Assembly: GCA_002779995.1 (NCBI GenBank)
Contig: PEWX01000104.1
Coordinates: 1-50,086 of the forward strand
From: Piscirickettsiaceae bacterium CG07_land_8_20_14_0_80_44_28
GTDB lineage: Bacteria; Pseudomonadota; Gammaproteobacteria; Thiomicrospirales; Thiomicrospiraceae
Reading direction: 5' to 3'
DNA length: 50,086 nucleotides
Translations under genes and position numbers: made by a program
Notes under the pieces: generated by a model
Databases searched by the model: none
The model's input: only the letters and a program-made list of their open reading frames with translations
Told to the model about the DNA's origin: nothing
In this document: piece by piece, positions 1-50,086 of the stretch
Numbering within the stretch: position 1 is the stretch's first letter
How the letters are laid out: each line of letters opens with the position of its first letter

Positions 1-50
1 AGGCGGGAAAGGTGTGAAAAACATCGCCCATGGACGACATTTTAATCAGT

Positions 51-97
51 AAAATCCGCACAGTTCTATTTTGCAAACGCTAAAACGTGCGGATTTT
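51..97 (-). terminator. Inverted repeat across the hldD stop codon, possible terminator
   Basis: AAAATCCGCAC at 51-61 is matched by its exact reverse complement at 87-97, giving an 11-base stem with a 25-base loop. The right arm lies inside the last codons of hldD and the loop contains its stop codon. Read on the minus strand the hairpin ends in TTTT, as expected for an intrinsic terminator. The long loop makes efficiency uncertain. Confidence 0.5.
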
Positions 98-1034
98 CAG
101 TTAACCAAGTCAGATATTTCTCAACTCCTTCAGCAACTGAATGGAATGGCTGATGATACCCAGCCGCCCTAAGCTGTTGGTTATCGGCTTGGGTAAAACT
201 CTGATAGGCTCCCTTTAAATGCTCAGGAAAAGGAATATATTCAATTTCCCCTTTGCCATGAAAGCGAATCACCGCTTCCGCAATATGCTTAAAGGGTTCC
301 GCTGCCGCTGGGCCTAAATTAAAGATACCAGACTGATCCGGGTTTTCCATAAACCACAGATTGACGTTGACCACATCATCGATATACACAAAATCCCGAC
401 TTTGCATACCGGCTTCATAACCATCATAAGCGCCAAACAACTTGACATTTTCGCCAGCCAATATTTGACGATGGAGTTTAAAAGCCACGCTTGCCATATC
501 GCCTTTATGTTGTTCACGAGGACCATAGACATTAAAGTAACGAAATCCTGCCACCTGACTTTCCGCCAACGGCAAAATACGACGCACATATTGATCAAAC
601 TGGAATTTAGAATAACCATAAACATTTAACGGCTTTTCATATTCACGAGATTCAACAAATTCTGGTCCCTCACCGTAAACCGCTGCCGATGAGGCATATA
701 AAAAAGGGATTTTGCGATTTAAACAATAATTCAATAAATCTTTTGAATATTCATAATTATTGTCCATCATATATTTGCCATCCCACTCAGTGGTGGCTGA
801 GCAAGCTCCTTCATGGAAGACACACTCGATATCTGGCAAGCCTTCTTCTGCAAATATCCTGGATTGAAAATCTTCTTTATCTAAATAATCGGCGATATCA
901 CAATCAGCCAAATTAATAAATTTATGACCATTTTTTAAATTATCTACCACAAGGATGTCATTACGGCCTTGCGCATTTAATCCTTTCACAATATTTGAGC
1001 CGATAAAGCCCGCGCCACCCGTGACCACGATCAT
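66..1034 (-). CDS. hldD: ADP-L-glycero-D-manno-heptose-6-epimerase
   Basis: Epimerises ADP-D-glycero-D-manno-heptose to the L,D form used for the lipopolysaccharide inner core; a cytosolic extended short-chain dehydrogenase. The N-terminal Rossmann motif [17 protein letters not shown], the heptose-binding stretch [22 protein letters not shown], and the catalytic YGYSKFQFD (Tyr-x3-Lys) are all visible. I start at the ATG at 1034, which is preceded by GGAGAAG and places the glycine motif at residue 5, rather than at 1100, which adds 22 unrelated residues. At 322 residues it is close to the usual 310. It diverges from the phosphatase-msbA-acyltransferase genes, which also act on the outer envelope. 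Confidence 0.95.
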
Positions 1035-1151
1035 AAACTTCTCCATCATCTGCTTAACAAAGTCTTTCGCTGGCTCAATACACAACAAAACACTGGACAT
1101 TTAACCCATTATTTTATCATTTACGCCACGATAATGGCTAAAAAAGGTAAA

Positions 1152-1853
1152 ATGTGCGCTGATATTTATATGGCTGGGAATATGCTAAAACAACTCTCTG
1201 AACTCTCTTTGCGCGGAAAATTAGCCGCTTGGTTTGAAACCTGGTTTATTGACCATGAAATTTTACGCAAGCTCTACCGAAATTTTCATCGGATATCCGC
1301 AGACGCCTATCGCAGCAACCACCCTTCTGCTCGCTTCCTTAAAAAAGTTCAAAGAAAATATGGTATTAAAACCATTGTCAGCATGCGCCGAGCTGAAAAC
1401 AAAGGGCCTTATCTTTTTGAAAAGGCGGCTTGCGATAAACTCGGGCTAACCTTGGTTCACCATGTTATGTCCTCGCGAAGATTGCCTGAGGTAGACGAAA
1501 TCATCAAAGCCAAAGAATTGCTGGAAACGGTCGAGTATCCCATCCTCATTCACTGTAAGTCTGGTGCTGACCGAGCCGGAATCATGAGCGTCTTTTACAA
1601 GCATTTCATCCTCAAACAGCCAATTCAAGAAGCCGCTTCAGAACTCAGCATGAAATATGGCCATTTTCGCTGGGCTAATACCGGCAAACTCGACTATTTT
1701 TTTGATGCCTTTATGACCTATGAAAAACAACATCCCGAAGTTACATTTTTAGAATGGGTGACCCAATATTACGATAAGCCCACTTTAAACCAGCAATTTG
1801 TCAGTGCCGGTTGGGCAAATATTGTTGTTGATAAACTCTTAAAACGCGAATAA
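1152..1853 (+). CDS. Dual-specificity/tyrosine phosphatase-like protein
   Basis: A cysteine-dependent phosphatase of the PTP/DSP fold: the P-loop HCKSGADRAG gives the CX5R signature with Cys135 and Arg141, preceded by the strand YPILIH. Family members act on phosphoproteins, phospholipids or sugar phosphates; the substrate here cannot be read. No signal peptide is evident, so it is probably cytosolic. It ends 9 bases before msbA and an LpxL-type acyltransferase follows, so a role in lipid A, core or membrane-lipid dephosphorylation is a reasonable inference. The start is uncertain: ATG 1134 has no ribosome site, ATG 1152 has AAGG four bases upstream and is used here, and ATG 1182 is also possible. 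Confidence 0.75.
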   Translation: MCADIYMAGNMLKQLSELSLRGKLAAWFETWFIDHEILRKLYRNFHRISADAYRSNHPSARFLKKVQRKYGIKTIVSMRRAENKGPYLFEKAACDKLGLTLVHHVMSSRRLPEVDEIIKAKELLETVEYPILIHCKSGADRAGIMSVFYKHFILKQPIQEAASELSMKYGHFRWANTGKLDYFFDAFMTYEKQHPEVTFLEWVTQYYDKPTLNQQFVSAGWANIVVDKLLKRE

Positions 1854-1862
1854 GGCCAAATT

Positions 1863-3602
1863 GTGTTCGATAAACAAACGCTCCGTTTATATAAACGATT
1901 ACTCAGCTACATCAAACCCTACTGGAAAGTGGTACTGCTTACCTTGGTGACACTTATCATTACCGCCAGTATGGAACCGCTGATGCCGGCACTACTCAAA
2001 CCGCTCGTGGATGACAGCTTAATTGCTAAAGATCCAGATGCCATTTTGCACATTCCATTATTAATTATGCTGGTATTTATTATTAAAGGAATCACCGAAT
2101 ATATCAGCAAAGTCACTAGTGAATGGGTTGCCCATAAAGCGATTTTAGATATTCGAGCTGAAATGTTTGCCAAAATGAACCGCCTGCCACAACAAGCACA
2201 TACTGATTACACTATGGGCAAACTACTCTCTAAAATCACTTATGATGTCCTTCAAGTTGGAAACACCCTTAGCCAGGCTTGGATTGTGATTATTCGCGAC
2301 ACCTTTATTATCCTCGGCTTAGTTGGGTTTCTTCTCTATACCTCTTGGCAACTCACCCTGCTCATGCTACTCATTGGCCCCATTGTTGCCATCATTATCA
2401 GCCGCGCCAGTAAGCTTATGCGAAGCTCCAGCAAAGAAATGCAAAGCAGTATGGGAGAGCTTACGTCTCGATTAGAAGAAGGCTTAAACGGTCATAAAGA
2501 CATTAAAATTTACAATGCGGAACAGTATGAAGAAGCACGCTTTTTTAAGACGGCTGAGACCCTTCGAAAACATACTATGGCGGTTGTTAAAGTCGCATCG
2601 CTCAATGTTCCACTGGTTCAAATTCTCGCTGCTATCGCACTTTCAGGTGTGCTGTATGTCGCTTCACTGATGTCGGCTCAAGACTTGTTTACCCCCGGTG
2701 AGTTCATTGCCTTTATTACCGCCATGGCAATGATTTTTGATCCTATCCGTCGTTTAACCAGCATTAACCAAACCATCCAAAAAGGCATGGCTGCCGCTGA
2801 AAGCATCTTTGACCTACTGGATCAACCGAATGAACCTGACCAAGGCCATCAAAACCTTCAAAACCCGAAGGGTGAAATCCAATTTAAAAGTGTTACTTTC
2901 TACTATAAGGGCACCGAAACGCCTGCTTTAAAAGATTTTTCATTAACCATTCCCGCCAAAAAAACCACTGCTCTAGTTGGGCAATCTGGTAGTGGTAAAA
3001 CGACTCTAGCGAATTTAATTACTCGGTTTTATGAAACCGACGCGGGCGACATCTTAATTGATGGTCATTCCATTAAGAGCATCGAATTACACAGTTTGAG
3101 ACAAAATATTGCCCTAGTCAGTCAAAATGTTATTTTATTTAATGACACCGTTGCCGCTAACATTGCTTATGGCCATACTGAATTTGATGAAGAAGCCATT
3201 ATCGCAGCGGCTCAAGCCGCTCATGCCTGGGAATTTATTGAGAAAATGCCACAAGGCCTCAATACGATGATTGGTGAAAATGGAGCCTTACTCTCTGGCG
3301 GGCAACGCCAACGCATTGCCATTGCCAGAGCTTTTCTAAAAAATGCCCCCATTCTCATATTGGATGAAGCCACCTCTGCATTAGACAACCAAAGTGAATA
3401 CGCCATCCAACAGGCTATGAATGCGCTCAGACAAAACCGAACGGTGATCATTATCGCCCACCGGCTCAGCACCATTGAAAATGCCGATAATATTGTTGTT
3501 CTGGAAGGTGGCACACTCAAAGAACAAGGAACCCATACATCACTCATGGCATTTAATGGTATTTATCGAGCCTTATACCAACAAGGCACGCCCATTGAAT
3601 AA
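1863..3602 (+). CDS. msbA: Lipid A export ATP-binding/permease protein MsbA
   Basis: Inner-membrane ABC exporter that flips lipid A-core across the cytoplasmic membrane. A six-helix transmembrane domain occupies about residues 15-310 and an ABC domain about 335-579, with Walker [11 protein letters not shown], signature [14 protein letters not shown], Walker [13 protein letters not shown] and switch histidine AHRLS. The 579-residue length equals the family norm. It starts with GTG at 1863, 9 bases after the phosphatase gene. Its last codons overlap the TTG start of the acyltransferase by 8 bases, so the two are probably translationally coupled. Other lipid exporters share this architecture, but the neighbours favour MsbA. 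Confidence 0.9.
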
Positions 3603-4518
3603 TCGTCAAACTTTTCAACTCAGCTTTCTGAAGCCCCAATATTGGGGAATCTGGTTAGGTTTTGGGCTGCTAAGACTGCTTGGGTGGTTGCCCTATCGAC
3701 TTAAAATGGCTATTGGAAAAAAAATAGGACACTTGCTCTACTACCTTGCGCCTAAAAGAAAACAAATCGCCCAACGTAACCTTGAAAATTGCTTTCCAGA
3801 AAAGTCTGCTGCTGAAATAGCCTTGCTCACTCAGCAGCATTTTGAATCACTGGGTATCAGCCTTGCCGAAACCGCGACCAATTTTTGGGGTCGCTATCGT
3901 AAACACGCCAACAACAACGAATCTCAATACTTTCATTTTCACGGTCTAGAACATTTTAAAGCCGCCCAAGGTCAGGGCATTTTATTAGTCGTTCCGCACT
4001 TCACCACAATGGAAACCACCGGATTGATGCTCACCTATGTAACTGACTTTAGACCCATTTATAGACCGCATGATAATCCATTAATGGAAGCCTTAATTAC
4101 CCAAAGTCGAAGCATTACCAACACCCCTGATCCAAACCAATATTCCAGCATCCCCATCTCAAATAAAGATACCAGAGGCATTCTCCAAGCATTACGACAA
4201 AACCAAGTCATTTGGATTGCACCCGACCAACGCTATCGTGCGAAAGGAAGCATCAATGTGCCTTTTTTTGGTATAGATGCCCCAAGCAACCCAGGGATAT
4301 GTAAACTCGCAAAACGGACCAACGCCGCAGTCATTCCGGTTTTTACACGACGAATCGACCTAGATTATCATCTAACTTTTTTACCGCAACTGGATCATTT
4401 TCCCAGTGAGGATCATTATCAAGACATCTTAAGGCTTCACAAACTGTATAAAGTCGAAATTATCAAGAATCCCAGCCAATATCTATGGACACACAATCGC
4501 TGGAATATTAAATTATAG
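3595..4518 (+). CDS. LpxL/HtrB-family lipid A acyltransferase
   Basis: Lysophospholipid-type acyltransferase predicted to add a secondary acyl chain to lipid A at the inner membrane. A hydrophobic N-terminal segment ([21 protein letters not shown]) is followed by the catalytic HX4E motif in [11 protein letters not shown] and the later family motif [21 protein letters not shown]. An in-frame reading begins at 3475 inside msbA. I chose the TTG at 3595 because AAGG lies 8 bases upstream, the protein then begins right before the membrane segment, and the overlap with msbA falls to 8 bases. At 307 residues the length fits the family. Whether it is LpxL or LpxM in specificity cannot be decided. Confidence 0.85.
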
Positions 4519-4611
4519 CCACATCACTTCAAGCATATCTAAGATGACACCCGCCGATAAGCATGGTAGGCTATCGCACTTAAAAAACTCTCTTTTTTTC
4601 GGAAGCTAAAG

Positions 4612-5289
4612 ATGCTCATTTCAAACCAAAAAAATTTTATTTTTATCCATATCCCAAAAACAGCTGGTACCTCAATCGCAAAAAAACTGCGCCCTTACGC
4701 TAACCCCAGAACCATGACCCCCTGGCGAGCCATTCGCAGAGCACTGCCGATTGGTGGCGCTGTTAACCCTCAAAGAGCTTGGTTTGAGATGCATGATACG
4801 GCTGAATTTGTGCGTAAAAAGCTTTCTGCGGAAGTTTACGACCACTATTTTCGTTTTGCCTTTGTTCGATCTCCCTATACCCATGCCTATTCGCACTATC
4901 ATTTTTTAAAAACTTATGCCTATAAAAAATATGCCAACATAGTTAATCAACAAACCTTTGAAGCCTACCTTGAATGGCGGTTAAAAAGCAATCAAAAAGC
5001 CTTCCGAACCCGTGTACAGCGTTTTGCACTGCTAGCAGATCAAACCAGTTTTATATACGATCAACAGGGTGAATGCCTTGTTAACTATATCGGACGATTT
5101 GAGCATATTCAGCAAGATTGTGAACAACTGGCACAACAATTGGACATCCCAGACCTTAAACTTGAGCATCATCGCAAAGGTACTTATAAAAGAAGCTTAA
5201 CCCCTTCGGAACTGAGCCAAGCAGAACGAGATCTCATCCACGAACTCTATAAACGTGATTTTGAGAATTTTCAATACCCAAAACAATAA
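4612..5289 (+). CDS. Sulfotransferase family 2 protein
   Basis: Predicted PAPS-dependent sulfotransferase. The N-terminal IHIPKTAGTSI matches the 5'-phosphosulfate-binding loop (lysine and threonine contact PAPS) and RFAFVRSPYTHAYSHY matches the 3'-phosphate-binding motif of the Sulfotransfer_2 family, whose members sulfate carbohydrates. The protein has 225 residues and no signal peptide, so it should act in the cytosol. GGAAG precedes the ATG by 7 bases. It lies 93 bases after the acyltransferase in an envelope-related block, suggesting a surface glycan or lipid acceptor, but the acceptor is not known. Confidence 0.8.
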   Translation: MLISNQKNFIFIHIPKTAGTSIAKKLRPYANPRTMTPWRAIRRALPIGGAVNPQRAWFEMHDTAEFVRKKLSAEVYDHYFRFAFVRSPYTHAYSHYHFLKTYAYKKYANIVNQQTFEAYLEWRLKSNQKAFRTRVQRFALLADQTSFIYDQQGECLVNYIGRFEHIQQDCEQLAQQLDIPDLKLEHHRKGTYKRSLTPSELSQAERDLIHELYKRDFENFQYPKQ

Positions 5290-5361
5290 CACCCACCCAA
5301 ACTCTAAAACGGATTAACTGAATTCACTCAAATATCAGGATTCGGTTATGGTATTGAAAAA

Positions 5362-5370
5362 TGCTATAAT
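5362..5370 (+). promoter_or_regulatory. Extended -10 promoter for ppc
   Basis: TGCTATAAT is a perfect extended -10 element (TG-n-TATAAT) ending 41 bases before the ppc start. The -35 position (5342-5347) is poor, which is usual for extended -10 promoters. Confidence 0.55.
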
Positions 5371-5411
5371 CCCTCCCATTACTCAAATTTTAAAAACCTA
5401 CGGATAAAATA

Positions 5412-8201
5412 ATGGCTACGGAACATCGTGATAAGCAACTTCGATCTCGTGTAAAACTATTAGGCTCTCTGCTTGGAGAAGTCATTGAAACCCAAGTTGG
5501 TAAAACGACTTTAGATGCAATTGAAAAGCTTAGAAAAGGCTATATTCGACTCCATGATAAAGAAGATCCACAATTACGCACAGAGCTTAAAGCGTTTATT
5601 GAAGCACAAACCCCTGAAAATTTGATCCTAATCATCCGAGCTTTTAACCTCTATTTTAGTTTGGTCAATCTCGCTGAAGAAGAGCACCAGTTTCATGAGC
5701 GCCAAAGCCAACTCAAATCAGATGGCCCTTTATGGATGGGGTCTGTACTCAATACTATTGGCGAGTTCAAGCAAGATGGGCTGACGGCTGATGAAGTTGA
5801 AACCTTAATCAACAAGCTATGCTATATCCCGGTATTTACAGCACACCCTACTGAATCAAAACGACGCGCGGTTATGGAAAATTTACGTCGTATCTTCTTA
5901 ACATTGGGGGAATTAAATGAGGCAGAAGCCTATAACAATCCTTATGCACAAGAAGAAGTCATCAAGCGATTACAGTACCAAATTCAAGTATTGTGGAAAA
6001 CTGATGAAGTCCGTCGTTTAAAGCCAACGGTTGAAGATGAGATTCGTAATGGAATCTATTATTTCCGTCAATCTCTATTTAAAGCCGTCCCCACTGTCTA
6101 TCGCTACATGGAGAGGGCGCTAGCGCGTCATTACCCAAACGATGCAATAGCCACCCCTAATTTTTTAACCTTTGGTTCATGGATTGGCGGGGATAGAGAC
6201 GGCAACCCTTTTGTGACGCATAAAACAACCGTTAACGCCCTTTTAATGCAAAGTCGCGCAGTGATGTATGAATACCAAAAACGCATTTTTGAACTCAGCT
6301 CACACTTAACCCAGTCACGTTATATTACCAAGATTAAACAAGAAGTGATTAATCGAGCAACCATTATTGATGCTGACTTGCAAGAAAGGGTGTTTCACAA
6401 ACGTGCTGACCGTTTCAGGGATGAGCCCTATCGCCGTTTTCTTTATCTCATTAATGGTCGCTTGCAAGACAATCTTAATTATATAGAAGCCCAACTGAAT
6501 GGCGAAAATGTCGATAAACCCAAATTTGGCTATCGTAATGAAGCAGAATTCTTAGATGATTTAGAACTTATTTACGCGTCTCTTTGCAGTCATGGCGATA
6601 AAGAAGTTGCCGATGCCAGCCTAAAAGATTTAATTCGCCTAGTCCAAACCTTCGGTTTCTATTTAATGCGCCTGGATATTCGTCAAGAGTCAACGGTTCA
6701 TACCAATGCGGTCACCGACTTACTGTCTCATCTTGACATTGACTACCCAAGCTTATCGGAAGCAGAAAGACTGGATCTGTTAGCGCAGCACATTTCTTCA
6801 CCCACCATTATCGATACGCAGCACCTCGATCTAAAGAAGATGACCGTAGAAGTGTTAAAAGTATTTGATGTCATGCGCACAATGCGAGAAGAAATCAGTG
6901 AAAAAGCCTTTAACAATTACGTGATCTCGATGACCCATGAAGCCAGTCATGTGATGGAGGTTTTGTTCTTAGCCCACCAAGCAGGTCTCGCCGGCTACAA
7001 TGCAGGAAAACCCTATTGTAAAATTCGGGTTTCGCCTTTATTCGAAACCATCCAAGACTTAGAGCACATTGTCCCGGTTACTTCAGCACTGTTTGACAAC
7101 CCGACCTATCATGCCTTGCTAAAAGCATCCGGTAATCAACAAGAAATTATGTTGGGATATTCAGATTCCGCTAAAGATGGGGGTAACCTCTCTTCTGCCT
7201 GGACGCTCTATCAAGCACAGCAACAAATTATGAAGCTGGCAGACAGCTACGATATCGACTGTCGTCTATTCCATGGCCGTGGTGGTACAGTTGGCCGTGG
7301 TGGCGGGCCAACCCACAGTGCCATTTTGTCACAACCCACTGGCACCGTGCGAGGGCAAATCAAATTCACTGAACAAGGTGAAGTTTTATCCTATAAATAC
7401 AGTAATGCCGAAACCGCCATGTATGAGCTTTCCATGGGGATTACAGGCTTAATGAAAGCCAGTAAAGGCATCGTCAAACCCTCAAAACCTGATAACCCCG
7501 CTTATTTAGAAGCCATGCAAAAACTTTCTAAAGAAGGTGAATTGGCTTTCCGTGAGCTAACCGATCACACCGAAGGTTTCTTTAAATTCTTTTACGAAGC
7601 AACCCCGGTGACAGAAATTGGCCTCTTGAATATTGGTTCACGGCCTTCTCACCGCAAAAAAGACAATTTATCCAAGTCTTCAATTCGTGCCATTCCATGG
7701 ATTTTTGGTTGGGCTCAAGCCAGATTAACTTTCCCGGCATGGTATGGTACCGGCTACGCACTCCATAATTGGGCAAAAAATCAATCCGATGCCCAATTAA
7801 AAGAAATGTATGAGCATTGGCCTTTCTTTAAAAGCTTGCTCAGTAATATTCAGATGGCTCTCTTTAAAACCGATCTTATTATTGGCAAAGGATACAGTGA
7901 ACTCGGCATGGATCGAGTTCAATCTGAAAAAATTTATAACATGATTTCAGAAGAACATATTCGCTCTGTAGAAACCTGCTTAGACATTAGCGGTAACGAC
8001 TACCTAATGGCAGATACGCCACAGGTCGCTTTATCTTTATCGCGTAGAACCCCTTATTTGGAACCACTTAACCACATACAAATTGCGGTTTTAAAACGGT
8101 ATAAGGATGAAAACTTAACGGATGAAGAGCGGGAAGCTTGGCTAACCCCTTTGCTGAACAGTATCAATGCGATTGCTGCAGGCATGCGTAATACGGGTTA
8201 A
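5412..8201 (+). CDS. ppc: Phosphoenolpyruvate carboxylase
   Basis: Carboxylates phosphoenolpyruvate with bicarbonate to oxaloacetate, replenishing C4 intermediates; in an autotroph with an incomplete citric acid cycle this is a main entry to oxaloacetate. The catalytic histidine motif FTAHPTESKRR, the SWIGGDRDGNPFVT motif, GYSDSAKDGG, FHGRGGTVGRGGGPTH (catalytic loop) and the conserved C-terminal MRNTG are all present. At 929 residues it is slightly longer than the E. coli enzyme (883). It appears monocistronic, with its own extended -10 promoter. Confidence 0.97.
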   Translation: MATEHRDKQLRSRVKLLGSLLGEVIETQVGKTTLDAIEKLRKGYIRLHDKEDPQLRTELKAFIEAQTPENLILIIRAFNLYFSLVNLAEEEHQFHERQSQLKSDGPLWMGSVLNTIGEFKQDGLTADEVETLINKLCYIPVFTAHPTESKRRAVMENLRRIFLTLGELNEAEAYNNPYAQEEVIKRLQYQIQVLWKTDEVRRLKPTVEDEIRNGIYYFRQSLFKAVPTVYRYMERALARHYPNDAIATPNFLTFGSWIGGDRDGNPFVTHKTTVNALLMQSRAVMYEYQKRIFELSSHLTQSRYITKIKQEVINRATIIDADLQERVFHKRADRFRDEPYRRFLYLINGRLQDNLNYIEAQLNGENVDKPKFGYRNEAEFLDDLELIYASLCSHGDKEVADASLKDLIRLVQTFGFYLMRLDIRQESTVHTNAVTDLLSHLDIDYPSLSEAERLDLLAQHISSPTIIDTQHLDLKKMTVEVLKVFDVMRTMREEISEKAFNNYVISMTHEASHVMEVLFLAHQAGLAGYNAGKPYCKIRVSPLFETIQDLEHIVPVTSALFDNPTYHALLKASGNQQEIMLGYSDSAKDGGNLSSAWTLYQAQQQIMKLADSYDIDCRLFHGRGGTVGRGGGPTHSAILSQPTGTVRGQIKFTEQGEVLSYKYSNAETAMYELSMGITGLMKASKGIVKPSKPDNPAYLEAMQKLSKEGELAFRELTDHTEGFFKFFYEATPVTEIGLLNIGSRPSHRKKDNLSKSSIRAIPWIFGWAQARLTFPAWYGTGYALHNWAKNQSDAQLKEMYEHWPFFKSLLSNIQMALFKTDLIIGKGYSELGMDRVQSEKIYNMISEEHIRSVETCLDISGNDYLMADTPQVALSLSRRTPYLEPLNHIQIAVLKRYKDENLTDEEREAWLTPLLNSINAIAAGMRNTG

Positions 8202-8289
8202 ACGAGTTACCCATAAGCTAATAAAGGTTACTTGTCAGGTCTTAATGATTCAAACAGACATGCAAGTAACACTTTTAAAATAAATACGT

Positions 8290-8295
8290 TATAAT
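8290..8295 (+). promoter_or_regulatory. Candidate -10 box for panD
   Basis: TATAAT lies 35 bases before the panD start. No convincing -35 element is visible 17 bases upstream. An 8-base inverted repeat (GTTACTTG at 8227-8234, CAAGTAAC at 8263-8270) sits just upstream and could instead be the ppc transcript end. Confidence 0.4.
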
Positions 8296-8330
8296 TTGCA
8301 ACCCAAATGATTCACTGACAGGTGTCTAGT

Positions 8331-8723
8331 ATGCAAATCACTTTGCTAAAATCAAAATTACATCGCGTTACCACGACTCATGCAGAGCTGGACTATGAAG
8401 GCTCTTGCGCGATTGATGGACATCTTCTGGAAGTAGCGGGCATTCGGGAGTATGAACAAATTCAGATATATAATATCAATAATGGTGAACGCTTTACCAC
8501 CTATGCGATTCGTGCAGAAGAGCATACCGGTATTATTTCAGTGAATGGTGCCGCAGCACACAAGGCCAGGCCTGGTGATTTATTGATTATTGCAACCTAT
8601 GCCACTTTAGACGAAAAAGAAGCGGAAAATTTCCAGCCGATTATGGTCTATTTCAATGATAAAAATGAAATCACCCATACGCGGAACACCATCCCTAAAC
8701 AAATGCAACAACATTCTGCTTAA
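8331..8723 (+). CDS. panD: Aspartate 1-decarboxylase (pro-enzyme)
   Basis: Converts L-aspartate to beta-alanine for pantothenate synthesis. It is made as an inactive chain that cleaves itself at Gly24-Ser25, seen here in YEGSCAID, to form the pyruvoyl cofactor. An ATG at 8331, with AGGTG upstream, puts this site at exactly the family position, so I prefer it to the GTG at 8322. At 130 residues it is near the E. coli length (126). Its stop codon (8721-8723) overlaps that of the convergent stator gene. panB and panC, the other branch of the pathway, lie a few genes away on the opposite strand. One CCAGGCCTGG copy (8566-8575) encodes part of ARPG. Confidence 0.95.
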
Positions 8724-9451
8724 AGCTTTTCGATCGTAATTTTTGAAACGTCAGCATTTTTATAAGGCACCAAAATAATTTCAACCCGTCTATTTTTTTG
8801 ATAGGCCTCTAGCGTATCAGAAGTATCTAAAGGCCGGCTATCTGCTACGCCGATAACTTCAGCGCGATTGGGCAAAACCATGCCTTCATTCACTAATAAT
8901 TCAATCACCGCTGCAGCCCGTGCACTGGATAACTCCCAGTTGGATTTAAATCGCCCACCACTCACTGGCCGCTTATCGGTATGACCAATCGCCTTCACAA
9001 GCGTTTCATCATCAATATAAGGCCGTAATTTTTTTAATTCCGTTATAAAGCCATCTTTTAAAGTTGCTCTGCCGGTTAAAAATGAAATGTTCTCCGCAAA
9101 GCTAACTCGAATCAACTTTTCGTCTTGATCAAGGGTCACCCTAATATCACTGTCTTGATTCGACAAGGCATAGGTCTCGACCACACTTTCATATAAAGGC
9201 TTCAAGTCTTCAATCGGGGTTTCTCCCTTATGCTCTTGAGGGACTTCCTGTGACTGAAAATATTGAACCTGTGTCTGTGATAAATCTGAGCCATGACCCA
9301 ACGTAGACGTAAGGGATTTAACCACAGCCTCATATTTTTTAGCATCTATGGTAGACATAGCAAATAATAAAACAAAAACCGCCATCAACAATGACATTAA
9401 ATCCGCAAACGTCGCTAACCAAGGTGGACAATCAGCTGACTTATCACTCAT
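8720..9451 (-). CDS. pomB: Flagellar motor stator protein, MotB/PomB type
   Basis: Stator B subunit that anchors the ion channel to peptidoglycan. Residues 9-33 form the single membrane helix beginning [15 protein letters not shown], with the ion-binding aspartate at Asp17. The C-terminal OmpA-like domain carries [10 protein letters not shown] and [16 protein letters not shown]. The helix resembles sodium-driven PomB (WMATFADLMALLM) more than proton-driven MotB, so sodium coupling is inferred. At 243 residues it is shorter than Vibrio PomB. Its start overlaps the pomA stop by ATGA, and its stop overlaps the panD stop on the other strand. Confidence 0.85.
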
Positions 9452-10221
9452 TCGGTCACCCCACCATCTTGTGCAGTCGTCGTTTGTTCAAGATAGGGTG
9501 AGAGTAGCTCACGCATCATACTTGGGTTCTGGCCTTCACTTATAGCGGTTAGGGCTTCAATAATGAGCAACTGACGAAGCGATTCTTCAAGCACCCAAGT
9601 ATTCATTTTATCTGCCATTGGCAGCGCAAATAGGTTCGCAATCATGGCGCCATAAAGGGTCGTTAACATGGCAACCGCCATCGCAGGACCAATACTAGAG
9701 GGATCAGATAAATTGGAAAGCATTTGAATCAAACCAACCAAAGTACCAATCATGCCAAAAGCAGGCGCTGCACCACCAATGGAGGAAAACACCCCCGCAC
9801 TGGTATTAACCCTTTCAACAAATAATTTATTTTCTTCTATCAACGATTGGCGAACCAACTCTTTTGAATAACCATCCACCAACATACGAATGCCATGCTG
9901 ATAAAAGGAATGAGGAACCGCTTCGTTATCCAAAGCCAAAAGACCATTCTTTCGAGAAATCCGCAATAAATCATCTGTCAAATCCACCAATTCATTTTTA
10001 TCTCTAATGTCATTTGAAGGCATCAGAATCTTAAACGACAAGACCATTGCATGGTAGGTTTCATTAAATGAATAACGAATCATGGTTGCAGCAATGGTTC
10101 CACCGATAACGATCATAAGACCGGGGATATTAATAAAAATTAATATAGAAGACCCCATTGCCATTGCGGTCACAACAATGAGAATACCTAAAAACAAACC
10201 AATAAATGTTGAAAAACTCAT
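9448..10221 (-). CDS. pomA: Flagellar motor stator protein, MotA/PomA type
   Basis: Stator A subunit of the flagellar motor, an inner-membrane protein of the MotA/TolQ/ExbB family. Four hydrophobic segments lie near residues 4-24, 30-50, 150-172 and 181-203. The diagnostic APAFGMIGTLVGLIQML stretch and the 257-residue length match sodium-type PomA (253) better than E. coli MotA (295). The start overlaps the panC stop by four bases (ATGA) and the end overlaps pomB by four, so the stator pair is translationally coupled to pantothenate synthesis genes. Confidence 0.85.
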   Translation of the reverse strand: MSFSTFIGLFLGILIVVTAMAMGSSILIFINIPGLMIVIGGTIAATMIRYSFNETYHAMVLSFKILMPSNDIRDKNELVDLTDDLLRISRKNGLLALDNEAVPHSFYQHGIRMLVDGYSKELVRQSLIEENKLFVERVNTSAGVFSSIGGAAPAFGMIGTLVGLIQMLSNLSDPSSIGPAMAVAMLTTLYGAMIANLFALPMADKMNTWVLEESLRQLLIIEALTAISEGQNPSMMRELLSPYLEQTTTAQDGGVTE

Positions 10222-11093
10222 TGATGTAACCGACCTTGTTGTTGAAATATTCGGTTATCCAATAGGCGTGTTTTGCCCAATCTTGCCACCGCCAGAATCA
10301 CCCATGTTTGACTCGTCGTCAAATCTTTGCAAGGCGCTAAGGTTTTCGCATCACGCACCTCGATATAATCCACATCATCAAACCCCTGTTGCAATAACCG
10401 CTTATAAGCCGCATCACACACATCTCTTACCTTGACATTTCCCGATGCTAATGCGGTTTCAATAGCAACCAGAGCCTCTGCCAATTTAGGGGCTATCTGA
10501 CGTTGTTGAGGGCTTAAATATTGATTACGCGAACTCAACGCCAACCCATCTTTGTCTCGCACAATGGCTGCCCGAATTAAACGAACCGGCATAAAAAGTC
10601 CTTCCACCATGGCTTGAATCACCGCAAACTGTTGATAATCTTTTTGACCAAAAACAGCCAGGTCTGGCTGAACAATATGAAACAATTTTGCCACCACGGT
10701 GGTGACTCCATCAAAATGACCCGGGCGCTTTGAGCCTTCTAAAATAGAAGTGAGCGCATTTGGCGCAACGACCTGTGTCATCCAATCAGTTGACGGATAC
10801 ATTTGTGAGGCTGATGGGTAAAACAAAACATCAGTAGCAAACTGTTCCAAAACCATTTTATCTGCTTCAAAAGTACGCGGATATTGTTCATAATCTTCAT
10901 TCGGCCCAAACTGCAAAGGGTTTACAAAAACACTGACCACCACTTTATCGGCATGTTTTTGTGCCAGCTCAACCAAACTCAAATGCCCTGCATGTAAATT
11001 GCCCATAGTCGGAACCAATGCAATGGTCAACCCAGCTTGACGCCATTGATGAAGTTGCGCTCTTAATGAAGAGATGTGTTCAAAAACTTGCAT
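10218..11093 (-). CDS. panC: Pantothenate synthetase (pantoate-beta-alanine ligase)
   Basis: Joins pantoate and beta-alanine with ATP to make pantothenate. The HIGH-like motif is PTMGNLHAGHLSLV, FGQKDYQQFAVI is conserved, and the KMSKS-like loop is LALSSRNQYLS. The reading frame is open to 11117, but the ATG at 11093 gives the family N-terminus (E. coli PanC also starts about nine residues before the first conserved helix) and lies one base after the panB stop. 291 residues. One near-copy of the iterated palindrome (CCAGGTCTGG, 10658-10667) lies within it. Confidence 0.95.
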   Translation of the reverse strand: MQVFEHISSLRAQLHQWRQAGLTIALVPTMGNLHAGHLSLVELAQKHADKVVVSVFVNPLQFGPNEDYEQYPRTFEADKMVLEQFATDVLFYPSASQMYPSTDWMTQVVAPNALTSILEGSKRPGHFDGVTTVVAKLFHIVQPDLAVFGQKDYQQFAVIQAMVEGLFMPVRLIRAAIVRDKDGLALSSRNQYLSPQQRQIAPKLAEALVAIETALASGNVKVRDVCDAAYKRLLQQGFDDVDYIEVRDAKTLAPCKDLTTSQTWVILAVARLGKTRLLDNRIFQQQGRLHQ

Positions 11094-11094
11094 G

Positions 11095-11886
11095 CTAGCC
11101 AATACGCTGCTGATCACTTGGAAACAGCCCTTGCTTCACCTCACTGACATACAATGCGATGGCCTGCTGAATACTATCGGACGCCTGCAAAAAGTTTTTA
11201 GCGAAAGGCGGCAGCTTGCCAATGGTTAAACCAACCATATCATGAAAAACCAATACCTGACCATCGGTTGCTTTTCCTGCCCCAATACCAATGACAGGAA
11301 TCCGCAAAGATTGACTAATCCGTTGTGCCAATTCAGCAGGAACACATTCCAGCACTAACATTTCTGCACCCGCTTCTTCAAGCGCAATGGCTTCTTCTTG
11401 AATCATCAAAGCCGATTGAGTTTCCTTACCAACAACCGCATAGCCCTTTTTGTTGACCGACTGCGGTAATAACCCTAAATGCGCACAGACAGGCACGCCT
11501 AATTCAGATAAAGCGGCAACCTGATCTAAAACTCGGTGACTGCCGCCTTCCAGTTTGACCATATTGGCCAACCCTTCTTTCATTAAACGCTCTGCGGCAT
11601 AGAGTGCACCAGATAAATCCTGATTAGCCATAAATGGAAAATCTGCAATACACCAGGCCTGGGTATTTTGACGTTGGACAATACGGGTGTGATACACCAT
11701 ATCCTCCAACGTCACGGGGATCGTAGAAGCTTGTCCTTGAACGACCATTCCCAAAGAATCTCCAACCAAAATCACCTCAACACCCGCCTGAGATACCCAA
11801 TAAGCTTGACTGGCATCATAGGCTGTTAAGCAGGCAATCTTTTCGCCTTGCTGCTTCATTTTTTTTAATTTATTTAAGGTTATCAT
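11095..11886 (-). CDS. panB: 3-methyl-2-oxobutanoate hydroxymethyltransferase
   Basis: First step of pantoate synthesis: transfers hydroxymethyl from methylene-tetrahydrofolate to alpha-ketoisovalerate. Conserved motifs are [22 protein letters not shown] (metal-binding aspartate), [24 protein letters not shown]-like (here KKGYAVVG) and [20 protein letters not shown]. 263 residues, as expected. AGGAG sits before the ATG at 11886. It lies in the order folK-panB-panC. An exact CCAGGCCTGG at 11653-11662 encodes Gln-Ala-Trp. Confidence 0.96.
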
Positions 11887-11929
11887 GGTGATACTCCTGT
11901 TAAACTCTTGCTTATTCAGTGCAAGTCAC

Positions 11930-12421
11930 TTAGGTTCGAATAACAAATGTCTCTGATAATTGTGACGCATAATGGGCAACTGGCTGTCCATTAGGTAAAA
12001 TCAGTTCCGGCGAGATCTCCAACAAAGGTAACAATACAAAATCTCTTGTTAACATATTAGGGTGCGGCACGATCAAATCAGCCTCATCAATGATTTGCTG
12101 ACCATAAAGTAACAGATCAATATCAATCACCCGCTCTCCCCAATCACGTTTTTTTTGCTTACCTAAACGCAGCTCAATCGCTTGACATGCCCGCAATAAA
12201 TCCATTGGTGACAGACAGGTTTCGATCGCAACAACGGCATTGATAAAATTAGGCTGATCTTGCGGCCCTTGCGGAAGGGATTCAATAAAACTGGATGCGG
12301 ATAGCCACCGACAACCCGATAAAGCGTTCAAAGTATCCATTGCTTTTTCAAGCTGTTTTTTCGGTTGATTTAAATTACTGCCCAATCCCAAATAAACCGT
12401 TTGCCAGATTTTATCCACCAT
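11930..12421 (-). CDS. folK: 2-amino-4-hydroxy-6-hydroxymethyldihydropteridine pyrophosphokinase
   Basis: Transfers pyrophosphate from ATP to 6-hydroxymethyl-7,8-dihydropterin in folate synthesis. YLGLGSNL at the N-terminus, FINAVVAIET, the HPPK signature KKRDWGERVIDIDLLLYG and VPHPNMLTRDFVLLPL are clear. 163 residues, normal length. It starts two bases after the pcnB stop and precedes panB, the usual gammaproteobacterial order. Confidence 0.96.
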   Translation of the reverse strand: MVDKIWQTVYLGLGSNLNQPKKQLEKAMDTLNALSGCRWLSASSFIESLPQGPQDQPNFINAVVAIETCLSPMDLLRACQAIELRLGKQKKRDWGERVIDIDLLLYGQQIIDEADLIVPHPNMLTRDFVLLPLLEISPELILPNGQPVAHYASQLSETFVIRT

Positions 12422-12423
12422 CC

Positions 12424-13890
12424 TTATGCCTTAGTCGTCGAAAGAGTCTGATCGGTTCCATTAGCATCATTACTTTTTGCACCACTGTTTTTACGATAAG
12501 GATTCCGATTTCGTCTGGTTCTTTTACGCTTTTCTGTTGGTTTGGCAATATTGTGCGCAAAAGCAACTTGCTCAACGGGGTCTAAGGCTTGATACTCCGT
12601 CCACCAATCAAAAACTTCTCGAACAGCCTCTTCTCCAGCCGCCAATCGAATTCCCATAAAGTCATAAGCGGCTCTAAAACGGGGATGTTCTCGTAAGCGT
12701 TGTGGACGATTACCTTGTCGATTTAATAATCTGAATTGCAAACTCCAGATATCCTTAATTTGACCAATAAACCGTTTAGGAATGGACGTTGAAAAAATTT
12801 GAACATCAATTACGTTACTGGCCGCAGCAAATAATGCATCCTGATGGGCAAAATCTTCAGCCAGATGTTGCTCCATTTTTTGAAGCATCGGCTCCCAAAG
12901 CATCGCTGCAAATAAAAATGCCGGATTGACCCCTAGTGCATTTTGAATCCGATCATCAGTGCTTTTTAACGCCTCGATCACCAGCATTCTTGGGAAACCC
13001 TGAGATTCTTGAGAGAGAACATGATGGGTCTGAGGAAACAAATAAGTAAAAAGCCCAAAGTGACGCAGTTTTTCAAAAACCTCAATGGCCACACCACTGT
13101 GAAATAATTTTAAGACCTCATCAAACATTCGGGCGTGTGAGACATCTTTTAGTAAATGACCCAACTCATAAATAGGCGCTTTTGTCTTAGGCTCAATTTC
13201 AAAACCCAACTTAGCGGAAAATCGAACCGCCCGAATCATTCGCACAGGATCTTCCCGATAACGCATTTCAGGAACACCTATAAGACGTAACTGCCCTTTA
13301 GCCAAGTCTTCCATTCCACCGGTATAATCAATAACCGAAAAGTCACGGACACTGTAATACAGGCTATTGACCGTAAAATCACGACGCCAAGCATCTTCCT
13401 CCATCGAACCATAAATATTATCACGAACCAACTTACCCGCTTTGTCAACAGCACGCGTGTGATTTAATTGTTTACGGTTGACGAGCTGCCCTTTTTGCCC
13501 ATCACCGCTGCCTCTAAAGGTTGCCACTTCAATAATATTACGACCAAAAAAAACATGTGCCAGCCGAAATCGCCGCCCGATTAGGCGACAACGGCGGTTA
13601 AAGACCGTTTTAATTTGTTCAGGCTCCGCATTCGTCGCAACATCAAAATCTTTTGGTTCCATGCCTAAAAGAATATCTCGAACCCCTCCGCCCACTAAAT
13701 AAGCTTCGTAACCGGCTCGATTTAACTCGTATAACACATCCAATGCTGCCTTATCAATTTGATTGCGCGAAATACCATGTTCGCTGCGATTGATAGCCCT
13801 ATACTCTGTCGGAGTATGAGTTTGATTAACGAGATTTTTGTCAGGAGAAAAGGTAAAAAAAGACTTAACTTTATTGAATAATTGTTGCAT
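12424..13890 (-). CDS. pcnB: Poly(A) polymerase I
   Basis: Adds 3' poly(A) tails to RNA, which promotes decay. It is a class II nucleotidyltransferase: YLVGGGVRDILLG and KDFDVATNA carry the catalytic aspartates, followed by RRFRLAHVFFG, RRDFTVNSLYY and EDPVRMIRAVRFSAKLGFEIE. The basic, low-complexity C-terminus (about residues 445-488, with KRKRTRRNRNP) is typical of PcnB and separates it from the related CCA-adding enzyme. 488 residues. First gene of the pcnB-folK-panB-panC-pomA-pomB run. Confidence 0.94.
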   Translation of the reverse strand: MQQLFNKVKSFFTFSPDKNLVNQTHTPTEYRAINRSEHGISRNQIDKAALDVLYELNRAGYEAYLVGGGVRDILLGMEPKDFDVATNAEPEQIKTVFNRRCRLIGRRFRLAHVFFGRNIIEVATFRGSGDGQKGQLVNRKQLNHTRAVDKAGKLVRDNIYGSMEEDAWRRDFTVNSLYYSVRDFSVIDYTGGMEDLAKGQLRLIGVPEMRYREDPVRMIRAVRFSAKLGFEIEPKTKAPIYELGHLLKDVSHARMFDEVLKLFHSGVAIEVFEKLRHFGLFTYLFPQTHHVLSQESQGFPRMLVIEALKSTDDRIQNALGVNPAFLFAAMLWEPMLQKMEQHLAEDFAHQDALFAAASNVIDVQIFSTSIPKRFIGQIKDIWSLQFRLLNRQGNRPQRLREHPRFRAAYDFMGIRLAAGEEAVREVFDWWTEYQALDPVEQVAFAHNIAKPTEKRKRTRRNRNPYRKNSGAKSNDANGTDQTLSTTKA

Positions 13891-14243
13891 AGAGGGTAGG
13901 CATAACCTATTAAGAATAAAATCAATATTTTAACCACTTTTGACAAGACTGCAATCTTCATAACGAAATAAGCCAATTGTGGCCTAATTAAAGGAATTAA
14001 TGGCTGGCCTAGGAAACCGATTGGAACCTCCTACTCCAACTTCACACCCATAAAAAAACGGTTTTACATCAAAAAAACAACACAGGGTAAATTGTTTATT
14101 TTCAATGCGTTACAGTCATACCATAAAAATATTAACATTTCATTATAAATAAAAATATTGCTAGGATTAAATATTACTATGTACTGAACCCCACAAAAGG
14201 CTTGCGAATCCGTCCAATATGAGTAACCTATGTTTCTAAGCGC

Positions 14244-14260
14244 TTTTTAAGCCTTAAAAA
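14244..14260. promoter_or_regulatory. 17-base palindrome upstream of soxX, possible operator
   Basis: TTTTTAAGCCTTAAAAA is a perfect 8-base inverted repeat around one central base, 66 bases before soxX. Position and symmetry suit a dimeric regulator, but no known consensus was recognised. Confidence 0.35.
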
Positions 14261-14266
14261 TTACAA

Positions 14267-14280
14267 CCCTAGTATAAGGG
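14267..14280 (+). promoter_or_regulatory. CCCT-N6-AGGG palindrome containing a -10-like box
   Basis: CCCTAGTATAAGGG includes TATAAG (14273-14278), five of six matches to the -10 consensus, 48 bases before the soxX ATG. No good -35 lies 17 bases upstream, which would fit an activator-dependent promoter. This is inference from position. Confidence 0.35.
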
Positions 14281-14325
14281 ACGCATAAAATTAAAAGCAG
14301 TCTTGCTTTTTTTAGGAGGATAAGA

Positions 14326-14700
14326 ATGTTAAAAAAACAAATGAAGCATTTACTAACCGTTCTAGCGATAACAACCGCCATGGTTTCTGTCCCAACAGTT
14401 TCCAATGCTGCGGGAAAGAACGCTAGCGACATCGAACAGGGTAAAGAACTGGCTTTTTCCCGATCCAAAGGAAACTGTTTAGCTTGTCATGCCATTCCGG
14501 GGGGTAATTTACCTGGAAACATTGGACCGGCACTGATCGCAATGAAGCTTCGTTTTCCGGAAAAGAGTGATCTCTTTGACAAGATTTGGGGAAAACCTGA
14601 CAAGTCTATGCCCTACAGTATGATGCCTCAATTCGGACACAACGGGGTATTGACTGACGCTGAAATCAACAAAATCGTTGATTTTTTATACCAACTTTAA
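14326..14700 (+). CDS. soxX: Sulfur oxidation c-type cytochrome SoxX
   Basis: Small subunit of the periplasmic SoxAX cytochrome, which links thiosulfate to the SoxY cysteine and takes the electrons. A Sec signal peptide covers about residues 1-28 (cleavage after SNA). One haem site, CLACH, and a methionine-ligand region MPYSMMPQFG follow. 124 residues. AGGAGG lies 6 bases before the ATG. First gene of soxXYZA. Confidence 0.94.
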   Translation: MLKKQMKHLLTVLAITTAMVSVPTVSNAAGKNASDIEQGKELAFSRSKGNCLACHAIPGGNLPGNIGPALIAMKLRFPEKSDLFDKIWGKPDKSMPYSMMPQFGHNGVLTDAEINKIVDFLYQL

Positions 14701-14734
14701 TCTTAAAAACCTTAATTTAGGAGTTTAAAACCTT

Positions 14735-15202
14735 ATGAAACGTAGATCTTTCCTTAAAGGTACCCTAGCAACTGGTGCTGCAGCTGTCGCTGTAAATGCC
14801 GGCCTTCTTACCCCATCGACTGTATTAGCAGACTGGAACAAAAAAGCGTTTAATGCAAAAGCGCCGGAAGATGCGCTAAACGCTGCTTTTGGCATGAGCA
14901 ATGCAACAGCTTCATCTGATATTGATTTAGGTGCACCTGCAATCGCTGAAAATGGTGCGGTAACCCCCATCAAAGTTGACGCAACAAAAATGGCTGGTGT
15001 TGAATCAATCGCCATCCTAGCATCTAAAAACCCTTTCCCTTTCGTGTGTGAATATAGCTTCTCTGGCCCTGCCCTAGGTTATGTTTCTACCCGTATAAAA
15101 ATGGGTGAAACACAAAACGTGGTGGCCATCGTCAAAGCAGGTGGAAAGCTATACAAAGCAGAACAAGAAGTTAAAGTCACCATTGGTGGATGTGGCGGTT
15201 AA
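14735..15202 (+). CDS. soxY: Thiosulfate oxidation carrier protein SoxY
   Basis: Carries sulfur intermediates covalently on a cysteine near its C-terminus. The terminal GGCGG motif with the carrier cysteine is present. The N-terminus has a twin-arginine signal (RRSFLKG followed by a hydrophobic stretch), so the folded SoxYZ complex is exported to the periplasm by Tat. 155 residues. It follows soxX by 34 bases with its own GGAG site. Confidence 0.96.
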   Translation: MKRRSFLKGTLATGAAAVAVNAGLLTPSTVLADWNKKAFNAKAPEDALNAAFGMSNATASSDIDLGAPAIAENGAVTPIKVDATKMAGVESIAILASKNPFPFVCEYSFSGPALGYVSTRIKMGETQNVVAIVKAGGKLYKAEQEVKVTIGGCGG

Positions 15203-15257
15203 TCCTGTCCATTCAATCAAGAGTCAATAAGTAACTGCAAAATTAAAAGGAAAAATT

Positions 15258-15569
15258 ATGTCAATTAAAATCAGAATGCGTGGAAAAGTCAAAGGTGACG
15301 TTGCTGAAGTTAAAGCGTTAATTAAGCACAAAATGGAATCTGGGGCACGTATGAATAAAAAAACCGGCAAACCCTATCCTGCTGAATTTATCGATGTGGT
15401 AGACGTGAGCATTAATGGCACTAAAGCAGTAGATGCACAATGGTCTGGTGCAGTTTCTGCAAACCCATATATGGGTGTGATGATGAAAGCAGCAAAAGGG
15501 GACGAAGTGACCTTGAGCTTAAAAGACAATACCGGTGCTACCGGTTCTCAAACAATCAAACTTAGATAA
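15258..15569 (+). CDS. soxZ: Thiosulfate oxidation carrier complex protein SoxZ
   Basis: Partner of SoxY, with which it forms the sulfur-carrier heterodimer. The sequence begins SIKIRMRGKVKGDVAEVKALIKH and has the conserved HKMESGARMNKKTGKPYPAEFI and WSGAVSANPYM segments. It has no signal peptide, consistent with export as a hitchhiker on Tat-targeted SoxY. 103 residues, normal. AAGGAAAAATT precedes the ATG. Confidence 0.96.
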   Translation: MSIKIRMRGKVKGDVAEVKALIKHKMESGARMNKKTGKPYPAEFIDVVDVSINGTKAVDAQWSGAVSANPYMGVMMKAAKGDEVTLSLKDNTGATGSQTIKLR

Positions 15570-15601
15570 ATCGTTAATAATTAGCTAAGTTATAACATCC
15601 C

Positions 15602-15632
15602 ATTGCCCTTTTAATTAAATTAAAGGGGCAAT
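15602..15632 (+). promoter_or_regulatory. Intercistronic hairpin between soxZ and soxA
   Basis: Two 15-base arms (15602-15616 and 15618-15632) are complementary apart from one G-U pair and enclose a single base. No U run follows directly, so it is more likely an mRNA-stabilising or processing hairpin than a terminator. It could let SoxYZ and SoxA be made in different amounts. Confidence 0.5.
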
Positions 15633-15687
15633 TCAAAATTTAAAATAATAATACTTAAAGAAATGCTTTTCTTGACGGAGGAATAGG

Positions 15688-16518
15688 ATGAAAAAAATTA
15701 TGATAGCCGCCTTAACATTAGGCACAACTGTGTCAGCCAATATGGCTATGGCTGCAGACATAACCCCGGAACAAAGCCGTCAACAATTTGTTGATTACTT
15801 CAAGGCGAAAAGTCCATCAATCGAATTCAATGAATATGGTAATGGCGTTTATAACTACAATCCAGACCAAAGAATGCAATGGCAGGCAGCTGAAGAATTT
15901 CCACCCTATTTAGACTTTATCGATGCGGGTGAAGCCTTATGGGAAAAAGACCAAGCAGTCTATGAAAATTGCTTTGGAAAAGACGTTACCAAAGTTCGCG
16001 TCATGTACCCAAGATTTAATGAGAAAACCCAAAAAGTTGAAACCCTAGAGGGTCAAATCAACCAATGTCGAACTGATGCAAAACTAAAACCTTTTGGATG
16101 GAAAAAAGGCGACATTGCAAATCTATCGGCTTACCTTGCCTATCAAGCTCGTGGCCAACAGATTGACGTTAAAATCGAATCTGAAGGCGCCAAGAAAGCT
16201 TTCCTTGATGGGCAAGCATACTTCTCAAAACCCAGAGGTCAGTTTGGGTTAGCTTGTGCGGAATGCCACGTTTATAATGCAGGTAGAAGAGCAAGAGGAA
16301 ATACGCTTGGACCCGCATTGGGGCAGACCAGTCACGTGCCAATGTATCGTGCTAAATGGAAAGAACTCGGGACACTACACCGTCGCTATGAAGGCTGTGA
16401 TAAAAATATGCGTATTGTACCGGCTAAAGTACAAAGCGAAACCTACAAAAACCTTGAATTCTTTGAAGCCTATATGGCTAATGGCATTGAAATCAATGGC
16501 CCAGGCTATAGAGAGTAA
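15688..16518 (+). CDS. soxA: L-cysteine S-thiosulfotransferase SoxA, mono-haem form
   Basis: Catalytic subunit of SoxAX that joins thiosulfate to SoxY. The signal peptide spans about residues 1-22 (cut after AMA). Only one haem motif, CAECH, is present. Where di-haem SoxA proteins have an N-terminal CXXCH there is ENCFGKD, and a second cysteine follows in INQCRTD; these two probably form a disulfide as in other mono-haem SoxA proteins. The active-site cysteine ligand is in RRYEGCDKNMR. 276 residues. GGAGG precedes the ATG. Last sox gene here, followed by a strong terminator. Confidence 0.93.
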   Translation: MKKIMIAALTLGTTVSANMAMAADITPEQSRQQFVDYFKAKSPSIEFNEYGNGVYNYNPDQRMQWQAAEEFPPYLDFIDAGEALWEKDQAVYENCFGKDVTKVRVMYPRFNEKTQKVETLEGQINQCRTDAKLKPFGWKKGDIANLSAYLAYQARGQQIDVKIESEGAKKAFLDGQAYFSKPRGQFGLACAECHVYNAGRRARGNTLGPALGQTSHVPMYRAKWKELGTLHRRYEGCDKNMRIVPAKVQSETYKNLEFFEAYMANGIEINGPGYRE

Positions 16519-16539
16519 CGCTCTAACGACTGTTCATAA

Positions 16540-16567
16540 AAAAAACCTGCAATTTGCAGGTTTTTTT
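16540..16567 (+). terminator. Intrinsic terminator of the sox operon
   Basis: CCTGCAA and TTGCAGG form a compact stem flanked by a run of A upstream and seven T downstream. It starts about 20 bases after the soxA stop. The flanking A and T runs would let it work in both directions. Confidence 0.85.
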
Positions 16568-16584
16568 ATAATGAATTTCCCCTA

Positions 16585-16608
16585 AAAGTGACCAGGCCTG
16601 GTCACTTT
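16585..16608. repeat. 24-base perfect palindrome around CCAGGCCTGG
   Basis: AAAGTGACCAGG is followed at once by its exact reverse complement. It lies between the convergent ends of soxA and the terB-like gene, after a separate sox terminator, so it may end transcription of the minus-strand gene. Core copy at 16592-16601. Confidence 0.8.
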
Positions 16609-16632
16609 AATGCACTATAGGACACCGTTAGA

Positions 16633-17031
16633 TTAGGATTCAAGCATTTGCTCCCCTTCATAAATCCAGTTGACCCCCTCTCTCACCCAAGTTTCAACAC
16701 GAATAAGCAACTCTGGATCATTCAGACCAATTTTTTGAGCAATCATAAAAACATTTTCTTGCTCTTCCTGCCCAAAGTGACCATCTTTATAGGACAACTT
16801 TACCAATTCTTGCAGGAGAATAATTTTATCTCTACGGGTCGTAAAAGCCATTAATGCATTATCAATATTCATGTCAGACTTATCTAAGTCATACTCAATC
16901 CCAAAGGCTCCACTGAAGTTTTTAAGATACTGTTGTTCTTCTTCTGATACATCATGATCAGCGTGCGCCAACATGACAGCCAAATCAAAAACAACTTGTC
17001 GTTGCTCAGAAGAGAGTTGATCTGCAAACAT
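16633..17031 (-). CDS. TerB-like tellurite-resistance-domain protein
   Basis: Small acidic, mostly helical protein of 132 residues resembling the TerB/DjlA N-terminal domain. The two repeated acidic motifs, AHADHDVSEEEQQYL near residue 23 and SYKDGHFGQEEQENV near residue 80, match the family's metal-binding D/E sites. No signal peptide or membrane segment. TerB-domain proteins are linked to metal or stress responses, but the job here is not known. Its upstream side holds the 61-base repeat element inserted at the ilvD end. Confidence 0.7.
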   Translation of the reverse strand: MFADQLSSEQRQVVFDLAVMLAHADHDVSEEEQQYLKNFSGAFGIEYDLDKSDMNIDNALMAFTTRRDKIILLQELVKLSYKDGHFGQEEQENVFMIAQKIGLNDPELLIRVETWVREGVNWIYEGEQMLES

Positions 17032-17049
17032 AAAATAACCTTCCTTTTA

Positions 17050-17120
17050 TTTAGTGAGACCTTTGCATGAGTGGGACGTGAAACAAACGTGTAGCCATCT
17101 CGTGCAAAGATCTCATTTAG
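17050..17120. mobile_element. MITE-like 61-base element with TTTAG direct repeats
   Basis: The element 17055-17115 begins TGAGACCTTTGCATGAG and ends with the reverse complement of that 17-mer carrying two mismatches. It is flanked by TTTAG at 17050-17054 and 17116-17120, like a target-site duplication. It is too short to encode a protein. The right end (TCA, 17113-17115) is the ilvD stop codon read on the minus strand. Related partial copies lie near 21111 and 30961. Confidence 0.65.
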
Positions 17121-18981
17121 TGTGATTTAGGTGTTCAACTTGTTCAACATTACGAACAGCGCCAAAAGCAGCACTGGTGGTCATGGCAGCATACGCCCTT
17201 AGAGCCGCGCTGACCTTTCTCGCCCTTGGCTCAACGGGTGTCCAGGCATTCCGCCCTTTGGCAATCATCACCTGACGTCTTTCTGCGAGTTGCTCATCCG
17301 TGAGTTTAACCTGAATCGTTCGATTAGGAATATCAATTTCTATCAAATCTCCTGCTTCGACCAAACCAATATTGCCTCCCTCTGCCGCTTCTGGCGAGCA
17401 ATGCCCGATTGACAAACCTGAAGTGCCACCGGAAAAACGCCCATCGGTTAACAGGGCACATTCTTTTCCAAGACCTTTAGATTTTAAATAACTGGTCGGG
17501 TAGAGCATTTCTTGCATACCAGGCCCGCCTTTCGGGCCCTCATATCGAATCAACACCACATCGCCAGACGTCACTTCGTCTTGTAAAATAGCGTCTACTG
17601 CGGCATCCTGACTTTCGTAAATTTTAGCAGGGCCTGTAAATTTAAAAATCGACTCATCCACGCCTGCCGTTTTGACAATGCAACCATCTAAAGCAATATT
17701 GCCATATAAAACCGCTAAGCCGCCCTCTTGAGTATAAGCATGTTCAAGACTCCGAATACAGCCTTCAGCATCATCTTCATCGAGGGTTTTCCAACGCTTA
17801 TTCTGGCTAAAAGCTTCAGTAGTTCTAACATTGCCCGGAGCTGCCTTAAAAAAGGTTTCAACTGCTTCATCTTCGGTTCGTGTGATGTCCCATAGATCAA
17901 TCGCAGCCGCCATGGTTGACGCATGTACCGTATGGACTTCGGCATTGAGTAACCCGCCTCTTTCCAGCTCACCTAAAATTCGCATAATGCCACCGGCACG
18001 ATGGACATCCTCCATATGATATTGTTTGGAATTTGGTGCGACTTTCACCAGACAAGGGACTCGGCGAGAAATACGATCCATATCCGCCATGGTAAACGCC
18101 ACTTCCGCCTCCTTAGCAATCGCCAATAAATGCAAGACGGTATTCGTTGAACCGCCCATTGCAACATCCAGTGACATGGCATTTTCAAAAGCTTCAAACG
18201 TCGCAATCGACCGAGGCAAGACCGTAGCATCATCTTGTTCATAATAGCGTTTGGCCAACTCAACGATACGACGACCTGCTTCTTCAAATAAATGCTTACG
18301 GTCAGCATGAGTCGCCAGCGTCGTGCCATTACCCGGTAACGCAATCCCCAAGGCTTCCGCCAAACAGTTCATCGAATTGGCGGTAAACATACCCGAACAG
18401 GAACCACAGGTTGGACAAGCTGAAACTTCTACGGCATCGACATCCGCATCCGAACAGTGATCATCGGCTGCCATCACCATTGCATCCACTAAATCCAATT
18501 TAATATTGACACCCCCCAACACCGTTTTACCCGATTCCATCGGCCCACCTGACACAAAGATAGTCGGAATGTTTAAGCGCATCGCTGCCATCATCATGCC
18601 TGGGGTGATTTTGTCGCAATTCGAAATACACACTAAGGCATCGGCACAATGTGCATTAACCATATATTCAACCGAATCAGCGATTAAATCGCGTGAAGGC
18701 AAAGAATACAACATCCCATCATGCCCCATGGCAATCCCATCATCCACCGCAATGGTATTGAACTCCTTCGCCACTCCCCCGGCCTGCTCAATCACTCTAG
18801 CGACCAACTGCCCCATATCTTTTAAATGCACATGACCCGGTACAAATTGGGTAAAGGAATTGGCAATGGCAATAATAGGCTTACCAAAATCTTCGGTTTG
18901 CATTCCTGTCGCTCGCCATAAGGCGCGTGCGCCGGCCATATTACGACCATGGGTACTGGTTTTTGAACGATATGCGGGCAT
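17113..18981 (-). CDS. ilvD: Dihydroxy-acid dehydratase
   Basis: Dehydrates dihydroxy acids to 2-keto acids in valine and isoleucine synthesis; its product ketoisovalerate also feeds panB. Iron-sulfur ligand motifs [11 protein letters not shown] and [16 protein letters not shown] and the C-terminal [21 protein letters not shown] are intact. 622 residues against 616 in E. coli. AAGGAG precedes the ATG. The stop codon TGA is supplied by the terminal repeat of the inserted element at 17055-17115. Removing the element and one direct repeat leaves ACT AAA TAA, so the protein length is unchanged. Confidence 0.97.
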
Positions 18982-19112
18982 GATTTCTCCTTAATAATCC
19001 GATAAAAAAACAGCCTAACGCCAAAACGCATTTCAACCTATCTCAAAAAAGTACTTTCTGAGAATAAATACGACCTATCAACAAAGGATATATTTAGATT
19101 TAAAACTTAGGC

Positions 19113-19121
19113 TGTTATACT
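19113..19121 (+). promoter_or_regulatory. Extended -10 promoter for argA
   Basis: TGTTATACT fits TG-n-TATAAT with one mismatch. Seventeen bases upstream is TTTAGA (19093-19098), four of six matches to -35. The argA ATG is 33 bases downstream. No clear ARG box was seen. Confidence 0.5.
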
Positions 19122-19154
19122 GCTTCCATTAACTTAAAACATTTTCTCATATCT

Positions 19155-20441
19155 ATGCGTCAATCTGAATTAGATTTTACCAATAACTTGCGTCAGGCTT
19201 CACCCTATATTGCCCAGCATCGTAATAAAACACTGGTGCTCTACCTACCGGGTGAATTCATTTCCAACCTCAAAGCACTACAACAGCTTTGTAAAGACGT
19301 GGTGCTATTACATAATTTAGGCATAAAGGTCGTCCTCACACTCGGTGCCTCGCCACAAATTGATGCGACGCTGAACCGCCATCACCTAACTTGGCAAACG
19401 CACCAGAATACACGCATTACGGAAGCCAACCACCTACCCTATTTTCAAGAAACCATTGGCGGGGTTCGTGCCCAAGTTGAAGCAGCCTTTAGCCAAGCCA
19501 GTGCCGAGCAAAAAAGCCATATTACCATCGTCTCCGGTAACTGGGTGATTGCTCAACCTAAAGGGGTCATTGACGGTATTGACTTCCAACATACAGGCAC
19601 ATTCCGAAAGATCAATTCTGCTATCCAAAATACTTTAGACGGTGGTCAAATCGCTTTAATTACCCCCTTAGCCTACTCTTTAACCGGCGAGGTCTTCAAT
19701 TTAAACACACGAGATCAAGCCTTTGCCATTGCCTCAGCGCTTTCGGCTGAAAAATTAATGATCTTTACCTCAGCTGATACGCTATTACAGCTACCTAAAT
19801 CGCTCTCGCTAACAGAAACAGCAGCGCTGGCGCAGACCCCGTCATTAGCAATTGAAGCGCAAAGGTTATTGCAAAGTGCGCTTAACAGTGGCAGAAAAAT
19901 TAACCGCATTCATTTAATGTCACAAGACATGCCAAGTGCTTTATTGATGGAACTCTTTAGCCGAGAGGGTTGTGGAACACTGATCTACACAGACCGCTAC
20001 CACCAGTTAAGAAGGGCACAGCTTGATGATGTAATGGGGATTTTAAATCTGATTCAACCGCTTCAGCAACAAGGCATCCTCACCACACGCACACAAGCTT
20101 CGCTAGAATTAGAAATTGATCACTATTGGGTGTTAGAAATTGACCACCGCATCATTGGCTGTGCCGCGCTTTATCCCATTGATGCCAATCATGCTGAATT
20201 AGCTTGCCTTGCGATTGACCCTGACTACCGTGGCCAATCATTGGGAGAAGAGCTGCTCAATGCGATTCAAACCAAAGCCAAGCACTCCGGCATCCACACC
20301 CTATTTTTATTAACAACCCACACGCAACACTGGTTTATCGAACATGGATTTATTGAAGGCACACCTGCACAGTTACCCAAGCAACGACAAGCTTATTATA
20401 ATAATCAAAGACAATCCAAAGTCCTTAAAAAAAGTCTCTAA
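19155..20441 (+). CDS. argA: Amino-acid N-acetyltransferase (N-acetylglutamate synthase)
   Basis: First arginine-pathway step, acetyl-CoA plus glutamate. Residues about 20-270 form an amino-acid-kinase-like arginine-binding domain (GVRAQVEAAFSQ, VSGNWVIAQPKGV). Residues about 280-428 form the GNAT acetyltransferase domain with acetyl-CoA-binding LACLAIDPDYRGQSLGEELL. 428 residues, near the 443 of E. coli. The downstream rnt ATG follows the stop codon directly. argJ later in the window can recycle the acetyl group, so ArgA probably has a priming role. Confidence 0.95.
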   Translation: MRQSELDFTNNLRQASPYIAQHRNKTLVLYLPGEFISNLKALQQLCKDVVLLHNLGIKVVLTLGASPQIDATLNRHHLTWQTHQNTRITEANHLPYFQETIGGVRAQVEAAFSQASAEQKSHITIVSGNWVIAQPKGVIDGIDFQHTGTFRKINSAIQNTLDGGQIALITPLAYSLTGEVFNLNTRDQAFAIASALSAEKLMIFTSADTLLQLPKSLSLTETAALAQTPSLAIEAQRLLQSALNSGRKINRIHLMSQDMPSALLMELFSREGCGTLIYTDRYHQLRRAQLDDVMGILNLIQPLQQQGILTTRTQASLELEIDHYWVLEIDHRIIGCAALYPIDANHAELACLAIDPDYRGQSLGEELLNAIQTKAKHSGIHTLFLLTTHTQHWFIEHGFIEGTPAQLPKQRQAYYNNQRQSKVLKKSL

Positions 20442-21062
20442 ATGAACAGAATTACCCATATTAAAGATCGATTTCGGGGCTTTCTCCCTGTGGTTGTTGA
20501 TGTTGAAACCGCAGGGTTTGATGCCCAAAATCACGCCCTTATTGAAATTGCCGTCGTCACGCTAAAAATGGCACCACAAGGGCAGCTTGAAAAAGATCAA
20601 ATCATTCAAGCCAATGTGCTACCTTTTAAAGGGGCTAAGCTTGACCCCAGTGCCTTAAAATTTATTGGCGTAGAAGACCCTACTCATCCTTTTAGAATGG
20701 CAATGCAAGAAAAAGATGCCCTAAAAAAATGTTTTGACCCCATTAAAAGGCAACTGAAAGCAACCGATTGCACGCGTGCCATCCTCGTCGGCCATAATGC
20801 TTTTTTTGACCTCAGCTTTGTGAAAGCGGCGGCTGATCGATGCAAACTCAAATCCCCTTTTCATGAATTCAGCACTTTTGACACGGTTTCATTAGCAGGG
20901 CTTGCCTATGGTCAAACAGTGCTGGCTAAGGCAGCACAGGCAGCAGAGATCGAGTGGGACAACAGCAAAGCTCATTCCGCGGAATATGACACCATCAAAA
21001 CGGCCGACCTCTTCTGCAACATCGTCAATCAATGGCCACTGAACGCGACGAAAACGCCATAA
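20442..21062 (+). CDS. rnt: Ribonuclease T
   Basis: 3'-to-5' exonuclease of the DEDDh family that trims tRNA and other stable RNAs. DEDD residues sit in VVDVETAGFD, GHNAFFDLSF and HSAEYDTIKTADLF. 206 residues, as usual. The ATG abuts the argA stop codon, so it is probably co-translated. grxD converges from the other side; rnt and grxD are also neighbours in many gammaproteobacteria. Confidence 0.95.
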   Translation: MNRITHIKDRFRGFLPVVVDVETAGFDAQNHALIEIAVVTLKMAPQGQLEKDQIIQANVLPFKGAKLDPSALKFIGVEDPTHPFRMAMQEKDALKKCFDPIKRQLKATDCTRAILVGHNAFFDLSFVKAAADRCKLKSPFHEFSTFDTVSLAGLAYGQTVLAKAAQAAEIEWDNSKAHSAEYDTIKTADLFCNIVNQWPLNATKTP

Positions 21063-21110
21063 TAAGGTCAATAAATCAACGGTCAATAAATCGCTAAAAT
21101 AGATTTTATA

Positions 21111-21146
21111 AGACCTTTGCATGAGTGGGACGCGAAACAAAAATGT
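21111..21146 (+). repeat. Left-half copy of the 61-base element
   Basis: Positions 21111-21146 match 17057-17092 of the ilvD-end element at 33 of 36 bases. The right half is missing; the iterated-palindrome hairpin follows four bases later. Confidence 0.65.
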
Positions 21147-21149
21147 GGA

Positions 21150-21173
21150 AAAACAGCCAGGCCTGGCTGTTTT
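21150..21173. repeat. 24-base perfect palindrome around CCAGGCCTGG
   Basis: AAAACAGCCAGG is followed by its exact reverse complement. It lies between the convergent rnt and grxD genes. Flanking A4 and T4 make it a plausible bidirectional terminator. Core copy at 21157-21166. Confidence 0.8.
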
Positions 21174-21200
21174 AGCAGATAAATGTGACCCTTTATTCGA

Positions 21201-21548
21201 TTAGCTGTTTTCTGGCACTTTGGCATTCGCATCGGCCATCATGCGTTTCAATTCACCCGATTCGGCTAATTCTAAAGTGATGTCACAACCGCCCTGTAAC
21301 GCACCATCAATATAAAGTTGTGGAAACGTTGGCCAATCTTGGTACTTGGGTAAAAAGGTCATAATGGCGGGATCAGCTAATACATTTACAAAAGCAAATT
21401 TTTCACCTGTTTGCACCAGCGCTTCGGCAGTACGGCTGGAAAACCCACAAGATGGCATCTGCGGTGATCCTTTCATATATAAAACGACTGGGTTTTGCGT
21501 TACTTGCTCATGAATTTTGGCAAGGACTTCTTTTTCTTGGTTTTCCAT
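21201..21548 (-). CDS. grxD: Monothiol glutaredoxin (Grx4 type)
   Basis: CGFS-type glutaredoxin that binds a [2Fe-2S] cluster with glutathione and passes clusters on. The active site is MPSCGFSSRT; WPTFPQLYIDG and GGCDI are the glutathione-contacting motifs. 115 residues, matching E. coli GrxD. AGGAG precedes the ATG. The suf operon in the same window makes the cluster-carrier role plausible. Confidence 0.96.
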   Translation of the reverse strand: MENQEKEVLAKIHEQVTQNPVVLYMKGSPQMPSCGFSSRTAEALVQTGEKFAFVNVLADPAIMTFLPKYQDWPTFPQLYIDGALQGGCDITLELAESGELKRMMADANAKVPENS

Positions 21549-21642
21549 TTCTAACTCCTAACGGCTTATATCAAGTGGGGAAATAGCGGCCACCCCAACA
21601 ATATCCCACTAATTAACTTGGTTATTATATCAGAGCCATTGA

Positions 21643-23466
21643 TTAAATAAACGGCTTGTCGCCATTTTCTGCTTGATAGGGATCAACATGACGCTGTAAC
21701 CAAAGTTCTAATAAGGTCGCATGCCATAATTTACTCCCCTGTATGGCGGTAAAGCTGCTCTCAGCTTCGGGCTCCTCCAATAATTTTTGAATATATTCTG
21801 GATTAAATATCCCCCGCTGTTGCGCTTGTGGGTCGGTTAATACCGACTTCATCATGTCATAAAAAGCCCCGCGCACATACTTCAATGCGGGCATGGGGAA
21901 ATACCCTTTGGGTCGATCAATCACACTGTCAGGCACCAATCCTCGGGCAATCCGTTTCAACAAATATTTAAAATCCTTTAGCTTTAGTTCCGGCGGTGCT
22001 GACATGACCAATTCCACCAGATGATGATCCAAAAAGGGCACTCGAGCCTCTAGTCCCCATGCCATGGTCATATTGTCAACGCGTTTGACCGGATCATCGA
22101 CAATTAACGTTGTCGTATCTAAGCGCAACACCTGGTCAATGAAACTATCGGCATCGGTTTCTGATAAGCGATCATTAATGAGCGCTCGGGTCACATCTGA
22201 CAAATGATATTCCGGCGCGATCATCTCTAACCACTCTTTATGCGTGCGATCAAAATAGTAAGGCGCAAAAGCATTGACCGGCGGTTCATTGGTCTGCAAG
22301 TTTTCGGCTGCTTTTGCCATTTGCGGATACCAAAAATAGCCACCAAAGACCTCATCGGCACCCTGACCGGACATCACCACCTTGACCGCTTTAGCAACCT
22401 GTTCAGACAAGAGATAAAAGGCAATAGCATCTTGCCCGAACATGGGTTCTGACATGGCATCAACTGCCTCGATCAAACGGGGCAAAACCGTTTCATTGGG
22501 CACCAAATATTTTTGATGATGTGTTTGATATTGCGCAACCACTTGATCCGAATATTCAAACTCACTGCCTTTTTCCTCTGGCACATCTTCAAAACCGATC
22601 GAAAACGTGTGTATGTCTTTCACACCGGCTTCCGCCAACAACGCCACGATCAAACTTGAATCCAAACCGCCGGATAACAATACGCCAACCGGCACATCAG
22701 ACGCCGTCATACGTTTCATCACCGCTTGTTTAAGGGATTCGTGAACCTTATCCACCCACGCTTGCTCTGACAAAGGTGTCGTTGGACGTTGCGCTGACAA
22801 ATGCCAATAAGCTTTTTTAACCATTTGTCCATCTGGATTCACAATTAGCCAATGGCCGGGCTCAAGTTTTCGAATGCCCTTCAATAAAGTCGTGGGGGCA
22901 GGAATCACACCATGTAGTGTAAATTGGTGATGCAGCCCAACTGGGTCAATACGGGTATCAATTCCCCCGGAAGCCAACAGTGCTTGGGTATTGGAAGCAA
23001 AACGCACCCCGCCGACAACAGGGGCATAATAGAGCGGTTTAATCCCAAACCGATCTCGCGCCATCAGCAGCTGGTGTTGATGGTCATCCCAAATCGCAAA
23101 GGCAAACATCCCTTCAAAACGACTCACGCATTCCATTCCCCATTGACGATAAGCTTTGATAATGACTTCGGTATCTGAATGCGACTGAAAATCATGCCCT
23201 AGGTCGATCAATTCAGTCCGTAAAGCTTGATAGTTATAAATACAACCATTAAAGACCAAAGTGATTTCATGATCCCGCATCGGCTGATGACCCGCCCCCG
23301 ACAAGTCAATAATGGATAAACGTCTATGCCCTAACCCCACTTGTGATTCTAGCCAAGCGCCCTGATCATCCGGGCCTCTGCGTTCCAACTGGGCTAACAT
23401 TTTTGCCAACCGATCAGCATCCGCCATTTGGCCATCCCAATACACCTCACCACAAATACCGCACAT
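21643..23466 (-). CDS. Asparagine-synthase-family amidotransferase, probably NAGGN type
   Basis: Class II glutamine amidotransferase domain (residues 1-200, nucleophile Cys2 in MCGICGE, then RRGPDDQG and HRRLSIIDLSGAGHQP) joined to an ATP-pyrophosphatase synthase domain (SGGLDSSL near residue 265, SGQGADEVFGGY). Stretches such as FNGCIYNYQALR, ALLASGGIDTRIDPVGLHHQFTLH and VIPAPTTLLKGIRKLEPGH resemble the subgroup that makes the osmolyte N-acetylglutaminylglutamine amide more than AsnB. 607 residues. The partner synthetase gene (ngg) is not adjacent, so plain asparagine synthetase is possible. Its start faces coaE. Confidence 0.75.
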   Translation of the reverse strand: MCGICGEVYWDGQMADADRLAKMLAQLERRGPDDQGAWLESQVGLGHRRLSIIDLSGAGHQPMRDHEITLVFNGCIYNYQALRTELIDLGHDFQSHSDTEVIIKAYRQWGMECVSRFEGMFAFAIWDDHQHQLLMARDRFGIKPLYYAPVVGGVRFASNTQALLASGGIDTRIDPVGLHHQFTLHGVIPAPTTLLKGIRKLEPGHWLIVNPDGQMVKKAYWHLSAQRPTTPLSEQAWVDKVHESLKQAVMKRMTASDVPVGVLLSGGLDSSLIVALLAEAGVKDIHTFSIGFEDVPEEKGSEFEYSDQVVAQYQTHHQKYLVPNETVLPRLIEAVDAMSEPMFGQDAIAFYLLSEQVAKAVKVVMSGQGADEVFGGYFWYPQMAKAAENLQTNEPPVNAFAPYYFDRTHKEWLEMIAPEYHLSDVTRALINDRLSETDADSFIDQVLRLDTTTLIVDDPVKRVDNMTMAWGLEARVPFLDHHLVELVMSAPPELKLKDFKYLLKRIARGLVPDSVIDRPKGYFPMPALKYVRGAFYDMMKSVLTDPQAQQRGIFNPEYIQKLLEEPEAESSFTAIQGSKLWHATLLELWLQRHVDPYQAENGDKPFI

Positions 23467-23580
23467 GGTTACTTACCTCTTATTACTTTGGCGGTCATTT
23501 TATACAATCCTTATCAAAAAGGTTTGACTGATTCCAAAACACACTTTAAAGTCACTACAACGCAACTTAGGCACACTCCC

Positions 23581-24198
23581 ATGAAAGTCATTGCATTAAC
23601 GGGTGGTATTGGCAGTGGCAAAACCACCATACGCCAGTTTTTTTCAAAAGCGGGCATTATCACACTTGATGCCGATGCAATTGGACGAGCGCTGGTGGCA
23701 AAAAACCAACCAGGCCTGGTAGAAATTACCCGCACTTTCGGTCAAGATATGCTATTGCCCAATGGGGAACTCAACCGTACCAAACTAAAAGCGCTCATTT
23801 TTTCCGACCCTCATGCCAAACAGCAGCTCGAAGCCATACTACACCCACTGATTCGGACAGAAACCCAACGAAAATTAACCTGTCTAGAACAAGCGGGCAC
23901 CCAAGTCGTTATTGTCGAAATCCCGTTATTAGTGGAAACGGGTATCCCGGATTACATCCATCAAGTCATCGTGTTAGATCTGCCCCGAGCATTGCAAATC
24001 GAACGAGTGATGGCGCGTGACCACTGTTCAAAAGAAACGGTAATCCAAATTTTAAACCAGCAAGCCAGTCAATCCGAGCGACTTGCAATTGCCGATTACA
24101 TAATCGACACCGCCCAACCTCTAGACAATATTGAACGCCAAGTGCAACAAATAATTGCATCCATCCACCCAGCCGACGATCCGACAGAGACCCATTAA
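23581..24198 (+). CDS. coaE: Dephospho-CoA kinase
   Basis: Last step of coenzyme A synthesis, phosphorylating dephospho-CoA. P-loop ALTGGIGSGKTT, LDADAIGRALV and the lid region DLPRALQIERVMARD are seen. The frame is open upstream to 23428, but the ATG at 23581 begins the family N-terminus MKVIALTGG. 205 residues, normal. An exact CCAGGCCTGG at 23710-23719 encodes Pro-Gly-Leu. The pathway links to panB, panC and panD in this window. Confidence 0.96.
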   Translation: MKVIALTGGIGSGKTTIRQFFSKAGIITLDADAIGRALVAKNQPGLVEITRTFGQDMLLPNGELNRTKLKALIFSDPHAKQQLEAILHPLIRTETQRKLTCLEQAGTQVVIVEIPLLVETGIPDYIHQVIVLDLPRALQIERVMARDHCSKETVIQILNQQASQSERLAIADYIIDTAQPLDNIERQVQQIIASIHPADDPTETH

Positions 24199-24251
24199 GC
24201 CTTAAAAAATGCTATGCTTTAATGAAACCCCAGTATTTGGAGCAAAGATTT

Positions 24252-24662
24252 ATGCCTTATCAAGTGAATGTGATCCGTAATGGTTATCGTTATGAGTCCA
24301 TCGTACCGCGAAGCGAATTGGCCTATACCATTATTAAAGCCTTGCGAGATCAAGGCGCTACCCTAGCCGATTTTCAGACACTGTTACAACAGAGTCAATT
24401 GAATTCCGCCCACATTTTAAATAATGACGACTTTCAACAGTTGGCGTTAGCGCATCCGGAAATGACCTTGATTTATGAATCAATCACCTTAAAAAATCAC
24501 CAACGCATCTATTTTCACACCAATTGGACCGTGCCCAACACCCACTGGCAACGTCTCAATACCGAACTCAAAACCTATGATATTGAGGTGAGTACTTTAA
24601 AGACGCCTTACCAACGCCACTTTATCAAACGCAAAATTTCTTTATCGCCAAACCCTAGCTAA
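24252..24662 (+). CDS. Protein of unknown function, 136 residues
   Basis: I do not recognise a family. The protein is soluble, with no signal peptide or membrane helix and no cysteine, and begins PYQVNVIRNGYRYESIVPRS. GGAG lies 9 bases before the ATG at 24252. The upstream ATG at 24222 has TATGCT, a -10-like box, directly in front of it and so is less likely. Its stop codon overlaps that of the convergent Nudix/ThiE gene. It follows coaE by 53 bases and may share its transcript. Confidence 0.65.
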   Translation: MPYQVNVIRNGYRYESIVPRSELAYTIIKALRDQGATLADFQTLLQQSQLNSAHILNNDDFQQLALAHPEMTLIYESITLKNHQRIYFHTNWTVPNTHWQRLNTELKTYDIEVSTLKTPYQRHFIKRKISLSPNPS

Positions 24663-25609
24663 ATCGGTTCCGGCCAGAGCCCGGAAATGGCTGAGATTCC
24701 CTGTCCGCCGTATTGTTTCGCCGTCTTTACATCTTGTGGTTTCATGCCCCCTAATGCATAAACGGGCACCGGAATATCGGCAACATAATCCGCAAAAGCT
24801 TGCCAACCCAGTCCATCTAACGCTGGATGAGAAGCGGTTTTTTTCACCGGAGACAGCAATAAAAAATCTGCACCCAATTCCAACGCTTTTGCCATTTCGA
24901 CAGGCGTATGGGTTGAAACCCCTAATAATTTATTGTCGGGAATCGGTCTTTTTGTCAACCCCATCAAGGCACTCGAAGGGAGTTGAATACCGTCTACCTC
25001 AGGTAATTGCGCCAACCATTCCGGCTTGCCGTTAATCAGCATTTTGGCACCCGGAGTTTGATGCGTCAAAGCAATCGCCTGTTGCGCCAACTCAAAAAAC
25101 TCAACTTCCTCTAATTGCTTAGCCCGTAACTGAATCAGTCGTACACCGTCCTCTAATGCAACTTGCAATCTGGCCAGCGCATCTTGTTGATCGTGAAAAT
25201 TACCCGAGATCATATAGCGGTCAGCCAAATTCAACGCGTTTAAAATCCCTCGGTTAGCGGCTGGAAAATCCGCTGCATTCAGTTCGGACAAGGACTTCCA
25301 AGCAATTTCTTGCCCTTCCTGACCGGCTGCTTTTCCTGTCCAAGACTCGGTCACAAACACATGTAATCGTACAGTGACATCATCATAATCCCAAGGAATC
25401 CCGATCAACGGTTGCCAGCCGGTCGTCGATAGCCCAACCTCTTCCAATATTTCGCGCTGTAATGCGCTTTGCAGTGATTCTCCCGCTTGCACTTTCCCGC
25501 CGGGAAATTCCCAGCAATGTGCATGAGATTGATTTGCCCGGCGCTTTGCAACTAACAGCTGTTGCCCTTGACGAAGCACGCCGACCACAACATGGGTTAT
25601 CCCCTTCAT
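24659..25609 (-). CDS. Nudix hydrolase fused to a ThiE/TenI-like domain
   Basis: Residues about 1-128 are a MutT-type Nudix domain with a full box (GGKVQAGESLQSALQREILEEVG), preceded by CWEFPG. MutT relatives remove 8-oxo-dGTP. Residues about 135-316 resemble thiamine-phosphate synthase: GVRLIQLRAK, GVSTHTPVEM and LLLSPVKKTASHPALDGLGW. The usual HxGQxD metal and phosphate motif is replaced by GIQLPSSAL, so TMP synthase activity is doubtful. This fusion is known in gammaproteobacteria. ATG 25609, with AGGAG 8 bases upstream, is preferred to the TTG at 25630. Its stop overlaps the neighbouring gene's. Confidence 0.88.
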   Translation of the reverse strand: MKGITHVVVGVLRQGQQLLVAKRRANQSHAHCWEFPGGKVQAGESLQSALQREILEEVGLSTTGWQPLIGIPWDYDDVTVRLHVFVTESWTGKAAGQEGQEIAWKSLSELNAADFPAANRGILNALNLADRYMISGNFHDQQDALARLQVALEDGVRLIQLRAKQLEEVEFFELAQQAIALTHQTPGAKMLINGKPEWLAQLPEVDGIQLPSSALMGLTKRPIPDNKLLGVSTHTPVEMAKALELGADFLLLSPVKKTASHPALDGLGWQAFADYVADIPVPVYALGGMKPQDVKTAKQYGGQGISAISGLWPEPI

Positions 25610-25687
25610 TTTGACTTCTCCTGTTTTCAAGCGACTTCAATCGTCATGGTTTTAAGTCATCAAACCATCATTTTTACAAAAAATTAG

Positions 25688-25697
25688 CCAGGCCTGG
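25688..25697. repeat. Intergenic CCAGGCCTGG copy between Nudix/ThiE gene and hisC
   Basis: The palindrome extends one base on either side as G...C only through 25687-25698 and is followed by a G and a T run (GCGTTTTTT). It lies in the divergent gap upstream of both genes. Confidence 0.75.
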
Positions 25698-25766
25698 GCG
25701 TTTTTTACGTGGTTTGGGTTAAAATGGGCTTGTTATCGATAGACACCATTGTAAGAGAGGATTTTC

Positions 25767-26837
25767 ATGAGTCAATTTTGGAGCCAATTGGTTCACACTT
25801 TAACCCCTTATGTGCCTGGGGAACAACCCAAAGGGGACAAGCTGATTAAACTGAATACCAATGAAAGTCCTTATCCGCCCTCACCCTCTGTTCAAGCAGC
25901 CATTAGCGCTCAGTTAGCCGCTGACAAGCTTCGGCTATACCCGGATCCAAATGCAGATCTGCTCAAGTCCGCCTTAGCAAAAACCCATCAGCTTAGCGAA
26001 CAACAAGTATTTGTTGGCAATGGTTCTGATGAAGTATTGGCACATACTTTTCTCGCGTTATTAAAGCAAGATCAAGCCATTTTATTTCCTGACATCACTT
26101 ACAGTTTCTATCCTGTTTATTGCGGACTCTATGAAATTGACTATGAAACGGTTCCGCTTGATAATGATTTTAGTATCAACCCAGATGACTATCAGCAACC
26201 CAACGGCGGTATTATCTTCCCCAATCCCAATGCGCCCACTGGTCGGCTTTTGACATTAGAAGCCATTGAAACCATTTTAAAATACAATCCGAATTCGGTG
26301 GTGATCGTGGATGAAGCCTATATTGACTTTGGCGGCGTTTCAGCCAGCGGGTTAATTAATCAGTACCCAAATCTACTGGTGGTGCAAACCTTTTCAAAAT
26401 CTCGTGCCTTAGCAGGATTGAGAGTTGGCTATGCACTTGGCCATACGGATTTAATTGAAGCCTTAGAAAGGGTTAAGAATAGTTTTAACTCTTATCCATT
26501 AGATCAATTGGCTATTGTAGGTGCGGTGGCTGCGCTAGAAGATAACGACTATTTTGAATCTTGCTGCCAGAAGATCATCAAAACACGCCAAACGCTCACC
26601 GAATTTTTACAGCAACAGGGATTTGAAGTGCTTCCCTCAGCAGCCAATTTTGTATTTGTTCGCCACCCGGATTATGATGCAGCCCGGCTCGCCAAGCAGC
26701 TACGTGAACAGGCGATTATCGTCCGCCACTTTAACAAACCTCCAATCGATCAATTTCTGAGAATCACTATCGGAACCGATGCTCAAAACACCCGACTCTG
26801 TGATGTAATTGCCAGCCTAACCGTCTGTCGAACTTAG
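25767..26837 (+). CDS. hisC: Histidinol-phosphate aminotransferase
   Basis: PLP-dependent class I/II aminotransferase of histidine synthesis. [17 protein letters not shown] at the N-terminus, the NPNAPTG substrate motif, [12 protein letters not shown] and the PLP lysine in [16 protein letters not shown] are typical. The C-terminal arginine motif FLRITIGT is present. 356 residues. GAGAGG precedes the ATG. It stands alone, away from other his genes, between nudix and argJ. Confidence 0.95.
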
Positions 26838-26843
26838 GGCAAT

Positions 26844-26867
26844 AAAAAAGCGGCTCAACAGCCGCTT
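26844..26867 (-). terminator. Intrinsic terminator after argJ
   Basis: AAGCGGCT and AGCCGCTT form an 8-base stem with a CAAC loop (26848-26867). On the minus strand it is followed by a six-T run, matching the end of argJ, 26 bases away. The plus-strand side lacks a T run, so it serves hisC poorly. Confidence 0.85.
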
Positions 26868-26893
26868 GTCATTCCCTTGCTGAATCAATAAAG

Positions 26894-28099
26894 TTAACTT
26901 CGATATTCTGCATTAATGCGAACATAATCGTAAGAAAAATCAGTCGTCCAAACCGTTTCCGAAAAGTCGCCACGATTTAATAGAATCCGAATGTCGATAT
27001 CCGTTTGATTCATCACCGCTTGTCCTGCAGCTTCGGTATAACTTTCAGCCCGACCTCCATTTTCAACTAATAACGTATCCCCCAGATAAATTTGCAACGC
27101 CTCAATATCAAAATCAACCAGGCCTGAACGTCCGACCGCAGCCAATATCCGACCCCAATTTGGATCAGAGGCAAACAGTGCCGTTTTGACCAAAGGCGAT
27201 AAAGCGACCGCATACGCCACTTGCAAACACTCTTCAGAGCTAGCACCTTTCTCAACAATGACCGACACAAATTTGGTAGCACCTTCACCATCTCGCACGA
27301 TCATTTGTGCCAAATCAACCATCAGCGCCTCAAGCACTTGGTAAAACGTTTGATAGGCATCAGAGTGAACATCGGTAATTTCCGGCATATCAGCCAACTG
27401 CGTCGCCGTCAAAGTACAGGCATCATTGGTAGACGTATCTCCATCTACGGTAATTCGATTAAATGAAACAGCCACCGCATCTTTTAACGCTTTTTCTAGG
27501 CAGGCCTGGGAGATTTTGGCATCGGTTGCGGCAAATCCTAACATCGTCGCCATATTGGGATGAATCATACCCGATCCTTTTGCAATCCCATTCAAGGTCA
27601 CTAAATGCCCATCAATTTCAAATTGACGTGAAATCTTTTTAGCACAGGTATCCGTGGTCATAATCGCTTTGGAAGCGGCATCCCACCCCATCACAGATTG
27701 ATTGGCAATCGCATTAGGAATGCCCAATTGCATTTTTTGCATGGGCAGATTTTGGCCGATCACCCCTGTCGAAAATGGCAAGACAGACTCTGTGGCTATC
27801 TCCAGTTCTGTCGCCACCCATTGGCAGGTTTGCCAAGCTTCTTGTAACCCCTGCTTCCCCGTTCCTGCATTCGCATTGCCACTATTAATAATCAACGCTT
27901 CTGTCGCCTGCAATCTAAGATGTTGCTTTGCTAAGGTGACGGGGGCGGCACAAAAAGCATTTTGCGTAAAAGTGGCGGCAGTGCGACTTCCCGGATGAAA
28001 AGTCATCACCAGTAAATCCTCTGCGCCCGATTTTTTAATCTTCGCTGCGGTCGTCCCCAAATAAACGCCCGCAACAGGATGCATTGACTCTGTGTTCAT
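26894..28099 (-). CDS. argJ: Bifunctional ornithine acetyltransferase/N-acetylglutamate synthase
   Basis: Transfers acetyl from N-acetylornithine to glutamate in the cyclic arginine pathway. It is made as a precursor that cleaves itself before the nucleophilic threonine in HPNMATMLGFAATDA. Conserved AKGSGMIHPN, DGDTSTNDACTL and SDPNWGRILAAVGRSG are present. 401 residues. AAGGAAT precedes the ATG. It follows secA by 19 bases on the same strand. Two near-copies of the iterated palindrome (27118 and 27500) fall inside. Confidence 0.96.
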   Translation of the reverse strand: MNTESMHPVAGVYLGTTAAKIKKSGAEDLLVMTFHPGSRTAATFTQNAFCAAPVTLAKQHLRLQATEALIINSGNANAGTGKQGLQEAWQTCQWVATELEIATESVLPFSTGVIGQNLPMQKMQLGIPNAIANQSVMGWDAASKAIMTTDTCAKKISRQFEIDGHLVTLNGIAKGSGMIHPNMATMLGFAATDAKISQACLEKALKDAVAVSFNRITVDGDTSTNDACTLTATQLADMPEITDVHSDAYQTFYQVLEALMVDLAQMIVRDGEGATKFVSVIVEKGASSEECLQVAYAVALSPLVKTALFASDPNWGRILAAVGRSGLVDFDIEALQIYLGDTLLVENGGRAESYTEAAGQAVMNQTDIDIRILLNRGDFSETVWTTDFSYDYVRINAEYRS

Positions 28100-28118
28100 G
28101 CTCAGAGATTCCTTCTCT

Positions 28119-30860
28119 TTAACTCAGCTTGCCGTGACAGTGCTTGTATTTTTTACCCGAGCCACAAGGACAAGGATCATTACGCCCAACTTTTGGGGTT
28201 TCTCTCCGATAAGTCCCCTCTTCTGCCGTTTGCTGATTCACCGTATCGGCAGCCGTTTCTTTTAAACCCTCTGAAATGGATTTTGCTACCGGATGCACGG
28301 CTTCAACCTGCTGAGGGCGTTCTTCTAATTGCTGCTGTTCATAAGCATCTACATCTTCCGAACCGCGTATTTGAACCCTCGATAAGGTTTGAATGGTTTC
28401 AAACATCACTTCATCTAAGAACGCTTCAAACATTTGCGCAGCAGAGGTACGATATTCTTGGAAAGGATCTTTTTGCGCAAACCCTTTTAAGTGAATCCAG
28501 CGACGCAAATAATCCATTTCATTGAGATGTTCACGCCATTGTTTATCAATGGTTCTCAATAGCACTTCTTTTTCAAAATGATGGCGAGTGGTTTTATCAA
28601 TTTGCGCCATTTTTTGATGATATTCCGCTTTCATGGCTTCAACTAAGCGGGTTCGTAATTTCTCTTCGTACAAACTTTTATCTTCGGCCAACCAATCTGA
28701 TAGGGGGACTTCGATACCAAAATCTTCATCAATCTGTCTTTCTAAACCATCAATATCCCATTGTTCTTCAATTGAACCCGGTGGCACAAATCCTGCCATC
28801 GTATTCTCAATGACATTCGCTCTTAAAGAATCAATAATGTCAGAAACATCCTCCTCTTCCATCAACTCATTGCGCTGAGAATAGACCACTTTACGCTGTT
28901 CATTGGCAATATTGTCAAATTTCAGTAAGTTCGCACGTTCATCTTGATGCATGCGTTCAACTTGTTTCTGAGCACGTTCAATCGACTTAGAAACCATTTT
29001 GTGCTCAATCGGTTCGTCAGATTTCATTCCCAATCGACGCATCATGTTTTTGACTTTTTCTGATGCAAAGCGACGCATTAGATCATCATCTAACGAAAGA
29101 TAAAAACGGGTTGCCCCGGGATCGCCTTGACGACCCGAACGACCCCGTAACTGATTATCAATTCGACGGGATTCATGGCGTTCCGAGCCTAAAACTAATA
29201 AGCCTCCACTGGCGATGACAGCATCATGACGCATTTGCCAATCCGCTTTTACCTGAGCGATTTCTTCCGGCGTTGGATCCTCTAGGGCTTCCAGTTCCAA
29301 ATCCAAATTTCCCCCCAGAACAATGTCCGTCCCCCGTCCGGCCATATTGGTGGCGATGGTCACTGCGCCCGGTCTTCCGGCATTCGCAATAATACTGGCT
29401 TCTTTTTCGTGGTGTTTGGCATTCAACACATTATGCTCAATCCCTTCTTTCTGAAACAAACCGGATAAAATTTCTGACATTTCAATGGACGCGGTACCAA
29501 TCAAAATCGGCTGCTGTTTTTCGACAATCTCTTTAACATCTTTGACAATGGTTGCCATTTTGCCTTGGATATCCAAAAACACTAAATCGGGCAAATCTTG
29601 TCTTTGTGGCGGATTGTGAGTCGGCACCACAACCACTTCAAGCTGATAAGTGGATAGAAACTCACCGGCTTCGGTATCTGCGGTTCCGGTCATTCCGGAT
29701 AGTTTTTGATATTGGCGGAAATAATTTTGGAAAGTGATAGAAGCATAGGTCTGGCTTTCAGCTTGAATGGAAACACCTTCCTTCGCTTCAACGGCTTGAT
29801 GCAAGCCATCGCCCCAGCGACGCCCAGCCATTTTTCGACCCGTATATTCATCAATAATAATCACTTCATTGTTTTGCACAATATAGTCGGTATTTCTTTC
29901 GTACAGTAGGTTCGCTCTTAAGGATGCATTCACATATTTCATTAAACTAATATGTTCAGCATCATAGAGGGAATCGCCCTCTTGCAAAATGCCCACTTCG
30001 ACTAACATGGCTTCAACTTTTGCGTGACCTTCATCGGTCAAATGAATTTGTTTGGTTTTTTCATCAATGGTGTAGTCGCCTGTTGAGGTTTTATTTTCTA
30101 AATCTTCAGTGCCTCTTTCTAAGCGCTCCACGAGCGGATTCATTTTTTCATAGAGTTCGGATTTATCTTCAGCAGGCCCGGAAATAATCAACGGGGTTCT
30201 GGCTTCATCAATCAGAATCGAATCAACTTCATCGACAATCGCAAAGTTTTGACCCCGCATGACGCGTTCTTCCGCAAAAATTGCCATATTGTCACGCAGA
30301 TAATCAAAACCAAATTCGTTATTGGTTCCATAGGTAATATCCGCTTGATAGGCAGCCTGTTTTTCGGCAGGCGCCTGCCCCGATAACACCACCCCGGTGG
30401 TTAGTCCCAAAAATTGATAAACCTGACCCATCCACTCAGCATCACGAGAAGCCAAGTAATCATTCACCGTAATCACATGCACGCCATGACCGGTTAAGGC
30501 ATTTAGGTAGGCGGGTAAAGTCGCAACCAGTGTTTTCCCTTCACCCGTGCGCATCTCGGCAATATTACCATCATGAAGAACCATGCCACCGACCAACTGG
30601 GTGTCGTAATGACGCATCCCCATGACCCGCTTACTGGCTTCACGCACCACGGCAAATGCCTCAGGCAATAGCTGATCTAACGTAATCGTTCCCTCAGCGA
30701 GCTGTTGCTTAAAGACAGGCGTTTTGGCTTTTAAGGCGTCATCCGACAATTGGGAGAGCGCTTCTTCCAAGACATTAATTTGCTGAACTTTTTTTGTATA
30801 TTGTTTGATTAACCGGTCGTTACGGCTGCCAAATATTTTTTTGAAGAGTTTTAAAGCCAT
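28119..30860 (-). CDS. secA: Preprotein translocase ATPase SecA
   Basis: ATPase motor that pushes Sec substrates through SecYEG. Walker A is [17 protein letters not shown], the DEAD-like box [20 protein letters not shown], and [10 protein letters not shown] and [28 protein letters not shown] belong to NBD2. The C-terminal zinc and SecB-binding motif [14 protein letters not shown] ends the protein. 913 residues, typical. No secM gene lies upstream; lpxC does. Confidence 0.98.
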
Positions 30861-30927
30861 TCTTACTGAAATCCAATAATGATTGAGAGCCTAGGGCAGG
30901 CTGATTATTTTTAAAAAAATGATTAGC

Positions 30928-30936
30928 ATTCTAACA
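30928..30936 (-). promoter_or_regulatory. Extended -10 promoter for secA
   Basis: On the minus strand TGTTAGAAT fits TG-n-TATAAT with one mismatch, 68 bases before the secA start. The same nine bases occur before lpxC. No convincing -35 was seen. Confidence 0.4.
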
Positions 30937-30960
30937 CATTTCTAGGCAGGAATAGCATAG

Positions 30961-30982
30961 TGAAACCTTTGCACGAGATGGC
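30961..30982. repeat. Terminal fragment related to the 61-base element
   Basis: Twenty of 22 bases match one end of the ilvD-end element (17094-17115 read on the minus strand), including CTTTGCACGAGATGGC. It sits between lpxC and secA. The rest of the element is absent. Confidence 0.5.
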
Positions 30983-31002
30983 GTCAAATGCAAAACGGCA
31001 TC

Positions 31003-31923
31003 TTAAAGTAAGATTTTACTGCTACCATATTGAATCGGTGGTTCTTCATCTGAATAAATCACCACTTCATAGGCTTCAGGATCGGCCATTAACGCCCGTA
31101 ATAGTTGATTATTCAATGCATGGCCTGATTTATGTGCCGTAAATTCACCAATGATAGGGTGTCCTGCCATATACAGATCGCCCACGGCATCCAAAATCTT
31201 GTGTCGAACAAATTCGTCCTTATCGCGCAACCCTTCCTGATTAACCACGCCATTATCATCTAAGCCAATTGCATTGTGCAAGCCAGCGCCCAACCCTAGA
31301 TTTTGAGCTCTTAACGTTTCCATATCCTTCATAAACCCAAAGGTTCTGGCACGACTGACTTCTTTAAAATAGGCAGTTGAAGAAAAGTCTAACGTCATTT
31401 TTTCTGCCGTCTGATCGAAAGCAGGATGATCAAATTCAATTGAAAAATTCAACCGAAATCCATTGTAGGGCAAAAATTTAGCCAGTCCACCTTGATTATT
31501 AGTGACTTCTATCGCTTTATTGATGCGAATAAATTTCTTGGGCGCTTCTTGAAGTTTCACGCCGGCAGCTTGCAATAAAAAAATAAAATGGGAGGCGCTA
31601 CCGTCCATAATCGGCACTTCATCAGCCGTAATATCAATATAAAGATTGTCAATACCAACGCCCGCCAAAGCGGACATCAAATGCTCGATGGTCGCGATTT
31701 TTGTAAGTTTACCGTCAGATTCTTGAACAATGGTCGTACACAACAGGGTTTCTTTCACCAAACTCGGTGTAACAGGAAAAGCCACGACAGGATGAACATC
31801 TATACGCCGAAAGCAAATACCGGTATCCACTGGCGCAGGACGCAAAGTCATAATGGATTTGTGACCCGTATGCAATCCAACGCCTTTCGCTTTAACCGTA
31901 TTAGCAAGTGTTCTTTGTTTCAC
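31003..31923 (-). CDS. lpxC: UDP-3-O-acyl-N-acetylglucosamine deacetylase
   Basis: Zinc enzyme for the committed step of lipid A synthesis. Zinc ligands are in ATIEHLMSALAG and HKILDAVGDLYMAGHP. The N-terminal KQRTLANTVKAKGVGLHTGHK matches the family. The start is GTG at 31923. 306 residues. ftsA lies only 65 bases upstream on the same strand, where ftsZ would normally come between them. Confidence 0.97.
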   Translation of the reverse strand: MKQRTLANTVKAKGVGLHTGHKSIMTLRPAPVDTGICFRRIDVHPVVAFPVTPSLVKETLLCTTIVQESDGKLTKIATIEHLMSALAGVGIDNLYIDITADEVPIMDGSASHFIFLLQAAGVKLQEAPKKFIRINKAIEVTNNQGGLAKFLPYNGFRLNFSIEFDHPAFDQTAEKMTLDFSSTAYFKEVSRARTFGFMKDMETLRAQNLGLGAGLHNAIGLDDNGVVNQEGLRDKDEFVRHKILDAVGDLYMAGHPIIGEFTAHKSGHALNNQLLRALMADPEAYEVVIYSDEEPPIQYGSSKILL

Positions 31924-31959
31924 GAATGACTCTTTTTTTCTGAAATAAAATAGCCGCGA

Positions 31960-31968
31960 ATTCTAACA
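31960..31968 (-). promoter_or_regulatory. Extended -10 promoter for lpxC
   Basis: TGTTAGAAT on the minus strand, 36 bases before the lpxC GTG, in the 65-base gap after ftsA. It suggests lpxC has its own promoter. The -35 region is weak. Confidence 0.45.
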
Positions 31969-31988
31969 TAAAGGCAATCGCATCATGC

Positions 31989-33242
31989 CTAAAAATTTTG
32001 GCTAAACCAGCTTTTCATTTTTGCCAATATTGAGCCGGTATCTTGGCTCAGAGCCCGCTGGCTATCACTATTAGGCTGATAGGACTGATGTTCCTTAGCG
32101 TACATTAACAACCCGACAGTGGTGGCAAATGCAGGGCTTCGAACCTCTTCTTTCAATCCGGAAACATCCTGAGGAATTCCCAAACGAACCGGCATGTGAA
32201 ACACTTCTTCCGCCAATTCAACCGCGCCTTCCACCAAAGAACTGCCACCCGTTAATACAATGCCTGCAGCAATTTTATTTTCAAAATCAGTACGTCTTAA
32301 TTCTGCCTGTATCAGCTGAAATAATTCTTCATAGCGCGGTTCAATCACCTCAACCAAAGTATGTCGAGATAAGCATCGCGCTGGACGATCGCCAACACTG
32401 GGAACCTCAATTTCTTCATCTTTAGAGATGAGCTGTGGGAGTGCACAAGCATATTTACGCTTAATGTCTTCTGCAGCCGCTTTAGGCGTTCTCAAAGCCA
32501 TGGCGATATCATTGGTCACCTGATCCCCCGCAACCGGAATCACTGCGGTATGTCGAATAGCGCCATTTTGGAACACGGCAATATCCGTTGTCCCCCCTCC
32601 GATGTCCACCAAACAGACGCCCAATTCTTTTTCATCTTCTGATAGCACCGCTTCTGAAGACGCCAGCTGCTCCAAAATCAAGTTATCCACTTTCAATGAA
32701 CACCGTTCAACACATTTGGTAATATTTTGAGCGGCACTAACGGAACCGGTCACCATATGTACCTTAGCTTCTAAACGCACCCCGGACATACCAATCGGTT
32801 CACGAATTCCACCTTGATTATCAATCATAAATTCTTGAGGCAGTATATGTAAAACTTCTTGATCCCCCGGAATGGCGATGGTTTGTGCCGCATCAATCAC
32901 TCGCTGTACATCTTCTTGCTGAACTTCTTGATGACTAATCGCAACCATACCATTGGAATTAAAACTTCCAATATGACTTCCTGCAATCCCCACAGAAACC
33001 GAGACGGCTTTAATACCAGACATTCTTTCCGCCTCATCAATGGCGCGTTGAATGGATTCGACGGTTGAATCAATATTCACCACCACCCCTTTTTTCAAGC
33101 CTTTAGACGGGTGGGTTCCTAAACCAACAACCTCAATACCACCGTCCCCTTTAACTTTGCCAATAATTGCGGCTATTTTTGAGGTGCCAATATCCAATCC
33201 AATAACGATATTAGTGTTTGAAGTCTGCTGCTTTCTTGCCAT
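31989..33242 (-). CDS. ftsA: Cell division protein FtsA
   Basis: Actin-like ATPase that tethers FtsZ to the membrane and recruits the division machinery. Phosphate 1 motif VIGLDIGTSKIAAIIG, phosphate 2 VCLVDIGGGTTDIAVF and adenosine motif GIVLTGGSSLVEG are present. The C-terminus ends in an amphipathic membrane-targeting helix (ILAKMKSWFSQNF). The ATG at 33242 is used; a GTG at 33254 is possible. The ftsQ stop is about 14 bases upstream. ftsZ does not follow. Confidence 0.96.
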   Translation of the reverse strand: MARKQQTSNTNIVIGLDIGTSKIAAIIGKVKGDGGIEVVGLGTHPSKGLKKGVVVNIDSTVESIQRAIDEAERMSGIKAVSVSVGIAGSHIGSFNSNGMVAISHQEVQQEDVQRVIDAAQTIAIPGDQEVLHILPQEFMIDNQGGIREPIGMSGVRLEAKVHMVTGSVSAAQNITKCVERCSLKVDNLILEQLASSEAVLSEDEKELGVCLVDIGGGTTDIAVFQNGAIRHTAVIPVAGDQVTNDIAMALRTPKAAAEDIKRKYACALPQLISKDEEIEVPSVGDRPARCLSRHTLVEVIEPRYEELFQLIQAELRRTDFENKIAAGIVLTGGSSLVEGAVELAEEVFHMPVRLGIPQDVSGLKEEVRSPAFATTVGLLMYAKEHQSYQPNSDSQRALSQDTGSILAKMKSWFSQNF

Positions 33243-33256
33243 TCGTGGTTTCACCT

Positions 33257-33988
33257 TTATTGCTCTATGCGGTTAGGATTTGCTTGCTCTTGGGTATTCG
33301 GGTGCTGTTCCGAGTCATCATTAGAACGTTTGATAACAAACCCATTACTATAGCGCAAATCATAAACTTGTGCGAATTTTCTTAGTGTCGGATCTATCTT
33401 GTTATAAGCTCGAATAAATCTTGTTATTTTGGCCGTTTGCAAGGCGTCATCCACCAACAAACGACTGCCCGACAGGAAGTCAATTTGCCAACTTTGATCC
33501 GTCTGCTGAGCCAGTTTTTCTATATGCCAGTCCATCCGATCAAATTGATGCTGAAATGTCGCGAGGGTTTGCAAAATTTTTGCAGCATTCAGCGGTTCTC
33601 CATCAAGCTTTACTAAATGTTGAAACCCATCAATCTGATGGGGATAAAAAATTTCACCGACCTGATTCAATAAGCCGTCCTCTTGCCAACGAGCCACCGG
33701 GGTTTGTTCAATCAACGCAACCCGCAATTGATTCGGCCATCGACGCGTTACTTGCGCTTGATAAACCCACTCTAAGCGAACCAGATCAGCATGAAGCCCT
33801 TCCAAATCAACTCGCCAAAAAGACTTGCCCAAATAGGGTTTAATCACAGTTTGCACTTCATCAGGGCTGAGTTGTTGGATTTTCCCTCGAAGCTGGACTT
33901 TAGACAAAACCGTCGTAGAGGAAACGGCGACCCAAACAATGGCACCCATCAATCCAATAATGCCTGCAAACAGCGCAAGTTTCTTCAC
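33257..33988 (-). CDS. ftsQ: Cell division protein FtsQ
   Basis: Bitopic membrane protein of the divisome. One membrane helix near residues 4-26 is followed by a POTRA domain (KVQLRGKIQQLSPDEVQTVIKPYLGKSFWRVDL) and a beta domain (VYQAQVTRRWPNQLRVALIEQTPVARW). 243 residues, slightly short of E. coli FtsQ (276). It lies 9 bases after ddlB and 14 before ftsA, the standard order. Confidence 0.94.
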   Translation of the reverse strand: MKKLALFAGIIGLMGAIVWVAVSSTTVLSKVQLRGKIQQLSPDEVQTVIKPYLGKSFWRVDLEGLHADLVRLEWVYQAQVTRRWPNQLRVALIEQTPVARWQEDGLLNQVGEIFYPHQIDGFQHLVKLDGEPLNAAKILQTLATFQHQFDRMDWHIEKLAQQTDQSWQIDFLSGSRLLVDDALQTAKITRFIRAYNKIDPTLRKFAQVYDLRYSNGFVIKRSNDDSEQHPNTQEQANPNRIEQ

Positions 33989-33997
33989 TCTGTATCC

Positions 33998-34945
33998 TTA
34001 TCGATTGACTTTAAGCGTTAAAGCCAACAACTTTAAAACCAGTTGCTCAAATGCCATACCAACCGCTTTGGCGGCCATTGGCACCAGACTGTGATCGGTC
34101 ATTCCCGGAACCGTATTCATCTCAATCAACCAGGCTTGGTCATTTTTATCTAACATTAGGTCAATTCGCCCCCAATGCCGGCCCCCCATCACCTCAAAGG
34201 CTTGTAATACAACCTTTTGAATATCGGCCTGCTGTTTTGTCGGCAAATTACTGGGGCAAATATACTGAGTGTCATGAGATTGATACTTAGCATCAAAATC
34301 ATAAAAATCATGATCCGTTTTTAACTCAATCAACGGCAACGCCTTGCCCTCTAAAACGGCGCAAGTAAACTCTCGGCCGTCAATCCATTGTTCAATTAAA
34401 ATTTCATCATCATATTGTTGTGCAAACGTCACCGCATCTTTTAAAGCCTCTAAATCATCCACTTTACGCATACCGATGCTCGACCCTTCATGACTGGGTT
34501 TTACGATCACAGGAAATGTTAAATTAAATAGAGAGACCGCCAAGGGTGCCGACGGAGAAACCTTTATAAAAGCCGGTGTTGGCAAACCAACCCCAGCCCA
34601 TAGCCATTTGGTTCTGAGCTTGTCCATTGCCAGCGCAGAAGCGGTCATACCACTTCCTGTATACGGCATTTTTAAAGCGTCCAACACCGCCTGAACGCCC
34701 CCATCTTCCCCCCATCGTCCATGCAATGCAATAAAGGCGCGATCATATTGTTTGGCAATCTCAGTTAACTGTGCCACCGAAGTGACATCACAAGCACGGG
34801 CATCGACACCCACGTGTTGTAAAGCTTGCGTCACCGCCATACCACTTTTCAACGAGATCGGTCTTTCAGCAGAATTCCCACCCATTAACACCGCCACTTT
34901 TCCAAGTTTCTTAACCAACCTTTGTTGATCAATCTGTGTTGTCAT
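33998..34945 (-). CDS. ddlB: D-alanine-D-alanine ligase
   Basis: ATP-grasp ligase making the D-Ala-D-Ala end of the peptidoglycan stem. VAVLMGGNSAERPISLKSG, FIALHGRWGEDGGVQ, the omega loop region and the ATP-grasp metal ligands in WLIEMNTVPGMTDHSLVPMAA are clear. 315 residues. It lies between murC and ftsQ, as in most gammaproteobacteria. Confidence 0.97.
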   Translation of the reverse strand: MTTQIDQQRLVKKLGKVAVLMGGNSAERPISLKSGMAVTQALQHVGVDARACDVTSVAQLTEIAKQYDRAFIALHGRWGEDGGVQAVLDALKMPYTGSGMTASALAMDKLRTKWLWAGVGLPTPAFIKVSPSAPLAVSLFNLTFPVIVKPSHEGSSIGMRKVDDLEALKDAVTFAQQYDDEILIEQWIDGREFTCAVLEGKALPLIELKTDHDFYDFDAKYQSHDTQYICPSNLPTKQQADIQKVVLQAFEVMGGRHWGRIDLMLDKNDQAWLIEMNTVPGMTDHSLVPMAAKAVGMAFEQLVLKLLALTLKVNR

Positions 34946-35008
34946 TTTTTACCAACCCTTTACAAAACCTTTTTGAGTTCAATCAAATCCATGCCCATTG
35001 TTATCCCA

Positions 35009-36391
35009 TCAGCGTTGTTTTTTCCATTGTTTGGCAAGTTGCCCCACATCTCCCGCCCCCATGACCAAAAGCGTATCCTGTGACAATAAAACCGACTCCA
35101 TCACGCTGTCCAATTCGGCTTTCGACTCAACATGCAAATTATCTTTGTGTCCTCGTAACCGCATGGCTTGTAATAATGCTTTGGAATCAAAGGCTGCAAT
35201 CGGCGCTTCACCCGCAGCGTAAACGTCTAGCAACACCACCAAATCCGCTTTCATTAACGCTAAAATAAATTCATCAAACAGGTCTCTGGTACGGCTAAAT
35301 CGGTGAGGTTGAAACACCAAAACCAAACGTTGATCCGGAAAAGCCGTTTTCGCCGTTTGCAAAGTCGCCGTTAATTCTGTGGGATGATGGCCATAATCAT
35401 CGACCAATGTCACCAATTTACCCCCAACCCGACACGCCTGATAAACTTCAAAACGTCGTCCGACCCCACCGAAATTCGCTAAGGCAGCTTGAATATCCCT
35501 TACATCGACTTTTAACTCCAATGCCACTGCAATCGCCGCCAGGGCATTTAAAACATTATGCACTCCCGGCTGGTTGAGGGTCACTTCAAAGCCGGGCGCA
35601 TCTGTTTGCTGAACTTCAAACTGCATTTTCAACCCCTTCTGAACAATTTTTGTCGCCCGCAAATCAACCTGTTCACCCCGGCCATAAGTACGTATTTTTC
35701 GAGACAGTTTGGGCAATATAGATTGAATATTTTGATCATCTCCACATAGAATGGCCATCCCATAAAAAGGCAAGCGATGAATAAATTCAATAAAGGTATT
35801 TTCAAGATTTTGATAATCGCCCTGATAGGTTGCCATGTGATCTTCATCAATATTGGTTACCACTGACATCATCGGCGATAAATGCAAAAAAGACGCATCA
35901 GATTCATCTGCTTCTGCCACCAAATAATGACTGCTTCCTAATCGCGCATTCGAATCACACTGATTGAGCTTACCGCCGATCACAAAAGTGGGATCTAACC
36001 CCCCTTGCGTTAAAATCGCTGCCACCAATGAGGTGGTTGTCGTTTTGCCATGGGTTCCGGCAATGGCAATGCCAAACCGCATTCGCATCAGCTCTGCTAA
36101 CATTGCCGCTCGCGGAATCACCGGGATTCGACAGTTTTTCGCATAAACCACTTCTGGATTATCCTCTAAGATAGCAGTAGAAACCACTACCACATCGCTT
36201 TGCTGAACATAAGCCGCATCATGGCCTAATTGAATTTTGGCCCCTAAGGCGCGAAGGTGCTGAAGGGTGTGATTTTCCCTGATATCTGAACCGGATACTG
36301 TAAAGCCTAAACTAAGACAAACCTCGGCAATCCCAGCCATACCAACACCACCGATACCAACAAAATGAATTTGCTTTACCTGATCTTTCAT
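35009..36391 (-). CDS. murC: UDP-N-acetylmuramate-L-alanine ligase
   Basis: Adds L-alanine to UDP-MurNAc. The N-terminal FVGIGGVGMAGIAEV, P-loop IAGTHGKTTTTSLVA, EADESDASFL and VDDYGHHPTE are the Mur ligase motifs. 460 residues against 491 in E. coli. First gene of the division cluster here; murG and ftsW, which usually precede it, are absent, and the suf operon lies upstream instead. Confidence 0.97.
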   Translation of the reverse strand: MKDQVKQIHFVGIGGVGMAGIAEVCLSLGFTVSGSDIRENHTLQHLRALGAKIQLGHDAAYVQQSDVVVVSTAILEDNPEVVYAKNCRIPVIPRAAMLAELMRMRFGIAIAGTHGKTTTTSLVAAILTQGGLDPTFVIGGKLNQCDSNARLGSSHYLVAEADESDASFLHLSPMMSVVTNIDEDHMATYQGDYQNLENTFIEFIHRLPFYGMAILCGDDQNIQSILPKLSRKIRTYGRGEQVDLRATKIVQKGLKMQFEVQQTDAPGFEVTLNQPGVHNVLNALAAIAVALELKVDVRDIQAALANFGGVGRRFEVYQACRVGGKLVTLVDDYGHHPTELTATLQTAKTAFPDQRLVLVFQPHRFSRTRDLFDEFILALMKADLVVLLDVYAAGEAPIAAFDSKALLQAMRLRGHKDNLHVESKAELDSVMESVLLSQDTLLVMGAGDVGQLAKQWKKQR

Positions 36392-36503
36392 TATTTTTAA
36401 ACTCTAATCCTCTCAAAAACGTATCTGCCAATGGGCACCTCGATATGATACCGACTTCTCAAGCGGCTATTGTAAAAACCTTTCATAGAATAGGAAAATT
36501 CCA

Positions 36504-36818
36504 TCAATGAAGCCAAGTTGGCTCAGGTTGATCAGGTGCAGACACCGGCTGTGGGATTAACCAATAATGCTGCCCCAGAACAGCAGCCAACTCAGAAGGT
36601 TTTTGCAGAGGATGGACGATTTCAAAATGGGAAAAGGTTGAGCCACTAACAAAGCCTTTTGCGACGGCCTCATCTAATAATTGTAAAACGTCAGCGACCC
36701 CCTCTCCTTGCAACGTTTCGGTGGCCGGATTCCAAAACAGGATTTTGGCAGGCCATGGTGAACCGGGAAGTGGCAAGCACTCTATACGAATCCAAACGTC
36801 GGTTTCTGGTTGCGACAA
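36504..36818 (-). CDS. Small protein of unknown function at the end of the suf operon
   Basis: 104 residues, starting with TTG at 36818 behind a full AGGAGG (36823-36828), so it is very probably translated. It lies 29 bases after sufS on the same strand. No family is recognised. It has one cysteine (IRIECLPLP, residue 14), no signal peptide, and a proline-rich C-terminus. The position suggests an accessory role in Fe-S assembly, but length and sequence do not match SufE, SufU or SufT. Confidence 0.75.
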   Translation of the reverse strand: MSQPETDVWIRIECLPLPGSPWPAKILFWNPATETLQGEGVADVLQLLDEAVAKGFVSGSTFSHFEIVHPLQKPSELAAVLGQHYWLIPQPVSAPDQPEPTWLH

Positions 36819-36847
36819 AAAGCCTCCTTTACCCCTTTAACCGTCCT

Positions 36848-38062
36848 TTAACGCAACATGTCCAGGGATTCATAAATCGCTGCAATCAAACGATCAATAT
36901 CTGCTGAATGGTTATACACCCCAAAAGACGCGCGAATGGTTGCAGGCACTTGAAACCTTTGCATCACCGGCATAGCGCAATGATGACTGGCACGAACAGC
37001 CACCCCCTCTTGATCCATGAGCGTCGCCATATCATGCGGATGCGCCCCCTCAATCACAAATGAAATCACGGCACCCTTGTCGGCGGCTTGACCAATCACT
37101 TTCAACCCGGGAATATCAGACAATTTCTTTGTTGCTTCCTGCAATAAGGTTTGTTCATAAGCCGTAATATTCGCTAAACCGATCTTATTGACAAAGTCTA
37201 TTGCTGCCCCCAAACCCATAACGCCCGCCATATTGGGCGTACCCGCTTCAAACTTATACGGCAAAACATTGTATTGGGTTTCTTCAAAGGTCACGGAATA
37301 AATCATATCCCCCCCCCCTTGATAAGGGGGCATGGCTTCTAATAAGGCTTCCTTCCCATATAATACGCCGATGCCTGTCGGCCCATAAACTTTATGCCCT
37401 GAAAAAGCATAAAAATCACAACCGATATCCTGAACATCCACTGTCATGTGTGGCACGGCCTGAGCCCCATCCACCAAAACCACTGCGCCAACATTATGTG
37501 CCATTTCAGTCATGGCTTTAACGGGATTGATCGTGCCCAATGCATTGGACATATGCACCACTGACACCAACTTGGTTTTCGCGGTTAAATACTGTTCAAA
37601 ATCCTTTAATGAAATTTCACCCAAATCATTAATGGGGAGGACTTTTAATACAACCCCCAAAGCGTCACGTAACATTTGCCAAGGCACAATATTCGAATGA
37701 TGCTCCATCTCGGTAATCAACACCTCATCACCCGCCTGAAGGTTTTGCCGACCCCAAGTTTGCGCTACCAGGTTAATGGCCTCTGTTGTTCCTCTGACAA
37801 AAATCACTTCTTTGGTGGATGCTGCATTCAAAAACTGACGGATTTTTTCACGACTCCCTTCATAAGCTTCAGTTGCGCGCTCACTTAATCCATAAACCCC
37901 GCGATGGACATTGGCATTTTCTGCCACATAATATTGAGTAATACGATCAATGACCACTTGCGGTTTTTGTGACGTGGCACCATTGTCTAAATACACCAAT
38001 GGGTGACCATTTTCGAGTTGTTTTAAGAGGGGGAATTGGTTTCGAATATCAGTAAAATTCAT
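36848..38062 (-). CDS. sufS: Cysteine desulfurase SufS
   Basis: PLP enzyme that removes sulfur from cysteine and supplies persulfide for Fe-S clusters. The PLP lysine is in FYAFSGHKVYGPTGIG, the reactive cysteine in VRASHHCAMPVM, and HSNIVPWQ is conserved. 404 residues, matching group II desulfurases. Order sufB-sufC-sufD-sufS. No sufE is adjacent. Confidence 0.96.
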   Translation of the reverse strand: MNFTDIRNQFPLLKQLENGHPLVYLDNGATSQKPQVVIDRITQYYVAENANVHRGVYGLSERATEAYEGSREKIRQFLNAASTKEVIFVRGTTEAINLVAQTWGRQNLQAGDEVLITEMEHHSNIVPWQMLRDALGVVLKVLPINDLGEISLKDFEQYLTAKTKLVSVVHMSNALGTINPVKAMTEMAHNVGAVVLVDGAQAVPHMTVDVQDIGCDFYAFSGHKVYGPTGIGVLYGKEALLEAMPPYQGGGDMIYSVTFEETQYNVLPYKFEAGTPNMAGVMGLGAAIDFVNKIGLANITAYEQTLLQEATKKLSDIPGLKVIGQAADKGAVISFVIEGAHPHDMATLMDQEGVAVRASHHCAMPVMQRFQVPATIRASFGVYNHSADIDRLIAAIYESLDMLR

Positions 38063-38105
38063 ATAGGATTCTTATGCGTAGAGACGGTGCAATCAGTCAT
38101 AAAAC

Positions 38106-39425
38106 TTATAACTTTTGCACAATCAGTTTGGTTAGCCAAGCTTGCATTTCAGGTTGCGTCTGCCACTTATCCAGCGGTTCCAACAAAAAGGCCTGAGTAA
38201 TCAGTTGCATGGCATCGGATCGGCGAATGCCTCTAGCTTGAGCGTAAAAAATCTGATCTTCATCGATTTGCCCAGCCGCACACCCATGAGAGCATTTTAC
38301 ATCATCCGCATAGATTTCCAGTTGGGGCTTAGCATCCACTTTTGCCTTAGGAGACAACAATAGGCTTTTAGTGTCCATTTGCCCATCTGTCTTTTGCGCG
38401 CCTTTGGCGACTTCAATCATGCCATTAAAAACGCCACGCGCTTCGTCAGCTAATACCAACTTATGTAACTGGCGACTATGACCATGCAACGCCTGATGTT
38501 GTGTTAAGGTGCGTGTATCCATCACCTGTTGACCGCGGCCCAATACAATTGAGTCTTGATCGGTCTCGGCAGCATCCCCCTGTTGGGTCGCCACACTTTG
38601 ATGACGTGACAATAAGGCCCCTAACGCAATATAGCTGGTTTCGATATGCGAAGCCGCCGCTTGCACAAAATGCTGATGGTTAAAATAAAAACTGTTCTGA
38701 CTCAACTGTTGCAATACCAACTGTTTGCATTGCGCGTTTTCCCCCACCGTAATGTGACTGATGCCATTCACCCAAGTCGTTACTTCTTCTGTTAAACAAA
38801 CATATTGTTGCAATAGCTGCAACTGTGACGACTGCCCCAAACGGACTTGCAATCTCGGGCTCAGCACCTCAGCGGTTTGGGTTTGAATATATAAAATATG
38901 CAAAGGTGCTTCGACACTGACACGAGCGTCCAATTCAATGGTCACGCCTTGATCAAGCATTAACTCATTCATCCACTGAAAAGCGTCGGCCTTTTCGGAT
39001 AAGTTGATTGTTTGAATCGCATCGGCATCCGCCATTTCAATCGACAACCCATCCGGAATAAAATCAAATCCACCGGATAGTTGTTCTGAAAAAAACCCAT
39101 CCACAAACACCAAACGAATGGTGTCAAAATTGGGTAAAAACGTTTGAATTTGTGCCGTTGTCAACTCAATCGGCTCTTGAACATGCTTTAAGCTAAACGC
39201 TTGCTGCAATAGCGACTGGATGGAAGTATATTGCCAATCTTCATCCTTGCGCGTTGGCAACCCCATTGTCAGCAATTGCTGTTTGGCTGCTTGGCGCTTT
39301 TCAATTAAGGCTTTAACTGCCATCCGCTCATTTAAAGCGTCAGATAAGGCCATTATCTTGTCTAAAAATTGACGAGCAGCCGGACTCATTTTGCGAGGAA
39401 TAATCGAACTCATAGTGCCACTCAT
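38106..39425 (-). CDS. sufD: Fe-S cluster assembly protein SufD
   Basis: Scaffold partner of SufBC. The C-terminal beta-helix core has DAKPQLEIYADDVKCSHGCAAGQIDEDQIFYAQARGI, diagnostic of SufD. 439 residues. The ATG overlaps the sufC stop (ATGA at 39422-39425), so the genes are translationally coupled. Confidence 0.96.
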   Translation of the reverse strand: MSGTMSSIIPRKMSPAARQFLDKIMALSDALNERMAVKALIEKRQAAKQQLLTMGLPTRKDEDWQYTSIQSLLQQAFSLKHVQEPIELTTAQIQTFLPNFDTIRLVFVDGFFSEQLSGGFDFIPDGLSIEMADADAIQTINLSEKADAFQWMNELMLDQGVTIELDARVSVEAPLHILYIQTQTAEVLSPRLQVRLGQSSQLQLLQQYVCLTEEVTTWVNGISHITVGENAQCKQLVLQQLSQNSFYFNHQHFVQAAASHIETSYIALGALLSRHQSVATQQGDAAETDQDSIVLGRGQQVMDTRTLTQHQALHGHSRQLHKLVLADEARGVFNGMIEVAKGAQKTDGQMDTKSLLLSPKAKVDAKPQLEIYADDVKCSHGCAAGQIDEDQIFYAQARGIRRSDAMQLITQAFLLEPLDKWQTQPEMQAWLTKLIVQKL

Positions 39426-40204
39426 TTCTGGTTGTGTTGTAACTGCTGATGCGCTTGAATCATATCGTCATAGCCTTTTTCTTCTAGCGCATGCACCAAC
39501 TCAAATCCACCCGATTGAATAATCTTGCCATCAAATAACACATGGACAAAGTCGGGTTTAATATAATCCAAAAGCCGCTGATAATGCGTTACCACAATAA
39601 AACTGCGATCAGGCGAGCGCAGTGAATTAACACCATTGGCGACCACTTTCATCGCATCAATATCTAAACCGGAATCGGTTTCGTCGAGAATGCACAATTT
39701 AGGCTCAAGTAACGCCATCTGAAAAATATCATTACGCTTTTTTTCACCCCCGGAAAACCCCACATTCACAGAACGGTCCAACAAGTCTTTGGGCATTTTT
39801 AATAAATCAATTTTGGATTGTGCATAGCGATCAAAATCAAACATATCCAACGCCGGCAAACCGTTTTCCTCTCGAATGGCATTCACAGCCGTTTGCATAA
39901 ACAGCTTATTACTGACACCGGGAATTTCAACAGGATATTGAAAGGCCAAAAACACCCCTTTACGGGCGCGTTCTTCCGGGGACAAGGCTAACAGATCGTC
40001 ACCGGAAAATTCGACCGTCCCATCTGTAATTTCATAATCTTCTCGACCCGCAAGCACACTGGAAAGCGTACTTTTACCCGCGCCGTTTGGCCCCATAATG
40101 GCATGAACTTCTCCCGGTTTAATGTCTAGGTTCAAGCCTTTTAAAATGGGTTTATCGATTTCATCCGCTACTTGCGCATGGAGATTTTTTACGGTTAATA
40201 ACAT
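39422..40204 (-). CDS. sufC: Fe-S cluster assembly ATPase SufC
   Basis: ABC-type ATPase that drives the SufBCD scaffold. Walker A is IMGPNGAGKSTLSSVLAG, the signature VGFSGGEKKRNDIFQM (with the KKR variant typical of SufC), and Walker B LCILDETDSGLDIDAM. The ATG at 40204 has GAGAA 6 bases upstream and yields the family N-terminus, so it is preferred to the one at 40216. 260 residues. Confidence 0.97.
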   Translation of the reverse strand: MLLTVKNLHAQVADEIDKPILKGLNLDIKPGEVHAIMGPNGAGKSTLSSVLAGREDYEITDGTVEFSGDDLLALSPEERARKGVFLAFQYPVEIPGVSNKLFMQTAVNAIREENGLPALDMFDFDRYAQSKIDLLKMPKDLLDRSVNVGFSGGEKKRNDIFQMALLEPKLCILDETDSGLDIDAMKVVANGVNSLRSPDRSFIVVTHYQRLLDYIKPDFVHVLFDGKIIQSGGFELVHALEEKGYDDMIQAHQQLQHNQK

Positions 40205-40251
40205 AGTGTTTCTCATTTCATTATTTAAGCCAATTGGTCAGCGCCTAGCGC

Positions 40252-41739
40252 TTACCCAACCGACCCTTCTAAACTGATGGCTAAAAGTTCTTCGGCTTCT
40301 TGAGCGAATTCCAATGGCAGTTCACTAAAGACTTCTTTACAGAAACCATTGACAATCATCGAAATCGCATCCTGTTCGCTAATGCCTCTTTGCTGACAAT
40401 AAAACAGTTGATCTTCACCGATACGTGAGGTCGTTGCCTCATGCTCCATTTTTGCGGTGGCATTTTCCACTTCAATATAGGGGAACGTATGGGCGCCACA
40501 CTGATCGCCAATCAACATCGAATCACATTGGGTGAAATTCCGAGCCCCTTCGGCCGAGGGTAAAATCCGCACCAAACCACGATAGGTATTATCCGATTTA
40601 CCCGCTGATAGACCTTTTGAAATAATAGTGCTGCGCGTATTCTTGCCGATGTGAATCATTTTAGTGCCGGTATCCGCCTGTTGGCGACGATTGGTTAAGG
40701 CAACAGAGTAAAATTCTCCTATAGAATAATCGCCTTTCAAAATACAACTGGGGTATTTCCAAGTGATGGCCGATCCGGTTTCTGCTTGAGTCCAAGATAG
40801 CTTGGCATGAGCCCCTTCACAAATCCCACGTTTGGTTACGAAATTAAGAATCCCTCCTTCACAATCCTCATCTCCCGGATACCAATTTTGCACGGTCGAA
40901 TATTTAACTTCCGCATTCTCATGCACAATCACTTCGACCACGGCGGCATGCAACTGATAACTATCTCTAACCGGGGCTGAACAACCTTCCAAATAACTGA
41001 CATAACTGTTTTTATCCGCAATCAGAATGGTTCGTTCAAACTGACCGGTTTTTGCCTCATTAATGCGAAAATAGGTTGATAAATCGATTGGCGAACGCAC
41101 GTCTTCCGGAATATACACAAAGGTGCCGTCTGAAGCCACTGCCGAATTGAGCGCGGCAAAAAAGTTATCGTGATAAGGCACCACTGTCCCCAAATATTTT
41201 TGCACCAGCTCAGGATAGTCATGTACGGCTTCTGAAAAAGAACAAAAGATAATCCCCAGCTTTTCCAGTTCAGCGCGCTTGGTGGTGGAGACCGAAACGG
41301 AGTCAAAAATCGCATCGACCGCGATATTGGCTTTTTCAGCCGAATCCTCGCCATAAATCGGAACCCCCAAACTGGCAAAGGCTTTGGCCACTTCAGGATC
41401 CATTTCCATTGACAACCCCTTATTGCCAGACGGACAATCACTGCTACAGCTATTACACTCCGGGGCAGAATAGTAGCTATAATCTTGATAATCAATTGCA
41501 TCATAATTGGCTTTCGCCCAATGCGGCTCTTCAAGGGTTTTCCAGTGGGCAAATGCCTTTAACCGAAAATCGAGCATCCACTCCGGCTCATTCTTTTTAG
41601 CCGAAATGGCTCGAACAACCTCTTCGTTTAAGCCTTTTGCAAATGTATCCACAATAGTTTGTGTAAAAAAGCCTTCTTTATAGCTGCTATTTTTACTCAA
41701 AAGGTCATTAATCTCTTGATATTGTGTGGTTTCTGACAT
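40252..41739 (-). CDS. sufB: Fe-S cluster assembly protein SufB
   Basis: Main scaffold subunit of SufBC2D. It has the conserved cysteine-rich segment [14 protein letters not shown] and the C-terminal core with [21 protein letters not shown] and [19 protein letters not shown]. 495 residues, as in E. coli. First gene of the operon, behind a promoter overlapped by an IscR-type palindrome. No iscR gene lies next to it. Confidence 0.97.
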
Positions 41740-41771
41740 AGGTTTTATTCATCTATATAATCGTTAATTTA

Positions 41772-41796
41772 ATTTCTGACTATTCTAGTCGGATAT
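41772..41796 (-). promoter_or_regulatory. IscR type-1-like operator upstream of sufB
   Basis: A 25-base imperfect palindrome with GACT and AGTC half sites separated by five bases, flanked by AT ends. It matches the E. coli type-1 IscR consensus (ATA-S-YY-GACT-RWWWY-AGTC-RR-S-TAT) at most positions. It overlaps the predicted -10 box and lies 33 bases before sufB, fitting repression by cluster-loaded IscR. Confidence 0.65.
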
Positions 41797-41810
41797 TCTG
41801 CTTTTGTCTA
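41782..41810 (-). promoter_or_regulatory. Promoter of the suf operon
   Basis: On the minus strand TAGACA (41805-41810) and TAGAAT (41782-41787) are five-of-six matches to the -35 and -10 boxes with the ideal 17-base spacing. The transcript would start about 35 bases before sufB. Confidence 0.65.
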
Positions 41811-41845
41811 GCTTACCTCTCGTCACTTATCCCGAAACAATCGTT

Positions 41846-42577
41846 TCAAAGTTGACTTGCTTCAATGGCCTGCTGAAGCCAGGCCTGGTCAAAATGACAC
41901 CCTAAAACCTCTAAATAAGCCTGTTCAATTTGCGTGTCTGCTGCAAAAAAATCACAACGGCTAGCCGTCATTTCAATGGCAACCGCATGCGCATACTCAT
42001 GCGTTAATAAGCAACCCTGAACCCGCCAAATGTCCATTGCCAAATTATTTCTTGCCGCGTCTAACACCATCATCAAGTGCTCTAAATAGAAAGGCTTCGA
42101 GGCTGATAAATCACCCAACGCGATAGACAATTGTTTTAAGGGCTTTAACTGCTGCCAAAAGGTGTTTAAAGATGTTAAAGAAATGGGTTCTGAAAGCGAC
42201 AACCAAGCTTCGGCATCAACCCTATCCAGCCCCTGCCAGCGCTTTCGCGGCAGTCGGTTACGGTCATTTTTTTTGAGCCAATCTTGCCAAAACACTTGCG
42301 CAGATAAATCCGCCGACGCCACAAAACTCAAAACCACCGCAGTAGATTGCTGGATTAACGCCTTCAGATGCAATTCAGCAGAAGCTGACAACAGGGGGGA
42401 TCTGACATCAATTACACACCATACTTGAGCTTTAAGCCACCCAGGATTTTCTATTTCGCTTTCTTCCCCAAAGGGAAACAATGCCATCTTGGCTTGGGGA
42501 TAAGCTTGACGAAAGACACGCTGAAACCGCTTCTTTCCACTGCCTGGTAACCCAATTAAAACAATTGATTCGGACAC
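41846..42577 (-). CDS. P-loop protein of unknown function, downstream of znuA
   Basis: Residues 6-16 read VLIGLPGSGKK, a Walker A loop, followed by CVIDVRSP, which could hold a Walker B-like aspartate, and VVLSFVASADLS at a position like that of G3E/CobW GTPases. The usual CobW GxxGxGKT serine/threonine is lysine here, and the CXCC metal motif is absent, so assignment to that family is only a guess. 243 residues. It begins 9 bases after znuA on the same strand, so a zinc-linked role is plausible. An exact CCAGGCCTGG at 41879-41888 encodes Gln-Ala-Trp near the C-terminus. Confidence 0.7.
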   Translation of the reverse strand: MSESIVLIGLPGSGKKRFQRVFRQAYPQAKMALFPFGEESEIENPGWLKAQVWCVIDVRSPLLSASAELHLKALIQQSTAVVLSFVASADLSAQVFWQDWLKKNDRNRLPRKRWQGLDRVDAEAWLSLSEPISLTSLNTFWQQLKPLKQLSIALGDLSASKPFYLEHLMMVLDAARNNLAMDIWRVQGCLLTHEYAHAVAIEMTASRCDFFAADTQIEQAYLEVLGCHFDQAWLQQAIEASQL

Positions 42578-42586
42578 GCTCTTTCC

Positions 42587-43534
42587 TTATTTCGGTGATG
42601 GCTGTAAACACTGCACAACGGCTTGCGCCATTTGTCTCATCAATTGCCGGTAATCCAACTGCCCCTGCCCCAAAGGATCCAGCTCACCCACTTCCACTGC
42701 CAAGCCTTGAATAATATAGTGTAACTGTCTATCAGAGAACTGAGGTTCTTTAAACACGCAACGCGCGCCTGTCGATTGAATGATTTTACGTAATGCGAGC
42801 ACCTGTTTAATACTGGGTTTCAGTTCATCTGAAACCTGAACAACCCCAAGATGCTGAAGCCCATAAGCCTGTTCAAAATATTGATAGCCATCGTGTAAAA
42901 GCAAATAGGGTTGTTGCCGAACGGGGGCTAACCAGTCTGTCATTTGTTGGTCTAAACGTTGGTAATCAGCTTGAAGCTGTTGGGTAATGGCGGCTATTTC
43001 AGTGGCTCTATCGGGTTGCAAGCGCGTCAACTGTGCTGCGATCGCCGACACCATTAGACGGGCATTGGCAATCGACAACCAAATATGCGGATCTAAAGCT
43101 TCCTGTTCATGTTCATGTTCATGTTCATGATGATCTTGCTCATCTGTGACCGATTGATTCGATAAGTGTCGTTGCTGGCGGGTCGATCGTGGAAAAACCA
43201 CCAGGCCTGGCAGTTTTTGCATGGCAATCACACGGATCGCCTGACCAGCAGCCTGTGCTTCCGATAAACGCTGTTTCAACGGCTTTTCAATCCAAGTGTC
43301 TACCGAGTTGCCAAGCGTTAACAATAAATCGGCATGCTGTAATGCCACTAAATGAGAAGGTCGAAACTGAAAACCATGCGGAGAGGCGCCAGGCTCTAAT
43401 AGCACGACCAACTCATCTTCATCCGTTAAATAGGGTTGAATCATACCGGCCAAAGGCGGTATGGTCACGGTGACCTGGATTGCGGCGACGGGTAAACTCA
43501 AACAAAACCCTAACAATAAGCTAAAATATCTCAA
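42587..43534 (-). CDS. znuA: High-affinity zinc uptake substrate-binding protein ZnuA
   Basis: Periplasmic zinc-binding lipid-free receptor of the ZnuABC importer. The TTG at 43534 has AGAGG upstream and yields a short signal peptide (RYFSLLLGFCLSLPVAA); the longer frame to 43645 would overlap znuC. Zinc ligands appear in GASPHGFQFRPS, DPHIWLS and LLLHDGYQYFEQAYG. A histidine/glutamate-rich loop (DHHEHEHEHEQ) precedes DPHIW, as in other ZnuA proteins. 315 residues. An exact CCAGGCCTGG at 43201-43210 encodes Pro-Gly-Leu. Confidence 0.92.
   Translation of the reverse strand: MRYFSLLLGFCLSLPVAAIQVTVTIPPLAGMIQPYLTDEDELVVLLEPGASPHGFQFRPSHLVALQHADLLLTLGNSVDTWIEKPLKQRLSEAQAAGQAIRVIAMQKLPGLVVFPRSTRQQRHLSNQSVTDEQDHHEHEHEHEQEALDPHIWLSIANARLMVSAIAAQLTRLQPDRATEIAAITQQLQADYQRLDQQMTDWLAPVRQQPYLLLHDGYQYFEQAYGLQHLGVVQVSDELKPSIKQVLALRKIIQSTGARCVFKEPQFSDRQLHYIIQGLAVEVGELDPLGQGQLDYRQLMRQMAQAVVQCLQPSPK
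43105..43128. repeat. Hexanucleotide tandem repeat (GTTCAT)4 in znuA
   Basis: Four perfect copies encode the His-Glu repeat of the metal-binding loop. Because the unit is six bases, slippage would add or remove His-Glu pairs without a frameshift. Confidence 0.85.
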
Positions 43535-43560
43535 CTCTTTTTCCTCTGAAGAAAACCAAC

Positions 43561-44310
43561 ATGACAGATCAGCCCCTGATAAAAGCCACGCACTTACACC
43601 ACGCCTTCGGTGGTAAAAACGTACTCCATGATGTTTCACTGACATTGAAACCCAATGAAATTGTCACCTTAATCGGTCCTAATGGCGCCGGGAAATCCAC
43701 ACTATTAAAAATTCTACTCAAATTACTGACACCGACTCAAGGCCATGTTTGGCACAAACCCCAACTCCGCATTGGATTTATGCCGCAAAAAATCCACATT
43801 GATGATGCCTTACCCATAAAGGTAAACCGCTTCTTAGAATTGGGACTCAGTTCGCCAAAGCATGGGGGGAATCATAGCACAACACTGCAACAAACGATTG
43901 AGACCTTATCCATACAATCCGTGTTAGAAACCCCCATCCAGCAAGTTTCCGGTGGCGAAATGCAACGCATTTTATTGGCGCGCGCGCTATTACGCTCGCC
44001 AGAGTTACTGGTCTTAGACGAACCCGTTCAAGGGGTGGATCTGAATGGTCAAACCGAGCTTTATCATCTCATCAATCACATTCAGCAACAATTTGGCTGT
44101 GGCATTTTAATGGTGAGTCACGACCTGCATATTGTCATGAAAAGCACCCATAAAGTGCTTTGCCTCAATCAGCATATTTGTTGTTCCGGCACCCCCCAAG
44201 CAATCTCTACCGACCCGGCTTTCCAAACGCTATTTGGCGAAGGATATGAAGAGGTCGCGCTCTATGAACACCACCATAACAATAGCCTTTGTGAGCACAC
44301 CCATGATTGA
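43561..44310 (+). CDS. znuC: Zinc import ATP-binding protein ZnuC
   Basis: ATPase of ZnuABC. Walker A LIGPNGAGKSTLLK, signature VSGGEMQRILLARALL, Walker B LLVLDEPVQGVD and switch VSHDLHIVM are intact. The C-terminus is histidine-rich (YEHHHNNSLCEHTHD), typical of ZnuC. 249 residues. Its start is 26 bases from the divergent znuA start, and its end overlaps znuB by 8 bases. Confidence 0.95.
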   Translation: MTDQPLIKATHLHHAFGGKNVLHDVSLTLKPNEIVTLIGPNGAGKSTLLKILLKLLTPTQGHVWHKPQLRIGFMPQKIHIDDALPIKVNRFLELGLSSPKHGGNHSTTLQQTIETLSIQSVLETPIQQVSGGEMQRILLARALLRSPELLVLDEPVQGVDLNGQTELYHLINHIQQQFGCGILMVSHDLHIVMKSTHKVLCLNQHICCSGTPQAISTDPAFQTLFGEGYEEVALYEHHHNNSLCEHTHD

Positions 44311-45103
44311 GTTAATACTAAATCCGCCGCTGTTTTTAATCCATGCCTTATTGGGCGGGCTTTTAATCGCTTTTATCGCAGCACCTTTAGGGGTTTTTAT
44401 GGTATGGCAAAGACAGTCCTATTTTGGCGCAGCACTGGCGCATTCAGCATTATTAGGACTTGGACTAGGGCTTTTTTTATCGATAAACCTCTCTTTAAGC
44501 GTTATTCTCGTCTCTTTGGGCATCGCAGTGGGCATCCATCTTTTAAAAGCCCATTCTAAATTATCTTCTGATACTTTATTGGGCATACTGGCACACAGCT
44601 CTTTAGCGTTAGGGTTGATTCTTCTGAGCCTTCAGCCACAAGCCCAACTCAACCTCATGGCCTTTTTATTTGGTGACATTTTAAGTATTGATCAACCGGA
44701 TTTAATCTTTATTAGCTTTTTGGCCGTTGCGGTTGCTGTATTCTTCAAACGACATTGGCAAGATCTGCTCAATACCACTTTAAATGCGGAACTGGCGCAA
44801 ATTGAAGGCATTCAAACCCAGAAGGTGCAGCTTTATTATGTTTTGCTATTAGCGCTGATGATTGCGATGGCGATGAAAATGGTCGGCGCCCTTTTGATCA
44901 CATCCCTGTTAATTATTCCTGCCGCCACCGCCCGAAAATATGCCCAGTCACCGGAACAGATGCTAGGTTACAGCCTGATTTTTGGCGGTTTATCGGTTAT
45001 TTTTGGGGTGGTGGCATCATTATTTTGGGACATCCCGACGGGAGCCAGTATTGTTGCAGTGGCAACCCTATTCTTCTTGGGCAGCCTCCTTCGCCGACCT
45101 TAA
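44303..45103 (+). CDS. znuB: Zinc ABC transporter permease ZnuB
   Basis: Membrane channel of ZnuABC, of the ABC-3 permease family, with about eight hydrophobic segments. GVFMVWQRQSYFGAALAHSALLGLGLG and MKMVGALLITSLLIIPAATAR are conserved. The ATG at 44303 lies inside the znuC end; the upstream ATG at 44234 would add 23 charged residues without a ribosome site. 266 residues. Its stop overlaps that of convergent folA. Confidence 0.95.
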   Translation: MIELILNPPLFLIHALLGGLLIAFIAAPLGVFMVWQRQSYFGAALAHSALLGLGLGLFLSINLSLSVILVSLGIAVGIHLLKAHSKLSSDTLLGILAHSSLALGLILLSLQPQAQLNLMAFLFGDILSIDQPDLIFISFLAVAVAVFFKRHWQDLLNTTLNAELAQIEGIQTQKVQLYYVLLLALMIAMAMKMVGALLITSLLIIPAATARKYAQSPEQMLGYSLIFGGLSVIFGVVASLFWDIPTGASIVAVATLFFLGSLLRRP

Positions 45104-45633
45104 AGCGCATCCCCCCTTTGCAAGATCACAAACTCAAACGCATGGGCGTGCTTTTCATCTTGCGGGTGATAATAGCGAGAAGTGATTTGCCAATCATCTG
45201 CTGACCAAGTCGGAAAAACCGTATCCCCCGCCACTTCAGTTTCAACCAAGGTTAGATAGAGCTTATGAGCATAAGGCATCATCTGTTGATACAGTTGACC
45301 GCCCCCCATAATAACCACTTCGGTTGTTTCCGCTAGGCAGCTTTGTAATGCAGATTCCAAACTGGAAAAGACCTCTATGCCTGCTGATTGGAAATCAGCA
45401 TTTCGGCTAATCACCAAATTACGACGATTCGGCAAAGGACGCGCACCAATAGACTCAAAGGTTTTACGCCCCATTATCACTGTCTTATTGAGCGTATTGG
45501 CCTTAAAAAACTTTAAATCATCCGGCAAATGCCAAGGCATCGCATTGTCAGAGCCAATGACCTGATTTTTATCCAGGGCGGCAATCATGGCGATTTGCAC
45601 CTTGTCTCTTAATGTTTGTAGCGTCTCATTCAT
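45100..45633 (-). CDS. folA: Dihydrofolate reductase
   Basis: Reduces dihydrofolate produced by ThyA back to tetrahydrofolate with [45 protein letters not shown] and [16 protein letters not shown] are family motifs. 177 residues, with about ten more N-terminal residues than E. coli DHFR. The start overlaps the thyA stop by ATGA. Confidence 0.96.
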
Positions 45634-46463
45634 ACGGACACCTGGGCTTTAATATGAGGATGACTTTGATAATGTTCAATTTCAAAGTCATCAAATTGAT
45701 AATCAAAAATCGAATCCGGTTGGCGTTTAATCTTCAACTTAGGTAATGGATAAGGGGTTCGCGTCAATTGCAATTGAGCCTGTTCCAGGGTGTTGTTATA
45801 GAGATGGACATCGCCACCAGTCCAGATAAACTCACCGACATCCAGCCCCGCTTGCTGAGCGATCATATGTGTTAATAATGCATAGCTGGCAATATTAAAG
45901 GGGACACCCAAAAAAGTGTCTGCACTGCGCTGATATAATTGGCAGGACAAGCGACCCTTTGCAACATAAAATTGAAAAAAGGCATGACAGGTCGCCAAAG
46001 CCATCCGCCCCTGCTTAACATTTTGTTGTGGACTGATGGTTTCATCCGGTAAGTCGGCCGGGTTCCAAGCAGAAACCAGCATACGTCGACTATTCGGATT
46101 GGTTTTTAGCGTGTGAATCACTTCAGCAATTTGATTAATCGTCTCGCCATTGGGTTTCTCCCAGGACACCCACTGCTTCCCATAAATGGGACCCAAATCA
46201 CCTGATTCTGTTGCCCATTCATCCCAAATGCGCACCCCATTTTCCTGTAAATAACGGTTATTGGTATCGCCTTTCAAAAACCACAACAATTCATGGATAA
46301 TCGATTTCAAATGCAGTTTTTTGGTGGTCACCATTGGAAAACCGGCTTGCAGATCAAACCGCATCTGATAACCAAATACCGACAGGGTGCCAGTACCCGT
46401 TCGATCCCCCTTAGCGACCCCTTGATCGATAATATGACTTAATAACGTTAAATAAGGTTTCAT
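45630..46463 (-). CDS. thyA: Thymidylate synthase
   Basis: Methylates dUMP to dTMP using methylene-tetrahydrofolate. The catalytic cysteine is in [14 protein letters not shown], where the usual Pro-Cys is Thr-Cys. [19 protein letters not shown] and the C-terminal IKAQVSV follow the family. 277 residues. The start overlaps the lgt stop by ATGA, so lgt-thyA-folA is a tightly coupled operon. Confidence 0.97.
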
Positions 46464-47266
46464 CCCTTCACCCTTTTACTATTTGACCGGCGGTATACCC
46501 AAATCAACAATGCCAATCCAAACACAATCATCGGCAATGACAGCACTTGCCCCATAGTCAGCCAATCCCATAGCAAATAGCCTAGCTGAGGATCCGGCAT
46601 CCGATAAAACTCGACAATAAAACGGAACGCGCCATACAGTGCCACAAACAAACCCGTCAAAGCACCCATTGGGCGAGGTTTACGCGCGTAAACCCACAAA
46701 ACAATAAAGAGTAGCACCCCTTCCAATAGGGCTTCAAGTAATTGCGTTGGATACTTATTGACCACTTGATTTAGCAGCGGATCATAAACGCGCATGCCCC
46801 ATTGAGATTCGGTTATTTTGCCCCAAAGTTCGCCATTAATAAAATTGCCAACCCGACCGAAAAACAACCCCGCCGGCACTAATAAAGCGACAAAATCGGT
46901 TACCGCAAATAAAGGCGCTTTGATTTTTCGAGCAAACCAAATCATCGCCACCGATACGCCTAATAAGCCACCATGAAAAGACATGCCGCCTTGCCAAATA
47001 TAAAAAACTTCAACCGGGTTGTGTATATAGTAACTAAAATCATAAAACAGCGTATAACCTAACCGGCCACCCACTATCACCCCTAAAGCACCATAGAACA
47101 AAAAATCACTCACATAATCTGCTGTCCAATACTCAGATGATTTGGCTTTATGCTTGCCAACTGCCCAGAAAAAGGCAAATCCGGCCAAGTACATAAGTCC
47201 ATACCAGTGAATGGTTAAAGGTCCTAATGCTAGGGCGACTGGATCAATTTCAGGATAGGTCCACAT
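46460..47266 (-). CDS. lgt: Prolipoprotein diacylglyceryl transferase
   Basis: Inner-membrane enzyme that adds diacylglycerol to the lipobox cysteine of prolipoproteins. About seven membrane segments are present, and the Lgt signature [15 protein letters not shown] holds the essential arginine and asparagine. The conserved [10 protein letters not shown] loop is present. 268 residues. First gene of lgt-thyA-folA, as in E. coli (lgt-thyA). Confidence 0.97.
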
Positions 47267-47299
47267 AGAATTTGGCTCTTAAATGAAAGCCATCATGAT

Positions 47300-47333
47300 A
47301 CTAAAAAACGGCCAGGCCTGGCCGTTTTTTAGT
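47300..47333 (-). terminator. 34-base perfect palindrome around CCAGGCCTGG, chemoreceptor gene terminator
   Basis: ACTAAAAAACGGCCAGG is followed by its exact reverse complement. On the minus strand the GC-rich stem is followed by a T6 run, 15 bases after the chemoreceptor stop and before lgt. It should also work on the plus strand. Core copy at 47312-47321. Confidence 0.85.
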
Positions 47334-47348
47334 CAGTAAAAGCAGAGA

Positions 47349-49373
47349 TTAAATCTTAAATTGATGAACCAACATTTTGAGTTTGTCAGCAATTTCTTCC
47401 AAACGACGGCTCGATGCTTCATTATTAACAGAGCCTTCAACCGTTTTTTCGGTGACCGCTTGAATTTGAGTAATATGTTGATTCACGGTTTCCGCCAAAC
47501 CGGTTTGAGACTGTGCTGAGGTTAACATTTCGCTACTCATTTGATTAATATCATCCATCAACACCACCACAGGACTCAACACCCGCTCAACTTGCATCAC
47601 CGAATCATATCCTAATTGCGTGGTTTCACGTCCGGAATCGACAACTTTAACCGTTTCATTCGTTGATTTACGAATTTTGTCAATGACGTCTTCAATCTGT
47701 ACCGTTGACTCTTGGGTGCGTTGAGCCAATTGGCGAACCTCATCTGCGACCACCGCGAATCCGCGGCCATAATCGCCTGCCCGCGCGGCTTCTATCGCTG
47801 CATTCAAGGCCAATAGATTGGTCTGCTCGGCAATTTCTCTAATGACATTAATCACCGTACTAATGGTTTGCCCATCCTCATTTAATAACATCACCGCCCG
47901 GGTAATTTCTTCCATACCTTCAGACACTTTACGGATGTTTTGCGCCGCACTATGTACCACTTCACCGCCTTTTTTCACACTTTCAGCCGCTTGCTGGGTG
48001 GCTCTCGAAGTGTTATGAGAATGATCCTCCACACTTTTCGCTTTTTGTGACATGGTTTCCATCGACCGGTTTAGTTGCCGGGTTGCGGTTAATTGTTGCT
48101 CAACCCCTTTCTTCGTTTCATAAGTCACCTCAGACAGACTATTAGAAGACACTTCCAAATCTTTTACCGTCGCGGTGACTTCTTTTAAGGTGTTTTGGAT
48201 TTTGCTGACGAACTCATTGAAATAACGCGCCATTTCTGCCAACTCATCCTTACCTTTATCATTTAGGCGGCGGGTTAAATCCCCTTCTCCTGATGCGATA
48301 TCTTTCATCGCTTGCGCAGACCGAAGCACAGGTTTAACCACCGAATGAGTGACTTTACGGGAAATCATCATACCCGTTAGCTGCCCTAATACCGAAAGCG
48401 TCAACAGTAAAATCAATTTACCCAGTGTACTATCCACCACTTTTTGACTGGTTTGCTGCATATCCGCAACTGACTGGATTGCAATCTGCTCCAACTTGAC
48501 TTCCAAGTCTTTGAAAACAGGTTGGATTCGCGTTTTCATAACCCAGGTGTCCATTCGCCACTTAGGGCTTTGATGGGTGCGCTTTAAAGCCATAAAGCTT
48601 TCCCGATAATATTCATATTGATCTTTCAGTTGACGAACCGAAGCAAGCTGCTGAGGATTGAGTCGATCCGCATAGCCGGTTAAAAGCTGCTCCAAGCCTT
48701 GTTCAACAGCATTCAAACGGCTTTCAGTTTCGGTCACCCCAGCCTCTTCACGCAACACAATATAACCCGCTACACCACTGGTTGCCTTTAACCAATCCCT
48801 TTGTAAAGTCATTAGGGCTTCCAAAATAACTTGCCTTTGTGGCAACAATTGGCGCATTTCTAAAGCCAGTAATTCGTTGATTTGCTGCTGCACCTGATCC
48901 GCAATGGGCACCATTTCATTATTCAGAAACGCATAAGCCGGAAATTTTTGCTCAGCATTGGCTTGGATAGCAGTAACTTGTTCAATTAACCCCGGTAACT
49001 TCGTTAATTGCGCTTCAATCACTTTTAAAGCCATTATGTCTTCTGACGCATTTTGCTCAGAAACTTCCTGTTTGAGTTGGGTCAAGAGAGATTCAGAAGA
49101 TTCAATGGAATCTTGATAGGATCTTAAACTGTCAGGGTCGGTGGTTAATAGATACATGCCTAAGGCATTCATGCCTTTTTCTAACTCACTCATCATGCGA
49201 TTAGCCTGAAGTGCGATAGGTTGTTTGACTTCCACCACCTTCTTGACATCTTCTCGCACAATATATAAATTCACGGCGGCTTGAATGGTAATCACCGCCA
49301 ATACCGCCCAAATCACCCCAAATCCAAAACGCATTTTTTGCTTAATGGTTAATTTTTGTAGAAACTTTTCCAT
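47349..49373 (-). CDS. Methyl-accepting chemotaxis protein
   Basis: Membrane chemoreceptor. TM1 is near residues 16-38, a periplasmic four-helix-bundle-like sensor spans about 39-318, TM2 about 319-338, HAMP about 340-392, then a long signalling coiled coil with the hairpin tip [21 protein letters not shown] and [18 protein letters not shown] near residues 540-585. 674 residues. There is no C-terminal CheR pentapeptide. The ligand cannot be told. A sigma-54-like promoter lies upstream and a palindromic terminator downstream, so it is a single-gene unit. Confidence 0.94.
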
Positions 49374-49450
49374 AATCCTTTCAGCCTTATTGACTTAATT
49401 GCCCTCTGTACTGATACCCTCAGAGATTTATTTACTGCTTATAACCCATT

Positions 49451-49468
49451 AAGCAACTAAAATGCCAA
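49451..49468 (-). promoter_or_regulatory. Sigma-54-like promoter of the chemoreceptor gene
   Basis: Read on the minus strand, TTGGCATTTTAGTTGCTT matches TTGGCAC-N5-TTGCTT: GG (49465-49466) and GC (49453-49454) are exactly ten bases apart, as required for -24/-12 elements. The start codon is about 65 bases beyond the expected transcript start. Confidence 0.55.
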
Positions 49469-49484
49469 TCCGCTCAAAAAACCT

Positions 49485-50086
49485 TTAATCACGATAAGGA
49501 TAATGGCCTCTTGCAATTAACCCTCCATCCAGGGTTAACACACTCCCCGTCATCCATTCAGAGGCTTTAGACAGCAAAAAGGCCGTTGCCAACCCCATAT
49601 CCTCAACCGTGCCATAACGCCCTGAAGGCATGGCCGACAGCCACTTTTTTTGCATCTTGGGTTCATTCAGAATATCGAAAGTCCGTTCAACGGGTACCAC
49701 GCCCGGTGCCAAACTATTGACACGAATGCCTAATTTCCCCCACTCCACAGCCTGTACTTTGGTTAACGCATCCAACCCCGCCTTTGAAGCGGCATAAGCG
49801 CCAAACCACTCACAAGTGGCTTGTCCATGAATACTGCTATTATTGACAATATTGCCCGGCAACCGCGCATTTTGACATGCCGTGGCATAAGCGGTGCTCA
49901 ATAAATAAGGCGCTTGAAGATTAATGGCTAGAGTTTCTTGAAAGGCTCGCCCTTGCATATCCTTTAGGCTTAAGGATTTGGTGATAATCCCGGCATTGTT
50001 GACTAAGCCATCTAAGCCGTTAAAAATTGACCAGATACCGTGTTTGATTTATAAAATCAAGCACGAATCTCATATTCTCGATCAAA
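49485..50086 (-). pseudogene. Short-chain dehydrogenase/reductase, partial and apparently frameshifted
   Basis: The C-terminal part is a normal SDR: LVNNAGI near 49990, NSS with a catalytic serine in VNNSSIHGQ, YAASKAG (Tyr-x3-Lys), and the SVLTLDGGLIARG end. The frame carrying it stops at a TAA at 50049-50051. The window's last bases in another frame read LIENMRFVLDFINQ, which looks like the preceding SDR helix, so a one-base shift seems to lie between about 50022 and 50055, perhaps in the A5 run at 50022-50026. The N-terminal Rossmann motif would lie outside the window. Substrate unknown. A sequencing error would make this an intact partial gene. Confidence 0.6.

Follow-up and report, generated by a model that had tools for sequence, protein, structure and literature searches.

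The window analysed here, a stretch of 50,086 nt, carries the downstream half of a dcw cluster in which ftsA is followed directly by lpxC. In the canonical gammaproteobacterial cluster the genes run mraZ-rsmH-ftsL-ftsI-murE-murF-mraY-murD-ftsW-murG-murC-ddlB-ftsQ-ftsA-ftsZ-lpxC. The junction of ftsA with ftsZ is highly stable among bacteria, which is often explained by the need for a fixed ratio of the two proteins. The relevant features of the window are:

28119-30860, minus strand: secA, the canonical downstream neighbour (curated family match)
31003-31923, minus strand: lpxC, now directly behind ftsA (TIGR00325, 357 bits)
31924-31988, no strand: the ftsA-lpxC gap of 65 bp, the vacated ftsZ site
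31960-31968, minus strand: TGTTAGAAT, an extended -10 element (TGnTAn[A/T]AT), the likely lpxC promoter
31989-33254, minus strand: ftsA, separated from ftsZ (TIGR01174, 503 bits)
33257-33988, minus strand: ftsQ (POTRA_1 and FtsQ_DivIB_C)
33998-34945, minus strand: ddl (PRK01372, 392 bits)
35009-36391, minus strand: murC, with which the downstream half of the split dcw cluster begins (TIGR01082, 552 bits)
36848-41739, minus strand: sufB-sufC-sufD-sufS, upstream of murC where murG would stand (sufS and sufD by curated families, sufC and sufB by Pfam)

The family matches agree with the gene names that the original prediction had read from the letters, and both of its statements on this region are borne out: ddlB-ftsQ-ftsA and lpxC-secA keep their places, and only 65 bp without an ftsZ remnant separate ftsA from lpxC. 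Searching with six FtsZ proteins (tblastn) gave no FtsZ hit above noise, either at the junction or elsewhere in the window, and Rfam and tRNA scans of the window gave no matches. ftsA is single copy, this being the sole over-cut-off match in the genome. Compared with the canonical cluster, ftsZ does not lie between ftsA and lpxC in this genome; the other genes have their usual order and orientation with mraZ first, and a break separates murG from murC in this genus. An open reading frame of 104 aa (36504-36818, minus strand) lies between sufS and murC and has no Pfam match. Read-through from the suf genes into murC-ddl-ftsQ-ftsA may occur.

The original prediction had suggested looking for ftsZ in the full genome (2.28 Mb, 122 contigs, 99.99% complete), and a profile search located exactly one full-length copy over the curated cut-off, on contig G000:C35, together with the head of the cluster:

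C35:11558-12730, minus strand: ftsZ, 390 aa, between rsmH and ftsL
C35:14268-14240: predicted mraZ promoter of this genome (sigma-70 consensus scan)

The encoded protein belongs to the FtsZ family (TIGR00065, over the cut-off), with GTPase and C-terminal domains and the conserved tail NYLDIPAFLRRQVD. Loss of ftsZ is ruled out by this intact copy. The gene order on C35 is mraZ, rsmH, ftsZ, ftsL, ftsI, murE, murF, mraY, murD, ftsW and murG; these genes make up the other, upstream half of the dcw cluster. The suf genes do lie upstream of murC as had been stated, but ftsW and murG, which had been called absent, are not missing; they are on C35. Since one contig of a relative (G006) spans both pieces, with 93 bp between the murG side of C35 and the window's right end, the two are very probably adjacent in the genome, which would put ftsZ about 30 kb upstream of ftsA. 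A short-chain dehydrogenase gene is seemingly split between them, with its N-terminal part on C35 (L032:1386-1700) and its C-terminal part in the window (49485-49958). About 1.5 kb on C35, with an ORF weakly matching PNP_UDP_1 and a second, unknown ORF, has no counterpart at this place in G006, and an insertion or a contig-end artefact is possible.

The window is Hydrogenovibrio-like: the nearest named FtsZ is that of Hydrogenovibrio sp. SC-1 (96%), and others come from Hydrogenovibrio, Thiomicrospira, Thiomicrorhabdus and Sulfurivirga. The order was sampled by one family, f1, comprising 63 genomes from 7 genera. mraZ-rsmH-ftsZ is the order in every f1 locus that could be read, with ftsL and ftsI next on contigs long enough to show them, and in the gaps taken from 34 f1 genomes ftsA is followed directly by lpxC. 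Comparing gene order in related genera, as the original prediction had advised, confirmed that the relocation is real: it is a rearrangement of a very stable junction, probably ancient and fixed, found throughout the order. We did not find it described in the literature searched, a search that lay outside most subscription papers on dcw evolution. A collapsed or deleted ftsZ in the assembly at 31.9 kb, which had been named as the outcome that would overturn the observation, could be suspected in a genome of 122 contigs; it is refuted by the recurrence of the ftsA-lpxC junction in independent f1 genomes, including single-contig ones, and by the location of ftsZ elsewhere in nearly all f1 genomes.

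The second break is confined to part of the order. Genus g2 has a contiguous cluster, mraZ-rsmH-ftsZ-...-murG-murC-ddl-ftsQ-ftsA-lpxC, and in g7 ftsZ and ftsA are about 14 kb apart, as in g2. In Hydrogenovibrio unrelated genes and then suf separate murG from murC; the suf-murC arrangement is also present in g4 and g6, the suf gene order of the window is repeated in G011, G014 and G016, and in some Thiomicrospira-like (g6) genomes the dcw halves are far apart. The simplest order of events is that ftsZ moved first and that the split between murG and murC came later. We also considered that the resident ftsZ was lost and a foreign ftsZ landed in the cluster head. The long stem (0.61) of the f1 clade in the FtsZ tree would fit such an origin, as would a family-model score of f1 FtsZ below that of most class members. 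However, f1 FtsZ groups with no outside donor, the internal order of the FtsZ tree (g2, then g7, g6, g1/g4) is that of the dcw tree, and the GC content of ftsZ is the same as that of its neighbours; we therefore disfavour a foreign origin as very improbable.

We then looked at the control elements on both sides of the move. Upstream of mraZ, 38/38 f1 loci have a sigma-70-like promoter that agrees with the consensus at 10 or more of 12 positions, in most cases TTGACA-N17-TATAGT, and all 38 also carry at least three GTGG repeats at 10-bp spacing before mraZ. With an MraZ gene present (Pfam match) and periodic repeats at its promoter, the cluster has the sequence features expected of an MraZ-controlled operon, and the GTGG repeats are likely the MraZ operator. 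TGGGN was tried as the MraZ box and proved inconsistent, whereas GTGG at 10-bp spacing fits; the repeat resembles the Mollicutes MraZ site, which consists of repeats of AAAGTG[T/G] (PMC8475190). A promoter of at least 10/12 between mraZ and ftsZ was found in only 2 of the 38 f1 loci, and no extended -10 was detected in the 200 bp before ftsZ in the f1 loci scanned. As this interval offers hardly any promoter candidate, an own ftsZ promoter was set aside, and the simplest reading is that ftsZ is served by the mraZ promoter, third in line; ftsZ might also have a non-consensus promoter within rsmH. Because canonical relatives carry the promoter-repeat block before mraZ too (9 of 21 loci), it did not arise for the sake of ftsZ. 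Hairpins directly follow ftsZ in most f1 members (here L032:11541-11556, minus strand), and the ftsZ-ftsL gaps fold better than shuffled sequences (mean z -3.0; 19 of 28 under -2). Against an attenuator, the hairpins are mostly without a U-tract and differ in sequence; perhaps they mark an mRNA end or a processing signal.

At the vacated site, a conserved candidate promoter element lies directly upstream of lpxC. The motif TGnTAn[A/T]AT occurs in 27 of the 34 f1 ftsA-lpxC gaps (shuffle mean 1.1, maximum 6), and six of the seven gaps without it belong to g6 genomes, where the gap measures only 16-47 bp. Since canonical ftsZ-lpxC gaps also exceed chance (10 of 38, 1.3 expected), the extended -10 element may predate the ftsZ move and have been kept.

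With moderate confidence we propose an ancient, fixed relocation of ftsZ behind the mraZ promoter, with MraZ control, lpxC read from its own promoter and a later split that uncoupled ftsA. In the ancestor of the order, possibly one shared with the family f82 described below, ftsZ would have been displaced from its site between ftsA and lpxC at the 3' end of the cluster to a slot close to the 5' head, with rsmH before it and ftsL after it. In that slot the mraZ promoter would most likely serve it, with MraZ in control; standing third rather than about fifteenth, it would gain promoter-proximal expression without the promoters that serve the distal ftsZ in E. coli. For lpxC, now without ftsZ upstream, the short gap behind ftsA would supply the extended -10 promoter. 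The later split between murG and murC, in Hydrogenovibrio and its sister genera, would have placed ftsA in another transcription unit, leaving FtsA and FtsZ to be balanced through separate promoters and translation. About 30 kb apart and with unrelated genes between them, the two genes can hardly share an ordinary operon, and they are probably transcribed apart in this genus. Our scan found no local promoter for murC-ddl-ftsQ-ftsA; ftsA is likely read with murC-ddl-ftsQ, behind the suf genes or a local promoter. The FtsZ tail and the FtsA C-terminus are ordinary and a ZipA match is present below cut-off, so that the protein partnership looks normal and the change would concern the gene supply. 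The promoters are predictions from consensus matches, which do not prove function, and these data do not separate selection from drift. The expectation that relocation would call for other control is partly upheld: the sequence suggests such control, with ftsZ behind the mraZ promoter and lpxC behind its own, but new control is not strictly required, as in Burkholderia cenocepacia only the mraZ promoter was active and the distal ftsZ is reported to be transcribed from it alone, under MraZ control (PMC7761207).

To see how rare such an arrangement is, we surveyed 173 genomes of the class outside the order that have both ftsA and ftsZ. In 166 of them the two genes lie within 2.5 kb; one apparent exception, G188, has ftsA and ftsZ each at a contig end with canonical neighbours and was counted as canonical (167/173). 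A single genome, G126, has them on different contigs amid unrelated genes (dispersed, 1/173). The remaining five (loci L137, L139, L148, L149 and L150) have ftsZ at the head of the cluster, in slots that differ from that of f1:

f82 (two genomes, G143 and G239): ftsZ-mraZ-rsmH
f116: mraZ-rsmH-ftsL-ftsZ-ftsI (FtsL just under the Pfam cut-off)
f35: mraZ-rsmH-ftsL-ftsI-ftsZ-murE
f30: ftsZ-rsmH

ftsA adjoins lpxC in all four of these genomes whose examined stretch included lpxC. In f82 ftsZ is immediately preceded by the promoter-repeat block, with nothing similar between ftsZ and mraZ, and would come first after the presumed MraZ site. A mixture-model tree of concatenated dcw proteins grouped f1 with f82 (99% SH-aLRT), and placing f82 with a set of canonical rows instead was rejected (AU p 0.003); a larger tree with a simpler model placed f82 elsewhere, and a six-gene set did not decide its position. 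Families f35, f116 and f30 are small and AT-rich, with long branches and uncertain positions. At least two origins of the head position are likely, though not proved. Every order consists of a cluster prefix, ftsZ and the remainder, so that ftsZ may have moved through tandem duplication and complementary loss, or else by simple transposition. As separate observations, three near-complete class genomes (G149, locus L238; G245, L240; G103, L239) have an over-cut-off ftsA with lpxC immediately after it and gave no hit for ftsZ in the whole genome even at E values up to 10, which would leave them with FtsA but no recognisable FtsZ; G149 is a single contig. G112 has two ftsA-family genes over the cut-off (C80 and C199).

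It is conceivable, though we think it less likely, that ftsZ was relocated by chance rearrangement (tandem duplication with complementary gene loss, or transposition) and fixed by drift without regulatory gain, the FtsZ level being set by its own weak promoters and translation. A single ancestral event would explain the whole order, the cluster halves moved again later without visible harm, and in B. cenocepacia the mraZ promoter by itself suffices (PMC7761207). Against this, all genera retained the head position of ftsZ although other parts of the cluster were split and dispersed, and in other lineages too it is found at the head rather than at random sites. Extending the favoured reading, a fixed relocation behind the mraZ promoter, to the class as a whole is more tentative: ftsZ may have moved several times independently to the MraZ-proximal head of the cluster in Gammaproteobacteria, into slots ahead of mraZ, ahead of rsmH where mraZ is lost, and behind rsmH, ftsL or ftsI. 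A promoter-proximal, MraZ-governed FtsZ supply might then be an alternative to the coupling of ftsA with ftsZ that was selected repeatedly.

Free-living bacteria of a cultivable order in which this junction has long been broken offer a natural test of whether FtsA and FtsZ have to be produced together. They let the FtsZ:FtsA ratio, cell size and the setting of the FtsZ level by MraZ be asked directly, and the other families with a moved ftsZ serve as comparison points. The regulatory reading proposed here for the order is coherent.

Compared with known systems, the cluster shares with the canonical gammaproteobacterial dcw its genes, their orientation and their order save for ftsZ, as well as the mraZ promoter with repeats and lpxC-secA downstream. 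It differs in that ftsZ is second to last and beside ftsA there, but third and apart from ftsA here; in addition, this genus has the split between murG and murC with suf genes between. f82 is like f1 in having ftsZ at the head, ftsA adjoining lpxC and a promoter with GTGG repeats before the head, and it is the sister of f1 under the mixture model; unlike f1, where ftsZ follows rsmH, its ftsZ comes first, before mraZ. In B. cenocepacia the order is canonical, with ftsZ distal and beside ftsA, unlike here (PMC7761207). In the mraZ-mraW-MG_223-ftsZ cluster of Mycoplasma genitalium ftsZ also lies close behind mraZ, and the FtsZ level, for which MraZ dependence is predicted here, does depend on MraZ there (PMC8475190). 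That cluster is a reduced one of four genes, in which the proximity fits the loss of intervening genes, whereas here all genes were kept and ftsZ moved. FtsZ rises in M. genitalium when MraZ is lost (PMC8475190), which gives a concrete prediction for the MraZ-ftsZ relation in this order.
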